From assembly GCA_013335175.1 (NCBI GenBank), contig JAAXWC010000008.1, positions 1 to 63,076 of the forward strand: 63,076 nt of DNA, read 5' to 3'. The notes beneath the pieces are model-generated. The model saw nothing but the letters and a program-made list of their open reading frames with translations. It was not told where the DNA came from and did no database searches. Numbering within the stretch: position 1 is the first letter of the stretch; each line of letters begins with the position of its first letter. The stretch is from Candidatus Roizmanbacteria bacterium. Its GTDB lineage: Bacteria > Patescibacteriota > Microgenomatia > UBA1406 > GWC2-37-13. The translations under genes were made by a program, and so were the position numbers. Shown here piece after piece: positions 1-63,076 of this stretch.

Positions 1-208
1 GGAAGTAATAAATCTTATTATGGAAATTCGTAACTGCAAAATAACAAATAAAGAGTTCTTCTGCAATCATGCATATCATAATTTTAAAATGAATTAAAGT
101 TCCTTGAATTTTCTATTTAGATCGTCCTAACATTCCCTTACACCTTAAAGGTGTAAAAAGTCTCGAGTTCGTTATCGCCGAAACGTATCTTTTCAGCCGT
201 TTTTCGTG
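1..208. other. Left-edge intergenic stretch
   Basis: I see no credible gene on either strand here. The sequence is AT-rich and broken by stops. A perfect hairpin (arms TTACACC and GGTGTAA around TTAAA) lies at 138-156, but no T-run follows it on either strand, so it is not a convincing intrinsic terminator. The right end leads into the tRNA-Thr promoter. Confidence 0.5.
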
Positions 209-217
209 TGTTATAAT
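209..217 (+). promoter_or_regulatory. Extended -10 promoter of tRNA-Thr
   Basis: TGTTATAAT, a perfect TGnTATAAT extended -10 box, lies 51 bases upstream of the tRNA. No good -35 hexamer sits at 16-18 bases, which is usual for extended -10 promoters. Transcription should begin near 224 and run through the tRNA into the protein gene at 343. Confidence 0.65.
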
Positions 218-268
218 TTGTCATATCCTGACGTGTACTTCCTTACACTCTCAGGGTTTCACATTCTA

Positions 269-341
269 GCCGATATAGCTCAGCTGGTAGAGCAATGCTT
301 TCGTAAAGCAGAGGTCGTCGGTTCGATTCCGACTATCGGCT
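269..341 (+). tRNA. tRNA-Thr (anticodon CGU)
   Basis: The cloverleaf folds by eye: acceptor stem GCCGATA/TATCGGC, D-stem GCTC/GAGC, an anticodon stem with loop TTCGTAA (anticodon CGT, reads ACG), and a T-arm GTCGG-TTCGATT-CCGAC. The discriminator base is T at 341. CCA is not encoded (the next bases are CAT), so CCA must be added enzymatically. A protein start codon follows at 343, only one base after the discriminator. Confidence 0.95.
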
Positions 342-342
342 C

Positions 343-1053
343 ATGTCACGTTTACAAGAACATCAAAAAAAAGAATACACAAGAAAGCTCGTATTTTTTG
401 TGATCATCCTCGGATTGCTTATTGTATTTATGGTTACCGTTGGGTTAAAACTAGTAATTAGTTCTACCATATTTATTAGTAATTTAACCGCACCCAAGAA
501 CCAAACTACCCAGCAAACAAGTGATAATTTTTTTGGTACCCTTGAAATAAATTCCATTCCTCAGGCAACTAACAGCGCAAAATTTGTTATTTCTGGAACT
601 TCTACCAACTACGAAAAGCTTACTTTTTATGTGAATGACGAATCGGTAAAAGAACTCGATTCCGTTTCCAATGATTCATTTACGGAAACAATCGGAGATC
701 TGAAAAAAGGATCAAATGAAGTCTACGTAGTCGCAAATGCAAAGCAGGCAAAAGCAGAGAGAAAATCCAATATCTTTACCGTCGTTTACACGGACAGCAA
801 ACCGAAGCTTGAAATTTCTGAGCCGCAAGATAACAGCAAAACAGGCAATTCAGATCTTGCTGTTTCGGGTAAAACAGATAAAGAAATATTTATTCGGGTA
901 AACGATCAACCAGTTGTAGTGGATGCACAGGGAAATTTCAAAACCTCAGTGCGTTTAAAAGACGGCGACAATAAAATTGAAGTTGTTGCCCAGGATAATG
1001 CAGGCAACACAGAAACAAAAATTCTTACCGTAACTTACCATAAGGACGAATAA
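343..1053 (+). CDS. Membrane-anchored surface protein with bacterial Ig-like repeats
   Basis: This 236-residue protein has a short basic N-terminus (about residues 1-16), one hydrophobic anchor (about 17-45), then an extracellular part. The extracellular part holds two beta-sandwich-like repeats, the second around residues 155-233. Each ends in a motif of the type KxGDNKIEVVAQDNAGN, as in bacterial Ig-like and glucodextranase-B-like domains. It is probably a cell-envelope stalk or adhesion protein; no enzyme motif is visible. The ATG begins two bases after the tRNA-Thr discriminator, so there is no room for a ribosome-binding site outside the tRNA. tRNA 3' cleavage would leave a leaderless mRNA. 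The 3' end overlaps the convergent ligase gene by 29 bases. Confidence 0.8.
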   Translation: MSRLQEHQKKEYTRKLVFFVIILGLLIVFMVTVGLKLVISSTIFISNLTAPKNQTTQQTSDNFFGTLEINSIPQATNSAKFVISGTSTNYEKLTFYVNDESVKELDSVSNDSFTETIGDLKKGSNEVYVVANAKQAKAERKSNIFTVVYTDSKPKLEISEPQDNSKTGNSDLAVSGKTDKEIFIRVNDQPVVVDAQGNFKTSVRLKDGDNKIEVVAQDNAGNTETKILTVTYHKDE

Positions 1054-2203
1054 TAAGCTGCAGAAATAAAAATAGTACGAATGGGTGAAGAAGTATATTA
1101 TCGGTAACCGAAAGACAACTTAAAAAAATAACTGCTAAACTTGCAAAAAAGGAAGTTTTTGCGATTTCTCCTAACGAAACGATAAATAATAGAAATCCTA
1201 ATACACCTGTTGTAACGAGAATGGTGAGAAAACTTGAATGAAACGCACTTCCGGCATGAGAAACAATGTTGCTTGTCCCGATCTCATTTGCATATGGCTT
1301 ACTATCACGAACATGGTTATATCCAATCCCAATTAAGAAATGCTGGGAAAAAATCGCCAAACTTTCCTTATAATCTACAAAGCGAGATTGTATTGTGGAA
1401 ACACGAAATAAATTTACACCTTCCCCTGTAGGTTTAGGTACTATGAAAAGACCAATAATAAAAATGCCGATAACCAAGACGATAAACTTTATTTTTCGCA
1501 ATTTCACCAAATAGTAGAAACCCGCAATAAGAAACGCCACATAGGTACCACGCGAAAAAGTGAGTAAGATACCAGCGGATGAAAGAGCAATACCCGAATA
1601 CCGAATATATGAAGGCAAGGGAGATAGGAGGAGGTATCCGATAGCAAGCCCAAATACTGCTCCCAAGACAGATGGTTCCAAAAATACTCCAAATGCCCGG
1701 TTCAAGTGAATATCCCACCCTCCCGTAGACCATGCTTCTAAGTTTGGAAAGAATACATATTGAAGGAGCGAAATACCAATTGTTGCAAAAATAAAGCCCG
1801 TTATAGCAAGGGTATGGGTTTTCAAGAATTTCGGTTCTGTTTTTAGATGAAACCAAACATAAAAGGAAAGGAGCGTATAAAAAGTAATACGTACTACATA
1901 AAAGAATGCGACTGCGTTTGAGGAAAAAGGATAATAAAAAGAGGTCAGAAAAAAGGAAAAAAACATATATAAAAAGAGCGCGGGTACCGCTTTCAATTTA
2001 TACTTTAAAATAATACGAAGTGGTTTTAGTTTATGTTGTATAACGAGCAGTGCAAACAATACGCCAGCAACAATTTCATAATAGTAACCGTTTACTTCCT
2101 GTCCGGAAAAAGAAATTCTCCCGATCTGTCCGAGGGCAAGCATTCCAAAAAGTACCAAACATACAATACGAGAAACGATCTGAAGAAATACTGAAAATGT
2201 CAT
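1025..2203 (-). CDS. O-antigen ligase/polymerase-like membrane protein
   Basis: This 392-residue, very hydrophobic protein has roughly ten to twelve membrane segments. It carries the Wzy_C/WaaL family hallmarks: an SRG motif in TFSRGTYVAF (about residue 217) followed by a large extracytoplasmic loop containing GIGYNHVRD and SHAGSAFHSS. Members of this family polymerise or ligate undecaprenyl-linked polysaccharide at the outer face of the membrane. It is the last gene of a four-gene glycosyltransferase operon. Its start overlaps the preceding gene's stop by four bases (2200-2203), so the two are translationally coupled. Whether it acts as ligase or polymerase cannot be told from sequence. Confidence 0.8.
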   Translation of the reverse strand: MTFSVFLQIVSRIVCLVLFGMLALGQIGRISFSGQEVNGYYYEIVAGVLFALLVIQHKLKPLRIILKYKLKAVPALFLYMFFSFFLTSFYYPFSSNAVAFFYVVRITFYTLLSFYVWFHLKTEPKFLKTHTLAITGFIFATIGISLLQYVFFPNLEAWSTGGWDIHLNRAFGVFLEPSVLGAVFGLAIGYLLLSPLPSYIRYSGIALSSAGILLTFSRGTYVAFLIAGFYYLVKLRKIKFIVLVIGIFIIGLFIVPKPTGEGVNLFRVSTIQSRFVDYKESLAIFSQHFLIGIGYNHVRDSKPYANEIGTSNIVSHAGSAFHSSFLTILVTTGVLGFLLFIVSLGEIAKTSFFASLAVIFLSCLSVTDNILLHPFVLFLFLQLIIRPYGKLR

Positions 2204-2979
2204 ACCGACAATTTTCCAAAACGTATATATTGATAGAGCTTTGCACGGACAAGAAAGGAATGAAAACTCATCATAAATGAATAGGTAAAACCAGCCGGAC
2301 CGTCTAAAAATCCCCTATACACAACATACGTAAGAAAGAATTTAGCAACCGGGTATGCAATAATCGAAATAACTGAAGTTTGAACGTTTCGAGCAAAAAG
2401 CTCAGTAGCGCGTAGTGTGCTGTAAGCATTTATATCTTGCAAAAACTCAGCAATACCTGCATGAGAATAATGATTTATATATCCTGTTAGCCGTCCATGT
2501 CTTTCATCTGAAATAAATACTTCATGAACGGTACCATCCCAAGAACCTGTATCTTTTTTTACTAATCGCACAATTCCCCGGTTTCTTGCCTTTGCCGTTT
2601 CTCCATGACGGAGTTCTGTATGCCAGAAGAAATCGCGTCGTGGAATAGAATAGGAACTGTATTCTTCGAGTTTACTAGTTTGAAGTTCATCCCTCAGTTC
2701 CTCTGAGACCTCTTCATCTGCATCTATAAACAAAACCCAATCGGTTTCAACTAATCGAAGAGCATAATTTCGTTGCTGTGCAAAATTGTTATCTAAACTA
2801 TGGGTAACTATCTGTGCTCCCTCCCGTTTTGCGAGTTCAACCGTTTTATCGGTCGAATTATCATCGAGGACAATGATTTTATTGCAAAACTGCACCGACT
2901 GAACTGCACGCACAATATTATTTTCCTCATTTTTGGTTAGGATAACCGCAGTTAGTGTATTCGTTTTCATTTTAAACAT
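2200..2979 (-). CDS. Glycosyltransferase family 2 (WaaE/KdtX-like)
   Basis: This 259-residue protein has a classical GT-A fold N-terminus. It shows TAVILTKNEENNI (nucleotide-sugar binding), VLDDNSTDKT, and the metal-binding DxD-type motif in LFIDADEEV at about residues 85-93. The C-terminal third is amphipathic to hydrophobic, suggesting membrane association. The pattern matches the WaaE/KdtX-type beta-glycosyltransferases that build surface polysaccharides. It lies six bases downstream of the other GT2 gene and overlaps the ligase gene by four bases. The acceptor and donor sugars are unknown. A second in-frame ATG three codons in is an alternative start. Confidence 0.88.
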   Translation of the reverse strand: MFKMKTNTLTAVILTKNEENNIVRAVQSVQFCNKIIVLDDNSTDKTVELAKREGAQIVTHSLDNNFAQQRNYALRLVETDWVLFIDADEEVSEELRDELQTSKLEEYSSYSIPRRDFFWHTELRHGETAKARNRGIVRLVKKDTGSWDGTVHEVFISDERHGRLTGYINHYSHAGIAEFLQDINAYSTLRATELFARNVQTSVISIIAYPVAKFFLTYVVYRGFLDGPAGFTYSFMMSFHSFLVRAKLYQYIRFGKLSV

Positions 2980-2985
2980 ATTGTA

Positions 2986-3687
2986 CTATAGTTCCGACTT
3001 CGACCAATGGAGAGTTTTTGGCCACACGATCAATTCTCGAATTTTTTGTATTGGAGTTGCATATTTCCGAAAAAATAGTTTCCATGCCTTACGAAGTTGC
3101 TGTTTTTTGTACGGATTAAATTGAGAAACTTCAAAATGGGTATAGCAAACATCGGCATCAATTCCGATACGAAAACCATTCATTTTTGCTCTGATACTAT
3201 AATCCACATCTTCATAGTACATCCCGTATTGGGTATCCCACTCTCCGATTGCTTCGACAACATTCCGTTTCATAGCGACACATGAACCGGTTACATAGGT
3301 TACCTCTGAAAAACGTTTATTAGGTTTCTGAGTAAGCAATAGAGAACTTAGTTTCCATGTATCCAATGCGCCACCATAATAGGTTACTCCTTCTTGTTTC
3401 ATAGCAAATCCCCAAAGATCAAAATGAGCTAATGCTTGCAAAAACTCCTTTGCAGAGATTCCTTTCAAAGAAATATCGGGATTGCAAATAACGAATATAT
3501 CTGCACCAGACTGCATACCTTTTTGAACACCTTCGTTTACCCCTTGGGCATAGCCATGACCATTGTGGGAATTATCGATCCAGAAAATTGAGTAATCTGA
3601 GAACTTCATTTCCATTATTTCATTCTTAAGACGTTCTATTTCAGAAGCCTTTGTCTGATATAAGACGATTATAAAACTAATCTTCAT
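2986..3687 (-). CDS. Glycosyltransferase family 2, rhamnosyltransferase-like
   Basis: This protein has 233 residues when started at the ATG at 3687. That start makes an ATGA stop/start overlap (3684-3687) with the upstream GT4 gene, and the protein then begins MKISFIIVLYQT, the usual GT2 first strand. Other motifs are FWIDNSHNGHGYAQG, the donor/metal site CNPDISL (about residue 75), and YEDVDYSIRAKMNG, which resembles the ED-x-D-x2-R acceptor region of rhamnosyltransferases (RfbN/WbbL type). It probably adds one sugar to a lipid-linked surface polysaccharide. An in-frame extension 16 codons upstream is open but lies inside the upstream gene. Confidence 0.87.
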   Translation of the reverse strand: MKISFIIVLYQTKASEIERLKNEIMEMKFSDYSIFWIDNSHNGHGYAQGVNEGVQKGMQSGADIFVICNPDISLKGISAKEFLQALAHFDLWGFAMKQEGVTYYGGALDTWKLSSLLLTQKPNKRFSEVTYVTGSCVAMKRNVVEAIGEWDTQYGMYYEDVDYSIRAKMNGFRIGIDADVCYTHFEVSQFNPYKKQQLRKAWKLFFRKYATPIQKIRELIVWPKTLHWSKSEL

Positions 3688-4763
3688 ACTTCGGTTTGAA
3701 TTTTCTTTAATAGTTGAGTAGTAAAATGTGTCCATGTAAATTGCTTGCTGATTTTTCGTTGAGAACTACGCGGGGAATTATTCATTTTTTCAACTATCTC
3801 TCTGGTAGTTGAAACAATAGATAACTCTGGGAATTCGTGTTTAATTTCTGAATATAAAGGCAATTTGTTTACAATTACCGGGCATCCAAAAAATAGAGCT
3901 TCTCCTACCGGAAAACAAAACCCTTCTTCTCGGGACATGTTCAGAAACGCTTTCGCGTGTTTATACAAAAAGACAAGTTCTGCATCAGAAATAGTGTCTA
4001 AAAATATAAGTCTTTGTTCTGATTCTTTGAAATATTCGTTGGTACAAAGGTTTTGAAAATACTCAGATTCTTTTTTCCCAACAAGGACCAGTTTCGTTTT
4101 AGAAGTGGGATTTTTGCGAATGTAGTATGTAAAAATTTCAAGTATTCGTTCTATGTTTTTGATTGGTTTAATAACACCTACATACAAAAAAAACTCTGTT
4201 GAAGTAATTCCTGGAATATTTTTTTGTCGAACTCCTTTTAAATGATCATAACCTGCGTGAATAACCGTAATCTTTTTTGTAAGTTTTGTGGGAAAAGCTT
4301 TCTGATATTGCTTTTTTGCAGTTTCAGAAAGAGTAATCACCGTATTCGCTTGCTCAAGCGCTTGCTTTGTCTGTTCAGTGAGTCGATTTGAGTTTGTGTA
4401 GTACTCAGGTTTTGTAATAAAACCCGTATCATACATAAAGATAATTTTGTGTATTTTTGAGAATTCAAGCATCGGTGGCGAGTATCCGGAAAATCCAAGA
4501 AATACGTTGCATTTATCCCTCAATACATTGTAAGGGAGACCAACAGACCCGAATAAGCGCGCCTGCAAAAAACGTACACGACCAAGGAGAAAATTATCTA
4601 TTTCATCTCTACCAAACGTATACCAGTAAAAATTAGTTTTGTCGACATCTGATAGACTGCGCACGAAACTGTCTAAAATACGTTCTATACCATTTCTAAC
4701 CTTGCCATAGGGCACATATCTCCCACAATCTACCCCCACTCTCTTGTTTTGAAGATTATTCAT
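3684..4763 (-). CDS. Glycosyltransferase family 4 (GT-B)
   Basis: This 359-residue protein is a GT-B glycosyltransferase of family 4. Its N-terminal domain begins with RVGVDCGRYVPYGKVRNGIER. Its C-terminal domain has FLYVGVIKPIKNIERIL (about residues 200-216) and the E-x7-E donor-phosphate motif in EEGFCFPVGEALFFGCPVIV (about residues 290-310). It uses a retaining mechanism with a nucleotide-sugar donor, probably at the inner membrane face on an undecaprenyl-linked glycan. It is the first gene of the surface-polysaccharide operon running down to 1025. A small perfect palindrome lies 24 bases before its start. Confidence 0.88.
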   Translation of the reverse strand: MNNLQNKRVGVDCGRYVPYGKVRNGIERILDSFVRSLSDVDKTNFYWYTFGRDEIDNFLLGRVRFLQARLFGSVGLPYNVLRDKCNVFLGFSGYSPPMLEFSKIHKIIFMYDTGFITKPEYYTNSNRLTEQTKQALEQANTVITLSETAKKQYQKAFPTKLTKKITVIHAGYDHLKGVRQKNIPGITSTEFFLYVGVIKPIKNIERILEIFTYYIRKNPTSKTKLVLVGKKESEYFQNLCTNEYFKESEQRLIFLDTISDAELVFLYKHAKAFLNMSREEGFCFPVGEALFFGCPVIVNKLPLYSEIKHEFPELSIVSTTREIVEKMNNSPRSSQRKISKQFTWTHFTTQLLKKIQTEV

Positions 4764-4786
4764 ATAAAAAGATATTTAGTATTATG

Positions 4787-4801
4787 ATCGTAAATTACGA
4801 T
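4787..4801. repeat. Short palindrome upstream of the GT operon
   Basis: ATCGTAA-A-TTACGAT is a perfect inverted repeat with 7-base arms and one central base, centred about 30 bases upstream of the GT4 start. It could be an operator for the polysaccharide operon. Its size alone does not prove function. Confidence 0.4.
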
Positions 4802-4825
4802 TTTAACATTATACCTTTTTAACAC

Positions 4826-5875
4826 TTATATTTTGTCTGCATTCTTAGACTTTGAATATCTTAACTGCATATATTCTGCGACGAGGATTTGAATGCTCGC
4901 AGCAACAGGAATTGCAATAAGTGCTCCGACAAAACCCGCTAATACAGCACCAAATACCGCAGCGATACCAACAAACAAGGGAGAAAGTTCTACGGCTTTT
5001 GAATACACAAGGGGTAAAAGTACATTGTTTTCTATTTGCTGATATATAAGAAAAAATATAAGGACAATAAGTGCCGATGTGAACCCATTTGTAATAAACG
5101 TAATGAGGGTAACTAAAATAGTTGCTAACGGAGTACCTATCATCGGAACTAGATTCAATATTCCAACCATGATACCAAGTGTAATAGGTGATGGAGCTTT
5201 TACTAGTGCTAGCACAATGGCAATCGAAAACGAAGCTATTGCACTGGTAAATAAATTTCCGTTCACATACCCTGTAACCGTATTATATAGACGTTTTGCA
5301 ATCCGTTGTCGATATTCACGTTTACTTTCGTCTTGATATTTCCAAAATATATACACCCAATGAGGACTTTCCAAAACCATGAAAAATGTAAACATTAAAG
5401 TCGTAAAAAACGCTACTGCACCGGAAAAAAAACTTAATATAAAGCCTAAGACATAGCTGCTTGCAGTGGTGATACTTGCAAAAAACTTATCGAGATTATT
5501 TTGAGTAAGATCAAATTTTTTTATATACTCACCCAAAGGTGTGTTAGATTGCGTTAGATTGTTAATATACACGGGCATTTGCGTTGCCAAATGCTGCGTC
5601 TGATAGATTAAGGGGGGGATCAAAACAAATCCAATCAGAATAGTAAACGCAATAGCTACGATAAATACTATCAACACAGAAAGCGTATGACTATGTCCCG
5701 GAATAATTATTTTAGTCAGTACAACAGCAGGATTAAGAGCAAGTGCAAGGAAAAATGATATAAGTAACCAGACCAACGGATCTATCAAAATACGTGCTAA
5801 GTAAATAGTCCCGATAGAAATAAAGACTATTAATACGATTCGAAATATAGTTCTACTTTTTATCGTAATTTCCAT
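4826..5875 (-). CDS. AI-2E family transporter (PerM/YdiK-like permease)
   Basis: This 349-residue protein has about seven to eight membrane segments. A hydrophobic N-terminal pair (about residues 10-45) is followed by a soluble stretch, then the family's long C-terminal membrane block. That block contains LGIMVGILNLVPMIGTPLATI and a late IGALIAIPVAASIQ segment, typical of PerM/AI-2E exporters (PF01594). The family includes proposed AI-2 exporters and Na+/H+ antiporter-like members, so the substrate here is open. It lies five bases downstream of the HdeD-like gene and is probably co-transcribed with it. Confidence 0.85.
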   Translation of the reverse strand: MEITIKSRTIFRIVLIVFISIGTIYLARILIDPLVWLLISFFLALALNPAVVLTKIIIPGHSHTLSVLIVFIVAIAFTILIGFVLIPPLIYQTQHLATQMPVYINNLTQSNTPLGEYIKKFDLTQNNLDKFFASITTASSYVLGFILSFFSGAVAFFTTLMFTFFMVLESPHWVYIFWKYQDESKREYRQRIAKRLYNTVTGYVNGNLFTSAIASFSIAIVLALVKAPSPITLGIMVGILNLVPMIGTPLATILVTLITFITNGFTSALIVLIFFLIYQQIENNVLLPLVYSKAVELSPLFVGIAAVFGAVLAGFVGALIAIPVAASIQILVAEYMQLRYSKSKNADKI

Positions 5876-5880
5876 GAAGA

Positions 5881-6465
5881 TTATTTTTTGGAATATTGAT
5901 AGGTAAGTTTTCTACTCTCAAATACAGTCATAACCGTTGCGAAACCACTAGCGATAAGCTCAATGCCTATAAATAAACCTATTACCCAGAGCGAGGATGC
6001 TGGCCATTGGCGCCAGATAAGAATCCCAAGAAAAGTTGTTATCATACCGTATATAAAAGTCCAACCACGGCCAGGAAATTGCATTACTGCGGCCGTAACC
6101 ATTCTAAAAATACCTCCAACAAGAAGAATAAGCGAAAGAAGAAGGGTAAGTGTTCCAATACTGACAACCGGATTCGATATAATCAATACTCCAAAAATAA
6201 AACTGAGGCCTCCCGTAAACAAAAACAGGAAAAACGAACTCCATTTACCAGTGAAAAACGATGCAAAAACCTGAACAATCCCAGCAATCAGCAACAACCA
6301 CCCAAAAAATAGTATAGACGCAAATGAGATAAATACAACCGACCCAAGCGACAATATCCCTCCAATAATCAATATAATTCCCAAGGCAATGTATAACGCT
6401 TGATGATGATATATTTCATTTGCTTCTGCTTCCATTTCAGTTTCCCTATCTCCTGTGCGTACCAT
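5881..6465 (-). CDS. HdeD/DUF308 family membrane protein
   Basis: This 194-residue protein has six predicted membrane helices arranged as repeated pairs (LYIALGIILIIGGILSLG, ILFFGWLLLIAGIVQVFA, and so on). This is the pattern of the HdeD/DUF308 family, small membrane proteins linked in enterobacteria to acid stress. The biochemical role is unknown. The N-terminal 20 residues are acidic and soluble; an internal ATG at codon 11 (MEAEANE) is an alternative start. It is the first gene of a probable two-gene unit with the PerM-like gene. The 181 bases upstream hold the divergent lipase promoter. Confidence 0.8.
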   Translation of the reverse strand: MVRTGDRETEMEAEANEIYHHQALYIALGIILIIGGILSLGSVVFISFASILFFGWLLLIAGIVQVFASFFTGKWSSFFLFLFTGGLSFIFGVLIISNPVVSIGTLTLLLSLILLVGGIFRMVTAAVMQFPGRGWTFIYGMITTFLGILIWRQWPASSLWVIGLFIGIELIASGFATVMTVFESRKLTYQYSKK

Positions 6466-6609
6466 AAGTGTTTTAATAAATATTTAATTAGAGACTATTT
6501 TGGAACCACAGTTTATGATCTTTATGAGTTACAAGTAATGAGCATGTAAGAGTATTTTATATTTGCTCGAAATAGCTTCAATAAAGCCGATTTTGTAGCA
6601 TATAGTACA

Positions 6610-6638
6610 TTGTAAAATAGCAGACCTTCTTTTAAAAT
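6610..6638 (+). promoter_or_regulatory. Promoter of the lipase gene, leaderless type
   Basis: The -35 is TTGTAA (6610-6615), the spacer 17 bases, and the -10 TAAAAT (6633-6638). Only eight bases (6639-6646) separate the -10 from the ATG, so the predicted mRNA starts within about two bases of the start codon. Confidence 0.7.
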
Positions 6639-6646
6639 ACGCGCTA

Positions 6647-9184
6647 ATGAAAAAAATATTAATTGGCTTTCTGTTAACCGCTCTCTATTTTATGAGTCAC
6701 CCATCGTATTCGATGGCATTTGAGACCTTTACCCCTTCTGTACACAACCCCATTACGATGGAACAAACAATCCCTGAGTGGACAGAAAATAACCAAATGC
6801 AAAGCTCTGTTATAAAAGTAAACGACACATTTGTAATGTTTTATTCTGGTCGTGGGAGTTCTGGATCTCGAGTTGTGAAGGCTACTTCGACTGATGGAAT
6901 TACTTGGAAGCAGGATTCTATTTCTAACCTTCCTGACAAAACAACCACGGATCCGTTTTTGCTTAAATTAGCAGACAAATATGCATTGTATTATGTATCA
7001 TGGCAAGAGTCTCCATTAATGAAAATTAGAAAGGCATACACTAATGACCTTAACAATTTTACAGATGTTAAGGATAGCATTTTACCTGATCAGGGGGATG
7101 AATCCCTAGAGGTTTCTTGTCCAAGTGCTTTATATAGTAACGGGACAACATATTTGTATTATTGTTACAGAAACCAAAGAGGTAATTGGGTCACAAATCT
7201 AGCAATATCTACTGATGGCGAGCATTTTAATAAATGTCCCACTTCTCTCTTTGATGATGATAAACATAACCTTCTCTACTTTGAAAATAATAAATTTTAT
7301 CTATTTACTACATATTCTGATCATATCATTGTCGAAGAATCAAACACACCTCCCGGATGCAATACAGAATGGAACAATCCTCAAACTATCTTAACAATTG
7401 ATGATTCATCATCTCAAATCTTGCATGCTCAGGCAATCGTAGCTACAGATTCAAAATATTATCTCTACTATATGTCATTAACTAACGGAAACTATCGCAT
7501 TAATGTAGCGACTTCTCCTCGGCCTCAAAAACCTGCGGTCGTTTTAGTTCCAGGATTACTTGCATCCTGGAGTAAAGAGGCCTTGTTGCACAATAAAACC
7601 GTTTCTCAAAGCGACTGGAAACTTCCGGCTTTTATTACAGATTACGATGGAATTATAAAGTCGTTCGAAAATATCGGCTACAAGAAAAATAAAGATTTCT
7701 TTGTATACTCTTACGACTGGCGAAAAGCTGTAGAAGATAATGCGACAGACCTTAATTCATACCTTTCCGAACACATTTGGAAAACAGACCCTGAGCGTAA
7801 AATATATTTGGTTGGGCATTCTCTCGGCGGGTTGGTTAGCCGTGTTTGGGCTCAAAATAATCCACCATCTTTATTACAAAAATTAGTAACTATCGGTACT
7901 CCTCATGAGGGAGCAAGTGAAGTGTATAAAATGTGGGAAGGGGGGGAGCTGGATCGGGACAATACTCTTTGGTGGCTCGGGGAAAAAATCATTCTTACCC
8001 TCAATAAAACAAGTTTTGAAAATGATCAACAAACCTTTCGCAAAAAAATGCCAGTACTTTTGGACTTGTTTCCCACTTACGATTTTCTCAAAAAAGAAGA
8101 TCAAACCATTATCGCTCACGAAAAAATGACAGAACAAAACACCCTGCTTCCCCGGTACGACACTACATTTTCTACTCTATTCCCTAATCTTGCGACCATT
8201 TACGGTGCTAAAAAAACCACACTTGCCGGTTTTGTAGTCAAGCCTCCAACCGATGAAGAGAAAAAGAATGGAATATATCTCGATGGCCATCCTGTTAGCT
8301 CGTATACAGAAGATGGAGATGGCGTAGTTCTTTCTCAAAGTGCAAACCAAAATTCAGGTACAGAAAAATCATCGTACCATGGCGAACTTGTTTCAAAAAA
8401 AGAGAATATCAAACAATTATTTCAAACTCTTTCCATTCCTATCGACGACGCTCAAATTGCTGAAGGGAAAGATACGCAAATATCGCCCGCTCTCATTTTT
8501 ATGATTCAATCCCCTGCAACGATGGAAGTTTTGTTCAATGATAAGTCTTTCAATGAAGATGACGGAATCATTTATATACCAGCAGCTCAAACTGGCACGT
8601 ACCAGCTAAAAGTAAAAGGTACCGACCTCGGAAAATATACAATAACTGTTGGTCAAATTAGTGAGCAAAATGACGTATGGGACACCATTACGGGAGAAAT
8701 AACCAAGCTTCCCGCGACATCACAAACAGATTCATACTCCGTAGACTTTGATAGTACAATCTCTCATTCTATATATCGTAGTTCGCCTTCACCCACTCCC
8801 ACCCCTACCCCTACAAATTCTCCTACCCCGACCAGCGTTTCGGCCACTTCCACGCCCACACCGACAGCTGCTCCGAATACAACAATCCAGAACATTGTAA
8901 ATGTACTTCCCACACCAGTGTTTCGTATGTCTTCACCAAAGTATTATTCATCCTCTTTACCATCTGTAGATAAAGATTTAGGAACAATTCTTACTTCAAC
9001 TGGGACAGATTCAAAAGAAAAACAAGTTCTAGGAGCACAACGAGAAGGTAGTAAGAAGAAAGATGTCAGCATTTTTCCAGTTGTAGTTCTAATTTTTATA
9101 CTGGGCTTTGGGGCGATTGTGATAATTCGTTATCGTACGGCAATAAAACGATTCATGGACAAAGTATCACCAACCGTTTTGTGA
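6647..9184 (+). CDS. Secreted, membrane-anchored LCAT/PGAP1-like lipase with N-terminal beta-propeller
   Basis: This 845-residue protein has a signal peptide (about 1-24). Residues about 30-290 carry repeated blade motifs (STDGITW, ISTDGEHF) like five-bladed GH43/GH32-type propellers. An alpha/beta hydrolase domain starts at about residue 296 (PAVVLVPGLLASW). The nucleophile S392 lies in GHSLGG; likely partners are D556 or D558 in EDGDGVV and H578 in SYHGEL. Next come a beta-rich region, a Thr/Pro/Ser-rich linker (about 708-740), and a C-terminal membrane anchor (about 805-825) with a basic tail. It would act outside the cell on lipids or esters, possibly of other cells. The propeller may bind glycans. 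It has its own leaderless-type promoter and no operon partner. Confidence 0.85.
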   Translation: MKKILIGFLLTALYFMSHPSYSMAFETFTPSVHNPITMEQTIPEWTENNQMQSSVIKVNDTFVMFYSGRGSSGSRVVKATSTDGITWKQDSISNLPDKTTTDPFLLKLADKYALYYVSWQESPLMKIRKAYTNDLNNFTDVKDSILPDQGDESLEVSCPSALYSNGTTYLYYCYRNQRGNWVTNLAISTDGEHFNKCPTSLFDDDKHNLLYFENNKFYLFTTYSDHIIVEESNTPPGCNTEWNNPQTILTIDDSSSQILHAQAIVATDSKYYLYYMSLTNGNYRINVATSPRPQKPAVVLVPGLLASWSKEALLHNKTVSQSDWKLPAFITDYDGIIKSFENIGYKKNKDFFVYSYDWRKAVEDNATDLNSYLSEHIWKTDPERKIYLVGHSLGGLVSRVWAQNNPPSLLQKLVTIGTPHEGASEVYKMWEGGELDRDNTLWWLGEKIILTLNKTSFENDQQTFRKKMPVLLDLFPTYDFLKKEDQTIIAHEKMTEQNTLLPRYDTTFSTLFPNLATIYGAKKTTLAGFVVKPPTDEEKKNGIYLDGHPVSSYTEDGDGVVLSQSANQNSGTEKSSYHGELVSKKENIKQLFQTLSIPIDDAQIAEGKDTQISPALIFMIQSPATMEVLFNDKSFNEDDGIIYIPAAQTGTYQLKVKGTDLGKYTITVGQISEQNDVWDTITGEITKLPATSQTDSYSVDFDSTISHSIYRSSPSPTPTPTPTNSPTPTSVSATSTPTPTAAPNTTIQNIVNVLPTPVFRMSSPKYYSSSLPSVDKDLGTILTSTGTDSKEKQVLGAQREGSKKKDVSIFPVVVLIFILGFGAIVIIRYRTAIKRFMDKVSPTVL

Positions 9185-9192
9185 ACGGTACC

Positions 9193-9268
9193 TGGTGGTC
9201 GCTACAGGACTCGAACCTGTGACCTCTTCAATGTGAATGAAGCGCTCTACCAGCTGAGCCAAGCGACC
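9193..9268 (-). tRNA. tRNA-Val (anticodon CAC)
   Basis: Read on the minus strand, the acceptor stem is GGTCGCT/AGCGACC, the D-arm GCTCAGCTGGTAGAGC, the anticodon stem CTTCA/TGAAG with loop TTCACAT (anticodon CAC, reads GTG), and the T-arm CAGG-TTCGAGT-CCTG. Discriminator A is followed by an encoded CCA (complement at 9193-9195), unlike the tRNA-Thr in this window. It sits eight bases beyond the stop codon of the convergent lipase gene. Confidence 0.95.
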
Positions 9269-9306
9269 AAAGTAAAAGCAAACAAGTACTATTATATCTC
9301 TCCTGC

Positions 9307-9335
9307 TTGTTTTTTGCCAATGATTTCTTTACAAT
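9307..9335 (+). promoter_or_regulatory. Promoter of lepB, leaderless type
   Basis: The -35 is TTGTTT (9307-9312), the spacer 17 bases, and the -10 TACAAT (9330-9335). Seven bases separate the -10 from the ATG at 9343. The promoter also argues against the in-frame TTG at 9307 as start codon, because that TTG is part of the -35 box. Confidence 0.65.
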
Positions 9336-9342
9336 TTTAAGG

Positions 9343-9945
9343 ATGAAACAGATACTAGAGTTTGTGATGGATATACTTGAAACAGTCGTTTTCATGGGAT
9401 CGTTATTTATCGTAATCTACTTATTTATCGTTACTCCAAATCAGGTAAAGGGAGCTTCTATGGAGCCATCCTTTCATTCAGGAGATTTTATTTTTACCAG
9501 TAAAGTAACATACAAACTGAGAACTCCCCATAGGGGCGATGTTGTCGTATTTCAAGCACCATCAAACCACGATATAGAGTACATCAAACGCATTATTGGG
9601 CTTCCTGGAGACACGATAATGGTAAAAGAAGGCACGGTCTATGTAAATGGATCTGCATTAAAAGAAAATTACATTGCTGCAGCTACATCCGTATGGGAAG
9701 GTGGTTTTTTAAAGGAAGCGCAACCCATAACAGTCCCCGCAGATGAACTGTTTGTAATGGGAGATAATCGCCCGCATTCTTCCGACTCTCGGGAATTTGG
9801 ACCAATACCTATCTCAACAGTAATTGGGCAGGTATTCTTCCGATATTATCCAGCAAATCAGATGGGAACAATCAATAACCCTATGCCAAAATCACTTCAA
9901 AGTTTCATTCTCGTTCCTCAAAATCTTTTGCATCAACTGGCGTAA
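9343..9945 (+). CDS. lepB: Signal peptidase I
   Basis: This 200-residue type I signal peptidase has one N-terminal membrane segment (about residues 10-32). The catalytic serine S39 is in GASMEPS and the general-base lysine K82 in YIKRIIGLPGD. The C-terminal box is MGDNRPHSSDSREFGPI. It cleaves signal peptides of exported proteins at the outer face of the membrane; the anchored lipase gene just upstream encodes a likely substrate. The ATG at 9343 was chosen because the open frame upstream holds only a TTG that overlaps the promoter. The last 54 bases overlap the convergent ParB-like gene. Confidence 0.95.
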   Translation: MKQILEFVMDILETVVFMGSLFIVIYLFIVTPNQVKGASMEPSFHSGDFIFTSKVTYKLRTPHRGDVVVFQAPSNHDIEYIKRIIGLPGDTIMVKEGTVYVNGSALKENYIAAATSVWEGGFLKEAQPITVPADELFVMGDNRPHSSDSREFGPIPISTVIGQVFFRYYPANQMGTINNPMPKSLQSFILVPQNLLHQLA

Positions 9946-10455
9946 AAGGGGTGTTGTCTCGGTATAATTGCCCGAAATTTCAATAGTAAGCTTGCTTCGT
10001 ACTCGTGTTTGGATTATTCTTCCACTTATTTTTTTCCCCAAATTTTTTACTCCATTGGAAAAAGATTCCTCCTCTCCAACGGTAATTCGCGATCCCTTAC
10101 TTAATACATGATAAAGTGTATTTCGGACAAGTTCTTCTGTTTTCAAAGCAGTCAGATTCTCAGAAAGCACACGCTCATAAATTTCTACCATTTTGGTTTG
10201 ATTTTTGACCCGCGATATAATAAAGAGATGACTTGGAGAAATAATTTCTGCATAATAACCATCGCGAATCAAATCCGGAAGACGGTTCAATCGCAATATA
10301 TGACACAAATATGAAGAAGAAATATTTGTTTTTTCGCTAATTAGTTTTAAAGGGATTTCCTGATCATGAGTAAGTTGATACAACAACTGAGCGCGAATAA
10401 ATAGGTCCTTTTCGAAATTAAATTGATCAAGAAGTTGTTTTTGAAGTTCGTTCAT
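9892..10455 (-). CDS. ParB-like HTH DNA-binding protein lacking the nuclease domain
   Basis: This 187-residue protein contains a ParB/KorB-type helix-turn-helix at about residues 30-70 (IPLKLISEKTNISSSYLCHIL, then RLPDLIRDG and the ISPSHLFIISRV helix). The second half is charged and not recognised. The N-terminal ParB/sulfiredoxin-like CTPase domain is missing, so it is an orphan HTH protein, perhaps a regulator or nucleoid-binding protein. The ATG at 10455 was chosen 20 bases after rpmA; the open frame runs back to a TTG inside rpmA. It is probably the third gene of the rplU-rpmA unit. Its 3' end overlaps lepB tail-to-tail by 54 bases. Confidence 0.75.
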   Translation of the reverse strand: MNELQKQLLDQFNFEKDLFIRAQLLYQLTHDQEIPLKLISEKTNISSSYLCHILRLNRLPDLIRDGYYAEIISPSHLFIISRVKNQTKMVEIYERVLSENLTALKTEELVRNTLYHVLSKGSRITVGEEESFSNGVKNLGKKISGRIIQTRVRSKLTIEISGNYTETTPLLRQLMQKILRNENETLK

Positions 10456-10474
10456 CTCCCTATTGTAGCATACC

Positions 10475-10720
10475 TCAGACAACACTAACGTACTGTTTGC
10501 CTTGTTTCTGGAAGAAATTTACTGTTCCTTCTTTTAAAGCCATAAGAGTGAAATCTTTGCCTTGAAGCACGTTCTCACCAGCCCAGAATTTTGTTCCTTT
10601 TTGACGCACAATAATATTACCTGCTTTAACAGAGCTACCACCGAACACTTTAACACCTAATCGTTTTGAACGTGAATCTCGATTTCCTCGTACTGCGCGC
10701 TGCGCTTTGGTATGTGCCAT
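10475..10720 (-). CDS. rpmA: 50S ribosomal protein L27
   Basis: This 81-residue protein has the full L27 pattern: [49 protein letters not shown], and a [12 protein letters not shown] segment. L27 reaches the peptidyl-transferase centre with its N-terminus. The N-terminal arm is slightly diverged, with [11 protein letters not shown] in place of the usual GGGSTRNGRDS. It lies six bases downstream of rplU, the usual order, and shares its promoter. Confidence 0.96.
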
Positions 10721-10726
10721 AGATTA

Positions 10727-11038
10727 TTATATTGAACTAATCTGTAATTTAGTAAGCTGTTGTCTGAATCCTCGTACCTTTCGATAGCGTACTTTAGACT
10801 TAAATTTTGCAACACGAACTTTGTCTCCTTTTACTTGGTCAAGAACTTTTGCTTTAACGGTTGATTTCAGAACTGGTGTTCCTACTTCAACTTTTTTTCC
10901 TTCTTCATCGAATAAGGCCAGCGTTTCTAAGTCGACCTCGTTTTCTGCTTCTAAAGGAAGTCTATCGACAAAAACGATATCATTTTCTTTGACAATATAT
11001 TGTTTCCCGCCTGATCTAATGACTGCAAATTGAACCAT
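10727..11038 (-). CDS. rplU: 50S ribosomal protein L21
   Basis: This 103-residue protein matches L21 end to end: FAVIRSGGKQYIVKENDIVFVDRL at the N-terminus, GTPVLKSTVKAKVLDQVKGDKVRVAKFKSK in the middle, and the C-terminal YRKVRGFRQQLTKLQI. L21 binds 23S rRNA in the large subunit. The gene heads the rplU-rpmA unit. Its strong promoter is placed so close to the ATG that the mRNA should have almost no leader. Confidence 0.96.
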   Translation of the reverse strand: MVQFAVIRSGGKQYIVKENDIVFVDRLPLEAENEVDLETLALFDEEGKKVEVGTPVLKSTVKAKVLDQVKGDKVRVAKFKSKVRYRKVRGFRQQLTKLQISSI

Positions 11039-11046
11039 ATCTATTG

Positions 11047-11074
11047 ATTATACTAAAAAAAATAATTTGTGCAA
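11047..11074 (-). promoter_or_regulatory. Promoter of rplU-rpmA, leaderless type
   Basis: On the minus strand the -35 is TTGCAC, the spacer 16 bases, and the -10 a perfect TATAAT (11052-11047). Eight bases lie between the -10 and the rplU ATG at 11038. Confidence 0.75.
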
Positions 11075-11080
11075 GACGAA

Positions 11081-12112
11081 TTATAGTACAAATGTGAGAG
11101 CTATCATGATAGTAAGTACCATTGAGCCTCCGTAGGAAATAAATGGAAGAGCAATTCCTGCAATCGGAAGAATCCCCATGTTCATTCCCATATTCACAAA
11201 TGCCTGAATCATAAAAAACGATAATATACCAATAGTAAATAAATAAAGAAAAGTTCCATCAACATCGCTACGCGCTGCATAGACTAAAATCCGCCGTACT
11301 AGCGCGTAAAATAGGAAAGCAAACAAAATAAGTACCCCTACGCCACCGATGAATCCGAACTGTTCAACCAATGAAGAAAAGGCAAAATCAGTATGATTCT
11401 CAGGTAAAAAATATAAGTGAGATTGTGTACCTAACCCCATGCCTCTTCCCATAACATTCCCCGAACCAATGGTAATAATAGCCTGGGTCATATTGTACGC
11501 CGTTGTTCTTGATTCTGTCGCCGGACTGAAAAAACTCGAAATACGATCCTTTTGATACCCATGCATATGACTCCATGCAAAGGGTATTACCAACATCAGG
11601 CAAAAAAGAGACACGAGTATATATTTTTTATGAATCTGAGAAAAAAACACCATCACTACAAAAATGTAACCATATACAAGCGCATTTCCCAAATCCGGTT
11701 GCTTAAAAATAATGCATGTAGGAATAATAAAGTGAAAGAAAGCTAAGAGGTATGTCTTTCTCTGATGAAACTGGTTCCTCGACTTACTCAGTAAATCTGC
11801 CAAGAATAATATGTAAAAGGGTTTAAAAAATTCTGATGCTTGAAAATTGAAAAAATAGAGATCTATCCACCGTTGAGACCCCTTTGCTTCAATCCCAATG
11901 ATATATGTAACAATAAGAAGAAAAACAAACACCCAGTAAAAGAAAACTGCATTCAGCCGAAAAAAATGAATTCCAATCGCACGTATCACAACTGCCAGGC
12001 CTAAGCCAACGGCAACGGCAATAAGCTCAGTTGGGACAAGCGAGGGCTTGATACCAAGTAAATTAAATACTCCAAAGGAAAATAAAAATAAAGATGAAAT
12101 AAGAATAAGCAT
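11081..12112 (-). CDS. rodA: SEDS glycosyltransferase, RodA-like
   Basis: This 343-residue protein has about ten membrane segments of the SEDS family (FtsW/RodA/SpoVE). It shows the conserved KGSQRWIDLYFFNFQASEFFKP block (about residues 77-98), FKQPDLGNALVYG, and the C-terminal GMNMGILPIAGIALPFISYGGS. SEDS proteins polymerise lipid II into glycan strands, paired with a class B PBP. It is called RodA rather than FtsW because a second SEDS gene, inside the dcw operon, is the better FtsW candidate. It lies nine bases after ileS and probably shares its transcript. The elongasome role is inferred; no MreB gene is in the window. Confidence 0.87.
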   Translation of the reverse strand: MLILISSLFLFSFGVFNLLGIKPSLVPTELIAVAVGLGLAVVIRAIGIHFFRLNAVFFYWVFVFLLIVTYIIGIEAKGSQRWIDLYFFNFQASEFFKPFYILFLADLLSKSRNQFHQRKTYLLAFFHFIIPTCIIFKQPDLGNALVYGYIFVVMVFFSQIHKKYILVSLFCLMLVIPFAWSHMHGYQKDRISSFFSPATESRTTAYNMTQAIITIGSGNVMGRGMGLGTQSHLYFLPENHTDFAFSSLVEQFGFIGGVGVLILFAFLFYALVRRILVYAARSDVDGTFLYLFTIGILSFFMIQAFVNMGMNMGILPIAGIALPFISYGGSMVLTIMIALTFVL

Positions 12113-12121
12113 GCTATTGCC

Positions 12122-15082
12122 TTATGTTTCAATCTGCAACGAATCTCCAAAGCTAATTTTAGAAACATTGACACTTTTTTTTATGACATCGCCATATTCT
12201 TCAAACTTTTGAGGAACCACAAGCGAAACTGCCTCGTTAATGGTAATTCCTTTATTCTTACGTTCTGCCTGAATAGTGCGTAATAGCTCTCTCAATTCTC
12301 CTTCTTTTACCAATTCTGGTGTAAGCACCGTATCATACGTCGCATTAATCTCTGATTCCTTTGAAGAACTATAAAAAATAGATTTTACATTCAGTTCTTC
12401 TTTCAATAACGCATCATACTGAGACTGATTTTCGCTTTTTTCAAATTCGTACGTTATCGGAAGCATCACCGTTAAAGAGGCCAGTGGTTGTCGTACCTTG
12501 AGTTTCGCATCTTTTCTTACCCGCTGTCCGACTTCTACTATTGAACGAAGTTTTTCCATGTCTTTATTGAGTGCAAGGTCCTCTGAAACCTGCGAAATAT
12601 CGGGCCAGGATGCCAAATGTACTGATTCTTTGCCGGTAAGTGTTGTATACATCTCTTCAGGCAATGCGGCCATAAATGGGGATAATACGATAGATAAATT
12701 AACTAATACTGCATAGTAGGTACGGTAAAATCCCTGCTTGTCGGCGGTATCGTCCGAGTGAATCCATACACGATCGCGACTTCGACGAATAAACCATGTC
12801 GAAAAATCGGAAACAAACCGTTCAATCTCTAGAGCACTAGCATTAGAATCATAGGCACGCATATGCTCTTCAACAAACCGTACGATTCCCGTAAATCGAG
12901 AAAGCAGCCACTGATCAAGCACATTGGTACTCGTTACATCGCTGAGCTGTGCAGGTGAGGTAGTTAAGTCAATTTCATCCAGAACCGAGTATTCGAGGTA
13001 ATATTTATACACGTTATAAAGCATCAGATAAAACTGACGACGTACCTCATCGGCACGTTTATAACCAAACAACATGTTGTCAGACGGATTATGTCGAGCG
13101 AACATCCAGCGCATTACATCTACGCCAATGGCATCTGCACCTTCATTAAACTCGATAGAATTGCCCCAACTTTTATGCATTGGTCTTCCATCTTCTGCCA
13201 ACTGAGTCCCATAGCCCAAAACCGTTTTAAAAGGATTTGTCTCTTCCAATACAGAAGACATTGCAATCAATGAATAAAACCAGTTTTTGAACTGTCCAGG
13301 GAACGATTCGGTAATAAAATCGGCAGGAAACCACTGATGAAAGTATTCTTTATCAGTGATGTAGCTCGGTTTACCGGTTTTGGGATCTACTAGGGTTGAG
13401 TACGGGACAATTCCGGCGTCCAGCCACACATTTCCTACGTCGTCTACGCGAGATACCGTTTCTCCACACTGAGAGCATCGAATCTTTACTTCGTCAATAA
13501 ACGGTTTATGCGGAGAATGTCCTTCAAACTCAGCAAACCCTTCAACTGCACGTTGTTTCAATTCATCGTACCCACCGAGTACTTCGAAATGATTACATTT
13601 CGTACATTCATAGATCGGAAGCGCTAAACCCCAGAAACGATTTTTCTTGGAAATAAGCCAATCGTGCATATTATTCAGCCAGTCGAGCTCTCGATCCAAT
13701 CCAAATTCTGGCATCCATTTTATTTTGTTCGCTACTTCAATCATCCGTTCGCGCAGGGTTTTATTGTTTGAAGGTTTATCCATGGCTATATACCACTCAT
13801 CGGCTACCTTCCAAACAAGTTCTGTTTTACATCTCCAACAGGTGGGATATCGGTGCTTGTATTTTAGTACGCTAAATAAGAAAGCTCCATCTTTATACGT
13901 TTTTAAATACTCGATAATCAGTTCTGGGTGTTTTTTAGCATTTTTCCCGCTGAACTCTCCAAATCCGTCCAGGTAATCAGCATTATCTTGAATAACTGCA
14001 ATCAGAGGAAGCCCCCGTTTTTTCCCCAAATTAAAATCTTCGGTACCCGCACCAACGGCAGTATGTACCAATCCAGTCCCCTCTTCTGTCGTAATTGGCA
14101 TGATTTTTTCGTCAGTCGCAACTACCACATGAAACATCTCTGGATTTTCTTTTGCGACTGCAGCTACTGCAGGCAGTGCATCGAACGGTCCTTCGTAATG
14201 TAACCCAACCAACTCTTTTCCAAGAGCAGTTTTAACGATTCGTTTATAGTTTTTCCCAAATACTTTCTCAACCAGATCCTTCAATACCCAGAAATGAAGA
14301 CCTGTTTCCCCTTCTACGAGTGCATACTCGTATTTTTCTTCAACAGCTACCGCCACATTTGCAGGAATCGTCCATGGAGTTGTTGTCCAGACAAGCAAAA
14401 ACTCATTGGTACGACCGAGAATAGGAAGTTTGAAAAAGATTGAATCGTGAGTAATTTCTGCGTAATTTTCAGTAAGAATTTCGTGTTGAGAAATAGCGGT
14501 CTCACAGCGCGGGCACCAGGGGACAGAGTCATGCCCTTTATAAATCCATCCATGTTCATAACATTTTTTCAAAAAATACCAAATCATGTAATTGTTTTCC
14601 GCGCTCATGGTGTAGTAGGAATTCTCCCAGTCGAGGAAATAGCAAAGACGTTTTGACTGATCCGTCTGAATCTCAGAAAACTTCAATACACGAGCTTTAC
14701 ACAGTTCCACAAACTTCGCAATTGATGCTTTTTTATCTCCCGGAACGAGGTTCTCAATATCTTTTTTTGTTTTTACGCCAAGTTCTTTTTCTACTTCAAC
14801 CTCAACCCACAACCCTTGACAGTCAAAACCATTTTGAAATCGTTGTTTATATCCCAATAAATTAAAAAACTTTCTCCACACATCTTTGTACGTTCTTCCC
14901 CACGCATGATGTACTCCCATGGGATTGTTTGCAGTAATAGGGCCGTCTATAAAACTAAATCGTTTGTCCGAAGCATCATTTTTATGAAGATATTTTTGAA
15001 TAATTCCACTCTTGTACCAATGGTCAAGCCACTTTTTTTCCATCTCAATAAAGTTTGTTGTAGAGCTTTTTTCGTCTGCCAT
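12122..15082 (-). CDS. ileS: Isoleucyl-tRNA synthetase
   Basis: This 986-residue class I synthetase charges tRNA-Ile. The HIGH-equivalent is PMGVHHAWGRT near residue 55 and the KMSKS-equivalent MHKSWGNS in the second half, both unusual but recurrent in one clade of bacterial IleRS as I recall. The CP1 editing domain contains LVWTTTPWTIPANVAVAV. Zinc-type cysteine pairs are CPRCETAISQ, YECTKCNHF and IRCSQCGE. The anticodon-binding helical domain follows VWLDAG and DVMRWMFARHNP. The start was set at 15082 because the upstream ATG at 15094 lies inside the -10 box. It is upstream of rodA and probably co-transcribed. Confidence 0.95.
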   Translation of the reverse strand: MADEKSSTTNFIEMEKKWLDHWYKSGIIQKYLHKNDASDKRFSFIDGPITANNPMGVHHAWGRTYKDVWRKFFNLLGYKQRFQNGFDCQGLWVEVEVEKELGVKTKKDIENLVPGDKKASIAKFVELCKARVLKFSEIQTDQSKRLCYFLDWENSYYTMSAENNYMIWYFLKKCYEHGWIYKGHDSVPWCPRCETAISQHEILTENYAEITHDSIFFKLPILGRTNEFLLVWTTTPWTIPANVAVAVEEKYEYALVEGETGLHFWVLKDLVEKVFGKNYKRIVKTALGKELVGLHYEGPFDALPAVAAVAKENPEMFHVVVATDEKIMPITTEEGTGLVHTAVGAGTEDFNLGKKRGLPLIAVIQDNADYLDGFGEFSGKNAKKHPELIIEYLKTYKDGAFLFSVLKYKHRYPTCWRCKTELVWKVADEWYIAMDKPSNNKTLRERMIEVANKIKWMPEFGLDRELDWLNNMHDWLISKKNRFWGLALPIYECTKCNHFEVLGGYDELKQRAVEGFAEFEGHSPHKPFIDEVKIRCSQCGETVSRVDDVGNVWLDAGIVPYSTLVDPKTGKPSYITDKEYFHQWFPADFITESFPGQFKNWFYSLIAMSSVLEETNPFKTVLGYGTQLAEDGRPMHKSWGNSIEFNEGADAIGVDVMRWMFARHNPSDNMLFGYKRADEVRRQFYLMLYNVYKYYLEYSVLDEIDLTTSPAQLSDVTSTNVLDQWLLSRFTGIVRFVEEHMRAYDSNASALEIERFVSDFSTWFIRRSRDRVWIHSDDTADKQGFYRTYYAVLVNLSIVLSPFMAALPEEMYTTLTGKESVHLASWPDISQVSEDLALNKDMEKLRSIVEVGQRVRKDAKLKVRQPLASLTVMLPITYEFEKSENQSQYDALLKEELNVKSIFYSSSKESEINATYDTVLTPELVKEGELRELLRTIQAERKNKGITINEAVSLVVPQKFEEYGDVIKKSVNVSKISFGDSLQIET

Positions 15083-15092
15083 ATAAGGCTCC

Positions 15093-15121
15093 ATTGTAAT
15101 AAATCTCAGACCAAATTACAA
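15093..15121 (-). promoter_or_regulatory. Promoter of ileS-rodA, short-leader type
   Basis: The minus-strand -35 is TTGTAA, the spacer 17 bases, and the -10 TACAAT (15098-15093). Ten bases separate it from the ATG at 15082, giving a predicted leader of about four bases. A GGAG seven bases before the ATG looks like a ribosome site, but most of it lies upstream of the predicted transcription start. Confidence 0.6.
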
Positions 15122-15139
15122 TCACCTTTCTCAATCATT

Positions 15140-18100
15140 TCAAATCATGAAAAGCTTGCCAATATCTTCAAGTTCTTCACTTTTGCTTAATCCTTTTATT
15201 GTCTCTTCATCTGTTTCAACTGAAAATACCCTCAGATTAAATGACTGTTCTTCTATCTTTAGAATCTCTTTTTTGCTCATATCTGACCACAATCTTTTCT
15301 TGTTCTTAAAAGCCTCTTTGAACTCCTCAACGGCTGTTAATGTTAATGTGTTGATCTCTCCATCGCGTCTCTGATACGGCTTTAATATGTCAGCAAATCC
15401 GTTTACCCAATTGAAATTAGCTAAGTAACTATTTTCTATATATTCTTTTCTCTGTTTGAATTTAGTTAACTTCTCCTTTGAAAGGGACAATGAACCATTT
15501 GACCACATATAACATTCAACTAAAGACTTCCAACAACTATATAGCTCTTTCTTGTCCCCTGATACTGTCGAGGGATCGCAAATTTTTTGAAAAACAGCAT
15601 CCATAGACTCAACATAAATAGTAAACCACCTATTATCACCTGATATCTCCCATAGGATTCGAGAAATGGCATCATTACTTTTATTGACAAACTGTGTGTT
15701 AAACCTCACAATACCATTCTGCGATATCTCAGGTTTTATCCTGTTGTATAACTCAGCGATTATGAATGCGGTATTGATTTTCACATTCTCACCATTTAAT
15801 CCTTCTCTTATAATTGTTGAAAGAACTCCTCCTAATTCACTCTCGGAAATGAATGGATTTCTACCCGTAAGATACTTATTCACTACCTCCAAAGACCCAT
15901 TGGTAAATAACTCTTCTCTTGAAAAAATTCCTTTATCTTTCATATTACCAGCAAAAAGTTTCCACATTGTTTTTGTGACTGCCTCATTGGGAGTACTATA
16001 CGTACCAAGCTTGTTCGATTGTGCAAGACTCTCTAACTTATCATAGAGATGCAGGAACCAACTAATGCCTGAAGATTCTCCAGGACTTAATTCAAACGTA
16101 TCAGAGATACTTATTGTCATTTTTCCCGAACTCAGCGTAGGTACTCGGTTCTCTCTCAACGCCCTTGCAAGTCCACTTTTTATAAGATGTAAATTATTTT
16201 GAAAATCCCTTTCTTTACAATTTCTACCTAATACGTCCGTGAAAAAATGCACACGTTGCCTGTTTGGAGGAATAAATGCTCCCCGAAAGAAATCACGAAT
16301 TTCTTCAAAAGACTCCAGTTTATTAAATCGTTCTAGGGTGTAGGCAGGGTCTACATTAACCATTAAATTCGGGTATTCTAATTGATACAGTGCTTGTTCT
16401 ATATCAGCAAAATGCGTTGGTCTGTCGTTTGGATTTATTCGCACCATACTCACTATTAATTCAGCGAGAACACCATTAACTTTGTTTTTAGTTAAGGTTG
16501 CAGTCAAAGCCGCTTCGCGGTTTGGCCCAGACTTCAAAAAAACACTTTCTCCTGTTGCAAGAGTATACAACGTAGCACCCAACCCATGAATATCCATGGT
16601 AGTAGCTAAGGGTGCCTTGCTTTGTTCGGGCGCTGCATAATCTTGAGAACCGAATGCTTCTGTCCCGCTGTGCGCAGTTTTTGCTCCTAAATGATCTAAA
16701 TCTATCGTATCAGTACCAATTTTATTTGCTATGCCAAAATCAGTTAAGTAGGCCGCTGCTACTGAGCCATCAGTGTGAAGTGTCAGCAAAATATTTGCCG
16801 GCTTAACGTCACGATGTACAATTCCATTTTTTTCAATCGCCTTTAAAGCTATAGTCATACATCGAGCAATGGTAAGCAAATCTTTTTCTCCAAACCTGTT
16901 ACCTTGTTTCATGGTATGGGCTAACAGAACACTCGCATCTAAGGCGCCCTGAATGTATTCAGAGACAAGAAGCTTACGATTATAGATCGGGTCGAGGGGC
17001 GAAGTGCTTACATCGGAAGAAAGTTTCATAGCCCGTAATGGCACGATATAGGTGTCGAGACCTAGCCCGAGGGTATTAGAAAACTTAGCAGCATTGAATA
17101 CTTCTCTTTCAAATCGGTCAGCGACACGTTGAACGGCAGGAACGATTTTTTCATTCGTATACTGCTGAACCGTAAATAGGAGAGAACTATAGAGGGTACG
17201 TAGTTTTGTATAACCTTCGATTTTACCTTGAGCAGATAATTTACTCAACACGATTTCTGTAGCTAATTCTTCTTTTATTCTTTTTATCTCCTGTTCCAGT
17301 GTCTTTCCTTGAAAAGGGACGGAAAGATGTTGTTGAAAGTCTTTTTGTATGGCGTCCATCAGTGCTTTTATTTGTGTTTCACGCATTGTTATTAATGTTG
17401 ATTGTGCCACACCATCAAATGTATTGAAAACAGGATCTAAGCCATCAAGCTGTGTGGTTTGCGAAGCTCTATATCCCCTCAGAGCAAGATGAATTAAACG
17501 TTCTCCTCCCGTCGTATCGGTGATGGCTTCTTTCACAAACAATTTGTGAACCTCCGTCGGAATGAGAACTGATATATCACGAGCCACTCCATCTTTATCA
17601 ATAACGTAGGGGGGGAGACGTGGTGGGCATACTATTTTGAACGGCAAGGACAGCCCCTTTCCGTCCAAGACCTGATACACTTTGCTATGAAGAATAGTTG
17701 ACTGAATTTCTTCACAACTGCCGACAAGGTAGGCACCCGACATACCGCCCTGTTGACTCAAAGGGCCAAGTACAATCAGTTCGCTCGCTAACATCGGCAT
17801 CATTATCACCTCACCCGTGCGAAGCGTTCCCTCATCATGAATAAATCGACCCTCTATTTTTGATTCAATCGTTAAAACACCTGTTTTCACCTGTGGAATG
17901 CTTTCCATTAATATTTGTTGTGCCTGATCAAAGGTGGTCACTGCCTGCCACTTGCTCTCATTTGCTGCTCTTTGCGATACATATTTCTCGTATTCATTTT
18001 TCGCATGGTGTGCCAGAAACTCAGCCGGATTAATGGTGTAGGATCGAATTAAAGATGCTACCAAGGCCGGTTCTTTTCCACCATCGATAAGCTGAAGCGC

Positions 18101-19210
18101 TGCTGCCTTTACACCTTTCACTAATGCCATTGCTTCTTCATATCCCTGTCCGAGTTTTTCAGCGAGCTCAGGACTCATTTCTTCTGTCGCAAAGACTAAT
18201 TCTTGAGGAGAGTTCACAATCTGTTCTTGCAAGACGGCCTGCATATGTCGCCTATCCTCAGGTTGGAGGAGTGAAACATCGGCACAAACATGGGCAAGCT
18301 GACTCCGAGCAATAGACCAGGCAACTTGAGAAGGAGTAAGTGTGTTTATTTCTTCGAGTATCACTTTTTTAGATTTGCCATAAACGCGCTCGACAGTTTC
18401 ATCATCAGTCAGCAAAAGTTCTGAGACTTTTTTCGGTGTCAGATTGTGTAAGGGTAGGGAAAAAAAATTTTCCTTTGTCTGTAAAAACTGTTCTGTTTGA
18501 AAATCGGCAAAATGCTGGATCACCTCCTGAACCTCGTGCTGTCTGACCTTGTCGCGATCACCTAACATCACTACTACATCCCCTTGAAACTGTTTTCTGA
18601 ATGCTTCGTTAAAATTATCCCGTTCAATGGTAAACCCAGGGTACTGAAAGAGCTGTCCCTTCATAATTTTCTGGTCAGTGATCTCTGTCCCGTCAGCGTC
18701 ACGAAACGTAACTCCCAAAACATTTTTGTATGCCTCAACACCCGCCTCACTGGTATCAAAACGAATTGCTACTGTTGAACCGGCCCACACTTCAAGGTTA
18801 ACGCCTACGTCGCCCAGTGACTGCCCTTGATTGCGGGGGATAGCATCGATGAGTATTTTTTGAGCGAGCGCTCGTGATGCTTCATCAGATCCTTGGAGTT
18901 TTTTTACTTCTAAACCACCTCTTTCATCAGGCTCTGCCAATGAAATACCATCCTGCTGCTTCATATATGCTTCAACACCTGCTCGTATCTCTTGAAAACG
19001 CGTAACTACTGGTTCAAGCTGGCCTTTCATAGGAAAACGTAAGGTAATCTCAGTTTCCGGATGCGCAGCAAGAGTTTGCGCAATCTTCAAGCTATCTTCG
19101 GAAAAAGCAGTGTACAGTAACGGGGCAACATCCGGATGATCACTGATTCTGTCCCGTACCTTCCCGAGAGAAAATTCGGAAGATTGCTGAAATTCTGTAT
19201 TTAATTCCAT
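15140..19210 (-). CDS. Giant Ser/Thr protein kinase-domain protein
   Basis: This 1356-residue protein starts at the ATG at 19210. The N-terminal ~470 residues are not recognised. A protein kinase domain follows. Its glycine-rich loop is LGPLSQQGGMSGAYLV (about 481-497) and its likely VAIK lysine K560 (LFVKEAI). A hinge-like LLVSEYIQGALD precedes the catalytic loop HRDVKPAN (D801). DFG is at D824 and an APE-like YAAPEQ follows. The spacing between the lysine and the hinge is far longer than usual, so the N-lobe seems to hold an insertion of 100 or more residues. The last ~400 residues are helical and unrecognised. There is no membrane segment, so it is probably cytosolic. It has its own promoter. 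All catalytic residues are present, so it is likely active; its targets are unknown. Confidence 0.82.
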   Translation of the reverse strand: MELNTEFQQSSEFSLGKVRDRISDHPDVAPLLYTAFSEDSLKIAQTLAAHPETEITLRFPMKGQLEPVVTRFQEIRAGVEAYMKQQDGISLAEPDERGGLEVKKLQGSDEASRALAQKILIDAIPRNQGQSLGDVGVNLEVWAGSTVAIRFDTSEAGVEAYKNVLGVTFRDADGTEITDQKIMKGQLFQYPGFTIERDNFNEAFRKQFQGDVVVMLGDRDKVRQHEVQEVIQHFADFQTEQFLQTKENFFSLPLHNLTPKKVSELLLTDDETVERVYGKSKKVILEEINTLTPSQVAWSIARSQLAHVCADVSLLQPEDRRHMQAVLQEQIVNSPQELVFATEEMSPELAEKLGQGYEEAMALVKGVKAAALQLIDGGKEPALVASLIRSYTINPAEFLAHHAKNEYEKYVSQRAANESKWQAVTTFDQAQQILMESIPQVKTGVLTIESKIEGRFIHDEGTLRTGEVIMMPMLASELIVLGPLSQQGGMSGAYLVGSCEEIQSTILHSKVYQVLDGKGLSLPFKIVCPPRLPPYVIDKDGVARDISVLIPTEVHKLFVKEAITDTTGGERLIHLALRGYRASQTTQLDGLDPVFNTFDGVAQSTLITMRETQIKALMDAIQKDFQQHLSVPFQGKTLEQEIKRIKEELATEIVLSKLSAQGKIEGYTKLRTLYSSLLFTVQQYTNEKIVPAVQRVADRFEREVFNAAKFSNTLGLGLDTYIVPLRAMKLSSDVSTSPLDPIYNRKLLVSEYIQGALDASVLLAHTMKQGNRFGEKDLLTIARCMTIALKAIEKNGIVHRDVKPANILLTLHTDGSVAAAYLTDFGIANKIGTDTIDLDHLGAKTAHSGTEAFGSQDYAAPEQSKAPLATTMDIHGLGATLYTLATGESVFLKSGPNREAALTATLTKNKVNGVLAELIVSMVRINPNDRPTHFADIEQALYQLEYPNLMVNVDPAYTLERFNKLESFEEIRDFFRGAFIPPNRQRVHFFTDVLGRNCKERDFQNNLHLIKSGLARALRENRVPTLSSGKMTISISDTFELSPGESSGISWFLHLYDKLESLAQSNKLGTYSTPNEAVTKTMWKLFAGNMKDKGIFSREELFTNGSLEVVNKYLTGRNPFISESELGGVLSTIIREGLNGENVKINTAFIIAELYNRIKPEISQNGIVRFNTQFVNKSNDAISRILWEISGDNRWFTIYVESMDAVFQKICDPSTVSGDKKELYSCWKSLVECYMWSNGSLSLSKEKLTKFKQRKEYIENSYLANFNWVNGFADILKPYQRRDGEINTLTLTAVEEFKEAFKNKKRLWSDMSKKEILKIEEQSFNLRVFSVETDEETIKGLSKSEELEDIGKLFMI

Positions 19211-19217
19211 GGATATA

Positions 19218-19247
19218 ATAATGATGGATAATGACACCGTTTGTCAA
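19218..19247 (-). promoter_or_regulatory. Promoter of the kinase gene, leaderless type
   Basis: The minus-strand -35 is a perfect TTGACA (19247-19242), the spacer 18 bases, and the -10 CATTAT. Seven bases separate it from the ATG at 19210. The -10 is a weak match (4 of 6). Confidence 0.55.
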
Positions 19248-19347
19248 TATATAACATTACATGTCATTCAGTTCTTACAGTACTATATCGTGCATATACT
19301 CAATCTCCTTCCTTGGATACAAAAGCACATGGTGGTTTTATCATTGG

Positions 19348-22300
19348 TCAATTCTTCACAGATGAAACAAAATTATGTTCAACGGCTAGTTCGAGCATTT
19401 TTCTATATGATGTTTCAGAAAGATATAGAATGTAATTATCTATGAAAACATCTTTATATTTTCTATTTTGCCCAGCATCAAATAACGCATATGCTTCCTT
19501 AAACTGTTCTAATGGGAGAGGTATTCCATTTTTCATTGCAGTATGATAAAAGGTTTGGAATGCTTTTTGCACGTTCCCTCCGTTTGCTAATATCCAGTTT
19601 TCCACTCCGATGCCTCCCAAACTACTATCTTCAATTTTTTTATATGCATTTGCTTTTTTCAAAATTGTTTTTGCGTAGATTATATTAGCCAAAACCTCAA
19701 AATATGACTCCTCTCCTTGATGATCTTTTATCCACTCTAATTTATCGCTGATTGCCATATCACTGCCATATACCTTGAGATCTGATTTTGAGCCAATGCC
19801 AATATCGACATCAATAGACCTTCCATCAATTTGAGCCCCCAAGGCACGTATCTGAACATACGAAGTGTTCGTATACGAATCGAAATTATCTTGAAGAGGA
19901 GCAAGTTCCTGTTCGAGTCGTTTTTTAATATCTCTAGCTTTCTTAATATCTGGAATGGTAAGATTAAAATCAAAATCATTATTTGTGAAAAGCGATGTAT
20001 GTCTTCCGGTAGAACCAATGTCATTCAGTTCTGCTTTCAGTAAATCGAGATCATCTCCTTCACTTAACGGTATGTTAAACTCCGACAGCACTGATGCTAT
20101 CTTTGCACGAATGATACCGGATAATCGGTCGACTTCTGTTATATTTGTTTTCACTGATTCAACAATTTTTTGTATCTCTTGGTAATGAGAGGAATCTTTG
20201 TCCATTTGCTCATACATAAGGGGTGAGCCATCATAGCGTGATACACCGATAAATGCCCTTCGCATTTTTTCGTAATCATCTGGCGAAAAAATTATTTTAC
20301 CCGTGATATCGGTGACTGGAATATAAGCACCGTGACATGCAATACTATAAAAAATGTTATCTAACTGTTTACTATCTGCAATTAATGCAGGCTGAGCTAT
20401 CAGAAAATCTACTTTACTGGTACCAATTCCGGTACGAATGCCCACATGTTGCTCAGATAATCGATTCGTATGAAATACTTCAGGTTTATTTGCTTTTCCA
20501 GGAAAAAATTGTTCATGTTGAAACATACTCCTATCTCTGATTACCAGCATAAGCTGTCCAAACTTATGAGCCTCTGACGATTCAATGATTTGCTGAAACC
20601 TCGGCATCTCCGCGTTTTCAGATACTTCTTCAAAGTCTGTATCAAAAGGTGTTGAGTCAGAAGTTGCGCTCGGACCTAAAAATTCCTTCGATACGGATCC
20701 GTTTTCCCATATTAAGTTAAAATAATTATTATCTATACCCTTTAGTAAAGTTCCTGCCGGAAGACTCATGTACCCTTCATTTTGTTGTATAGCCTGTTGA
20801 AAAAGTTCTGTTCGTCGTTTATGTGCTGTCTCCTTTGTATTCTTCATGACATTTAAGGCCTCGTGTATGGTTAGACAGTTTACTGGCTTTAAAAAGATAT
20901 CGGAAATTTTTGAAAGAATAGTCTCTCCTTTTTCTGCATGTACATCCAAATTCTTTTCAATAGTTTGAATGAGAAGGTCTAGTTCTTCATCATTCATAGA
21001 ATCGTCCCCCTCTGCTTGATAGCTATCATTCTCAGGGAAAACAGATTGACTAAGAAATTGCATTTTTTTGAGAGTTAAATACAATTTTGATTTTTCGGGA
21101 TCGGTAAGTAACGTGTTTTTTCTCTTTTCTATGAGCGGATACGACTCGTTTATGCCGGTGAGATAGTCTACAAGAGAGCGATTTCCAGACTCAAGATGGA
21201 TAGTAAGTAAATCTCTGTAAAATATTCTATAGAGAAGATCATCATTTCCGCTTTCAGCAACCTTGGTAAGAACAGGGCTCAGTTTGTGATTGTTCACGTA
21301 TTTTTTTATAGTATCTGGGGGATAGAGAATTTGAAAAACCTTAAACACCTTACCTATAACAGGAAGGTAATTTTTTACAAAAACTTGTTCTATAGAATTG
21401 TAGTGCTCAAGCGGGTTATCGACACCTGCTATCATTACTATGAGTTGATTGCGTAGTCTTTGAATTTCCTGAGAAGGAGAGTTTTCGATACGCGCCCATA
21501 TCTGTTGAAATACCTCCGGCTGTAGTTGTACATCTGAATGTTGGTGTTTCAACTCATGAAATAAATGATTGATCGTCTGTTTATTATGGAGCAATATGGA
21601 CTGTAATGAATCATTTGAATGCGCAATAACATCCCAATATTGTTTTTCATTGTCAGGCAAAAAGGAAATTAGTTCTGGTGTTATTATCTTTGACAATAGA
21701 AAATCACGTAGTGAATCTGAACAATTTTGCTTCATAAAATACGGGAGAACAGTATCTTTTACCGTACCGTCATGGTTTATATACTTACTATAGAGTTGTT
21801 GTATGGATATGCTTTTTAAGCCATCTACATGCTTCATAGTTATCACTCGTTTTCGAATTATTGGGTTGGAAAAAATTTCCATCTCATCATCAGTTAATGT
21901 ATCAATAGCGTATATTATTTCCGGAGAGTACATAGAACGTAGGTCATCAGTAGAATTTTCTCGATTTTCGCAAACAAGCTTGCTCCACTTCGCAAATCGT
22001 TTGATTGCATTTTGCGCATCATCATTTTGTTGTTTATACCTGTCATCACCATCAGCAATTTCTTTCAAAGTACCTACATTGTTCTTAAAAGCATGTACGA
22101 GCTTACGTAAGTGATGATTAAAAAATTGATTGACAGGAAAATCAGTTCTATCAAAAAGGTTTGTTTGCGAAGTTGAGAGATATGCGGCTTGCGCTATGGC
22201 ATCAAACTCCTCTTGTTGAAGTATATGCAAATGATAGAGATCAACTACAGGTTGCAGCTTTGTCAGCAATTCCTGAGCAACTAAAATTCTATAATTAAAC

Positions 22301-23592
22301 TCACTCATATCATTTATTTGTAAATCAATAGCATGAATAAATGATACCTGCACTTCTTCAGGGAAAATGGAAAGTTTTTCAATCACATTTTTTAAACTTT
22401 TCGCAGAGTTGTAAGGGACATAATCACCTGTTCTTTCAATAAGAGCGTGACCATAAGGGTGTAATCCCAATTCTCCTCGAACGGCATTATTCTCATCTAA
22501 TATACGTTGGATACTACGTGAAGAAGCATGTTCCAATGCATCAAGAATATTTGCACCAAATCGAAAGTCTTCACGAGAAAATTCAGTGCACAGTTGGGCA
22601 AGTACCGTTCGATCCACTTTATTGATGCGTTCATTTGCCATGGCAACTCGTTGTTGTGAGTTATTATCAATTAGTTGCTCTATCACTTGTATTTTATTTT
22701 CATAAAACTGTATATCATCTCCACTCAGTATTTTTGTCACATCTTCCTGAATACCTGTTACCTCTGCGAGTGTTGAAAATCGGTTAAAAACAGCCACTAT
22801 GGCATGTTGTTCTTGATCTGTTTTTGTAAAGAAATCCAATAAATAGGGGAAGTGAATAGTGATATTTTTTATTTCAAGAAATGGTATTTTTTTCAGATTA
22901 TCCAGTGAACGTGTATACTTTTCCTCAGGTATGGCGGCTATCGTACTTAGTTTATGAATATTTTTCAAAGCCTCATCTCTGTTCAAGTCGACAAATTTTT
23001 GATGTATTCCCAGATTGTCCAAGCGTTGGTACAGAGTTAAGGGATCACATTCCTTTTCCAAATCGGCAAGAAATGCTGATTTTTTTGCAAGAAGATCATA
23101 ATTTTTTTTATGAATTATAATTTCTTCATCTTCAGAAGTTATATATTCGTAAAGATCGGGACTTCCATTCTGTTCCATAAATTGCAGGAGTGAGTTTGCC
23201 CTCTGAGTATCTTTCAGACATTTTTTCAACTTACCTATAAGTTTTGCTCTTTGAATAAGTTCTGATACTCGTTCTTTTATTGATCTTTTCTTTTGATATC
23301 TAATCACTGCTTCCCTTCGTTTTTGGGAGTCACTGGCAATTTCATCCCACTTATTTGTCGTGGTTTTATGTTCTCTTTGTAAAAAATCATTTACCTTTTC
23401 CCGTATAGCAATATTATCTTCTGTAAGATCACGTACTTTCTGATCTCTTGGTAACCCAAGAAATACGCGCATTCGATCAATGCGATAATCTGAGGTTTCT
23501 CTATTTAGATAATTATCTTTTCCTAAGTTGCGAGAAAATTGGATATCAGTGCTATCGATGCTTTGTTTTTCGATATTGTATTCTTCTAACAT
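19348..23592 (-). CDS. Giant protein with C-terminal CCA/OAS-type nucleotidyltransferase domain
   Basis: This 1414-residue protein has ~1000 N-terminal residues that are mostly charged and helical, with no recognised domain and no membrane segment. Residues about 1045-1150 form a separate block with HVGIRTGIGTSKVDFLIA and IACHGAYIPVTDITGKIIF, family unknown to me. Residues about 1185-1345 match the minimal nucleotidyltransferase fold: GS at 1193-1194, catalytic-type D1206 and D1208 in NNDFDFNL, and a third carboxylate D1261 or D1263 in SIDVDIG. A helix GGIGVENWILANGGNVQKAF follows, resembling the helix after the catalytic core in archaeal CCA-adding and OAS-like enzymes. The product and substrate are unknown. 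The start at 23592 is uncertain; the next in-frame ATG is at codon 41. It ends 137 bases before the kinase start. Confidence 0.75.
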   Translation of the reverse strand: MLEEYNIEKQSIDSTDIQFSRNLGKDNYLNRETSDYRIDRMRVFLGLPRDQKVRDLTEDNIAIREKVNDFLQREHKTTTNKWDEIASDSQKRREAVIRYQKKRSIKERVSELIQRAKLIGKLKKCLKDTQRANSLLQFMEQNGSPDLYEYITSEDEEIIIHKKNYDLLAKKSAFLADLEKECDPLTLYQRLDNLGIHQKFVDLNRDEALKNIHKLSTIAAIPEEKYTRSLDNLKKIPFLEIKNITIHFPYLLDFFTKTDQEQHAIVAVFNRFSTLAEVTGIQEDVTKILSGDDIQFYENKIQVIEQLIDNNSQQRVAMANERINKVDRTVLAQLCTEFSREDFRFGANILDALEHASSRSIQRILDENNAVRGELGLHPYGHALIERTGDYVPYNSAKSLKNVIEKLSIFPEEVQVSFIHAIDLQINDMSEFNYRILVAQELLTKLQPVVDLYHLHILQQEEFDAIAQAAYLSTSQTNLFDRTDFPVNQFFNHHLRKLVHAFKNNVGTLKEIADGDDRYKQQNDDAQNAIKRFAKWSKLVCENRENSTDDLRSMYSPEIIYAIDTLTDDEMEIFSNPIIRKRVITMKHVDGLKSISIQQLYSKYINHDGTVKDTVLPYFMKQNCSDSLRDFLLSKIITPELISFLPDNEKQYWDVIAHSNDSLQSILLHNKQTINHLFHELKHQHSDVQLQPEVFQQIWARIENSPSQEIQRLRNQLIVMIAGVDNPLEHYNSIEQVFVKNYLPVIGKVFKVFQILYPPDTIKKYVNNHKLSPVLTKVAESGNDDLLYRIFYRDLLTIHLESGNRSLVDYLTGINESYPLIEKRKNTLLTDPEKSKLYLTLKKMQFLSQSVFPENDSYQAEGDDSMNDEELDLLIQTIEKNLDVHAEKGETILSKISDIFLKPVNCLTIHEALNVMKNTKETAHKRRTELFQQAIQQNEGYMSLPAGTLLKGIDNNYFNLIWENGSVSKEFLGPSATSDSTPFDTDFEEVSENAEMPRFQQIIESSEAHKFGQLMLVIRDRSMFQHEQFFPGKANKPEVFHTNRLSEQHVGIRTGIGTSKVDFLIAQPALIADSKQLDNIFYSIACHGAYIPVTDITGKIIFSPDDYEKMRRAFIGVSRYDGSPLMYEQMDKDSSHYQEIQKIVESVKTNITEVDRLSGIIRAKIASVLSEFNIPLSEGDDLDLLKAELNDIGSTGRHTSLFTNNDFDFNLTIPDIKKARDIKKRLEQELAPLQDNFDSYTNTSYVQIRALGAQIDGRSIDVDIGIGSKSDLKVYGSDMAISDKLEWIKDHQGEESYFEVLANIIYAKTILKKANAYKKIEDSSLGGIGVENWILANGGNVQKAFQTFYHTAMKNGIPLPLEQFKEAYALFDAGQNRKYKDVFIDNYILYLSETSYRKMLELAVEHNFVSSVKN

Positions 23593-24043
23593 GTATTGTA
23601 CAAAGTATCTAACATGATTTTCTGTAACACGAATAAATGTATCATAGTACCTTTACCGTTACAACAGTTTATAGCTATTTATTACACAACAATAGAAATG
23701 TCCGCCCTCTTCTAGGGGTAAGTGCGAGATACTAGGAACTATTCATTAGCCTCATTATCATCCGCATGACACATAAAATCAAGTTCACGTCGCAGGAAGA
23801 AAACAGGAGTCAGATTAAGAGGACATGATCTTTCATACATTTCATTACCAGAAAGACCACCAAAAATGAAAACTAATCCAGTCGTTTTGACTACTCACAA
23901 ACTCAACTGGAAACCACCAGCTAATCATCCGTGGCGAAAGTAAACTTAAAAGAACTGGTTTGACATACTTTGATGGGAGGACATTTCTATTGTTGTCTGA
24001 CAACTTATCAAGAGAAAGTTTTGCACTTTATAGTTTCATCCCT
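23593..24043. other. Intergenic stretch between two divergent genes
   Basis: About 450 bases separate the nucleotidyltransferase gene (leftwards) from the HD gene (rightwards), the longest protein-poor stretch of the window. I see no RNA gene or repeat. It holds one possible 25-codon reading frame (23866-23943) and the HD gene promoter at its right end. Confidence 0.4.
23866..23943 (+). CDS. Possible 25-codon peptide ending in HPWRK
   Basis: The frame starts at ATG 23866 and ends at TAA 23943. It encodes MKTNPVVLTTHKL followed by NWKPPANHPWRK. The tail resembles short P-x-x-N-H-P-W-R/K peptides that I associate with small orphan or mobile-element-linked frames, but I cannot name a family. 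The same frame is open about 30 codons further upstream without a usual start codon. It may be a decayed remnant rather than a gene. Confidence 0.2.
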   Translation: MKTNPVVLTTHKLNWKPPANHPWRK

Positions 24044-24049
24044 TACAAT
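24021..24049 (+). promoter_or_regulatory. Promoter of the HD-domain gene
   Basis: The -35 is TTGCAC (24021-24026), the spacer 17 bases, and the -10 TACAAT (24044-24049). The -10 touches the ATG at 24050. If this promoter is used, the start would be the next in-frame ATG at 24065, with a leader of about nine bases. Confidence 0.5.
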
Positions 24050-24976
24050 ATGACACAAAAATATATGAATACAGAAACGGTTTATGGACGATCTGTCTGG
24101 TCATTTATGAGAGAGGTAGGGCGATTACAGTCCAGTTCAGTACAAACTGAAAATCAAGAGCCTTTAAAGCTTCCTCAGGTAGCGGAAGATTTGATTCAAC
24201 GTTATCCAGATGCGCCCAATAAAGTAGAACGATTTTTTAAAGAAAAACCGGATGAATATAACCCATTTCTAGAAATACCAGAAGCACTGCGACCATTATT
24301 TATCGCTTCAATGGAAAACATTCAGCGTTGGGCTGGTCGGGGCATCGAATCGGATCTTGATCATATCCTTGGTATGCTTGGGTTATATCGACAGTTCGTC
24401 GAAAAAGCGCCGGCTGCACTTCAACTTGTTGATGATAAAAAAGTGAGGCAGGAAATTATTTTGCATGATGCCGCGGAAGGAATATCGGGAGATGAAGAAT
24501 TCTCCGGCCCCGCCTATGAGGCCCATCGCGCAAAACGAAAGCGAAGAGAAAAATGGATAACGGATAAGCTTCTTGTCCCTATGCTCCCCCTCCATTTACA
24601 GCAATCAACGCTCCGTCTATACGAAACGTATGAAAATCCGTCGATAGATAATCCCACAGAGATACTTGTGCACTTGTTAGACAAACTTGATGGATTTCAT
24701 ACTCTTGGGACAAAGAGTATTATAAAATTCCCTGAAATATATAGTACTCCACAAGATATGGCTCGATCAATAAAAATACTTCTCGACTGGGTAAATAGAT
24801 ACTTTGAGTGTTTATTAGCTAAGAATGCGCCACATGAAGCTTTTATTGAAGTCAAACAAATTATTGACAATGTGAGCGCCCAGTTCCCCGATGAAGTTAT
24901 AGAAAAAAACGGACTGAATTCACTTATTTCTCTTCCGGAGGAAGGCAGGGACATCGAACTCGGAGTCGTCGTCTAG
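24050..24976 (+). CDS. HD-domain phosphohydrolase (YfbR/HD_3-like)
   Basis: This 308-residue protein (from 24050) has the metal-binding pattern of HD hydrolases related to YfbR 5'-nucleotidases: H105 in SDLDHILGM, H139-D140 in IILHDAAEGISGDEE, and D211 in VHLLDKLDGF. The first ~70 residues are a low-similarity extension. Such proteins dephosphorylate nucleoside monophosphates or cut cyclic or oligonucleotide phosphates; the exact substrate is unknown. The gene faces away from the nucleotidyltransferase gene, with its own promoter. Its last 57 bases overlap ftsZ tail-to-tail. ATG 24065 is an equally plausible start. Confidence 0.75.
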   Translation: MTQKYMNTETVYGRSVWSFMREVGRLQSSSVQTENQEPLKLPQVAEDLIQRYPDAPNKVERFFKEKPDEYNPFLEIPEALRPLFIASMENIQRWAGRGIESDLDHILGMLGLYRQFVEKAPAALQLVDDKKVRQEIILHDAAEGISGDEEFSGPAYEAHRAKRKRREKWITDKLLVPMLPLHLQQSTLRLYETYENPSIDNPTEILVHLLDKLDGFHTLGTKSIIKFPEIYSTPQDMARSIKILLDWVNRYFECLLAKNAPHEAFIEVKQIIDNVSAQFPDEVIEKNGLNSLISLPEEGRDIELGVVV

Positions 24977-26086
24977 AAAGTCATTTTCCTGAACCACAGG
25001 AGGCTCCGGGGCTGCTTTGCTCACGGAAGGGGGGGATACGGGAGTGGGAGAATTCGAAGATAAAACGTTTGCAAAACCTTCTCCGGTTGTATTTGTTTCG
25101 TGTTTTCGTTGAAATCTGAAAAGATTTAGTTTATTTTCATCAAATTTTGTGGCGATTACCGTTACTTTTACCTGATCCATCATGGTATCATCGATCACTG
25201 CACCAAAAATTATATCTGCATCAGCGTCGACCGTTTTCTGAATGAGTGATGCCGCTTCATCAATTTCAGACATACTCAAGTCCTGGCCACCCACCACATT
25301 AAACAGAATACCACGAGCTCCTTCTATCGAGGTTTCAAGAAGCGGTGAAGCAATTGCCTGCTTCATAGCGGTAACTGCACGGCCTTCGCCATTGGCAACT
25401 CCAATTCCCATCAAAGCAGTACCCGCATTACTCATAACGGTACGAACATCCGCAAAATCCACGTTAATAAGTCCGGGCAGGGTAATAAGTTCTGCAATTC
25501 CCTTTACGCCCTGATGTAAAACAGAGTCAATTTTTTTAAATGCATCTAAAACAGGAGTTTTTTTGTCAATAACCTGAAGAATTTTTTGATTCGGAACGAT
25601 AATTAGGGTGTCAACATGGTCTTTCAGACGACTAATACCATTTTCTGCTGAGATGCTTCGTTTTGCACCTTCGAACATAAAGGGTTTTGTAACAACCGCA
25701 ACGGTCAAAGCCCCCGACTCGCGCGCTACCTCTGCAACAACGGGAGAGGCTCCCGTACCAGTTCCTCCGCCTTCTCCACAGGTAATAAAAACCATATCCG
25801 CACCTGCTAATTCTTCTTTTAGTTTTTCGCGAGACTCTTCAGCCGCCTGTCTTCCGACTTCTGGATCTCCACCAGAACCTAACCCCTTGGTTAGATTGTC
25901 TCCAATTTGAATTTTAAGTTCGGCTTTGTTGTGAAGAAGCGCCTGTGCGTCGGTATTTACAGCCACAAACTCAACGCCGGGAATTCCACCTTCGTTTATC
26001 ATGGAAGAAATTGCGTTACCGCCTCCCCCTCCAACTCCGATTACTTTGATACGTGCAGCCTGTCCTGCATGTGGTTTTATTAACAT
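24920..26086 (-). CDS. ftsZ: Cell division GTPase FtsZ
   Basis: This 388-residue tubulin homologue forms the division ring. GTP-binding signatures are GVGGGGGNAISSM (about residues 17-29), the tubulin signature GEGGGTGTGASPVV (about 103-116), and the T7-type NVDFADVRT. After the core comes a short Pro/Ser-rich linker, then the conserved tail FDVPAFLRKRNK, which in other FtsZ proteins binds FtsA. It is the last gene of the long division and wall operon, four bases after ftsA. The final 57 bases overlap the convergent HD gene. Confidence 0.97.
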   Translation of the reverse strand: MLIKPHAGQAARIKVIGVGGGGGNAISSMINEGGIPGVEFVAVNTDAQALLHNKAELKIQIGDNLTKGLGSGGDPEVGRQAAEESREKLKEELAGADMVFITCGEGGGTGTGASPVVAEVARESGALTVAVVTKPFMFEGAKRSISAENGISRLKDHVDTLIIVPNQKILQVIDKKTPVLDAFKKIDSVLHQGVKGIAELITLPGLINVDFADVRTVMSNAGTALMGIGVANGEGRAVTAMKQAIASPLLETSIEGARGILFNVVGGQDLSMSEIDEAASLIQKTVDADADIIFGAVIDDTMMDQVKVTVIATKFDENKLNLFRFQRKHETNTTGEGFANVLSSNSPTPVSPPSVSKAAPEPPVVQENDFLDDDSEFDVPAFLRKRNK

Positions 26087-26089
26087 ACG

Positions 26090-27361
26090 TTATGGCATAA
26101 ATTGTTTAAACATACTTTTTATCTTTCCGAACGAAAAATCAAACGAAAAATCCTTAAATAGGCGCGTAAATTTCATACTACTGCCCTGGTCATCCATTAT
26201 ATGGCTCTTTGAGCATAAAATCAAGCCGATGGTCGATGCGTACTGTGGATCGAGTATTTCATCTACTAAACCGGTTACCTTATCGGGCACTCCAATCCGT
26301 ATCGGAAGTCCCACCATTCGCTTTCCCGCCTCAATCATTCCGGCAGTTAATGCACCGCCACCAGTAATAATAAGGCCCGACGGTATCTGTTTCTCAAACC
26401 CGCTTTTTTCTATTTCATCCTCAATACAACGATATATTTCCTCGAGTCGTGGCCAAATAATTCCTTCCAGAATATTTTTTGCGGTTACATCGGGAAGAGC
26501 TTCGGGTATCTGCAATTCAGACAATGCAATTGCCTCACCCTTTTTATGATGAATATCAGTGAAAACCGAAACTTTTTTACTTAAAAATAATTTAATTTTA
26601 TCTGCAGATTGCAAGGAAACGCGAAGCCCAACGGCAATATCATTGGATATATGCTTTGCTCCGATTGGTATTGAGGCAGAGTATGAAAGCGCGCCATCTA
26701 CATAGATACAAATATCTGTTTTTCCCCCACCGATATCCACAACAGCTACGCCCAAATCTTTCTCTGTTTCGGTTAAAACAGCTTCAGAAGCTGCTAATCC
26801 TGAAAAAACAAACCCGGCATTTTCAATACCAAGGTCTGAAAGACAACGATCAATATTTTTTAAATTTGTTGAAGACGCGGTAATAATGTGCGTGTCTACC
26901 TCTAAACGAACGCCGCTCATACCGATTGCATTCTTGATACCAGACTGCCCATCAACACTATATTCTCGCGGAGAAACCTCAATAATCTGGCGCGTAGTAG
27001 AAAGCGAAATTGCGCGTGCTGCGTCGATAACGCGTTCGACGTCTGCCCCCACAATTTCTCCTTGTGGATTAGAGACTGCCACAACCCCATGGGAATTTAA
27101 AGAAGAAATATGGGGCCCACCGACAGAAACATACGCTCTGTTTATCTTATGTCCCGCCATTCGTTCAGCCTTATCTACACTTTCATCTATAGCTGCTGAA
27201 ACTTCATCAATATCGACAATCAGTCCTTTTTTTACACCACGTGAAGCGGTCGTATTAAATCCAATAATACGGATTTCATCGGTATCTTTTGCCTGTATGG
27301 CAACAACAGTTGCAATCTTTGAACTCCCGATATCTATACCGCAAATGTGTGTATCAGTCAT
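26090..27361 (-). CDS. ftsA: Cell division protein FtsA
   Basis: This 423-residue actin-fold ATPase tethers FtsZ to the membrane. The phosphate-1 motif is CGIDIGSSKIATVVA at the N-terminus, phosphate-2 VVDIGGGKTDICIY (about residue 205), and the adenosine motif IITGGGALTAGM. A 1C subdomain follows the first strand. The C-terminal 25 residues (FTRLFKDFSFDFSFGKIKSMF) form an amphipathic helix suited to membrane targeting. It sits between ftsQ (eight-base gap) and ftsZ. Confidence 0.95.
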   Translation of the reverse strand: MTDTHICGIDIGSSKIATVVAIQAKDTDEIRIIGFNTTASRGVKKGLIVDIDEVSAAIDESVDKAERMAGHKINRAYVSVGGPHISSLNSHGVVAVSNPQGEIVGADVERVIDAARAISLSTTRQIIEVSPREYSVDGQSGIKNAIGMSGVRLEVDTHIITASSTNLKNIDRCLSDLGIENAGFVFSGLAASEAVLTETEKDLGVAVVDIGGGKTDICIYVDGALSYSASIPIGAKHISNDIAVGLRVSLQSADKIKLFLSKKVSVFTDIHHKKGEAIALSELQIPEALPDVTAKNILEGIIWPRLEEIYRCIEDEIEKSGFEKQIPSGLIITGGGALTAGMIEAGKRMVGLPIRIGVPDKVTGLVDEILDPQYASTIGLILCSKSHIMDDQGSSMKFTRLFKDFSFDFSFGKIKSMFKQFMP

Positions 27362-27369
27362 GTATTAAA

Positions 27370-28146
27370 TTATTTTTGAATTTCTATAACCGGTTTATCA
27401 AACCGAAAATCGAGTTTCGTATACTCTTTTCCCTGAACTTTTAACTGTTTCAAAATTGCCTCAAGCTGATATTCCTGAAGAGAAATATCACCATCAGAGG
27501 AAAAAACATATTCTTTTCCCTCACCTTTACATGCTATCATATGAAAACTACTAATATCAACAGTATCAACAACAACACCTAAATCTGAGAGTTTCTGCGA
27601 AAGATTTAAAGCTGCCTCTATATCTTCGTAATCGATATGGATCCCCAGTTGAATTTGTTCATACGGAAGAGATTCATAATAGGTAATCAAGGGAAATCCT
27701 TGTGGCTTTTCGTGTGTTTTTTCTATAACTCGTGCCTTTGTTGAGAGAATATAATATCCATTTTTGACCGTCAGCGCGGCAACCGGAGTTGAGAGCTCTA
27801 CATCAAGTCGCAGAGTATACGGATAAACTTTTGATACCTTTACCGACTCTACGAGAGCGTTTTTCTTTGTGATACTTTTTGCAACCTCTTGCTCTGATAT
27901 AAGAAAAATACTTTGGTTGTAGTATTCTCGCGTGCCAACGATAGAATTATTTTCAGGATCAGCAATATGAATTTCAATTCGTGCAATAGTAAACCAGGTA
28001 AAAAAAAGGCATAATCCCCAAATACAACCGATGGTAGCAAAAAAAAGACCAACAACAATGAACCCCTTAGCGAGGAAGAATCTCGAGGATACGCGCTGCC
28101 GCGTTACCAAAATAAAATGGTTCAAATTTGCTAAAGTTGCTTTCAT
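27370..28146 (-). CDS. ftsQ: Cell division protein FtsQ/DivIB
   Basis: This 258-residue bitopic protein starts at ATG 28146. It has a basic cytoplasmic segment, one membrane helix (about residues 28-52), and a periplasm-side POTRA-type domain with VKVSKVYPYTLRLDVELSTPVAAL. An FtsQ-type beta domain ends near LDFRFDKPVIEIQK. FtsQ links early and late divisome proteins. The N-terminus overlaps murG by 80 bases (104 if the GTG at 28170 is used), a long overlap for an operon. I see no frameshift, and both proteins look complete. Confidence 0.85.
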   Translation of the reverse strand: MKATLANLNHFILVTRQRVSSRFFLAKGFIVVGLFFATIGCIWGLCLFFTWFTIARIEIHIADPENNSIVGTREYYNQSIFLISEQEVAKSITKKNALVESVKVSKVYPYTLRLDVELSTPVAALTVKNGYYILSTKARVIEKTHEKPQGFPLITYYESLPYEQIQLGIHIDYEDIEAALNLSQKLSDLGVVVDTVDISSFHMIACKGEGKEYVFSSDGDISLQEYQLEAILKQLKVQGKEYTKLDFRFDKPVIEIQK

Positions 28147-29176
28147 AATCTTTCTGATGTGTGTAAACACTCTGAATGAGCTTTAATAGCTCTTCAGGTG
28201 TCCCCGTTTGTTCAAAAACTTCCCCTGTTCCCTTCTGCTTAAATTCCGTTGCGTGGAGCCGTTGTTCATTGTTGGCAGACCAGGGTAAGGGAATAAAAAT
28301 AGTTGGTATTTTTAAGGATACCATTTCAAAGAAGGTATTGGCACCTGCTCGTGAAACAGCAATATCTGTATGGGCATAAATAGCACCAATTTCATCACTA
28401 GAAAAATGAGGAGCAAGCATATAGTGAGCACTTATTTCTGGAGGAAGTGACTGCTTCAGTTTCAGTAATCGTGCATAATCGTCGTATTCTTTTCCGTTAC
28501 CGGTTTGGTGAATCACACAGAAGGTATCTAATAGCTTTGGTACAATCGCTTCTATCAGCACGTTAATACTATGAGCCCCAAGAGAGCCTCCCGTAATCGT
28601 GAGAACAGGTTTTTCCGATGGAAGCTCAAATGCTGTATCTTTTACTTCAAACAGCTGAGAACGAAGAGGATTCCCTGTTTCCAGCACGGTTCTATTTTTG
28701 GGGAAAAAACGCCGCGACGACGGAAACGAAATACAGATTGTTTTTGCGAAACGAGCGCTTATTCTATTGGCCAACCCCGGATGCATTGTCTGTTCGTGTA
28801 TTACAGAAGGGATACGAAGGAGAGCACCCATTGTTACAATTGGCAGACCAAGATAACCTCCAAAACTCAAAATACAATCCGGCTTCGACCTTCTGAGTAT
28901 TTTGTATGCGCGATAAAACCCGAATGGGATGCGAACGAACTGCACAAATGAAGCAAAGGAAAAAAACCGGGTAAAACGGCCTGCTTTTAAATGAAAAAAA
29001 GAAATTTTTCTCTTTTTAATTTCTTGAAATTCCAATGAAAGCTCTTTGTCTTTATAATTTGCATATTTTCTTCCGACGAATAAAATTTTATATCTCTGCT
29101 TATCCGACTTTTCAAGTTCGTCAATTACTGCAAGTGCTGGTGTTAAATGGCCCCCTGTGATAAGTAATTTTCTCAT
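28067..29176 (-). CDS. murG: UDP-GlcNAc:lipid I GlcNAc transferase MurG
   Basis: This 369-residue GT28 enzyme converts lipid I to lipid II at the inner membrane face. The N-terminal loop is reduced: GGHLTPALAVIDEL replaces the usual GGTGGH-x-PA start. Other landmarks are SFGGYLGLP (about residue 105), IHEQTMHPGLANR, TGGSLGAHSIN, and SRAGANTFFEMVSLKIPTIFIPLP (about residues 282-305). It lies between ftsW and ftsQ in the dcw operon, the usual order. Confidence 0.95.
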   Translation of the reverse strand: MRKLLITGGHLTPALAVIDELEKSDKQRYKILFVGRKYANYKDKELSLEFQEIKKRKISFFHLKAGRFTRFFSFASFVQFVRIPFGFYRAYKILRRSKPDCILSFGGYLGLPIVTMGALLRIPSVIHEQTMHPGLANRISARFAKTICISFPSSRRFFPKNRTVLETGNPLRSQLFEVKDTAFELPSEKPVLTITGGSLGAHSINVLIEAIVPKLLDTFCVIHQTGNGKEYDDYARLLKLKQSLPPEISAHYMLAPHFSSDEIGAIYAHTDIAVSRAGANTFFEMVSLKIPTIFIPLPWSANNEQRLHATEFKQKGTGEVFEQTGTPEELLKLIQSVYTHQKDYESNFSKFEPFYFGNAAARILEILPR

Positions 29177-29191
29177 ATTTGGTATTGTAAC

Positions 29192-30295
29192 TTATTCACG
29201 GGTTTTTGCAATGTTTAAAACAATTCCCATAAGGAGAAAGGAAGTAAGCATATTAGATCCTCCATACGAAATAAACGGGAGAGGCACCCCCGTTAACGGG
29301 ACCAAACCTACCATCGAGGAGAGATTGGTAATAATTTGCAGACTAAAAAAAGCAAAAATACCACCAGAAAGCAGACGACCAAAACTATCGCTTATTGACC
29401 GATGTACCACATACAACTGGTAAATAAAAAATATAAATGCGAAAATAAGTAAACTTGAGCCAACAAAGCCTACTTCTTCACCAATGATAGCAAATATAGA
29501 ATCGGTATGAGCCTCGGGTAAAAACAAATATTTTTGCCGTGAAGCTCCAAATCCCTGTCCAAATAACCCGCCATTGTGAAGCGATATGAAAATCTGGCTA
29601 ATGTGATAAGCGATACCATTTGTGTCCTGAGAAGGATCAAAAAATGCAAGCAGCCGTTTAAAACGATAGGGTGATGTTTTTATCAAAACGAGAATCCCAA
29701 CCGCTGCCGCCGGTAATAAATACAAAAGATAGCGAAGTTCGCGTCCAGCCAGAAAATAGATGGTAATACTGAGGAAAAAGATGATGATTGCTGTGCCCAT
29801 ATCTGGTTGCATCATAATCAGAAACATGAGCGTTCCCAAAAGTGCCAAAAATGGTACAAATTTTTTCCCTTTTGGCTGTGAAAACCACGACGAGAGATAG
29901 AGAATGCTCGCAAACTTTGCAAACTCGGTAGGTTGCAAATTAAAAAAACCTAGATCGATCCATCGACGCGCGCCCCCCACTTTAGATCCAACATGAGGCA
30001 ATAAAACTACCAGGAGGAGAATAATGGTAACTGCCATTGAAGCAAACGAAAAGGAAAAAAGATGCCGATAGTTTATCTTAGAAACAACAGCCATTATTAC
30101 CACACCTAAGACAATCCAAACTGCCTGGAGTTTTAAATAATGAAAACTATCCCCCGTTTCACTAAATGCCCGAACCGAAGAAGATTCAAACACAAAAAAT
30201 AACCCTGCTACTGCCAACACAATAGGGAGAAAAAACAGAACCGGAGTTACACGTTTTGATGGAGTGCTAATTCGATGACGAGAACGTTTGAACAC
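29192..30295 (-). CDS. ftsW: SEDS lipid II polymerase FtsW
   Basis: This 367-residue SEDS protein has about ten membrane helices and a basic N-terminus. Hallmarks are VGGARRWIDLGFFNLQPTEFAK (about residues 105-125), MMQPDMGTAIIIF, GQGFGASRQKYLFLPEAHTDSIFAIIGEE, and the C-terminal PLTGVPLPFISYGGSNML. Its position between murD and murG identifies it as the septal FtsW rather than RodA. It appears to start at a GTG (30295). It is part of the 12-gene operon. Confidence 0.93.
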   Translation of the reverse strand: MFKRSRHRISTPSKRVTPVLFFLPIVLAVAGLFFVFESSSVRAFSETGDSFHYLKLQAVWIVLGVVIMAVVSKINYRHLFSFSFASMAVTIILLLVVLLPHVGSKVGGARRWIDLGFFNLQPTEFAKFASILYLSSWFSQPKGKKFVPFLALLGTLMFLIMMQPDMGTAIIIFFLSITIYFLAGRELRYLLYLLPAAAVGILVLIKTSPYRFKRLLAFFDPSQDTNGIAYHISQIFISLHNGGLFGQGFGASRQKYLFLPEAHTDSIFAIIGEEVGFVGSSLLIFAFIFFIYQLYVVHRSISDSFGRLLSGGIFAFFSLQIITNLSSMVGLVPLTGVPLPFISYGGSNMLTSFLLMGIVLNIAKTRE

Positions 30296-30314
30296 AAAAA
30301 AATTCGTTTAATTA

Positions 30315-31673
30315 TTAAATACTCCGAGCAAGCCGGGTAAATTCTTCCCCTCGATGAAATTCGTTTTGAAACATAGCAAACGAAGTTGCACCGGGTGAAA
30401 ATAATACATATGAAGGCGAAGAAATACGCTGTGCACGTCGATACGATTCGTTAACCGCTTCTTCAAAATTTTCAAAAACCGGAGTTACCGCGTCGCCAAA
30501 CCGTTTCTTGAGTTCCGGATATATTTTATCGGTAAAATCTCCCTTTAAAACAACAATTGATTGCACCGATGCTAACGATTCCATTAAACCATCTATCGGA
30601 AGCCCTTTGTCATTTCCCCCCATAATAAGTACCGTTGGTTTATCAACAAACGTTTTTAGAGCCGTTATGAGAGCAATTGGGGTTGTTGAGGCACTGTCAT
30701 TAATAAACTGAGTGGTTCCCTTTTCTGCTACCACCTGTTGACGGTACGGCAATCCATTACAATGAACAAGCGACTGAATTGCCTGTTCTTCCGGCAATCG
30801 TAAAAATTTTGCAACCTGGAGTGCAACTGCCGCATTCTCCTGATTGTGTGTCCCCCGCAGGGAATCGAGAGGATGCGGAAAATCGTTTTTTGTAACAAAA
30901 TGAGGAGCAACCGGAGGAGTGTAGTCTTTTAAAAATGTCTCTACACTTTTATTTGCGGTAAAAAAATTCCCTGGTTTTTGATAGGCAAAAATGGCTGTTT
31001 TATCGTACAAATAATCTTCTAATGTTTTGTAGTAGTTGAGATGATCGGGATAAAAATTGGTAAAAACTGCAATGTCTGGTGAAATTTTTTTTCGATGAAA
31101 GTCTGACAATTGAAACGATGAGAGCTCCATAACAACAATATCCCTGGATGTTACCTTTTCAAGCAACGATATGGTAGAAATTTGGGCCACATTGCCTGCC
31201 AAATATGCCGTCAGTCCTGCGTTTTGTACCATCTCAAAGATCATCTGTGTCGTTGTCGATTTGCCACGGGTACCTGTTATTCCTATCGTCCGCGAGGGGT
31301 TGAAAAGCATAAAGAAAGAAACTTCCATTTCGACCGGGATACCAAGGGATTGAGCTTTTTTAAGTTCCGGCAAATCCCAAGGGACTGATGGCCCCTTAAA
31401 AATAAGATCTACCTTCTCAAAATCTTCTCCCCTGTGCCCACCCAAATGAAACACGATCTGAGGATACTCTTTCAGTTTTTGAATGGATTCTTTTAACGCT
31501 TCCTCTGTTTTGATATCGGTAACTACTACCTGCGCTCCCATGCGAGCCGCAAAACCAGCGACTCCAATTCCTCCCCCATTTCTTCCCAGACCAACCACAA
31601 GCACCCGTTTATCTTGCAATACCGCTCGTACCTTTTCTAGTGGTGATTTTTCCATATATTCTATTTGTACCAT
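30315..31673 (-). CDS. murD: UDP-MurNAc-L-alanine:D-glutamate ligase MurD
   Basis: This 452-residue Mur ligase starts at ATG 31673, 20 bases after mraY; the open frame extends 36 codons further upstream inside mraY. The N-terminal Rossmann part has VLVVGLGRNGGGIGVAGF. The ATP loop reads GITGTRGKSTTTQM, where Asn of the usual GTNGKST is Arg. Later motifs are FTNFYPDHLNYYKTLEDY, NDSASTTPIALITAL and ILIMGGNDKG. It adds D-Glu to UDP-MurNAc-L-Ala in the cytosol. The order mraY-murD-ftsW-murG is the classical dcw order. Confidence 0.95.
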   Translation of the reverse strand: MVQIEYMEKSPLEKVRAVLQDKRVLVVGLGRNGGGIGVAGFAARMGAQVVVTDIKTEEALKESIQKLKEYPQIVFHLGGHRGEDFEKVDLIFKGPSVPWDLPELKKAQSLGIPVEMEVSFFMLFNPSRTIGITGTRGKSTTTQMIFEMVQNAGLTAYLAGNVAQISTISLLEKVTSRDIVVMELSSFQLSDFHRKKISPDIAVFTNFYPDHLNYYKTLEDYLYDKTAIFAYQKPGNFFTANKSVETFLKDYTPPVAPHFVTKNDFPHPLDSLRGTHNQENAAVALQVAKFLRLPEEQAIQSLVHCNGLPYRQQVVAEKGTTQFINDSASTTPIALITALKTFVDKPTVLIMGGNDKGLPIDGLMESLASVQSIVVLKGDFTDKIYPELKKRFGDAVTPVFENFEEAVNESYRRAQRISSPSYVLFSPGATSFAMFQNEFHRGEEFTRLARSI

Positions 31674-31693
31674 AATTCTCTGGCCAACGGTAC

Positions 31694-32731
31694 TTACTTC
31701 ATAAACGCGATCATCAAACCGAAGAGAGAAAAAACAATTGAGAGGATCCAGAAGCGCATAACAATTTTTGGTTCTTCCCACCCATTTCGTTGCAGAAGCA
31801 AATGAATTGGAGAAACCGGCATAATTTTTCGTTTCAGAAAACGTTTTGAAAGCAACTGTACAAGCGAAGATGCTATTTCTATTACAAAAATACCGCCGAT
31901 AATTGGCAGTGCAAACACCTTCCCGAGAATAAGCCCCACAACTGCAAAGGTCGCTCCGAAAGAAAGAGCACCGGTATCGCCCAAAAATATACGAGCCGGA
32001 TAAATATTAAAGTACAAAAAGGCAACGAGCCCACCAAGCCAAATAGCTATGAAAATCGAGGTGGGAACGTCTATAATCGTTCGGGCTACAATCCAAAACG
32101 CAGTAATGGCAATCATCAGCACTCCCGAAGCCAATCCATCCAAACCGTCGGTAATATTCACCGCATTGGCGAATGCAACAATAACAAATGCAGCAAAGAC
32201 GATATAAAAAACACCAGGCTGAAACAGTCCAAGAAATGGGACATAAATAATGTCAATTTTAAGATCTGAATAGAGCCAGTACGCAATAATAAGAGCAAGA
32301 ATTACCTCCAGTATAAGTTTTGCTCGCATCCGCAATCCAAAGAATCCATTTTTTTTCCAGAAAAATATTTTAGATAAATCGTCATAAATTCCCAAAAGGG
32401 CAAAACTAATGAAAGAAAAAAGAAGAATTTTTATCTCGGCTAAAACGGATGGGTAACTCGTACTTAATGGTTTGTTTATGAAGGTAAAAAATAACAAAAA
32501 GTAACAAAACAGTAAAGTGGTAAGAACAATAATCAAAATACCTCCACCTACAGGCGTGCCTTGTTTGTGCTGGTGGAACTTGTCAAAAATCGGGGTTGGT
32601 TTGTTGAATGCATCTTTTGTCTTTTGGGTTGCCCGCTGAAATTTTAGTTTATATAAAAAGTTAATAAAAGGGATGATAAGGAGAAAATGGACTAAACAAG
32701 ACACAAATCCGGCAAACAAATACAGCGACAT
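31694..32731 (-). CDS. mraY: Phospho-MurNAc-pentapeptide translocase MraY
   Basis: This 345-residue membrane enzyme with about ten helices makes lipid I from UDP-MurNAc-pentapeptide and undecaprenyl phosphate. Family landmarks present are TPVGGGILI (about residue 61), the catalytic aspartate region NAVNITDGLDGLASG (about 190-204), and DTGALSFGA (about 254-262). The conserved triple-histidine loop (PIHHH in other MraY) reads VSPIHLLLQRNGW, keeping only the first histidine. It follows dgkA by seven bases. Confidence 0.93.
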   Translation of the reverse strand: MSLYLFAGFVSCLVHFLLIIPFINFLYKLKFQRATQKTKDAFNKPTPIFDKFHQHKQGTPVGGGILIIVLTTLLFCYFLLFFTFINKPLSTSYPSVLAEIKILLFSFISFALLGIYDDLSKIFFWKKNGFFGLRMRAKLILEVILALIIAYWLYSDLKIDIIYVPFLGLFQPGVFYIVFAAFVIVAFANAVNITDGLDGLASGVLMIAITAFWIVARTIIDVPTSIFIAIWLGGLVAFLYFNIYPARIFLGDTGALSFGATFAVVGLILGKVFALPIIGGIFVIEIASSLVQLLSKRFLKRKIMPVSPIHLLLQRNGWEEPKIVMRFWILSIVFSLFGLMIAFMK

Positions 32732-32738
32732 AAAGATG

Positions 32739-33104
32739 TTATACGAAATGAATAAACAAAAGAATCTTCGGAACGTAAATCATGATAGCAACAATAGTTG
32801 CCGCAACAGCAAAGAAAAGCATTGCGCCTGCGGCTAAATCCTTGGTAATTTTTAGATCCTCTCGCCATTTGGTATCTATGGCATCGGATGCTTTTTCAAT
32901 GGAAGTATTTAATGTTTCGATAGTAAGCCCAACCCCAATAAGAGAAATAACAATCATAAACTCAGTGTAGCTGATTTGAAATAAAAATCCACCGACAATA
33001 GCCAATAACGAAAGTAAGAAATGAATACGGTAGTTTGGTTGTGTTCGAAGTGCCCAGATAATTCCATCATAGGCGTGTTTTATCGATATGGCATGACGTT
33101 TCAT
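32739..33104 (-). CDS. dgkA: Diacylglycerol/undecaprenol kinase family protein
   Basis: This 121-residue DgkA-family enzyme has an N-terminal amphipathic segment and three membrane helices. It carries the family's acidic signature ETLNTSIEKASDAID (about residues 63-77). In Gram-positive-type bacteria such enzymes phosphorylate undecaprenol, regenerating the carrier used by MraY; placement just upstream of mraY fits that role. It starts inside the end of yvcK with a four-base overlap. Confidence 0.9.
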   Translation of the reverse strand: MKRHAISIKHAYDGIIWALRTQPNYRIHFLLSLLAIVGGFLFQISYTEFMIVISLIGVGLTIETLNTSIEKASDAIDTKWREDLKITKDLAAGAMLFFAVAATIVAIMIYVPKILLFIHFV

Positions 33105-34078
33105 GGTGATACAACCTGGTTTACCAATGTTGCTAACTTTTCCGAATCATGGCGCAAAATGCTCCGGTGCAAATCATCTGATTTTGACTGCACAAAGGGA
33201 CTCCGATCTATAATGTCTCCGGTTAGAATCTTCCCGGTGTAACCTCGTTTTTTTAAATCATCAATTACGAGTTCCTCATTATTCTCTTTATACCATTCTA
33301 ATATATCTTGAGGAATTTCGCCATGATGCATAATAACCGCGTCGGGCATTTTCCCAATATAGCTTGCAAGAGTCGTAACATGATCGTATGCCGTAAATCC
33401 GTTGGTTTGAAAGAGCTTGGTCATTAGATTTACAATAAAAACAATCTGAGCCTGCGATTTCATGAATGCTTCTTTCATACCTTTCGTTAGACAAATGGGT
33501 ACGATACTGGTGTAAAGATCTCCCGGACCAATCACCACAACATCAGACTTCGCAATTCTTTTTTTTGCATGCTCGGTAGCTTCCACTTCCGGCTCGAGAT
33601 ATGTTTTTAAAATTTTGCCTTTATCATGGGTATTTTCGTCAATATTCCCTTCGCCTATGAGCGTCTCTCCATTTTCAAACTCAGCACACAGATGAGCTTT
33701 TTGAAATGTAACGGGAAGTACCTTTCCTTTTGTTTTGAGAACATGACTTGCTGCTTTTAAAACATCTTCATAATTGCTTGTTACTTTTTCTAACGCAGAT
33801 AAAAAAATATTTCCAAAGTTGTGCCCTTTTAAATCACCATTTTCAAATCGATAAAGGAACAGTTTTCTCCAGAGCTCTGGAGCATCAGAAAGGGCTACGA
33901 GGCACTGCCTCAAATCTCCGGGCGGGAGTACTTCTAGTTGGTCTCTGAGTCTTCCTGTAGAACCCCCGGAATCCATCATGGAAACAATAACACCCAAATC
34001 AATATCATCATATTTTTTTAATCCAGAAAGGGAAATAAAAGTCCCCGTCCCCCCACCGATAACAGTTATTTTTTTCAT
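33101..34078 (-). CDS. yvcK: YvcK/GlmR-type CofD-like protein
   Basis: This 325-residue protein begins with the nucleotide-sugar-binding loop ITVIGGGTGTFISLSGLKKY and the SMMDSGGSTGRLRDQL segment. These define the YvcK/GlmR branch of the CofD superfamily; it also has DVVVIGPGDLYTSIVPICL. GlmR binds UDP-GlcNAc and stimulates entry into wall precursor synthesis in Bacillus. Here it lies directly after murA, which consumes UDP-GlcNAc, with a four-base stop/start overlap. A regulatory role in wall synthesis is inferred from that context. Confidence 0.92.
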   Translation of the reverse strand: MKKITVIGGGTGTFISLSGLKKYDDIDLGVIVSMMDSGGSTGRLRDQLEVLPPGDLRQCLVALSDAPELWRKLFLYRFENGDLKGHNFGNIFLSALEKVTSNYEDVLKAASHVLKTKGKVLPVTFQKAHLCAEFENGETLIGEGNIDENTHDKGKILKTYLEPEVEATEHAKKRIAKSDVVVIGPGDLYTSIVPICLTKGMKEAFMKSQAQIVFIVNLMTKLFQTNGFTAYDHVTTLASYIGKMPDAVIMHHGEIPQDILEWYKENNEELVIDDLKKRGYTGKILTGDIIDRSPFVQSKSDDLHRSILRHDSEKLATLVNQVVSP

Positions 34079-35403
34079 ATTTTTTTAATATCTCCTCCCA
34101 GAGAACGAATTTTTGGAACTAAGTCTTCGTATCCACGCTCAACTACCGAAACTCCTTGTACCACGGACTCGCCCGTAGCAATCAGTGCAGCAGTTACCAG
34201 TGAAGCACCAGCTCGCAAATCGGAAATTTCTAGTACACCATTGTGCAGTTTTTGTTTGCCTTTAATTTTTATAGCCTGTTGGTAGATTTTATCCGGTTCA
34301 TAGTGAAAGTGATAAAAATCGGATGGATCGTCTACCGGAAGTTCTATAAAATCTATTTTTGCTCCCAATTTTTTAAGCTCAGATACATAGGCAAATCTAT
34401 TCTCAAACATGCGCTCATGAATATACGAAGAACCACGTGCCTGAGTCATGAGAATCGCCCAGTTGGGCTGCCAATCGGTCATGAATCCAGGGTGAGGCAC
34501 TGTTTCAATTGTACTAAAAGTCAGCTCTTTGTCAAAGTATACGCGCATTTCGTTTTCAGATACCCGTTCTACTCCTGCTCCAATCGCATCTAAATACGAA
34601 ATAAATGTTTCTAAATGCGCATAATTAACATCGCGAAGAAGAATATCTCCTTTTGTCGCAAGCGCCAGTGTTGCAAAGGTTACCGCTTCGTTTCTATCAG
34701 AACAAATCCGAAATGGTTTTGGAGCAACAAGCTTTTCTACTCCCTCTATTTCTATACTCGTCCCGTTTCTCTGAATCTTTGCGCCGCCCTCGTTTAAAAA
34801 AGCTATCAATTCATCAATTTCTGGTTCTAAAGCAGCGTTTTCAATCGTTACCATCCCCGTTGCTAACGCGCCCAGCATCACAAGAAGTTCTGTGCCGGTA
34901 TGCGATGGTTTGGGAAATGTATAAACTCCAGAAATTCCATCCGGTTTCATCTGCAATTGATAGTATCCACTCTCGTGAGAATACTCAGAAGAAACACCAA
35001 GAGATTCCATCCCTTCGATAATACGATCTATCGGACGCGCACCTAAGCGACAGCCGCCCGGGTTGGGAATATGGCATTTTGAGAAATGATGAAGTAACGG
35101 AGCAGCAAGCATAAACGATACACGTGTTTTCGATGCATGAAGCAAATCTATAGTGCTATTGTTCATGGTAGATGCATTGATATGAAGGGTATTTTTTTCG
35201 GTAAATGCAACTGTTACTCCAAGCGAAGTTAGAAGGTGAATAAGCTCTAAAACATCATTAATCCGCGGAACATTTTCCAGGATTACTTCTCCTTGAAACA
35301 GGAGTGCAGCTATCATTGCTTTCAGGGAGACGTTTTTCGCGCCAGAGAGTGTGACTTCTCCCCGTAGCGGTTTGCCACCACGAATAATATATGCGTCTTC
35401 CAT
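34075..35403 (-). CDS. murA: UDP-GlcNAc 1-carboxyvinyltransferase MurA
   Basis: This 442-residue MurA/EPSP-synthase-fold enzyme transfers enolpyruvate to UDP-GlcNAc. The N-terminus is YIIRGGKPLRGEVTLSGAKN (catalytic Lys-Asn pair). The reactive cysteine lies in NPGGCRLGARPID (about residues 114-126), so the enzyme is of the fosfomycin-sensitive Cys type by sequence. C-terminal landmarks are PGFMTDWQPNW and ISDLRAGASLVTAAL. A possible internal promoter (TATAAT at 35422-35417, 13 bases from the ATG) lies in the 32-base gap after murB. Confidence 0.96.
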   Translation of the reverse strand: MEDAYIIRGGKPLRGEVTLSGAKNVSLKAMIAALLFQGEVILENVPRINDVLELIHLLTSLGVTVAFTEKNTLHINASTMNNSTIDLLHASKTRVSFMLAAPLLHHFSKCHIPNPGGCRLGARPIDRIIEGMESLGVSSEYSHESGYYQLQMKPDGISGVYTFPKPSHTGTELLVMLGALATGMVTIENAALEPEIDELIAFLNEGGAKIQRNGTSIEIEGVEKLVAPKPFRICSDRNEAVTFATLALATKGDILLRDVNYAHLETFISYLDAIGAGVERVSENEMRVYFDKELTFSTIETVPHPGFMTDWQPNWAILMTQARGSSYIHERMFENRFAYVSELKKLGAKIDFIELPVDDPSDFYHFHYEPDKIYQQAIKIKGKQKLHNGVLEISDLRAGASLVTAALIATGESVVQGVSVVERGYEDLVPKIRSLGGDIKKI

Positions 35404-35435
35404 AAATAATGTTTCTATTATACAGTACCGCCTGT

Positions 35436-36347
35436 TTATTGGCGTGTAATCAACTGCACTTCTTCGTGTAGCTCCACACCAAACTGGTCCTTTACCTGTG
35501 TTTTGATACGTGCAAGAAGAGATTGTAATTCTTCTGGAGTGCCACCTCCCGTGTTGATAATAAAGTTGGCGTGAACATCAGAAACCTGAAATGCTCCAAC
35601 CTGAGTTCCTTTCAAATGAGCCTGATCTATCAGATATCCTGCTGAAGTGGTTGGTAGATTGAGTTTTTCCTGTTCTGCTTTACTAATATTCTGAAAAAAA
35701 CAGCCACAGGTTGAAACGCCGAATGGTTGCGTTTTCTTTCGATAAGCAAAGGCTGTCTCCGCTCGTTCTCTGAGCGTTGCTGGATCTGCCTTTCTGAAGC
35801 GAAACGTTGCATCTAGGAGCACCTCTTTTGTCTGTTGTAAAATACTGTAATCATATCGGAACTGAAAATATAAGCGATCAACTTTTTTGATCGATCCATC
35901 TTTGGTAAGCACCGTAGCTTCAATCAAAGAATCGCCCACATACGTCTCCGGGTGCATCCATTTGGAGTTCATATAAACTGCACCTCCTACGCTCCCGGGT
36001 AGACCTTTCTGGTATTCAAGTCCTGCCAATCCGTCGTTGCAGGTTTCCAGCACCAGTCGCGCCATAGGATACCCGCTCGAAACACGCAGATCGACGGTTG
36101 CATCTGTTTCCGCTATTTGTTCTTTCAGGTGAAATACATTTCGGATCACAAGCCCTTTGAGCGGACTCTGACAAACCGCAATGTTTGACCCTCCTCCCAG
36201 GATCAGAAAAGGAATCGCTTCATGATGTGCGTAGGAAACGGCTTCAACCAATTCCTCTTGCGAAAATACCTCAACAAACTGTTCTGCAACAGACTCTGTT
36301 TTCAAGGTAAAATACGGAGTAATTGTTTTATTGCGCTGAATGTTCAT
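35436..36347 (-). CDS. murB: UDP-N-acetylenolpyruvoylglucosamine reductase MurB
   Basis: This 303-residue FAD enzyme produces UDP-MurNAc. FAD-binding motifs are IPFLILGGGSNIAV (about residues 45-58) and GLAGLEYQKGLPGSVGGAVYMN. The C-terminal active-site region is STCGCFFQNI, then AGYLIDQAHLKGTQVGAFQVSDVHANFIIN. The catalytic-type serine of the usual GSxFKNP loop is here Cys (CGCFFQN), as in some type I/II variants. It lies 13 bases after murC in the operon. Confidence 0.94.
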   Translation of the reverse strand: MNIQRNKTITPYFTLKTESVAEQFVEVFSQEELVEAVSYAHHEAIPFLILGGGSNIAVCQSPLKGLVIRNVFHLKEQIAETDATVDLRVSSGYPMARLVLETCNDGLAGLEYQKGLPGSVGGAVYMNSKWMHPETYVGDSLIEATVLTKDGSIKKVDRLYFQFRYDYSILQQTKEVLLDATFRFRKADPATLRERAETAFAYRKKTQPFGVSTCGCFFQNISKAEQEKLNLPTTSAGYLIDQAHLKGTQVGAFQVSDVHANFIINTGGGTPEELQSLLARIKTQVKDQFGVELHEEVQLITRQ

Positions 36348-36360
36348 ATTTTGTTGGTAC

Positions 36361-37791
36361 TTATGTTTTTAATACTGGCTCCTGTGTTGTGCTCAACATT
36401 GCAACAATATCCTCTGATATCTGGTAAATACTTCCGGCGCCCATAGTAAAAATAACAGTGTTGGGTTTGAGTAGCGTGAGAACGCGCGGAATAAATTCCT
36501 CGCGATGTGCAAGTGCGGTAACATTTTGAATGCCGCGTTCTTTCGCTAGTAGTTCTAAGTCTGTGGCGCTAATCGGATACATTTCTGGATTTTCTCGTGC
36601 CGAGGGAAAAATGGGAGCGATAAAAGCAAAATCTGCCCTTGATAACGCAGTTACAAACTCGTTTTTAAGAGAAAAAGTTCGTGAATAGGTATGTGGTTCA
36701 AAACAGATGATAAGTTGGGACGTGGGAAATCGTTCGCGGGCTGCTTCGATAACTGCTTCAATTTCTGTCGGGTGGTGGGCATAGTCGTCGAATACACGCA
36801 TTGTTTGAACCTGACCAATACATTGGAATCGTCGCTCTGCTCCACGAAAATTACGAATTGCAGACCGGATGGCATCGGCGTCATACCCCAGTTCAAGAAG
36901 AGTTAAAATTACACCTGCTGTATTTGTTGCATTTTTTTCACCAAATAATTCTATTTGGAACGAACCGATTGGCTTTTTTTGGTAAAGCAACTCGAACGAT
37001 ATTTCTGTCTCAGAACTGTGAAATGAAGTTATGTGAAGGTCTGCCTCGTCAGAAAAACCATAGGTTTGATACGAAGATCGAGGGAATGTTTGAAGAATGT
37101 CGGAAAGCTCTTTATCGTCTGCTGAAGCGATAATATTCTTATTTTGCATAAATTTTTTAAACACTTCTTTTACCTGTTCAATATTTTTGTACACATCAGG
37201 ATGATCGTAATCTATGTTCGTTACTAAAACGTGTGTTGGGTGCAATGAAAGAAGCTTTGGGGTTGTATCCTGGGGGACATCTACCCCGTATTCATCTGCT
37301 TCAACAACAAAGTAATCTTTTTTTCCAAAATGAGATCCGTCCATTCCATTAAACCGAGGGACACCTACAAAATACGAGGGCTCCGCGTGAAGTTGACGCA
37401 ACGCGAATGCAAGCAATGCAGAGGTTGTTGATTTTCCATGACTGCCACATACAGCAACAGAGGTAGTAAATGACGGCATAATGCTGCCGATAAATTCTGC
37501 CTGATGCATTACCCGAATGCCACGGTTAGAAGCTTCCAGAACTAAACGATTCTTACTCCCCTGGTGGGCTGATGAATAGACAAGCATATCTACGTGTGCA
37601 GGAAGAGGCTCTTCAAAGGATTGTATCTGAGCAATTCCTTGCTTTTCGAGAAAACTGTCAGTGATGAAGTGTTCTTGGCTATCAGCCCCACCGACCTGCT
37701 TTCCCATTTGTTTACAAAATACAGCAAGTCCTGACATGCCGACGCCCTTAATCCCGTTAAAAAAAATACTACCTGCTTGATCCAGATTCAT
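36361..37791 (-). CDS. murC: UDP-MurNAc:L-alanine ligase MurC
   Basis: This 476-residue Mur ligase has the N-terminal GIKGVGMSGLAVFCKQMG Rossmann motif, the ATP loop AVCGSHGKSTTSALLA (about residue 112), and VVEADEYGVD. Later motifs are VTNIDYDHPDVYKN and DDYAHHPTEIEAVI. It adds L-Ala to UDP-MurNAc. It is the first gene of the 12-gene division and wall operon that ends at ftsZ, so its promoter probably drives most of the lipid II pathway and the divisome core. Confidence 0.96.
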   Translation of the reverse strand: MNLDQAGSIFFNGIKGVGMSGLAVFCKQMGKQVGGADSQEHFITDSFLEKQGIAQIQSFEEPLPAHVDMLVYSSAHQGSKNRLVLEASNRGIRVMHQAEFIGSIMPSFTTSVAVCGSHGKSTTSALLAFALRQLHAEPSYFVGVPRFNGMDGSHFGKKDYFVVEADEYGVDVPQDTTPKLLSLHPTHVLVTNIDYDHPDVYKNIEQVKEVFKKFMQNKNIIASADDKELSDILQTFPRSSYQTYGFSDEADLHITSFHSSETEISFELLYQKKPIGSFQIELFGEKNATNTAGVILTLLELGYDADAIRSAIRNFRGAERRFQCIGQVQTMRVFDDYAHHPTEIEAVIEAARERFPTSQLIICFEPHTYSRTFSLKNEFVTALSRADFAFIAPIFPSARENPEMYPISATDLELLAKERGIQNVTALAHREEFIPRVLTLLKPNTVIFTMGAGSIYQISEDIVAMLSTTQEPVLKT

Positions 37792-37799
37792 AGTTCTTA

Positions 37800-37808
37800 A
37801 TTATATCA
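37800..37808 (-). promoter_or_regulatory. Extended -10 promoter of the murC-to-ftsZ operon, leaderless type
   Basis: On the minus strand TGATATAAT is a perfect extended -10 box, eight bases upstream of the murC ATG (37791). No good -35 is seen. The predicted transcript begins about two bases before the ATG. Confidence 0.65.
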
Positions 37809-37844
37809 TCTTGAATAATATGTAGTCCTCATGCATCATATGGT

Positions 37845-37988
37845 ATGAAGAAAAAAATAATTTCAGGAGTTCGGCTCATACCCATAATTATTTGTATTAT
37901 CTTATTGGCACTCGTAATTGGTATCTATTCCCTTATTTGGCAATCTACCCCCGCCTACCCGAAACAAACCGTTCACCATAAAATCTAA
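37845..37988 (+). CDS. Possible 47-residue single-pass membrane peptide
   Basis: The frame starts ATG AAG AAA AAA. It encodes a basic start (MKKKIISGVR), one strongly hydrophobic helix (LIPIIICIILLALVIGIYSL), and a short outside tail. It is divergent from murC. A weak promoter (TTGAAT, 17 bases, CATCAT) puts transcription start at the ATG itself. The stop overlaps the convergent gene by four bases. The compositional pattern is that of a real small membrane protein, but no homologue is known to me. Confidence 0.45.
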   Translation: MKKKIISGVRLIPIIICIILLALVIGIYSLIWQSTPAYPKQTVHHKI

Positions 37989-39136
37989 AACCGTATTCGT
38001 GCTACAAAGGAATATCCATTTTGTGGTGCAAAACAAAACCCGGAAATCAAAAGATAATCGCCATCAACCACAATGCGTGGATTTCCAATCTGATCGTGGC
38101 CAAACGGCGTAATCAGGGGAATGTCTAACACCATAGCCTGCATATTTTTTTCAAAAAGATACGGGCGAAATGTAGAAAAATCTCCTTTATTCCACTGAGC
38201 TTCTCCTATCATCCAGTTTCCGACATTACATCGGGAGCCAATATTTCCCTCTATGCCAATATACCGCAACGTGCTGTTGATGTCATCGCGCAGCCAGGCA
38301 GCCACTTTTTTTCCGTTTAAAAGGATTGCCTCTCCCATCTGGTCTACTCCCTGGACGCACGCATGAAATGAGAGTTGAATAAGAGATTTTGAAAGTATCG
38401 GAGGATTGGTAAAAAAAATCGTTTTTTCAATTTCCGGTGTTCCTTCAAACTGAGAATACGGAAGAAAACGTTGGGGAGGAGTTATCTCCGTCGGAGAATT
38501 CGTAAGTACTTCGTTTATTGTTGGATAAAGTGACCCTTGTACCCATCGTGCAGGCTCATTTCCATATGGCTTTTTATCTGCCTCCCAAAAAACAAGTACA
38601 GCTCCATTTTTGAGCACCTTCAAATTTGCCTGGGATGCACTCGTTCCTGCCTCAAGTAATGTATGAGTGTATATCTCTCCCCCATTTGAACTGGTAAGAG
38701 CGTACACTTCACACCGTTGTCCATTGGAAGAAAGATCATGATGTCCAACCGAGATCATTCGAGCATCGATAAGCAGGTTTGCCTCTTCCGTTGATCGTAT
38801 GGCATCGGGCACTACGGCTGTAGAGATGCAGTCTATACGGTTCGATAGGCCATCAGTCCCCACAAATCCAGGATTTCGTATAAAGTACTCCTGAGCAGAC
38901 GAGGCGTCTGATAGAACGGGAAGATTGCCAATTCGAGACAATGCTTCAAGAAAACGAATATCTTGTGGATTTTTTTCTCGTTCTAAAAAATCAGAATACC
39001 GGTAAATGGGGTACTGGGGAGTATATTTTTCTCGTGTAGGACTTGCGCCCTCTAGTTGCACAGAAGCCGCTCCCAAGGTTAGTAGTTTTAAAAATTTCTG
39101 TCTCGATATGGTGTGAGTTTCGTGCAGGGTAGCCAT
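37985..39136 (-). CDS. Exported protein of unknown function with Tat-like leader
   Basis: This protein has 383 residues from ATG 39136, which is preceded by AGGTAGAG two bases before it, one of the few Shine-Dalgarno-like sites here. The N-terminus reads ISRQKFLKLLTLGAASV, a Tat-style signal with RQ instead of RR. The rest is beta-rich and soluble. It contains one Asp-box-like motif (TSSNGGEIYTH) and repeated DGD/GNPRI strands, so a sialidase-like propeller fold is possible but unproven. A promoter-like TTGCAA, 16 bases, TATACT lies upstream. I do not recognise the family. Confidence 0.65.
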   Translation of the reverse strand: MATLHETHTISRQKFLKLLTLGAASVQLEGASPTREKYTPQYPIYRYSDFLEREKNPQDIRFLEALSRIGNLPVLSDASSAQEYFIRNPGFVGTDGLSNRIDCISTAVVPDAIRSTEEANLLIDARMISVGHHDLSSNGQRCEVYALTSSNGGEIYTHTLLEAGTSASQANLKVLKNGAVLVFWEADKKPYGNEPARWVQGSLYPTINEVLTNSPTEITPPQRFLPYSQFEGTPEIEKTIFFTNPPILSKSLIQLSFHACVQGVDQMGEAILLNGKKVAAWLRDDINSTLRYIGIEGNIGSRCNVGNWMIGEAQWNKGDFSTFRPYLFEKNMQAMVLDIPLITPFGHDQIGNPRIVVDGDYLLISGFCFAPQNGYSFVARIRF

Positions 39137-39164
39137 GACTCTACCTGTGAAGTATAGTACGAAT

Positions 39165-39869
39165 TTATGGTTTTGCAAGATAGAAGAGCTGTGTCTCCCG
39201 ATCAAACTTTTCAATGGCATAGCGAAGCATTGTTCGTGGCATGGTACGATACTGTTTTTTCAGAAACTCCTCTTCTATTTTTTGATCCCTTTTGCCCAGT
39301 TCGCGTAACATCCACCCAACTGCCTTATGTATGAGATCGTGTTTATCTTGCAAAAGAAGTTCCGAAATCCGAAGGGTATCTTCATACTGACCACTGCGGA
39401 TAAATGTATAGGTAGCCAGTATTGCAATCCGTTTTTCCCATATATTTTCTGATTGAGCTAGTATGTAAAGGAGAGAATGGTCCTTCATAAGCAAATAATC
39501 ACCAACAATGTTTGGCGCAGATAAATCTACTAAGTCCCAGTTATTTACATAGGCAGTGTGTTTTAAATAGAAATCAAAAATATTTTTTTTTATGTGTTCG
39601 TCTGCTTTTTGATATTGCAATATAAGAATAAAAAGCGCGGTGAGACGATATTCGTGAATAGGGCTGATAAGAAGATGGTGAATATCTTCAAGTGTAATTG
39701 TTGAAAATAGTTTCGATACCTTTCGTTGTTCTGGTACGACAATTCCAAGAAAAATATCGCCTTCTCCATACTGCCCTTTGCCTGTTTTAAAAAATCGTTG
39801 TAAAACCTGAGCTTTTTCCGCATTTTTAAGTGCTTGAAGCGCGGTTTCTACATCGGTATACGAATTCAT
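39165..39869 (-). CDS. DNA alkylation repair protein, AlkD-like HEAT-repeat glycosylase
   Basis: This 234-residue protein starts at ATG 39869. Its AlkD-family landmarks are YGEGDIFLGIVVPEQRKVSK near the N-terminus, NNWDLVDLSAPNIVGDYL in the middle (the tryptophan and aspartates of the DNA-contacting groove), and KAVGWMLRELGKRD, then MPRTMLRYAIEKF at the C-terminus. AlkD excises N3- and N7-alkylated purines without base flipping. Several CPR genomes carry such genes. The ATG at 39875 lies only one base from a TACAAT box, so the second ATG is preferred. Confidence 0.88.
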   Translation of the reverse strand: MNSYTDVETALQALKNAEKAQVLQRFFKTGKGQYGEGDIFLGIVVPEQRKVSKLFSTITLEDIHHLLISPIHEYRLTALFILILQYQKADEHIKKNIFDFYLKHTAYVNNWDLVDLSAPNIVGDYLLMKDHSLLYILAQSENIWEKRIAILATYTFIRSGQYEDTLRISELLLQDKHDLIHKAVGWMLRELGKRDQKIEEEFLKKQYRTMPRTMLRYAIEKFDRETQLFYLAKP

Positions 39870-39876
39870 ATCCATG

Positions 39877-39885
39877 ATTGTACCA
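39877..39885 (-). promoter_or_regulatory. Extended -10 promoter of the alkD-like gene, leaderless type
   Basis: On the minus strand TGGTACAAT (TGn plus TACAAT, -10 at 39882-39877) ends seven bases before the ATG at 39869. No strong -35 is visible. Confidence 0.5.
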
Positions 39886-39966
39886 GGATTTTTATGTTCA
39901 AATGAGGTTTGGTAATTATTGAGGATAAAACAAAATCGTCTCTGTCAGTCTTGAATGCAATGCCGC

Positions 39967-39992
39967 GTCATTCCCGCGTACGCGAGGATGAC
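39967..39992. repeat. Dispersed hairpin repeat, GTCATTCC type
   Basis: GTCATTC...GGATGAC surrounds a CGCG-TA-CGCG core between two genes. It belongs by appearance to the same family as the elements at 57382, 57418 and 58619. Confidence 0.5.
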
Positions 39993-40053
39993 GTCGTTGA
40001 GCCATTTCTTTGGAAATTTCTGAATAACTAAATTACGAGATTTGATATTTATA

Positions 40054-40082
40054 TTGAAAAAACGCATACTATAAGCTAAAAT
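40054..40082 (+). promoter_or_regulatory. Promoter of the gene at 40089, leaderless type
   Basis: The -35 is TTGAAA (40054-40059), the spacer 17 bases, and the -10 TAAAAT (40077-40082). Six bases separate it from the ATG. Confidence 0.65.
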
Positions 40083-40088
40083 ACAGGC

Positions 40089-40745
40089 ATGTTTGAATTA
40101 GGTATGCAAATGATGTATGAATGGTATAAACAAAACCAGATAGAATCCGCTCGAACTGCCAAAGCTGTCAATACAGTAGTTTCGTTTTCTGCTAAGCCAC
40201 AGGATGTTCGGGCAAGTTATTTACCCTTACCATCAGTTACCGTTGTCCTCGATCAATTTGGACCAGGCACTATTCTCCGACTTACGGGAAAAACAGCGGA
40301 GGATAAAACGACTTGTGCCTGGTTTGTCACCGGGGAGAAGGATGAAACAGGCATTCCCCAGTTATTTATTATAATGCCACGTCTACGATCTAAAAACCAA
40401 ACTCCTGAACAAACTCCCGTTGATATTTCTGACAGATTGCACGGTCTGAACAAAGAAAATTTTAAAAAACAATGGAAAATACAACAAGTATATCCTTCAG
40501 CAAGAGAGTTTATGGTTGCAGATAGTTTTTCTAACTTTTTTGAACCAAATGAAAAGTACCCTTTCCCGATTGCAACTAGCTTAGATGTGATGATGAATGG
40601 TCAACTGAAACCGCCCAAACAGCCAATTGAAAATAAATTGCCTGAATCATTGCATCCCGCCTCCACAATTGAAGAGTTACCAGATCTTATTCCTGTCCCT
40701 GTTGATGAGGATACTCCCCGGAGCTCAGTTTTGTGTACTTCGTAG
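40089..40745 (+). CDS. Protein of unknown function, 218 residues
   Basis: It is not recognised. The N-terminal ~30 residues form a likely helix. Residues about 45-105 look like a small beta-domain (VTVVLDQFGPGTILRLTG, TTCAWFVTGEKDETGIPQLFIIMPRL). The C-terminal 45 residues are Pro- and acid-rich. There is no signal peptide or membrane segment, so it is likely cytosolic. It has its own well-formed promoter, which supports it being a real gene. Its last 59 bases overlap the convergent MazG-like gene. Confidence 0.65.
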   Translation: MFELGMQMMYEWYKQNQIESARTAKAVNTVVSFSAKPQDVRASYLPLPSVTVVLDQFGPGTILRLTGKTAEDKTTCAWFVTGEKDETGIPQLFIIMPRLRSKNQTPEQTPVDISDRLHGLNKENFKKQWKIQQVYPSAREFMVADSFSNFFEPNEKYPFPIATSLDVMMNGQLKPPKQPIENKLPESLHPASTIEELPDLIPVPVDEDTPRSSVLCTS

Positions 40746-41076
40746 CCGTACCTTTTGACTTTTCTACCGGGTAGTTCTGTTCTGCGATCTGAAGTTTATG
40801 TTTACTTGCTTGAACGAGATCTATACCAGCGGCATCTGCTAACAGCAGTAGATAGTGCAAAACGTCTGCCAGTTCATCAGAAAGCTCCTCGCGGTATGTC
40901 GTGTGTTTCAAGGCTTCTGAAATTTCATCATGATTTTTCCAAAGGAACAATTCCAATACCTCGCCTGCTTCAATAGACAACGCCTCTGCCAGGTCTTTTG
41001 GACGATGAAACTGTTTCCAGTCGCGTCTGTCTCGAAACGTTTTGATACGGGTAAGTAATTCTTGTAAATCTGACAT
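40687..41076 (-). CDS. MazG-like nucleotide pyrophosphohydrolase
   Basis: This 129-residue all-alpha NTP pyrophosphohydrolase has the EExxE-type metal site in ALSIEAGEVLELFLW (about residues 30-45) and the second ExxD site in ELSDELADVLHYLLLLAD (about 63-80). This is the pattern of single-domain dCTPase/RS21-C6 (MazG-like) enzymes. They hydrolyse unwanted or modified NTPs to NMP and pyrophosphate, a house-cleaning role. The gene lies 18 bases downstream of tspO. The 3' end overlaps the opposite-strand gene by 59 bases. Confidence 0.9.
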   Translation of the reverse strand: MSDLQELLTRIKTFRDRRDWKQFHRPKDLAEALSIEAGEVLELFLWKNHDEISEALKHTTYREELSDELADVLHYLLLLADAAGIDLVQASKHKLQIAEQNYPVEKSKGTATKYTKLSSGEYPHQQGQE

Positions 41077-41094
41077 AAGTGGACAACTTTAAAT

Positions 41095-41502
41095 TTATTT
41101 CCTTTTTCGGTTTATCCAGGTTACTGTTAGCTGAAGAAAGGTTGCGAATGAAACCCACGCTACATATGGTATCTGTGCATACGTAACCCAAGGTGCGTAG
41201 AGGTAGACCGCCTTCATTGCCCAAATGAGTGTAAATAGTACAACGAGGATATCAAGTGCGGCAAGGTAATTATTTCTGAGTTTAAACTGGATCGGCGCAA
41301 AGATCGCGTTTGAAAGAAGATTGAGGATAAAGGGAAGAATAACGATAAATTCTACTTTTCCCTGAAAGAACAAAAGGAACGTATATCCAAAACTAAGAGC
41401 AATGATCGCGTAAAGAACCGTCCACACGGGTGCAAAAATCCATCTCGGGGGTGCGAAAAAAGGCTTTTTTAACTTTCGATACCAAGAATATGCGTCTGAC
41501 AT
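41095..41502 (-). CDS. tspO: TspO/MBR family tryptophan-rich sensory protein
   Basis: This 135-residue protein has five membrane helices. TspO signatures are WYRKLKKPFFAPPRWIFAPVWTVLY at the N-terminus (positions about 6-30), a hydrophobic middle with PFILNLLSNAIFAPIQF, and the C-terminal YVAWVSFATFLQLTVTWIN. TspO proteins bind porphyrins and sterol-like ligands; the bacterial role is debated. A TATACT box six bases before the ATG suggests its own leaderless transcript, perhaps shared with the mazG-like gene. Confidence 0.92.
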   Translation of the reverse strand: MSDAYSWYRKLKKPFFAPPRWIFAPVWTVLYAIIALSFGYTFLLFFQGKVEFIVILPFILNLLSNAIFAPIQFKLRNNYLAALDILVVLFTLIWAMKAVYLYAPWVTYAQIPYVAWVSFATFLQLTVTWINRKRK

Positions 41503-41508
41503 AGAAAA

Positions 41509-41514
41509 AGTATA
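41509..41514 (-). promoter_or_regulatory. Possible -10 box of tspO, leaderless type
   Basis: TATACT on the minus strand ends six bases before the ATG at 41502. No convincing -35 is seen, so the call is weak by itself and rests on the repeated spacing pattern. Confidence 0.4.
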
Positions 41515-41519
41515 CTCCT

Positions 41520-42068
41520 TTATCTTTCTTTTTCCTGCTGTTCTTCTTCCCAGAACAATCCTACAACCTGCATAAGGTATTTAAGTTTATGAAAATCCCT
41601 CTGGGTTGTTTTATAGCGAGCTGCTAAATAACTACGATGCAACCAAGAAGTATGTTCCAAAGAGTTCTCTGACTTCAATTCCAACTTTAGCGTCTCAATA
41701 CTGGCACGAGAAGCCGTATACATCTTAAAAACAAAATTTGTTACTCGACTATCATTTCTCCAATCGAAACTGTCTATAGTCACTTGGGCAATTATATCTG
41801 GAAGCGTACCCTGTGTGAAAAGGTAATCAGAGTCTTCTTTCTGAGCAGAAATTTGCAATTCCTGCATATACACTTGAGACATTCTGAGAATCTCTTCCCC
41901 GGCAATAACCTCTGTTGTCCTTGAAAAATCAATAGCACCGGGCACCGCATAATAATGAAGATGGATTCTGTCAAATAATTCTTCAACACTACGAGATTTA
42001 CGACCTATTATATTTACTATTTCATCATTGAAAACCTGCGGACCAAATTCTTTCCCTTCTAAAGACAT
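41520..42068 (-). CDS. Protein of unknown function, 182 residues
   Basis: It is not recognised. It appears all-alpha and soluble, with regions like VNIIGRKSRSVEELFDRIHLHYY and a very charged C-terminus (WEEEQQEKER). There are no catalytic motifs or membrane segments. It has a well-formed promoter (TTGAAT, 17 bases, TAGAAT) six bases before its ATG, which supports a real gene. A long palindrome lies about 100 bases further upstream. It sits beside the type I restriction operon but on its own transcript. Confidence 0.6.
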   Translation of the reverse strand: MSLEGKEFGPQVFNDEIVNIIGRKSRSVEELFDRIHLHYYAVPGAIDFSRTTEVIAGEEILRMSQVYMQELQISAQKEDSDYLFTQGTLPDIIAQVTIDSFDWRNDSRVTNFVFKMYTASRASIETLKLELKSENSLEHTSWLHRSYLAARYKTTQRDFHKLKYLMQVVGLFWEEEQQEKER

Positions 42069-42074
42069 GTGCGC

Positions 42075-42103
42075 ATTCTAGCAAATCCCAATGCAATATT
42101 CAA
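42075..42103 (-). promoter_or_regulatory. Promoter of the gene at 42068, leaderless type
   Basis: The minus-strand -35 is TTGAAT (42103-42098), the spacer 17 bases, and the -10 TAGAAT (42080-42075). Six bases separate it from the ATG. Confidence 0.65.
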
Positions 42104-42168
42104 TACAGTCACTTCACCCCTCTCTATTTTCAATTATTCCTCCATGGTTTGTTTACATCTTTTTTTAA

Positions 42169-42199
42169 ATGTATACAAACTAGGCCAGTTTGTATACAT
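42169..42199. repeat. Perfect 13-base inverted repeat at the left end of the defence island
   Basis: ATGTATACAAACT, spacer AGGCC, AGTTTGTATACAT. It lies 60 bases past the hsdR stop. No T-run follows on either strand, so it is not an intrinsic terminator. It shares the half-site TATACAA/TTGTATA with the palindrome at 51078. Confidence 0.65.
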
Positions 42200-42258
42200 C
42201 TTGTCCACGATTTACTTGTAGATGAGAACTAACTCAAGTTAAGTTCCCATTTTAGTCA

Positions 42259-45200
42259 TCAACGGGAAATATTAATAAATCTCTCAAAGAATCTTGTCAG
42301 TTTATCGAGTACGTTTTCCCTCTTTTTCGTTCGTTCTCCAGTAGGCAAGAAACGGGATACGGGTGGCAATATGTTCGTGATTGCAGTACCCGTAGTTGCC
42401 ACATTTCCATTGCGAAATGCATTATTAATAAATGCGTACGTCGCATCATGATCGAGGTTTTCACTTTTGATAATCTGTTCAAGCTCCTCGACTTTTTTGC
42501 CCTCAACAAACTTCTTCCAATCTTCATCAACTACTGAATGAACATCGAGAGACGCAATAAATTGATTGATCAGATCTTTCTTATTCCGTAGCTCAACACT
42601 TGAGTCTATCGCCTTATTAATATCAATGAGGATTTCTCGGTTTTTAGAATGGTCTTCGTGGTATTTTTTAATGAGGCCTAAGATATAGTCGATATTAATA
42701 TCTACCTGTTTAATAAGCTCCATTTCAAATACAACGTCATCAATGATACTTTCCTTATTATTCTCCGTTCCTTTGCGGAACTCGTTATAAATATCGATGT
42801 AGGCACTATGGTAGTCCTGAACATCTCGTTCAGATAATATCTCATTCCCCGCAAACTCGTCAAAGGTTGTGAGAATATTTCGTAGCCTAAGAATCGCGCT
42901 ATAGAGTCTGATAAAATCCTTTTGATTTTGCTCACCAATTATCTGTTGGCCAACTGGAAACCGTTCCTGAAGCTCTTGTATAAAGCTCTCATACCCTCGC
43001 ACCTGTTTATCCCCGTCTTTATAGCCGTAATAATACTCGCCATAGGTCTTCATCAGAACAATACCACTGGCTTCCTTGTCTCCAAAGAGGGCAATGGATT
43101 CGTTTGTTGCTTTTTCGAGGTTGCGGAAGCACACAATATTTCCAAACGTCTTAACACTATTTAAGATTCGATTTGTCCGTGAGTATGCTTGCAATAATCC
43201 ATGAAGCCGAAGGTTTTTGTCTACCCACAAGGTATTAAGGGTGGTGGCATCAAACCCGGTAAGAAACATGTTGACTACAATCAGGAGATCAATTTCCCGA
43301 TTTTTTGCCCGTTCACTCACGTCTTTATAATAATTTTGAAACTTGTCCGACGTCGTGTCATACGATGTTCCAAACATACGATTGTAATCGGTAATGGCTC
43401 CCTCTAAAAATTCGCGCGAGCTTGCATCAAGACCACTCGTATCTTCTGAGTTTTCGTCCAACACTCCATCCTCTTCATCTTCGTTCACGCCAAAACTATA
43501 GATGGTTGCAACTTTCAATCGCTTATCGCTGGGCACATCAGTTAATTGTTTTTTAAACTCTGCATAGTACTGTTTGGCAACATCAATGGAAGAAACGGCA
43601 AATAGTGAGTTAAAGCCAGCAAGCCGTCGATCCTTGAGCTTGTAAAAGCTATTACGCTTGGTTTTTTGATCAAAATGCTCAAGAATGTAGCAAACGATAT
43701 TCGATAATCGCTCTGGTGCCGCAAGTACTGCTTCTCTGTCAATATCGCTTACTTTTTTGTCCTCTATATTTTCCGCTTCCCGAACGGTAGAAACATAATC
43801 TACTTTAAATGGCAAAACATTCTTATCGGCAATTGCATCGACTATAGTGTAGGTATGTAACTTGTCGCCAAACGCCTGCTCGGTAGTCTTGAGGTTTGGG
43901 TGTCCGCCGGAAGAAGCATTGACGGCAAAAATGGGGGTACCGGTAAATCCAAAGACGTGATAGTTTTTGAATGTTTTGGTAATAGCAATATGCATATCGC
44001 CAAACTGGGAACGGTGGCACTCATCAAAGATAAGCACAACATGACCATCAAAAATCGTGTGCCCAACGTTTCTCGCGACAAATCGGTCAAGTTTTTGAAT
44101 GGTGGTAATAATTATTCGAGCGTTCGGATCTTCAAGCTGTCGGGTTAAAATTGCCGTACTCGTGTTGCTATTGGCTGCGCCTTTTTCAAACTTGTCATAC
44201 TCCCGCATTGTTTGATAGTCCAGGTCTTTCCGGTCAACGACAAAAATAACCTTGTCAATAAACGGGAGCTTACGTACGAGTTGCGCCGTCTTAAAACTGG
44301 TTAATGTTTTTCCTGATCCGGTCGTATGCCAGATATATCCACCCGCGTCCGTTGTCCCGAGCTTTTTATAGTTCGTGCTTACCTCAATTCTATTGAGAAT
44401 CCGCTCGGTTGCCACTATTTGATAGGGTCGCATCACCAAAAGCAATCGATCAGTAGTGAATACGCAATACTTAGTTAAAATATTTAATAGTGCGTGTTTG
44501 GCAAAAAAAGTCTTTGCAAAATCCATGAGGTCAGTAATCGGACGATTAGTCGCATCTGCCCACCAACTGGTAAACTCAAAACTATTACTGGTTCGTTTGA
44601 CACTTTTAATAGGACTTTCGTTACATTCTTTGATATGCTGAGAGCGGGTCGTATTGCTGTAGTATTTGGTGTGCGTCCCATTTGAGATTACGAATATCTG
44701 AACATACTCAAAAAGCCCGGAGGAAGACCAAAAACTTTCACGGTTATATCGGTTTATTTGGTTGAACGCCTCTTGAATAGCTACCCCTCGACGCTTTAGC
44801 TCGATATGAACAAGCGGTAAGCCGTTTACCAGAATCGTTACATCGTAGCGATTAGCTCGTTGACCTTCATCGGTCGCGTATTGATTGATTACTTGTAACC
44901 GATTATCGTGAATAACGTCTTTCTTGAGAAGATAAATATTTTTTACCGTTCCGTCGTCTCGAACGAGATTTTTGATTGAATCTTCTTGGATCGTTGCTGT
45001 TTTTTCGACAATACTTTGATTGGGATTTGCCAGCTCGCTTATAAAAAACCGTTCCCATTCCTGATCAGAAAACGTAAACTCATTTAGAATTTCTAACTGC
45101 GTCCGTAAGTTCGTTATTAAATCAGCTTCCGAATGAATGGTTATATATTCATAGGCCTGCGATGTAAGCTGTGAGATAAAAGCCTGTTCCAGTTCTGCTT

Positions 45201-45312
45201 CGCTTTGATATGAAGGCTCCCGCACACGATCTGCCATACTGATATATTCTGCTACAACAGTACTCTCAGGGTTCTGCGCAACGAGGCCATAACTCAATTT
45301 ATTGCTTGCCAT
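42259..45312 (-). CDS. hsdR: Type I restriction enzyme, R subunit
   Basis: This 1017-residue subunit has an N-terminal PD-ExK-type nuclease site (VTILVNGLPLVHIELKRRG, about residues 177-195). A superfamily 2 motor follows: Walker A WHTTGSGKTLTSF (about 327-339), DECH in LIFDECHRSQFG, motif III GFTGTPIF, and a later VNMFLTGFDATTLN. It translocates and cuts unmethylated DNA in complex with HsdM and HsdS. It is the last gene of the operon, overlapping hsdS by 14 bases. All key residues look intact. Confidence 0.96.
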   Translation of the reverse strand: MASNKLSYGLVAQNPESTVVAEYISMADRVREPSYQSEAELEQAFISQLTSQAYEYITIHSEADLITNLRTQLEILNEFTFSDQEWERFFISELANPNQSIVEKTATIQEDSIKNLVRDDGTVKNIYLLKKDVIHDNRLQVINQYATDEGQRANRYDVTILVNGLPLVHIELKRRGVAIQEAFNQINRYNRESFWSSSGLFEYVQIFVISNGTHTKYYSNTTRSQHIKECNESPIKSVKRTSNSFEFTSWWADATNRPITDLMDFAKTFFAKHALLNILTKYCVFTTDRLLLVMRPYQIVATERILNRIEVSTNYKKLGTTDAGGYIWHTTGSGKTLTSFKTAQLVRKLPFIDKVIFVVDRKDLDYQTMREYDKFEKGAANSNTSTAILTRQLEDPNARIIITTIQKLDRFVARNVGHTIFDGHVVLIFDECHRSQFGDMHIAITKTFKNYHVFGFTGTPIFAVNASSGGHPNLKTTEQAFGDKLHTYTIVDAIADKNVLPFKVDYVSTVREAENIEDKKVSDIDREAVLAAPERLSNIVCYILEHFDQKTKRNSFYKLKDRRLAGFNSLFAVSSIDVAKQYYAEFKKQLTDVPSDKRLKVATIYSFGVNEDEEDGVLDENSEDTSGLDASSREFLEGAITDYNRMFGTSYDTTSDKFQNYYKDVSERAKNREIDLLIVVNMFLTGFDATTLNTLWVDKNLRLHGLLQAYSRTNRILNSVKTFGNIVCFRNLEKATNESIALFGDKEASGIVLMKTYGEYYYGYKDGDKQVRGYESFIQELQERFPVGQQIIGEQNQKDFIRLYSAILRLRNILTTFDEFAGNEILSERDVQDYHSAYIDIYNEFRKGTENNKESIIDDVVFEMELIKQVDINIDYILGLIKKYHEDHSKNREILIDINKAIDSSVELRNKKDLINQFIASLDVHSVVDEDWKKFVEGKKVEELEQIIKSENLDHDATYAFINNAFRNGNVATTGTAITNILPPVSRFLPTGERTKKRENVLDKLTRFFERFINISR

Positions 45313-46510
45313 ATTCTTGAAAACTTAATAACTTATTACGGTAGTATTCATATTGCTGTCGTCTTGCCTTAAGTTCTGCTGGAAGACCGATCGAAATATC
45401 GTTTACCAAGGAATCAAATTTATCAAGAATTGAAACTATGTGTTCTTGTTCCCCAAGGGGTGGCACAGGTATTTTAATTTTTTTTAAGCTGTCGTTATAA
45501 AGTCGTTGTATCGTTCCCCCTTCTGTTTTCCATTCTACGGTTGCATACAAGTAGTACAAGAATTTGTTTAGCACTTTACTTTCGTCGTTGTCAATCCAGA
45601 TAATATTAGAGTCCTGAAAATATCCTGGATGGCCATCGTAAATTACTCTTCTACCAATTGTTCCAGATGCGGATAGCAAAATGTCGCCTTTTTTGGGAAA
45701 AGAGTACTTGGTGCGATACTCATCGTAAATATTTTGTGAAATAAATGCATCGGGCTTTTTACCAAAAGTGCCTATTTTATAAAAGGGAACATCTCCACTT
45801 GCCAATGTCTCATTTTTAAAAATTCGTTTACACATCAAGACTTTTCCAATCTCATTCAATGTGATATCTTTTGAATTGGCGCATTCTAGTAATAGCTTCT
45901 TATAATAATATTTATATTGTTTCTTCCTTGCCTCTAGCTCAGCCTCTAGCTCAGCCTCTAGCTCTGTAAAACTATTAAGAATTTTAACAATTTCTTCTTG
46001 AATTGGGAGGGGAGGAAGGGGAATTCTAATTTTCGCGATATTGTCTCCTGATATTCGTCTCACCTTTGTACCAGTTATATATTTTTTCTTTTGATCAAAA
46101 AAAAGAGAGGATTGAAAAAAGTATGCAAGATATCTTGGATTTTGATCATGCCTTAGAATGTGTGCGTCGCCACTTATTGCAATTGATTCTTCCCCAAGCC
46201 ATGCCACTGCTTTACATACATCTTCGTCATTTTCGCTTGTGGTAGCGATAACTAGGTTTCCTTTTTCAGCTTTTTTTAATTTTATTGCCAACTCTGGCGA
46301 GACATAGGATTTTGTTTTATCCGTAAATAGTCCGTAATAGGTATAAATTTGTCCGTAATGTATGCAACCAACACCACTTTCGGTAAAATCTTTCTTCTGC
46401 AGTCCATTCCCTCTTATTAAAGTACCAATCTCTCCTAACTCTTTAAACTCTACTCCTTTTGGGCAGAGCTCTTGAATTAGCTTTTCAATTATATTTAGGT
46501 GTTTGGTCAT
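45299..46510 (-). CDS. hsdS: Type I restriction-modification specificity subunit
   Basis: This 403-residue subunit has two target recognition domains. Each is followed by a conserved helical region: LPIQEEIVKILNSFTELEAELEAE...ARKKQYKYYYKKLL between them, and LGEQEHIVSILDKFDSL...ARRQQYEYYRNKLL at the end. The central spacer carries three copies of a four-residue repeat encoded by a 12-base DNA repeat. HsdS sets the two half-sites recognised. It is co-transcribed with hsdM, rhuM and hsdR, and overlaps hsdR by 14 bases. Confidence 0.95.
   Translation of the reverse strand: MTKHLNIIEKLIQELCPKGVEFKELGEIGTLIRGNGLQKKDFTESGVGCIHYGQIYTYYGLFTDKTKSYVSPELAIKLKKAEKGNLVIATTSENDEDVCKAVAWLGEESIAISGDAHILRHDQNPRYLAYFFQSSLFFDQKKKYITGTKVRRISGDNIAKIRIPLPPLPIQEEIVKILNSFTELEAELEAELEARKKQYKYYYKKLLLECANSKDITLNEIGKVLMCKRIFKNETLASGDVPFYKIGTFGKKPDAFISQNIYDEYRTKYSFPKKGDILLSASGTIGRRVIYDGHPGYFQDSNIIWIDNDESKVLNKFLYYLYATVEWKTEGGTIQRLYNDSLKKIKIPVPPLGEQEHIVSILDKFDSLVNDISIGLPAELKARRQQYEYYRNKLLSFQEYGKQ
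45930..45965. repeat. 12-bp tandem repeat (x3) inside hsdS
   Basis: GCCTCTAGCTCA is present three times in a row; the last copy differs in its final base. It encodes the repeated ELEA unit in the helical spacer between the two recognition domains. The unit keeps frame when gained or lost. Confidence 0.9.
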
Positions 46511-46512
46511 AA

Positions 46513-47601
46513 CTATTGCTTTTTCCTTGTGTTTTTAATAGTTACTCTTTTAATCATTTTCTCATAATCACTTTCGTATTTCTGATCCTGTAATACACGA
46601 AATTTAGAATATTCTTCTAAAGCTTTTTCATCAGCCTGTTCTTTGCTCACATTCCCCAATCCTTCCAAAACAGAATAGCCATTGAGATCAAGATATCCAC
46701 TCATAAAACCAATCCAATCTTGCATGGTGGTTGGGAGTTGTCGCTCTGCTCTCATCTGTGCTAAATCAAGAAAAGCACTTACTGCAAGCCGTAATTCATG
46801 TAACTCCTCTTGTGTGAGATAATTTTTTGCAATAATCACATCGGTTTTATATATTTTTCCATTGGGAGCATGCGACCATGAGCTTAATCCCATATTTTCT
46901 TTGGTAGCATTGACACGGTTATGAATTATTTCAGCAGCGGTACCTCCTGCTATCGCGTAATGTAATTTGTTTTGAATAAATGCAAAAAACTCTTTGGTAA
47001 TAATACTGTTTTTATCATAATCAGAGGCAAGAGCAAAGATATCAGTAATCTGCAGATATAGACGGCGTTCACTGAGGCGTATATCTCGAATTCGTTCGAG
47101 CATTTCTTTGAAATATCCCTCGTCAAATCGTCGACCTTGCTTAAATCTATCATCATTGAGAACATAGCCTTTTTGAATATATTCATGAAGCACACGTGTA
47201 GCAAATTTTCTAAACTGAGTTGCTTTAATTGAATTTACACGGTACCCTACAGAAATCACGAGATCTAAATTATAAAACTGAATTTCTCTATGAACCTGTC
47301 GTTTTCCTTCTTGACGAACTACTCGAATTTTTCGAGTAGTTGCTGTCTCTTCTAATTCTTCACTCTTATAAATTTCTTGAATGTGATAGGTAATAGTATT
47401 CTCTTCTACACCAAAAAGATTTGCCATGATTTGCTGACTAAGCCACATATTTTCATCAGTCATATAAACTTCAATTTCAATCTCTCCTTCATCGTTTGTG
47501 TAGAAAGCAAGACCAATCCGTTCTGGAATTTCTTTGTTAAATTTTTTTCGCCATTCGACCAATTGTTGATCAATGTCTTTTGGATCAGTTATTTTAACCA
47601 T
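46513..47601 (-). CDS. rhuM: RhuM family protein
   Basis: This 362-residue protein belongs to the RhuM family (PF13310 type). Landmarks are MWLSQQIMANLFGVEENTITYHI (HTH-like, about residues 60-82) and a central FYNLDLVISVGYRVNSIKATQFRKFA followed by VLHEYIQKGYVLNDDRF. The C-terminal half is helical and ends basic. Function is unknown. The gene is frequently seen inside type I restriction operons and pathogenicity islands. ATG 47601 overlaps the hsdM stop by eight bases; the in-frame upstream ATG at 47628 lies deeper inside hsdM. Confidence 0.9.
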   Translation of the reverse strand: MVKITDPKDIDQQLVEWRKKFNKEIPERIGLAFYTNDEGEIEIEVYMTDENMWLSQQIMANLFGVEENTITYHIQEIYKSEELEETATTRKIRVVRQEGKRQVHREIQFYNLDLVISVGYRVNSIKATQFRKFATRVLHEYIQKGYVLNDDRFKQGRRFDEGYFKEMLERIRDIRLSERRLYLQITDIFALASDYDKNSIITKEFFAFIQNKLHYAIAGGTAAEIIHNRVNATKENMGLSSWSHAPNGKIYKTDVIIAKNYLTQEELHELRLAVSAFLDLAQMRAERQLPTTMQDWIGFMSGYLDLNGYSVLEGLGNVSKEQADEKALEEYSKFRVLQDQKYESDYEKMIKRVTIKNTRKKQ

Positions 47602-49162
47602 ACAATTTTTCTCCCTCAATATCCTCAACTATTCCATCAATTGCTTTTCTAAGTTCACTCTGCCTTGCAACTATTTTTTCAAGTTTTGCATTAAGCTCAG
47701 TTATATTTACCACTTCACGCGTGTCTTCTCCTATAACATAACTTGATACGGCGATATTGTAGTCGTTTTCTGCAATGGCCTTATTATCTACCAACTTGGC
47801 AAAGTACTGTACATCTGTACGATTGGTAAATGCTTCTAAAATTTTATTGCGGTTTGTTTCGCTCAATTTGTTTTTATTCCCTCCCCTTATAAATTCTGCT
47901 GAGGCGTCAATAAAAAGAGTTTTATTATCTTTTTTACTCTTTTTAAGTACGATAATACAGGTCGCGATGGTCGTTCCAAAAAAGAGATCGGGTGGCAACT
48001 GGATAACGGTATCAACATAGTTGTTATCAATGAGGTATTTTCTAATTTTCTGTTCGGCCCCGCCTCGATAAAGCACACCCGGGAACTCGACTATGGCAGC
48101 TGTCCCACTTGTTGAAAGCCATGAGAGCATATGCATGGTAAAAGCGAGATCTGCTTTGCTCTTTGGTGCCAGAACACCAGCCGGGGAAAACCGGGGATCG
48201 TTCATAAGTATTGGATTGCTATTACCATCCCACTTAATTGAATAAGGAGGGTTCGAGACTATTGCATCGAATGGTTCGTCATCCCAATGTTTCGGATCAA
48301 TGAGCGTATCACCAAGTGCAATATCAAAATTGTTGTAATTTATGTCGTGCAAAAACATATTGATACGGCAAAGGTTGTAGGTAGTAAGGTTGATTTCTTG
48401 TCCAAAAAAACCTTGTCGTACATTCTCTTTTCCAAGTACTTTGGCAAATTTTAGGAGGAGGGAACCAGAGCCACAGGCTGGATCATATACTTTATTTACT
48501 TCTGTTTTCCCAACTGTTGTGATTTCAGCAAGAAGCTCACTTACTTCCTGTGGGGTATAGAATTCACCTCCAGATTTACCCGCGTTTGAAGCATACATAG
48601 TCATCAAAAATTCATACGCATCACCGAATGCATCGATCGTATTATCAGAGTAATTACCAAGTCCTAGATTACCGATCGCCTCCAGGAGTTTAGCCAATTT
48701 TTGATTTCTTTTTTCGACAGTATTTCCCAGCTTGCTTGAATTGACATCAAGGTCGTCAAACAATCCTTTTAGATCTTGTTCGCTACTAGTTCCTTTTGCA
48801 GATTTCTCAATATTTTGAAATGAATTAGCAAGCGTTTCGTTGAGATTAGTATCGTTTCGCGCTTTTTTGCAAACATTTATAAAAAGCTCGCTTGGTAGAA
48901 TATAAAATCCTTTTTCTTTCACTGTATCAGCTCGACCATATTCAGCTTCTTTATCGGAAAGTGCTGCATAATCAAAGTCATTTTTAGCTGCACGTCGCTC
49001 ATCAGCATTGATATAGTTTGTTAAGTTTTCACTAATAAAACGATAGAAAAGCATTCCAAGAACATATTGTTTGAAGTCCCAACCATCAACACTGCCTCTT
49101 AAATCGTTAGCAATTTCCCAGATTGCTCTGTGTAGTTCTGTACGCTCTTGTTCTTTAGTCAT
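47594..49162 (-). CDS. hsdM: Type I restriction-modification methyltransferase, EcoR124-like
   Basis: This 522-residue N6-adenine methyltransferase starts at ATG 49162, giving MTKEQERTELHRAIWEIAND; this aligns with the usual HsdM start and avoids the in-frame ATG at 49186. SAM motif I is VYDPACGSGSLLLKF (about residue 225) and catalytic motif IV is IVSNPPYSIKW (about 300). Flanking stretches (GSVDGWDFKQYVLGMLFYRF, NAGKSGGEFYTPQEV, GVLAPKSKADLAFTMH) are very like the type IC enzyme EcoR124I as I remember it. It heads the hsdM-rhuM-hsdS-hsdR operon. Confidence 0.96.
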   Translation of the reverse strand: MTKEQERTELHRAIWEIANDLRGSVDGWDFKQYVLGMLFYRFISENLTNYINADERRAAKNDFDYAALSDKEAEYGRADTVKEKGFYILPSELFINVCKKARNDTNLNETLANSFQNIEKSAKGTSSEQDLKGLFDDLDVNSSKLGNTVEKRNQKLAKLLEAIGNLGLGNYSDNTIDAFGDAYEFLMTMYASNAGKSGGEFYTPQEVSELLAEITTVGKTEVNKVYDPACGSGSLLLKFAKVLGKENVRQGFFGQEINLTTYNLCRINMFLHDINYNNFDIALGDTLIDPKHWDDEPFDAIVSNPPYSIKWDGNSNPILMNDPRFSPAGVLAPKSKADLAFTMHMLSWLSTSGTAAIVEFPGVLYRGGAEQKIRKYLIDNNYVDTVIQLPPDLFFGTTIATCIIVLKKSKKDNKTLFIDASAEFIRGGNKNKLSETNRNKILEAFTNRTDVQYFAKLVDNKAIAENDYNIAVSSYVIGEDTREVVNITELNAKLEKIVARQSELRKAIDGIVEDIEGEKLYG

Positions 49163-49173
49163 TTCTAAATAGT

Positions 49174-49202
49174 TTTTTAGTGCCATGGTTGTATGTTGTC
49201 AA
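49174..49202 (-). promoter_or_regulatory. Promoter of the type I restriction operon
   Basis: The minus-strand -35 is a perfect TTGACA (49202-49197), the spacer 17 bases, and the -10 TAAAAA. Eleven bases separate it from the ATG at 49162, giving a leader of about five bases. The ATG at 49186 lies inside the spacer, supporting the downstream start. Confidence 0.55.
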
Positions 49203-49310
49203 TTATTACCTGTAGCGTACAGAATTTTTATGTTATTTTCAATCCAAAGTGTCTCCCTTAGCTATATTTTGTTCCAATTTGCATTCGGATATTTTGTTGG
49301 AAAAATAAAT

Positions 49311-49826
49311 TTATCCAAATTCTCCTGTTTCCACAATTCTCATTATTGTGTCTAATATCGATATTACTTTTCTGCGATTTTGTAATAATTTCAATGGGAA
49401 ATGCTTTGCATAATGGTTAAATTCGTCCCTGCGATTTTTTGGAATATAATTTGTTTCGAAGATTTTTTTGCATTCTGATTCCTTTTTATTTGAATAATCT
49501 TTATCCTTTTCGAGAATAGAGAGAAGCAGAGCTTCAAGACACGGGGTGTTGATTAAGAATTGTACGGAAGATCCTGCGTACTCTTTTGCCTCTAACATTG
49601 CTTGCCGTGTCGGGCCACTGTCAAGCATTACCAATTTATGATCATACGCTGCAAAATCTTTTACAGCAACGTGAACAATATCTCGAGGCGATCCCCCCTT
49701 CCCCTGCTTAATTGTAATATCTACTTCATCTGAGCATTGTACTGCTTGTCGGAGATATTTTAAAAAAACCTCTTCGTCTTTCCCCTCTCCAACTATCAAT
49801 ATGGTTTTTTTTACTCTTCTTTTCAT
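49311..49826 (-). CDS. rloB: RloB-like TOPRIM-type protein (AbiLii-like)
   Basis: This 171-residue protein fits the RloB family (PF13707). It begins with KKTILIVGEGKDEEVFLKYLR, the TOPRIM-like first motif with its glutamates, then has KQGKGGSPRDIV and a carboxylate strand KLVMLDSGP. In TOPRIM nucleases this strand carries DxD; here it reads D-S-G, so the metal site looks partly altered. RloB partners an AAA ATPase (RloA) encoded next to it, an arrangement like the lactococcal abortive-infection pair AbiLi/AbiLii. It lies nine bases after rloA. Confidence 0.82.
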   Translation of the reverse strand: MKRRVKKTILIVGEGKDEEVFLKYLRQAVQCSDEVDITIKQGKGGSPRDIVHVAVKDFAAYDHKLVMLDSGPTRQAMLEAKEYAGSSVQFLINTPCLEALLLSILEKDKDYSNKKESECKKIFETNYIPKNRRDEFNHYAKHFPLKLLQNRRKVISILDTIMRIVETGEFG

Positions 49827-49835
49827 CGTTTTTTG

Positions 49836-51044
49836 CTAATCAATAGTTGGTTTTGCACCATAAGCTCCAGCAATATATTTCGCGTAATAATTATCATCTG
49901 CCCTTACACCATCTACTTCGTCAAGTCTCCATACTTCGCTACTACCCTGCTGGTTTTTCTCAACGAGAATAATCTGATATTTATCTAGCGTTTCAAGAAT
50001 TTTATGATTGTGTGTACTGAATATCAATTGGGCATTATGAGGGTTTGATTCTGGGAATATAAACATTGTTACAAGAGCCATAAGCATCTCGGGGTGTAAA
50101 CTGGCATCAAGCTCATCAATGATAACCGGACTACCTGTTTTCAGAGCTGGGAGAATCAATTTTAAGAGCATAAACAGATGAATCGTACCCGATGACTCAT
50201 AGGATAAATTGCTGAATTTTATTTTTTCTTTATTAATAGTATGGATCGTTTGAATGTTCAGATTAACATTATTTCCCGCTTGTTCTTTTTTAATTTCAAA
50301 ACCATCAAGCCCTAAATCAAATTTTGCAAGAAGTTTTTCTGCCTGCTTTTTAATTTCCGGATTATCGTGAAAGAAACTAAAAGTATCAAACATTCTCTGT
50401 CCATTGTTAAGATAGCGCGGATCACCAACCCACCCTTCTTCAATGACATTAGACTGAATATTTTGCCAGTAATGCCCAATTTCTTGGCTGAGTTTGTGAT
50501 TGAGACGAGTTGCACTCGCAACTATGCTGGCATTTTTACGGATAATATTCTCAAAATTTTCTGGTAGCCCAAATCCCGATGCTTTCAGCGTGTATGAATT
50601 ATTTTTTGCATCCCATGCCCGTGTAAATAAGGATTTTGTAGTAAACCTTTCTTCGCTTTGACTCTTTACCTTAAGTTCCTCAAATACTATCTGTAATTCA
50701 TTCAGTACAAAACTATAAAGATATATACTTCCCTTCATTTCAAACTCAACACTAATTTCAATTTCCGATTTCTGCTTAAAGAGGAATGATTTGATCGGAT
50801 TAATAGCATCAGGGTGCGCATTAAATGAATCGACAATAAACCATTTTAAAAAGGGGATTACCTTTAGTATGTTGGTTTTACCAGATGCATTTGGGCCAAT
50901 CACAACGGCAAGCTTTGATAGTCGAGTATTTGTAGTTGTACGAACGTAATTATGTGTATCTGGAACTTTATCGTTCACATTGAAGTCGACATGTCCTGCA
51001 TCCTTGAAGGAGTAAAAGTTTTTAATGGTAAAAGAGTGAATCAT
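49836..51044 (-). CDS. rloA: RloA-like AAA ATPase (AbiLi-like, ABC/SMC type)
   Basis: This 402-residue ATPase resembles overcoming-lysogenisation and RloA ATPases. Walker A is VVIGPNASGKTNILK (about residues 48-62). The ABC-type signature region is FSNLSYESSGTIHLFMLL, Walker B PVIIDELDASLHPEML, and the switch histidine is in FSTHNHKILE. The central part is a coiled insertion. It likely senses invading DNA or phage activity and drives the RloB partner. It is the first gene of a two-gene unit upstream of the restriction operon. A 13-base palindrome lies 34 bases before its start. Confidence 0.88.
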   Translation of the reverse strand: MIHSFTIKNFYSFKDAGHVDFNVNDKVPDTHNYVRTTTNTRLSKLAVVIGPNASGKTNILKVIPFLKWFIVDSFNAHPDAINPIKSFLFKQKSEIEISVEFEMKGSIYLYSFVLNELQIVFEELKVKSQSEERFTTKSLFTRAWDAKNNSYTLKASGFGLPENFENIIRKNASIVASATRLNHKLSQEIGHYWQNIQSNVIEEGWVGDPRYLNNGQRMFDTFSFFHDNPEIKKQAEKLLAKFDLGLDGFEIKKEQAGNNVNLNIQTIHTINKEKIKFSNLSYESSGTIHLFMLLKLILPALKTGSPVIIDELDASLHPEMLMALVTMFIFPESNPHNAQLIFSTHNHKILETLDKYQIILVEKNQQGSSEVWRLDEVDGVRADDNYYAKYIAGAYGAKPTID

Positions 51045-51077
51045 AAGTTTATAGAATATAATAAATAGTATATAAGC

Positions 51078-51107
51078 TGATTTTATACAACATTTTGTAT
51101 AAAATCA
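51078..51107. repeat. Perfect 13-base inverted repeat upstream of rloA
   Basis: TGATTTTATACAA, spacer CATT, TTGTATAAAATCA. It is centred about 48 bases before the rloA start, in the promoter region, so an operator is likely. It shares the TATACAA/TTGTATA half-site with the palindrome at 42169. Confidence 0.65.
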
Positions 51108-51237
51108 AGTTATACTAATTTCTACAGAGCTTCCATACTATTTTTATCACACTCGTGTGCGTCACCTATAAACTCATGAAACCATGAATATCTTGAGCCA
51201 CAACTCAAAACACATGGTTATTGTATGTGAAATAGTG

Positions 51238-51924
51238 TTACATGCATCCTTTTTCTTTTAAACTGCAAAAGTTTTCGGAAGTAATAATGACGTGGTCTAA
51301 AAGTGAAATACCGAATAATTCGCCCGCTTTGGCAATGCGTTTGGTAATCAAAATATCTTCCTCTGAAGGTTCGGGCGAACCAGAAGGATGATTGTGCACC
51401 AGAATAATACTTGCTGCATGCCTGCGAATTGCCGCACTAAAGATCTCCCGCGGATGGACCAGACTTGCATCGAGGGTACCGATTGAAATAATATCTGTTG
51501 CTATAATTTGATTGCGTGTACTGAGAGAAACGAGAAGTAAATGCTCTTTGGAAAAATTACTAATATTCTTCTTTGCTGCCATGTATATTTCTACCGGAGT
51601 AGAAACACTATTTTTGCTGAACTTTTCTTGTCCCCGCAGTCGTTTTCCGATTTCAAAACACGCCTGAAGTTGCGCTGCTTTAGCAATGCCAATCCCATGA
51701 ATATCGCAAAGGTCCTCGAAAGAGGCATCTGCCAATCCATCTACCGATTGAAATCGATTCATGATTCGCTGTGCCGTAACTAGCACCGACTCCCCCGCAA
51801 TTCCTCGCCCTAATATAAGAGCAAGCAACTCCTGTATCGAAAGCGCCTGAACTCCATACTGTTGTAATCGCTCTCGTGGCCGATCCTCCTTTGGGATTGC
51901 ATGCAGAGTAAAATTGCTTTTCAT
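51238..51924 (-). CDS. radC: RadC family JAB/MPN-domain protein
   Basis: This 228-residue RadC has an N-terminal helix-hairpin-helix half (DICDIHGIGIAKAAQLQACFEIGKRL, about residues 70-95). The C-terminal JAMM metalloprotease-like domain holds the metal motif HNHPSGSPEPSEED (about 175-188) and a preceding glutamate-side strand. The name DNA repair protein is historical; the function is unsettled. The gene is often near mobile and defence genes, and here it lies between the defence island and murE. It follows murE by 32 bases and is likely on the same transcript. Confidence 0.93.
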   Translation of the reverse strand: MKSNFTLHAIPKEDRPRERLQQYGVQALSIQELLALILGRGIAGESVLVTAQRIMNRFQSVDGLADASFEDLCDIHGIGIAKAAQLQACFEIGKRLRGQEKFSKNSVSTPVEIYMAAKKNISNFSKEHLLLVSLSTRNQIIATDIISIGTLDASLVHPREIFSAAIRRHAASIILVHNHPSGSPEPSEEDILITKRIAKAGELFGISLLDHVIITSENFCSLKEKGCM

Positions 51925-51956
51925 GAAGATAGTGTGCAGGAGTAGCTATCAAAAAT

Positions 51957-53174
51957 CTAGAGACTATAATCTACAAAAGCCTGTTTTATTGCTTCTTTAT
52001 CGCTCCATTGAATTTCATTTTTTCCCCGTGCAAGGCTCTTTTCATGGCCTTTTCCCGTAACCACTACTATATCATTTTCACTCATTATAGAAACTGCTTT
52101 TTGGATTGCGAGGTTTCGATCAAAAATACTTATAAACTGATGAGAACCACTCAGAGTCTCGTTCTTTTCAAACCCCAAATGGCGTAACCCCTCTGCAATC
52201 TGTTCACAAATGAGACTCACCGACTCAGTACGATAATCTTCTTCCGTCAGAATCACTTTATCTGCAAACGCGGCACTCGCTTCACCCATGAGCGGACGTT
52301 TTGCAGAATCTCTCTTTCCTGCTGCACCAAAAACATGAATAATGTTCTTTTCTGGATACTTCTGCTTTACAAATTTTAAAAGATTGGCAACTGCATTCGG
52401 CGTGTGCGCGAAATCGATAATCACCTGTTTTCCTTTCAAATTTAATTCTTCCACCCGACCTTGCGGCAAAACAAATGACTGCATACCGGAATATATTTCT
52501 GCATCGGTAAGCCCTAGCTCTCGACACAGTCCATAACAAGCTAAATAATTGTAGGCGTTAAATTCAGGGAGTGTCTGACCAAGCTTCGCCCCGATATCAA
52601 ACGAATAATCGGCAGGAGCATGCAATCCATAGGTTTTGCGTTTGATCTGACGTCCGTCCAATAATTGTTCAAGCTGGGAGTACGAACCGTCATCCCGGTT
52701 GAGTAACGCAAACTTTGAAGCAAGCAGCAACTTTGCTTTTGCTAAGAGATAACGCCGATGTGTTTTGTGGTAATCAAAATGTTCATGCGTAATATTGGTT
52801 ATAAGAGAAGCAACAAACGGAACGCCCCAGACACGATTCTGGTCGAGTGCATGGGATGTTGTCTCTAAAACAAAAAATTCATCTCCCGCACGCACACTTT
52901 TTTTCAGCATTTTTTGAACAAAAAAAGAATTTGGAGTAGTAGTATGAAGACCAGTGTCGTATTCCGAATCACCAATTTTTGCATAGACGGTGGAGATCAT
53001 AGAAACGTTACGACCTGCAGTATGCAAAATGTGATACAACAGCGAAGTTGTGGTCGTTTTTCCGTCCGTCCCCGTTACCCCGATTACCTGTACGTGTCTT
53101 CCGGGAAAACCAAATAGAACGTTCGCAACAAATGCCTGGACCAAATGTACCTGATTTTTGAATGACTGAACCAT
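51957..53174 (-). CDS. murE: MurE-like Mur ligase (UDP-MurNAc-tripeptide synthetase type)
   Basis: This 405-residue Mur ligase starts at ATG 53174. The ATP loop is GVTGTDGKTTTTSLLYHIL (about residues 34-52); TTSHALDQNRVWGV and NITHEHFDYHKTHRRYLLAKAKLL are MurE-type. The usual N-terminal UDP-binding domain is almost absent, as the ATP loop comes ~70 residues earlier than in typical MurE. The DNPR motif that marks diaminopimelate-specific MurE is replaced by EEDYRTES, so the added amino acid cannot be predicted. It shares a divergent promoter region with pyrH. Confidence 0.88.
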   Translation of the reverse strand: MVQSFKNQVHLVQAFVANVLFGFPGRHVQVIGVTGTDGKTTTTSLLYHILHTAGRNVSMISTVYAKIGDSEYDTGLHTTTPNSFFVQKMLKKSVRAGDEFFVLETTSHALDQNRVWGVPFVASLITNITHEHFDYHKTHRRYLLAKAKLLLASKFALLNRDDGSYSQLEQLLDGRQIKRKTYGLHAPADYSFDIGAKLGQTLPEFNAYNYLACYGLCRELGLTDAEIYSGMQSFVLPQGRVEELNLKGKQVIIDFAHTPNAVANLLKFVKQKYPEKNIIHVFGAAGKRDSAKRPLMGEASAAFADKVILTEEDYRTESVSLICEQIAEGLRHLGFEKNETLSGSHQFISIFDRNLAIQKAVSIMSENDIVVVTGKGHEKSLARGKNEIQWSDKEAIKQAFVDYSL

Positions 53175-53180
53175 ACCATT

Positions 53181-53210
53181 ATTATATAGTGTATAATCCC
53201 TTGACAACAA
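53181..53210 (-). promoter_or_regulatory. Promoter of murE-radC, leaderless type
   Basis: The minus-strand -35 is TTGTTG (53210-53205), the spacer 18 bases, and the -10 a perfect TATAAT (53186-53181). Six bases separate it from the ATG at 53174. The -35 overlaps the -35 of the divergent pyrH promoter. Confidence 0.65.
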
Positions 53211-53229
53211 TACGAATTAACGTTATGTT
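53201..53229 (+). promoter_or_regulatory. Promoter of pyrH
   Basis: The -35 is a perfect TTGACA (53201-53206), the spacer 17 bases, and the -10 TATGTT (53224-53229). The predicted leader is about 26 bases, longer than most in this window, with no Shine-Dalgarno site. A second TATAAT at 53192-53197 could serve as an alternative -10. Confidence 0.55.
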
Positions 53230-53261
53230 GATAGAATACTTTATTATTTTTACGTCATTTT

Positions 53262-53987
53262 ATGGACTATCCTTATAAATATAAACGCGTCCTTTTGAAA
53301 CTTACCGGTGAATCGTTCGGTGGCGATTCAAAAAAAGGATTTGACTTTGAAACGATAGATAAAATGGCAAAGTATTTACATACGTTAAAAGACAGTACGG
53401 GTATTGAGCTCGCAATTGTTGTCGGCGGGGGGAATTTTTTTCGAGGTCGAGAAGCAGCAGGAACAAACGTAGACAACGCAACTGCAGATTATATAGGTAT
53501 GCTTGCCACCGTAATGAATACATTAGCCCTTCAAGAAGCTCTTGAGCGTTATGGCAGTATTACCCGAGTTATGTCTCCCCTCTATATTCAGTCAGTTTGT
53601 GAACCCTTTGTTCGTCGAAAAGCAATCCGCCATCTGGAAAAGGGCCGTATCGTTATCCTGGGAGGTGGGACCGGAAATCCGTTCTTCACTACCGATTCTG
53701 GAGCAGCCCTCAAAGCCTGTGAACTGAAATGCGAGATAATCTTAAAAGCAAGTAATGTAGATGGAATTTATAATACGGACCCAAAACTCGATTCAAAAGC
53801 AACCCTCTATAAGCGCCTTACCTATCAGGAAGCTCTCGAAAAAGGTCTTACCGTCATGGATAACACGGCGTTTGCTCTTTGCCAACGGGAAAAGATACCA
53901 ATCGTTCTCTTTAACATCTCCCACCTCGAAAACATTGAAAAAATTATGCGAGGCGAAGAAGTCGGAACTTTGGTAACGCAGGGATAA
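53262..53987 (+). CDS. pyrH: Uridylate kinase
   Basis: This 241-residue hexameric-type UMP kinase of the amino-acid-kinase fold makes UDP from UMP and ATP. Landmarks are KRVLLKLTGESFGG (N-terminal phosphate loop), AIVVGGGNFFRGREAAG (about residues 50-66), the UMP-site region NATADYIGMLATVMNTLALQ, ILGGGTGNPFFTTDSGAALKA, and NVDGIYNTDPK. It stands alone on the plus strand, divergent from murE. It is about 100 bases short of the convergent PBP gene. Confidence 0.97.
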   Translation: MDYPYKYKRVLLKLTGESFGGDSKKGFDFETIDKMAKYLHTLKDSTGIELAIVVGGGNFFRGREAAGTNVDNATADYIGMLATVMNTLALQEALERYGSITRVMSPLYIQSVCEPFVRRKAIRHLEKGRIVILGGGTGNPFFTTDSGAALKACELKCEIILKASNVDGIYNTDPKLDSKATLYKRLTYQEALEKGLTVMDNTAFALCQREKIPIVLFNISHLENIEKIMRGEEVGTLVTQG

Positions 53988-54016
53988 AAGTAACCTATCC
54001 GGAATTACATAGCTTC

Positions 54017-54060
54017 GTCATTGCCGCTTGCGTTAGCAACGTTTGACGTTGTCGGCAATC
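54017..54060. repeat. Complex inverted repeat between convergent pyrH and ftsI
   Basis: Outer arms ATTGCCG and CGGCAAT enclose an inner CAACG-TTTGA-CGTTG hairpin. It starts with GTCATTG, like the other dispersed elements of this window. It may serve as a bidirectional transcript end, though no long T-run follows. Confidence 0.5.
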
Positions 54061-54087
54061 GTTGTTACGAACAATACATGAATGAGT

Positions 54088-55746
54088 TTATTCACTCGGG
54101 GGAATATTGTAGTAAACAAATAGTTCTCTCGCTATTTCAAAGAATAGGGGTGCTGCCGTTTCTGCGCCCCATTGAGAGCTCTTTGGCTCGCGGAGCACCG
54201 TAAGCATAATAAATTTTGGATTATCTGCCGGCGCAAAACCGATAAAAGACGCTACTGTTTTTGTAGCATCGTAATGCCCTGCAATTGGAATTTGCGCAGT
54301 ACCGGTCTTACCACCGACTTTATACCCTTTTGGTACTGCCCATTTCACCTCTCCATTTTCAACCGTATCAACCAGCATTTTTCTCATAATAGCCGAGTTT
54401 TTTTCGGTGATGATTCGCCGAACAACCTGTCTATCCCTTTTTTTCTCACCATCATTATCTCGCATTGCATACACCGTATAGGGTTTCAACAGATACCCCC
54501 CATTAATAACCGCGGAGAATGCACGGATCATCTGCATCGGAGTTACTGACACTCCCTGTCCAAAGGTTGCCGTAGCATAGTCGATGGGATACCAATCTTC
54601 CTTCGGTTTTAAATAACCTGCCACCTCTCCCTGAAGATCAATTCCCGTTTCTTTTCCAAATCCGTACTTTTGTACATAGCTGTAAACATTATCATTCCCT
54701 AACTTCTGTCCAATAAATACCATTCCAACATTGGAAGATTTTTCCAAAATCTGAGTGATAGAAATCATACCCGAATATTTGCTATCCCATGTTTTAATTT
54801 CGTATTCGCCAACACTCACGGGCCCGGTTTCATTGAAAACTTCGTCGGGTTTAATCGCACCTTCTTCCAGAGCAGCTGCAACAATTAAGGGTTTGAAGGT
54901 CGAGCCTGGTTCATATAAGTTTTGAATACTCGAATTTTTAAACACGGTTTGCTCAAAATCCCAGTAGGTACTTGGATCGTAATCGGGAAGACAAGTAAGG
55001 GCTAAAAGCTCCATTGTTTGCGGATTGGCAATAATAACGCATCCTTCAAGTGCCTGAGAAGAAATCATCGCATCCTTTAATTTTTGTTTCGCAATATTTT
55101 GAACTGCTTTGTCTATCGTGAGCAGAATATCTCTTCCATTTTCTGCAGGCATTTTTTCCTGGGTACCGATAAAAATAGGACGGTCGGTAAGATCGCGTTC
55201 AGATTTGAGAAATCCTGGCAGCCCCATGAGCTCTTTGTTATAATATCCTTCAATGCCAAAGTATCCGGTGTTTTCCCCCTGAGCATTTTTCCCCACAAAC
55301 CCCAAAATATGGGCTGAAAGAGAAGCCTCCGGATAAAACCGTTTTGTCTGATTATCAAACCCGAGACCAAATAATTTAATAGACTCAAGTTGCTGTTTTT
55401 CTTCTTTTGTAACTCCGCTTTTAATTGCTACCCACTGTTTTGTTTGATCAAGACGGGCCTCTAACGTTGTTTCGCCAATATGGAGCACGTCGTCTATGTG
55501 TTTTATAACGGCAAAGCGATCAGTAATTTTTTTCGGTTCAGCAAAAAGTTGGTAAACCGTTTCATTGAGCGCAAGCGGACTCCCATTTCGATCGAGAACC
55601 TTTCCCCGCTCAGGAAGAATTTTTTGAGTTCTCACGTACTCTGCATTAAAATTGTTGGCATTCAAAACCTGAAGAAAAAAGAGTTTCGCGAGAATCGCGA
55701 GAAAACAAAAGAAGAAAATGGTAAACAGAACACGGGACTTCATCAT
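54088..55746 (-). CDS. ftsI: Class B penicillin-binding protein (FtsI/PBP2-type transpeptidase)
   Basis: This 552-residue bitopic protein has an N-terminal membrane helix (about residues 6-24) and a PBP dimerisation domain starting ILPERGKVLDRNGSPLALNE. The transpeptidase domain has the catalytic SxxK in YEPGSTFKPLIVA (about residue 282), SxN in EKSSNVGM, and KTGT in VGGKTGTAQIPIA (about 478). No PASTA domain is seen. It crosslinks septal peptidoglycan with FtsW. It is the last gene of the mraZ-rsmH-ftsL-ftsI block, so the FtsI role is well supported by context. Confidence 0.94.
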   Translation of the reverse strand: MMKSRVLFTIFFFCFLAILAKLFFLQVLNANNFNAEYVRTQKILPERGKVLDRNGSPLALNETVYQLFAEPKKITDRFAVIKHIDDVLHIGETTLEARLDQTKQWVAIKSGVTKEEKQQLESIKLFGLGFDNQTKRFYPEASLSAHILGFVGKNAQGENTGYFGIEGYYNKELMGLPGFLKSERDLTDRPIFIGTQEKMPAENGRDILLTIDKAVQNIAKQKLKDAMISSQALEGCVIIANPQTMELLALTCLPDYDPSTYWDFEQTVFKNSSIQNLYEPGSTFKPLIVAAALEEGAIKPDEVFNETGPVSVGEYEIKTWDSKYSGMISITQILEKSSNVGMVFIGQKLGNDNVYSYVQKYGFGKETGIDLQGEVAGYLKPKEDWYPIDYATATFGQGVSVTPMQMIRAFSAVINGGYLLKPYTVYAMRDNDGEKKRDRQVVRRIITEKNSAIMRKMLVDTVENGEVKWAVPKGYKVGGKTGTAQIPIAGHYDATKTVASFIGFAPADNPKFIMLTVLREPKSSQWGAETAAPLFFEIARELFVYYNIPPSE

Positions 55747-55749
55747 GGA

Positions 55750-56025
55750 TTATCGGTTAAGAGCGTACGTCATCTGTTCCAAATATACAGGGGAGGTTTT
55801 TTTCGTAAAATTCATTGCCACCGCCTGTGTTGCCGCATTGGATAATGAATCAATATTATACACCTGTTTTTCTAAATCAATATTTTCTTGATGAATTTGT
55901 ACTGTTTTTGACTCATACTTATTGATCTCGTCGCCAAGAGACATTCCCGACATAAAAATGAACACATTAGCGGTAATAAGGAAGGTAAAGATCGACCAAA
56001 TGGTAAGTTTTACATATGCATTCAT
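55750..56025 (-). CDS. ftsL: FtsL-like bitopic division protein
   Basis: This 91-residue protein (from ATG 56025) has one membrane helix (about residues 6-28). A coiled-coil stretch follows (GDEINKYESKTVQIHQENIDLEKQV is a leucine/heptad-type segment), with a short tail. Sequence identity in FtsL is always low; the call rests on size, topology and position between rsmH and ftsI, the classical ftsL site. A TTG at 56049 would give a four-base overlap with rsmH but is a less likely start. Confidence 0.8.
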   Translation of the reverse strand: MNAYVKLTIWSIFTFLITANVFIFMSGMSLGDEINKYESKTVQIHQENIDLEKQVYNIDSLSNAATQAVAMNFTKKTSPVYLEQMTYALNR

Positions 56026-56045
56026 AGTATTTATATTTTCATTTT

Positions 56046-56870
56046 TCAATTTTTAACAATAATTCTTAGCATTGCCGAGCGCTCAAAAGACTTTTTTACT
56101 CCAAAGTCTGCTGGCTTTACTTTTTGAACCGCGCATCCCTTTTCTTTTGCAAATTGCTTTACCATCCGGTCTTCCAACGAGTGAAATGTAATGACTACAA
56201 TTCGCCCTTCGGGTTTGAGCAGATTCCAAGCTCCTGCGAGACCTTCACGAATATTTTCAAATTCGTGATTTACCTCTATTCGGAGCGCCTGAAATATGCG
56301 AGCGAACGAACCAACCTGCCCCATTGCCTGTTTCAGATCTCCAACGGTATGAATGTGGTTGAGTCTTCGCGATCGAACAATATTTTCGGCTACGTCGTGC
56401 GCGTGCACGTCCTCTGAATTTTTTGCAAACATGGTATATAAGTCCTCAAGTGAGTAGGAATTGACAATATCTGCTGCTGTTGTTCCTTCCCCTTCATGAA
56501 TGCGCATATCCAATGGCTCTGCATTTGCTTTAAACGAAAAACCGCGTCCACTTCGAGCAATTTGTTCCATCGACAATCCAAAATCAAAGAGCACTCCATC
56601 TACTAACCCAAACTGATTTTCCTGAGCAACCTTTTCAATCGTGGAAAAGTTACTCAGAACAACCTGTACCTGAGCTGTTCCTGCAAACTGATTGACCAAC
56701 TTTTGATACTGTGCAGAATCCCAATCGAGCGCAAGCACTCGTCCGCCGCGCGCTAGAATTTGCCGGGTATGTCCACCTTCACCTGTAGTCGCATCTATAT
56801 AGAGACCTCCTTCAGTTACCTGAAGAACGTTGATTGCTTGTTCTAAAAATACCGGTGTGTGTATAGACAT
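56046..56870 (-). CDS. rsmH: 16S rRNA (cytosine-1402-N4)-methyltransferase
   Basis: This 274-residue RsmH/MraW has an N-terminal HTPVFLEQAINVL, SAM motif IDATTGEGGHTRQIL (about residues 23-37), DGVLFDFGLSMEQIARSGRGFSF (about 95-117), DMRIHEG, and the C-terminal VVITFHSLEDRMVKQF. It methylates C1402 of 16S rRNA in the small subunit. It is the second gene of the mraZ block, with a 22-base gap. At 274 residues it is a little shorter than most family members (about 310). Confidence 0.96.
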   Translation of the reverse strand: MSIHTPVFLEQAINVLQVTEGGLYIDATTGEGGHTRQILARGGRVLALDWDSAQYQKLVNQFAGTAQVQVVLSNFSTIEKVAQENQFGLVDGVLFDFGLSMEQIARSGRGFSFKANAEPLDMRIHEGEGTTAADIVNSYSLEDLYTMFAKNSEDVHAHDVAENIVRSRRLNHIHTVGDLKQAMGQVGSFARIFQALRIEVNHEFENIREGLAGAWNLLKPEGRIVVITFHSLEDRMVKQFAKEKGCAVQKVKPADFGVKKSFERSAMLRIIVKN

Positions 56871-56892
56871 ATATATAATTACCTAAACTGTG

Positions 56893-57288
56893 TTATTCGT
56901 GAATCTTTTCTGCGTACTGCTTCCAAGTTTCGCTGTCCCAAATCTCGAAATGATCGCCAACTCCGATGATAATTACCTTTTCTTTAATAACTCCGTGGAG
57001 AGCTAAATTTTTGGGTAAAACAAATCGTCCCTGTTCATCTATTTCCAGATAGACAGCAGACGAAAAAAGGAGTCGTCTTTTTTCCAGATTTTCTTTTTCT
57101 AGCAACGAGACCTGTAAAAGCGCTTGGGCTCGAACCTCCCAATCAGCTTTGTTATACCCTGCAAGACACTGATCAAAACCTCGGGTAAGTACAAATTCTC
57201 CTCCTTGTAAAAGTTCTCGGAGTTTTTTTGGAAGAACTACTCTACCTCCATTTGTGACTGAAAGTTCATATTCACCAAAAAACACCAT
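56893..57288 (-). CDS. mraZ: Transcriptional regulator MraZ
   Basis: This 131-residue protein has two AbrB/SpoVT-type half-domains. The first contains GGRVVLPKKLRELL (about residues 14-27). The second contains LEIDEQGRFVLPKNLALHG (about 85-103); the DxxGRxxLPxxL motif is clear in both. MraZ binds repeated sites upstream of its own operon in other bacteria and controls the dcw cluster. Here it heads the mraZ-rsmH-ftsL-ftsI block. I could not identify a convincing tandem MraZ box in the 100 bases upstream. Confidence 0.95.
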   Translation of the reverse strand: MVFFGEYELSVTNGGRVVLPKKLRELLQGGEFVLTRGFDQCLAGYNKADWEVRAQALLQVSLLEKENLEKRRLLFSSAVYLEIDEQGRFVLPKNLALHGVIKEKVIIIGVGDHFEIWDSETWKQYAEKIHE

Positions 57289-57296
57289 ATGTATCC

Positions 57297-57325
57297 ATTA
57301 TCTGCCATTTCACACCAAATGTCAA
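57297..57325 (-). promoter_or_regulatory. Promoter of mraZ-rsmH-ftsL-ftsI, leaderless type
   Basis: The minus-strand -35 is a perfect TTGACA (57325-57320), the spacer 17 bases, and the -10 GATAAT (57302-57297). Eight bases separate it from the ATG. This is one of the clearest promoters of the window. Confidence 0.75.
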
Positions 57326-57381
57326 TGAGAATTTTGAAAGAAAAGTGCTCCGTTTCGGCGAATGCGGGAATCAATTCCATA

Positions 57382-57404
57382 GTCATTCCGGCCTGTCCGG
57401 AATC
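57382..57404. repeat. Hairpin repeat, left copy beside the APH gene
   Basis: GTC-ATTCCGG-CCTGT-CCGGAAT-C. It matches 22 of 23 bases of the element at 58619-58641 in inverted orientation. Confidence 0.7.
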
Positions 57405-57417
57405 CATTTTTCCCTCC

Positions 57418-57444
57418 GTCATCCCCGCGAAGGCGGGGATCCAA
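57418..57444. repeat. Hairpin repeat, GTCATCCCCGC type
   Basis: GTC, then ATCCCCGC-GAAG-GCGGGGAT, a perfect 8-base stem with a 4-base loop. It is much more GC-rich than the surroundings. It lies 80-100 bases past the stop codon of the APH-family gene and could act in 3' end formation. Confidence 0.65.
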
Positions 57445-57523
57445 GCCCTTATTACTTAGGCGAAAAATGAAAAGCTGAAGAAGAAAAATAGTGAAGGAAG
57501 TTCTCTGAAGAATGTTCTAAAAC

Positions 57524-58597
57524 CTAAATCCCAAAAAATGCTGTTTCTTCCAACAAGGCCTCTTTTCCGACACGAATCTTATCTTTCAAAAAATCGGATT
57601 TGTCCACTTGAAAACGTTTAACTCGCAGTGCCATTTTTGAAATGGTATAACGTAGTCGGTAAAAATGAAAACGCGTATCAAAATCAACAGGCAACGATCC
57701 AACTAATTTATACCCCTCTAAAAAGGTCGCAAATCGATCCATACTGAAAAAGGTTGACCAACAAGCTAAATCGGCAACTGGATCCCCCGCATGGCTTTCG
57801 TCCCAGTCCAAAATTCCAGTGATTATTTTCCCATCTGTAAGAAGATTCCAATCAGCATAATCATTATGAATAAGTCGAGCAGTATCGAATGGTTCAAAAT
57901 TCATGTTTTCAAAAGTACGTTGCATATTAACCGACTGACCTACCTGAATAACCTCAAATTTTATTAACCGTTGCAAATTTTCTTCAAGCCCGGACCAGAT
58001 AAAATCATGATAATTTTTGTGTAACCCGGCTAGCTGATTTTCAGTCTTCGCAATCCTATTATCAAAACTTCCAAATCCGTGTACATTGATTTCATGAATT
58101 CGTGCCATAAGTGATCCTGCTGAATGCAGCAATTGATTTTCGGGTTCTTTATCTTTGCTCAATAAGACATCCATCGTAATTCCAGGAGCAACCGTCATCA
58201 ACATAAAATCCATATCGTTCTCACCCGTAGCTGTATGGACTTCAAGAACTTCAGGTACAGGTAATTCTTTCACTTTCAGCTGCTCGAGGATCGTTTTTTC
58301 TACAAAAAAATATCCGTTTTTTACCCCTTTTGGATGCATCCGAACCACAAATTCCTGATTGTTTATTATCACTTTTCGCACAATATTTACATTACCCTTA
58401 AGGACATTTTCGTCCGCTGGGATTAATTCTATTGTTTTGATATGAGGTAAAACGGTAATGCCCGCTTGGAGGATACGGATAACTTCCTGAGGCGCAACAT
58501 CGTGACGTTTCAAAAAGATTTTTTCATAATCTTTAACGCTAAGGTCACGATCCGTTTGCCAGTAAAAGCAATTTCTTCGTTCAGATAAATTTAACAT
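57524..58597 (-). CDS. Aminoglycoside phosphotransferase-family kinase
   Basis: This 357-residue protein has the APH/choline-kinase fold. The N-lobe has VVRMHPKGVKNGYFFVEKTIL. The catalytic Brenner motif is LIHNDYADWNLLTDG (H-x-D-x4-N, about residues 249-263), followed by the metal-binding GILDWDESHAGDPVADLACW. Such kinases phosphorylate antibiotics or ordinary small metabolites, so resistance should not be assumed. It has its own extended -10 promoter and is bracketed by two inverted copies of a 23-base hairpin repeat. Confidence 0.88.
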   Translation of the reverse strand: MLNLSERRNCFYWQTDRDLSVKDYEKIFLKRHDVAPQEVIRILQAGITVLPHIKTIELIPADENVLKGNVNIVRKVIINNQEFVVRMHPKGVKNGYFFVEKTILEQLKVKELPVPEVLEVHTATGENDMDFMLMTVAPGITMDVLLSKDKEPENQLLHSAGSLMARIHEINVHGFGSFDNRIAKTENQLAGLHKNYHDFIWSGLEENLQRLIKFEVIQVGQSVNMQRTFENMNFEPFDTARLIHNDYADWNLLTDGKIITGILDWDESHAGDPVADLACWSTFFSMDRFATFLEGYKLVGSLPVDFDTRFHFYRLRYTISKMALRVKRFQVDKSDFLKDKIRVGKEALLEETAFFGI

Positions 58598-58604
58598 TCA
58601 GAGT

Positions 58605-58613
58605 ATTATAACA
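58605..58613 (-). promoter_or_regulatory. Extended -10 promoter of the APH-family gene, leaderless type
   Basis: TGTTATAAT on the minus strand is a perfect TGnTATAAT. It ends seven bases before the ATG at 58597. Confidence 0.65.
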
Positions 58614-58618
58614 AAATT

Positions 58619-58641
58619 GATTCCGGACAAGCCGGAATGAC
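58619..58641. repeat. Hairpin repeat, right copy beside the APH gene
   Basis: G-ATTCCGG-ACAAG-CCGGAAT-GAC, the inverted copy of 57382-57404 with one mismatch. It lies just upstream of the APH promoter. Confidence 0.7.
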
Positions 58642-58696
58642 AATGTTACCCGCGCTATTCCATTTTAAATTGATACATTAACTAAAATTTCTCTCC

Positions 58697-58725
58697 TTGT
58701 AAAACATACCCCTACAGCATACAAT
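58697..58725 (+). promoter_or_regulatory. Promoter of murJ-phosphorylase-mltG
   Basis: The -35 is TTGTAA (58697-58702), the spacer 17 bases, and the -10 TACAAT (58720-58725). Sixteen bases precede the ATG, so the leader is about ten bases with no ribosome-binding motif. Confidence 0.65.
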
Positions 58726-58741
58726 TAGATTCGTTTAACCT

Positions 58742-60370
58742 ATGAATTACCTGCTAAACCGAACCAAAAATTTCATATTTGCCAAACAAACGAGTATCTT
58801 TTCCTCGACACTCATTTTAGCTGCCATGGTTATTATTAGCCGTATCTTTGGTTTCGTTCGCTACCGTGTTCTGGCAGGTTATTTTACGAAGGAGGAGTTG
58901 GATATTTATTTTGCTGCCTTCCGAATACCAGATCTTGTATTTGAAATCCTTATCACTGGAGCTCTCACAACTGCCTTTATCCCGTTTTATATTAAATATC
59001 AAAAAGATAAAGAAGCACAAAGTCAGAATATCTCTTCTATTATCAATATAATAACGCTTGCTTTGGGGGGTGCTATCATTGTCCTCACCCTTTGTATGCC
59101 CGTCATAATGGAGCTTATCACACCGGGATTTTCTCAAGAGAAAATTCATCAGATAACCTTTTATTCTCAGCTTATCTTGCTGGGGCAATTACCTTTTTTT
59201 ATATGGGGGAATTTTCTCACTGGAATCAGCCAGGCACGAAAACTGTTTATTATCCCCTCTATCGCACCGGTTCTGTATAACTTGTGTATTATTGGGGCAA
59301 CCTTTGCGTTTGCGCCAACACTGCGACTTCTTGCCCCTGTCCTGGGAGTAATTCTTGGTGCAATTTTGTTTTTAGTCATTCAACTACCTATCTTGTTCTC
59401 TGCAGATTTTCGATACCAGTTTATTATTCGCCCCACAAAAGCACTCAACGAATTTTTTTCGCTTATCCTGCCGCGTATTATGACAGTGATTGTGGCACAA
59501 ATAGATGCAACAATAGATCTTTCTCTTACCACCTTGTTGGGTGCCGGATCTTATACTATTTTTTATCTCGCACAGCACCTGCAACTCCTCCCCGTTTCTG
59601 TCATTGGGATTACCTTTGGTCAAGCATCGTTGCCCTATCTGACTGAACTCTACCAAAAGAAAAACATCAATGAATTTAAAAAAATCATTATAGATTCTGT
59701 ACTTAATCTGTTTTTCTTCACGATCCCCTTTATGGCGTACTTTGTATTTGCACGTACCCCGATTGTTCGTTTCTTCTTTGGCGCAGACAAATTTGATTGG
59801 GAAGCAACAGTTCTTACCGCTTTTACGCTCTCGTTTTTTGCTTTGTCTCTGCCTCTACACTCCGTATATTACTTTTTAACACGGTGTTTCTATGCACTAT
59901 TTGATAGTAAAACACCCTTTTATATCGGGTTATTTTCGATACTATTTAATACGGTCCTGAGCCTTATTTCTGTTCTGGTGCTTCACCTTCCGGTTTGGGC
60001 ACTTTCCATTTCCTTTTCCCTTTCTATGAGTTTGAATACGATACTTTTATTTGTTCTGCTTTATAGAAGATTACAAGGGTTGGATGTTGGGAATTTGATT
60101 CGAGAAACAGTAAAAATGGGGTTCGCAGCAGCTATTGCCTCAGTATTTGCCTACTCGGAACAGAAGCTGCTCGACGGCCTAATTCTCGATACTACCCGCA
60201 CGATAAATGTCTTCTTATTGCTCTTGTTCACGGGTTTAACCTTCGTTTTGATATATTTAGTATTGTGTTGGCTTTTTAATGTTCAGCAAATGTACCTCAT
60301 TACAAAAATGGCGCTCAAGATTAAAGAATATCAACGCAAAATATTTGAAATTTATTCCGACTTTCAATGA
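58742..60370 (+). CDS. murJ: Lipid II flippase MurJ
   Basis: This 542-residue MurJ/MviN membrane protein has about fourteen helices. Its family start is TLILAAMVIISRIFGFVRYRVLAGYF (positions about 22-47), followed by DIYFAAFRIPDLVFEILITGALTTAFIP and later GAGSYTIFYLAQHLQLLPVSVIGI. It flips lipid II across the membrane for FtsW/RodA and the PBPs. An in-frame TAA six bases upstream fixes the start at 58742. The stop overlaps the phosphorylase start by four bases (60367-60370), so the genes are coupled. Confidence 0.95.
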   Translation: MNYLLNRTKNFIFAKQTSIFSSTLILAAMVIISRIFGFVRYRVLAGYFTKEELDIYFAAFRIPDLVFEILITGALTTAFIPFYIKYQKDKEAQSQNISSIINIITLALGGAIIVLTLCMPVIMELITPGFSQEKIHQITFYSQLILLGQLPFFIWGNFLTGISQARKLFIIPSIAPVLYNLCIIGATFAFAPTLRLLAPVLGVILGAILFLVIQLPILFSADFRYQFIIRPTKALNEFFSLILPRIMTVIVAQIDATIDLSLTTLLGAGSYTIFYLAQHLQLLPVSVIGITFGQASLPYLTELYQKKNINEFKKIIIDSVLNLFFFTIPFMAYFVFARTPIVRFFFGADKFDWEATVLTAFTLSFFALSLPLHSVYYFLTRCFYALFDSKTPFYIGLFSILFNTVLSLISVLVLHLPVWALSISFSLSMSLNTILLFVLLYRRLQGLDVGNLIRETVKMGFAAAIASVFAYSEQKLLDGLILDTTRTINVFLLLLFTGLTFVLIYLVLCWLFNVQQMYLITKMALKIKEYQRKIFEIYSDFQ

Positions 60371-61635
60371 ACGACTCGTCTCTCGCAACCAAACACATGC
60401 AAGCAGTAACCTCTATTCAAGATCGATTGATGGGAGAACATCTCGATTATAAGGAAATATTTGCGATTATGGATGAAATTTCACATAACCGTTTGGATGA
60501 TACCTTAACGGCCTACTTTATGGCTTCTGCACTAAAAGATGGGTTTACTTCTGAAGAACTTTTTTTTCTTACCAAAGCAATGGTAGAGACCGGTCAGAAA
60601 CTGCATTTAGAAGGTATTGTTGCAAATAAACACTGTGTTGGGGGTATTTCCGGTTCGCGCACTTCTATGATCTTGGTACCAATAATCGCGGCCGCGGGTT
60701 TCCAAATGCCAAAAACCTCCTCGAGGGCGATTACTACGCCTGCCGGAACCGCAGATGTTATGGAAGTACTTGCGCCGGTGACCTTTGGGATTCATCAGAT
60801 AGAACATATTGTACAAAAGGTGGGAGGATGTATCGTATGGGGCGGACATTTGGGCATGGCTCCCGCCGATGAAGCCATTATTCGCGTCGAGGAACCGCTT
60901 TCGCTTCAATCGGTAGATAAGGTAATTGTTTCTATTATGGCGAAAAAAGTGGCTTCGGCAACCACTCATTTAGTCCTAGATCTTCCCGTCGGTAAAACCC
61001 TAAAGCTCCACAGCCATCAAGAGGCAGAGCAGATGGCACATAAATTCTTAATGATAGGAAAACGCTTTGGTATAAAAATAACTGCCGATATTAACGTCAT
61101 GAAGGAACCAGCAGGACAAGGCGTTGGAGCTTTTTTAGAAGCTCGAGAAGTTCTTCATGTACTTGAGCAGCACGCCGACCGACCGCGAGTGCTCGAGGAA
61201 AAAGCACTGCACCTGGCCGGATGCTTATTAGATTTATGCTATGAGGAAAGCCACGAAAAAAAAGATGGCCTGGCCGAGGCAAAAAAACTATTGGAAAGCG
61301 GTGTCGCGCTTCAAAAATTCAAAGATATTATTCGTGCACAAGGTGGAGACGATCAGGTTTCGTATCGAAATATGAAGACGAAAGCACATATAAAAGAGAT
61401 TTTAAGTGAAAAAAAGGGCACAATACGCTCTTTAAATAATAAGAATCTGAGTGCGGTTGCAAAAATTTTAGGCGCCCCAACTGACAAATTTGCTGGTATA
61501 TTTTTATTAAAGCGCACTGGCGAGCCTATCTCAAAAAAAGAAGCATTATTACAATTTCACTCGTGCGATTCCTATCGAATAAAAGAAGCGATGGATACCA
61601 TGGAGCATTTTCCCATTTATGAAATTGAAGAATAG
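60367..61635 (+). CDS. Thymidine/AMP phosphorylase family protein
   Basis: This 422-residue member of the nucleoside phosphorylase-II family has the helical domain DRLMGEHLDYKEIFAIMDEI and the phosphate-site loop KHCVGGISGSRTSMILVPIIAAAG. Then come MPKTSSRAITTPAGTADVMEVLAPV and VWGGHLGMAPADEAIIRVE. The latter signatures are those of AMP phosphorylase (archaeal and CPR type) rather than E. coli DeoA. However, the ~80-residue N-terminal domain of archaeal AMP phosphorylases is missing. The family's KHSxGG serine is Cys here. It splits nucleosides or NMPs with phosphate. It sits between murJ and mltG, overlapping both. Confidence 0.85.
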   Translation: MNDSSLATKHMQAVTSIQDRLMGEHLDYKEIFAIMDEISHNRLDDTLTAYFMASALKDGFTSEELFFLTKAMVETGQKLHLEGIVANKHCVGGISGSRTSMILVPIIAAAGFQMPKTSSRAITTPAGTADVMEVLAPVTFGIHQIEHIVQKVGGCIVWGGHLGMAPADEAIIRVEEPLSLQSVDKVIVSIMAKKVASATTHLVLDLPVGKTLKLHSHQEAEQMAHKFLMIGKRFGIKITADINVMKEPAGQGVGAFLEAREVLHVLEQHADRPRVLEEKALHLAGCLLDLCYEESHEKKDGLAEAKKLLESGVALQKFKDIIRAQGGDDQVSYRNMKTKAHIKEILSEKKGTIRSLNNKNLSAVAKILGAPTDKFAGIFLLKRTGEPISKKEALLQFHSCDSYRIKEAMDTMEHFPIYEIEE

Positions 61636-62590
61636 AATTATCCTTTTAACCGTTTCTGTACTCATTTTCGCCTTTGTTGGCTATCTTATTTTTCGGGAAG
61701 GAACACTCCCTGTCGATAAAAATGATACCTCTGTTAAAAAAATTACCATAGAAAAGGGAGTCGGTCTCGATGCAATTGCAAAGCAACTTATGCAGGAAGG
61801 ACTGATCCGCAATAAAGTTGTATTTTTTATTATCGTAAAACAAAATGGCATCGATAAGAAACTACAAGCAGGGAATTTTCGGCTATCCCCTTCTATGGAT
61901 ACCTACAAAATTGCTCAATCGCTTACAAAAGGGACAAACGATGTCTGGCTTACGGTAGTAGAGGGCCTCAGAAAAGAGGAAATTGCGAGCCAAATTACCG
62001 AAAAATTTCTCATTCCTGAAATAGAATTTAATGGAGCAGCTCAGGAAGGGTATCTCTTCCCCGACACCTATTTAATTCCGGCTCAGGCTTCTGTACAAGA
62101 TATTGTTTCGCTTATGCGTGCAAACTTTGATAAGAAGTTTACCTCCGATTTAAAATCGAAAGCACGTACGATCGGGTTAACAGAAAAACAAGTGGTTATT
62201 CTTGCTTCACTCGTAGAACGGGAAGCAAAATACGATGACGATCGAAAAAAAGTAGCTTCTATTTTGGTAAAACGGTTCCAAAACGATTGGCCGCTCCAGA
62301 TAGATGCGACTGTGCAGTACGTCCTTGGCTATCAACCAAATAAAAAAACCTGGTGGAAAGCCGACCTCACAGATCAAGACCTACAAATTTCCTCGTCGTA
62401 CAACACGTATAAAAATAAAGGTATCCCACCTGCCCCTATTTGCAATCCTGGGTTAAAAGCGCTAGTTGCGGTAGCGACGGCAGATCCAAATATTGGTGCT
62501 TGGTACTATGTTTCCGACGCAACAGGGCATCTTCATTTTGCGTCCACCCTTGAAGAGCACAATGAGAATATAAAAAAGTATTTGAGATAA
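61619..62590 (+). CDS. mltG: Endolytic murein transglycosylase MltG
   Basis: This 323-residue YceG-family protein has an N-terminal membrane helix (about residues 7-25) and a LysM-like small domain (ITIEKGVGLDAIAKQL; VVEGLRKEEIASQI). The catalytic domain follows, with EGYLFPDTYLIP and the active-site glutamate in LASLVEREAKYDDDR (about residue 200). The end carries SSYNTYKNKGIPPAPICNPG. It cuts nascent glycan strands near the membrane and sets their length. It starts 17 bases before the end of the phosphorylase gene. Confidence 0.95.
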   Translation: MKLKNRIILLTVSVLIFAFVGYLIFREGTLPVDKNDTSVKKITIEKGVGLDAIAKQLMQEGLIRNKVVFFIIVKQNGIDKKLQAGNFRLSPSMDTYKIAQSLTKGTNDVWLTVVEGLRKEEIASQITEKFLIPEIEFNGAAQEGYLFPDTYLIPAQASVQDIVSLMRANFDKKFTSDLKSKARTIGLTEKQVVILASLVEREAKYDDDRKKVASILVKRFQNDWPLQIDATVQYVLGYQPNKKTWWKADLTDQDLQISSSYNTYKNKGIPPAPICNPGLKALVAVATADPNIGAWYYVSDATGHLHFASTLEEHNENIKKYLR

Positions 62591-62611
62591 CATCCAAATT
62601 GAAAATAATTG

Positions 62612-62620
62612 TGATATAAT
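62612..62620 (+). promoter_or_regulatory. Extended -10 promoter of the gene at 62628, leaderless type
   Basis: TGATATAAT is identical to the extended -10 box of murC. It ends seven bases before the ATG at 62628. Confidence 0.65.
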
Positions 62621-62627
62621 CTGCTGC

Positions 62628-62963
62628 ATGAGTCAGGAATCATTTATACATCACGAAGGGGAATGTCCTTCTGATACAGTACACATACCCAAAAAATATA
62701 GACTTGATCCTTATCAGGAACAGTTCCTCTGTGATAAAGGGATATTAGAACTGAGAAAAACGATAGAAGAATGGCAATATACGGGACATTTGCTTCGTAG
62801 AGTGGAACAAGAGTTTACAAATTTAAGTAATCAAGAAAAATTTATTCTTGTACAAAATAGCCTAAAAGCTCTTACCAACGCTAATACTGCTCAACAGACG
62901 ATGGAAATATTGCTAGGTTCAGATTCCATCCTGACCGATCGGGATCTTGGGCGCTGGTATTGA
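62628..62963 (+). CDS. Small protein of unknown function, 111 residues
   Basis: It is not recognised. It is soluble and acidic at the start (HHEGECPSDTVHIPKKYRLD), then helical (LELRKTIEEWQYTGHLLRRVEQEF). It ends GSDSILTDRDLGRWY. There are no membrane segments, nor cysteine pairs suggesting a metal site. A strong extended -10 box placed for a leaderless mRNA supports it being a real gene with its own promoter, just after mltG. The remaining bases to 63076 hold nothing I can support. Confidence 0.6.
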   Translation: MSQESFIHHEGECPSDTVHIPKKYRLDPYQEQFLCDKGILELRKTIEEWQYTGHLLRRVEQEFTNLSNQEKFILVQNSLKALTNANTAQQTMEILLGSDSILTDRDLGRWY

Positions 62964-63076
62964 AAATGTGACTTTTTTAGGAAGATTTGTGTTGATACGA
63001 GAGATGTAGATTTGTTCGCAAATACGTAAGGAAATTGTAGTATTTTGGGAGAATAATTTGGGCAACTTCAAGCGGT

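What the first reader, a model, noticed from the sequence alone, without database searches (positions are those of the whole stretch)
19348..23592. CCA/OAS-like nucleotidyltransferase fused to a 1000-residue unknown region
The C-terminus has GS (1193-1194), D1206/D1208 and D1261 or D1263 with the spacing of archaeal-type CCA-adding and OAS-like enzymes (third carboxylate about 50 residues after the pair), plus the following GGIGVENW helix. A bacterial tRNA CCA enzyme is normally a stand-alone protein of about 400 residues. A fusion of this size suggests a different role, such as nucleotide second-messenger synthesis, RNA tailing, or protein nucleotidylation.
Basis: partly seen in the sequence, partly recalled or inferred. 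Interest (0 to 1): 0.75.

Follow-up and report, generated by a model that had tools for sequence, protein, structure and literature searches.

The report
Nucleotidyltransferase fused to ADP-ribosyltransferase-like domain
A very large protein of a tiny uncultured bacterium ends in an intact nucleotide-adding enzyme domain that, in every relative found, sits directly behind a domain shaped like an ADP-ribose-transferring enzyme; this is an uncatalogued enzyme pair, most likely part of an effector or conflict protein, whose target is unknown.

Summary
The minus-strand ORF at 19348-23592 (1414 aa) ends in a class I nucleotidyltransferase (NTase) domain, residues 1126-1414. G1193, S1194, D1208 and D1263 are invariant in 34 sequences, D1206 in all but one, and GGIGVENW is invariant. 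The third carboxylate is D1263, not D1261. AlphaFold2 gives pLDDT 90.6; Foldseek finds archaeal CCA-adding enzymes, CdnC and Cid1 (E down to 1.3e-5).

The 'unknown 1000 residues' are three parts: about 690 residues unlike any relative, about 180 conserved helical residues, and a 254-residue domain whose predicted fold (pLDDT 89) matches only ADP-ribosyltransferase (ART) superfamily structures among the 50 hits listed (best Tpt1: probability 0.96, but E only 0.03). This ART-like domain directly precedes the NTase in all 33 public relatives found by the NTase motif (Patescibacteria and gut Bacillota). In other genomes it is followed instead by an HD-like or kinase-like tail. No Pfam, NCBIfam, PHROGs or PDB sequence hit covers the window protein.

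It is not the cell's CCA enzyme (the genome has a bacterial one), and no CBASS-type partner gene was seen. Best reading: a cytosolic effector or conflict-type enzyme that nucleotidylates RNA or protein. Substrate and ART activity are untested.

The parts
19348..23592 (-). whole ORF, 1414 aa: lineage-specific N-terminus, conserved helical stretch, ART-like domain, class I NTase
21523..23592 (-). residues 1-690, lineage-specific; only 4.6% Gly+Pro, probably helical; almost no relative aligns here
   Evidence: 0 of 43 relatives at residues 1-561; no transmembrane or signal segment
20980..21522 (-). residues 691-871, conserved helical stretch shared by 11-36 of 43 relatives, rising C-terminally
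20218..20979 (-). residues 872-1125, ART-like domain (MID); ART-like core about residues 944-1116
   Evidence: pLDDT 89.0; all 50 listed PDB fold hits are ART superfamily
20740..20742 (-). K951, always basic (K 32, H 5, R 3 of 40), at the first-strand position of the ART [H/R] motif; with E970, D979, D986 (40/40) and R1053 (37/40)
19351..20217 (-). residues 1126-1414, class I NTase domain (spine helix, palm, helical half)
   Evidence: (pLDDT 90.6)
20011..20016 (-). G1193-S1194, NTase GS motif (invariant)
19969..19977 (-). D1206-F-D1208, first two carboxylates (D1208 invariant; D1206 in all but one row)
19804..19806 (-). D1263, third carboxylate (invariant)
19594..19617 (-). GGIGVENW, residues 1326-1333, invariant start of the helix resembling GFSGYL.ELL of archaeal CCA enzymes (resemblance from memory)

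Best explanation
A leaderless, probably cytosolic multidomain enzyme of the effector or conflict type. The C-terminal class I NTase, with an intact two-metal carboxylate set, transfers nucleoside monophosphate from an NTP to an acceptor; an RNA 3' end is the likeliest acceptor, a protein next. It works with the ART-like domain directly in front of it, which is either a second, diverged NAD/ADP-ribose-type catalytic site or the nucleotide/substrate-binding site that controls the NTase. The long variable helical N-terminus recognises the target or trigger. Shown: both predicted folds, conservation of the NTase catalytic residues, the ART-like domain always in front of the NTase, replacement of the NTase by other tails in related proteins, and patchy distribution. 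Inferred: catalysis, substrate, the ART chemistry, and the conflict role.
For: NTase catalytic residues kept in 34 sequences; fold hits to archaeal CCA, CdnC, Cid1 and GLD-2; profile hits to OAS2 and cGAS (weak) and to CBASS cyclase models in 17 of 34 members. ART-like fold with residues basic/E/D/D kept in 40 of 40 even when the tail is not an NTase. ART-like domain directly before the NTase in 33 of 33 loci found by the NTase motif. The same module ends in an HD-like tail (L008, L058, L059, L060) or HipA-like kinase tail (L061, L062; weak) elsewhere. Two relatives lie in giant proteins with PRTase-CE, methyltransferase or ADPrib_exo_Tox domains. About 2-3% of searched Patescibacteria genomes have it, with variable N-termini, no transmembrane or signal segments and no conserved neighbours in Patescibacteria.
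Against: No experiment. No immunity gene is seen in Patescibacteria (a conserved small downstream ORF exists only in one Clostridia subclade). The gene lies next to ftsZ/ftsA and ileS without clear island composition (GC3 z -1.7). No phage relatives were found. The ART match has E no better than 0.03 in the PDB and is not supported by profile-profile comparison with Tpt1 (no better than the control); the canonical ART glutamate is not conserved.
Confidence: 0.5

Rival explanations
1. RNA end-repair or tailing enzyme for the cell's own RNAs: a Tpt1-like domain cleans an RNA end and the CCA/TUTase-like NTase re-extends it, with an HD tail as a hydrolytic alternative.
For: Nearest folds are Tpt1 for the ART-like domain and CCA-adding enzymes/Cid1 for the NTase, both RNA-end enzymes; obligate pairing.
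Against: Tpt1's RNA lobe and its Arg-His-Arg residues are absent (PMC6333775); no significant profile match to Tpt1; only about 2-3% of genomes carry it; the kinase-like tails do not fit.
Confidence: 0.2
2. Second-messenger synthase of the CD-NTase/OAS kind: the N-terminus senses a trigger and the NTase makes a (cyclic) oligonucleotide.
For: Cross-matches to CBASS cyclase models (17 of 34 members, best 1.6e-6 over all models), SMODS and OAS2/cGAS; CdnC/CdnD among the fold hits.
Against: No recognised CBASS-type protein among the seven window proteins scanned, apart from generic kinase hits; no conserved neighbour in Patescibacteria; always fused to an ART-like domain; fold closest to CCA enzymes.
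Confidence: 0.12
3. Protein-modifying enzyme (AMPylation/UMPylation plus ADP-ribosylation), like the Pol-beta NTases and ARTs of polyvalent proteins or MNT antitoxins.
For: Kinase-like tails replace the NTase in two relatives; ARTs, kinases and NTases are among the protein-modifying domains described for polyvalent proteins (PMC5512222).
Against: The NTase is a full class I domain, not the minimal version described there; no LPD or ArdC-N domain was matched in 27 relatives.
Confidence: 0.15

Closest known systems
Archaeal class I CCA-adding enzyme (PDB 1r89)
   Same: Palm fold, GS + DxD + third Asp, helical half; best Foldseek hit, E 1.3e-5, probability 1.00
   Different: TM-score normalised by the target is only 0.36: no body/tail-like region; fused behind an ART-like domain; the genome already has a bacterial-type CCA enzyme
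CD-NTases (CdnC, CdnD) and OAS/cGAS
   Same: Same class I fold; CdnC E 5e-5; weak profile hits
   Different: CBASS enzymes are stand-alone with an effector gene nearby; here a large fusion without recognised partner genes
Tpt1/KptA RNA 2'-phosphotransferase, NAD lobe
   Same: Best solved-structure fold hit of the ART-like domain (7yw4, probability 0.96, TMt 0.64, E 0.03); [HKR]GT-like first strand followed by an IL..G helix; lacks a conserved fifth-strand Glu
   Different: RNA lobe with Arg-His-Arg missing; invariant E970, D979, D986 instead; no significant profile similarity
DarT and PARP-type ARTs
   Same: ART fold hits
   Different: Catalytic Glu not conserved; the first-strand residue is mostly Lys
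Polyvalent proteins and polymorphic toxins
   Same: Large leaderless proteins mixing ART, NTase, kinase and methyltransferase modules with swapped parts
   Different: No LPD/ArdC-N domains, no phage or conjugative context, no secretion signal or immunity gene seen in Patescibacteria
MenT-type NTase toxins (MenT3, PMC11541572)
   Same: Possible mode of action: extension of tRNA acceptor ends by a toxin NTase (from the abstract)
   Different: MenT is part of a toxin-antitoxin pair; no such pair was identified here and no direct comparison was run

Membership tests
Class I nucleotidyltransferase (Pol-beta superfamily) | GS motif, DxD and third carboxylate on adjacent strands of a palm fold | tested here: met
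   G1193 S1194 D1206 D1208 D1263
Class I nucleotidyltransferase (Pol-beta superfamily) | Nucleotidyl transfer activity | not testable with these tools
   needs an in vitro assay
Archaeal CCA-adding enzyme | Body and tail domains that bind tRNA | tested here: not met
   ORF ends after the palm and helical half; TMt 0.36 to 1r89; only one member gives a weak PF09249 hit, E 0.054
Archaeal CCA-adding enzyme | Sole tRNA CCA enzyme of the cell | tested here: not met
   a bacterial PolyA_pol-type enzyme is at G000:C28 and in 12 of 13 genomes tested
CD-NTase / CBASS | Match to cyclase or SMODS models | tested here: inconclusive
   17 of 34 members hit PDLC00803 (best 1e-5) and 15 hit PDLC00776 (best 1.6e-6), but the window protein itself hits none; SMODS E 0.0031 in the best member
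CD-NTase / CBASS | Adjacent CBASS effector gene | tested here: not met
   none among the seven window proteins scanned; no conserved neighbours
ADP-ribosyltransferase superfamily | ART fold | tested here: met
   all 50 listed PDB fold hits are ART superfamily, though none passes E 0.001; support is structural only
ADP-ribosyltransferase superfamily (canonical H-Y-E or R-S-E) | Catalytic Glu (or Asp) in the fifth strand | tested here: not met
   the STE position is E/K/D/N/S/T and others across members
Tpt1/KptA | RNA lobe with Arg-His-Arg and PF01885-type profile | tested here: not met
   no winged-helix lobe with LRH or RA..GHS motifs; no PF01885 in this genome; hhalign probability 6.5%
Polyvalent proteins | LPD/ArdC-N domains in phage or conjugative context | tested here: not met
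Polymorphic toxins | Shared module with exchanged C-terminal catalytic domains | tested here: met
   ART-like domain followed by NTase, HD-like or kinase-like tail
Polymorphic toxins | Secretion signal and adjacent immunity gene | tested here: not met
   no signal/transmembrane segment; no conserved neighbour in Patescibacteria; a small conserved downstream ORF only in one Clostridia subclade

The most novel reading that the evidence does not exclude
The ART-like and NTase sites act in sequence on one substrate. For example, the ART-like site places ADP-ribose (or exposes an RNA end) and the NTase extends that group with nucleotides, which would be a two-step nucleic-acid or ADP-ribose tailing reaction not previously described.
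Probability: 0.1. Interest if true: 0.9.

Novelty: new variant of a known kind. Interest (0 to 1): 0.6.

Why it matters
Two enzyme folds that act on nucleotides and NAD are coupled in one polypeptide across Patescibacteria and gut Bacillota, with the ART-like module also serving other tails. The family is absent from the curated libraries searched, so these giant proteins are currently left as 'hypothetical'. If it is an effector, it gives a concrete, testable enzyme for interactions of host-dependent ultrasmall bacteria with their hosts or rivals.

Tried and rejected
Whole-protein Pfam, NCBIfam and PDB sequence searches gave no trustworthy hit for the window protein. Viral contigs: no relatives with three queries; PHROGs: nothing trustworthy. 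Membership in Tpt1 was tested by profile-profile comparison and not supported (control 77), so the ART assignment rests on fold and motif position only. Operon with the neighbouring giant Ser/Thr kinase (15140-19237): no relative of that kinase in 15 other genomes with the ART-like module; treated as a neighbour, not a part. CBASS context: no partner gene seen. T4SS delivery: the T4SS ATPase is in 9 of 9 genomes, so it does not discriminate.

Full report
Observation. The ORF at window 19348-23592 is on the minus strand, 1414 aa, uninterrupted. The genome (G000, 1.45 Mb) is in the class that holds a genome (G184) whose contig length coincides with that of a record titled Candidatus Daviesbacteria, so it is very probably a Patescibacterium. 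Alignment of the last 289 residues with 33 relatives shows G1193, S1194, R1197, D1208, D1263 and GGIGVENW invariant, and D1206 changed in one row only. D1261 varies, so the third carboxylate is D1263.

NTase fold. AlphaFold2 with this alignment gives mean pLDDT 90.6, pTM 0.90: a long spine helix, the GS turn, strand 81-88 with the DxD, strand 133-143 with the third Asp, and a helical half. Foldseek against the PDB returns archaeal CCA-adding enzymes first (1r89, E 1.3e-5, probability 1.00), then CdnC (5e-5), Cid1 and GLD-2. Sequence profiles agree more weakly: OAS2 E 0.007 and cGAS about 0.1; CBASS cyclase models hit 17 of 34 members, best 1.6e-6, but not the window protein itself; NTP_transf_2 hits 9 members. 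The NTase core is well supported.

The rest of the protein. BLAST of the window protein against 43 relatives gives no coverage at residues 1-561, 1 relative at 601, 11 at 681, and 31-43 from 721 to 1361. So about 690 residues are specific to this lineage, about 180 are a conserved helical stretch, and 872-1125 is a second conserved domain (MID). No relative has a transmembrane or signal segment by hydropathy.

MID is ART-like. AlphaFold2 gives pLDDT 89.0, pTM 0.85. All 50 listed PDB hits are ART-superfamily proteins: Tpt1 (7yw4, probability 0.96, TMt 0.64), tankyrases, DarT, PARPs and toxin catalytic domains. No E-value is below 0.03, however. Viral hits include ADP-ribosyltransferase-annotated proteins at low significance. 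Profile-profile comparison with eight Tpt1 sequences aligned the LYHGT strand and following helix in the expected register but with probability 6.5%, no better than the NTase control. In 40 MID sequences, residue 951 in the first strand is always basic (K 32, H 5, R 3); E970, D979 and D986 are 40/40 and R1053 37/40. The fifth-strand Glu of canonical ARTs is not conserved, and Tpt1's RNA lobe with its Arg-His-Arg residues (PMC6333775) is absent. MID is therefore an ART-like domain of unproven activity, not a Tpt1.

Pairing and swapping. The genome-contig scan, which used NTase-motif patterns, returned 33 loci from Patescibacteria and Bacillota. All 33 have MID directly in front of the NTase in the same frame; it is partial in L039, cut by the contig end in L034, and the L036 frame starts inside MID, the upstream half being a separate ORF. 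MID without NTase occurs in L058, L059, L060 and L008, with an HD-like tail (Pfam HD E 7.7e-4 in L008 only, below its curated cut-off; the others by shared sequence), in L061 and L062 with a HipA-like tail (weak, E 0.008 in L061), and in L009 with none. Two relatives lie in giant proteins with PRTase-CE and methyltransferase (L057) or ADPrib_exo_Tox (L031) domains. A tree of MID+NTase separates ten Bacillota from the rest with full support, while the Patescibacteria are mostly unresolved. The module is patchy: 13 of 373 genomes in the class (partial and weak matches included) and 7 of 380 across the phylum sample.

Context. The neighbours are a giant Ser/Thr kinase protein (15140-19237), an HD protein on the other strand (23960-24976), ileS, ftsZ and ftsA. 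The kinase has a paralogue in the same genome (53%) but no relative in 15 other genomes with the module, and no neighbour is conserved in Patescibacteria. In one Clostridia subclade a small ORF follows the gene in six loci. The genome has a normal bacterial CCA enzyme.

Interpretation. The protein has the parts of an effector or conflict enzyme: a variable N-terminus, a shared ART-like module, exchangeable catalytic tails, patchy occurrence and no metabolic neighbours. The NTase is most like RNA-end enzymes and CD-NTases, so RNA is the likeliest acceptor; MenT toxins (PMC11541572) are a functional model for NTase-based growth inhibition, known here from the abstract only. Second-messenger synthesis is less likely because no partner gene is seen. 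RNA repair is possible but does not explain the kinase-like tails or the patchiness. All catalytic statements are inference.

Noticed in passing
window 15140-19237 (-): Giant 1365-aa Ser/Thr protein kinase (Pkinase at residues 756-946, E 1.5e-21) between the NTase gene and ileS; a full-length paralogue (53%) lies at G000:C40:27803-31957.
   Followed up: partly
L057:1260-13535 (+): 4092-aa Patescibacteria protein combining PRTase-CE, two ART-looking stretches, an HD-like module, a methyltransferase and the ART-like+NTase pair; the sequence holds a few N's.
   Followed up: partly
L031:2-9064 (+): 3021-aa protein of a gut Bacilli MAG with the ART-like+NTase pair, an ADPrib_exo_Tox domain (E 1.2e-14) and an HD-looking C-terminus.
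   Followed up: no
L030:3525-3947, L032:9566-9958, L033:9712-10068, L035:9769-10143 and 10712-11179, L036:9668-10126, L038:9642-10136: Small conserved ORF of 118-164 aa directly downstream of the gene in a Clostridia subclade, two copies in L035; no trustworthy Pfam match in the three scanned; possible partner or immunity gene.
   Followed up: partly
L019:1-5277: A second NTase copy at residues 6-272, ahead of the MID-NTase pair in the same open frame, at the contig edge.
   Followed up: no
L061:2038-2754, L062:8426-9166: C-terminal tails behind the ART-like domain that look like HipA-type kinases (weak PF20613 match in L061 only).
   Followed up: partly
window 23960-24976 (+): HD-domain protein (HD_3, E 2.2e-6) transcribed divergently from the NTase gene.
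   Followed up: no
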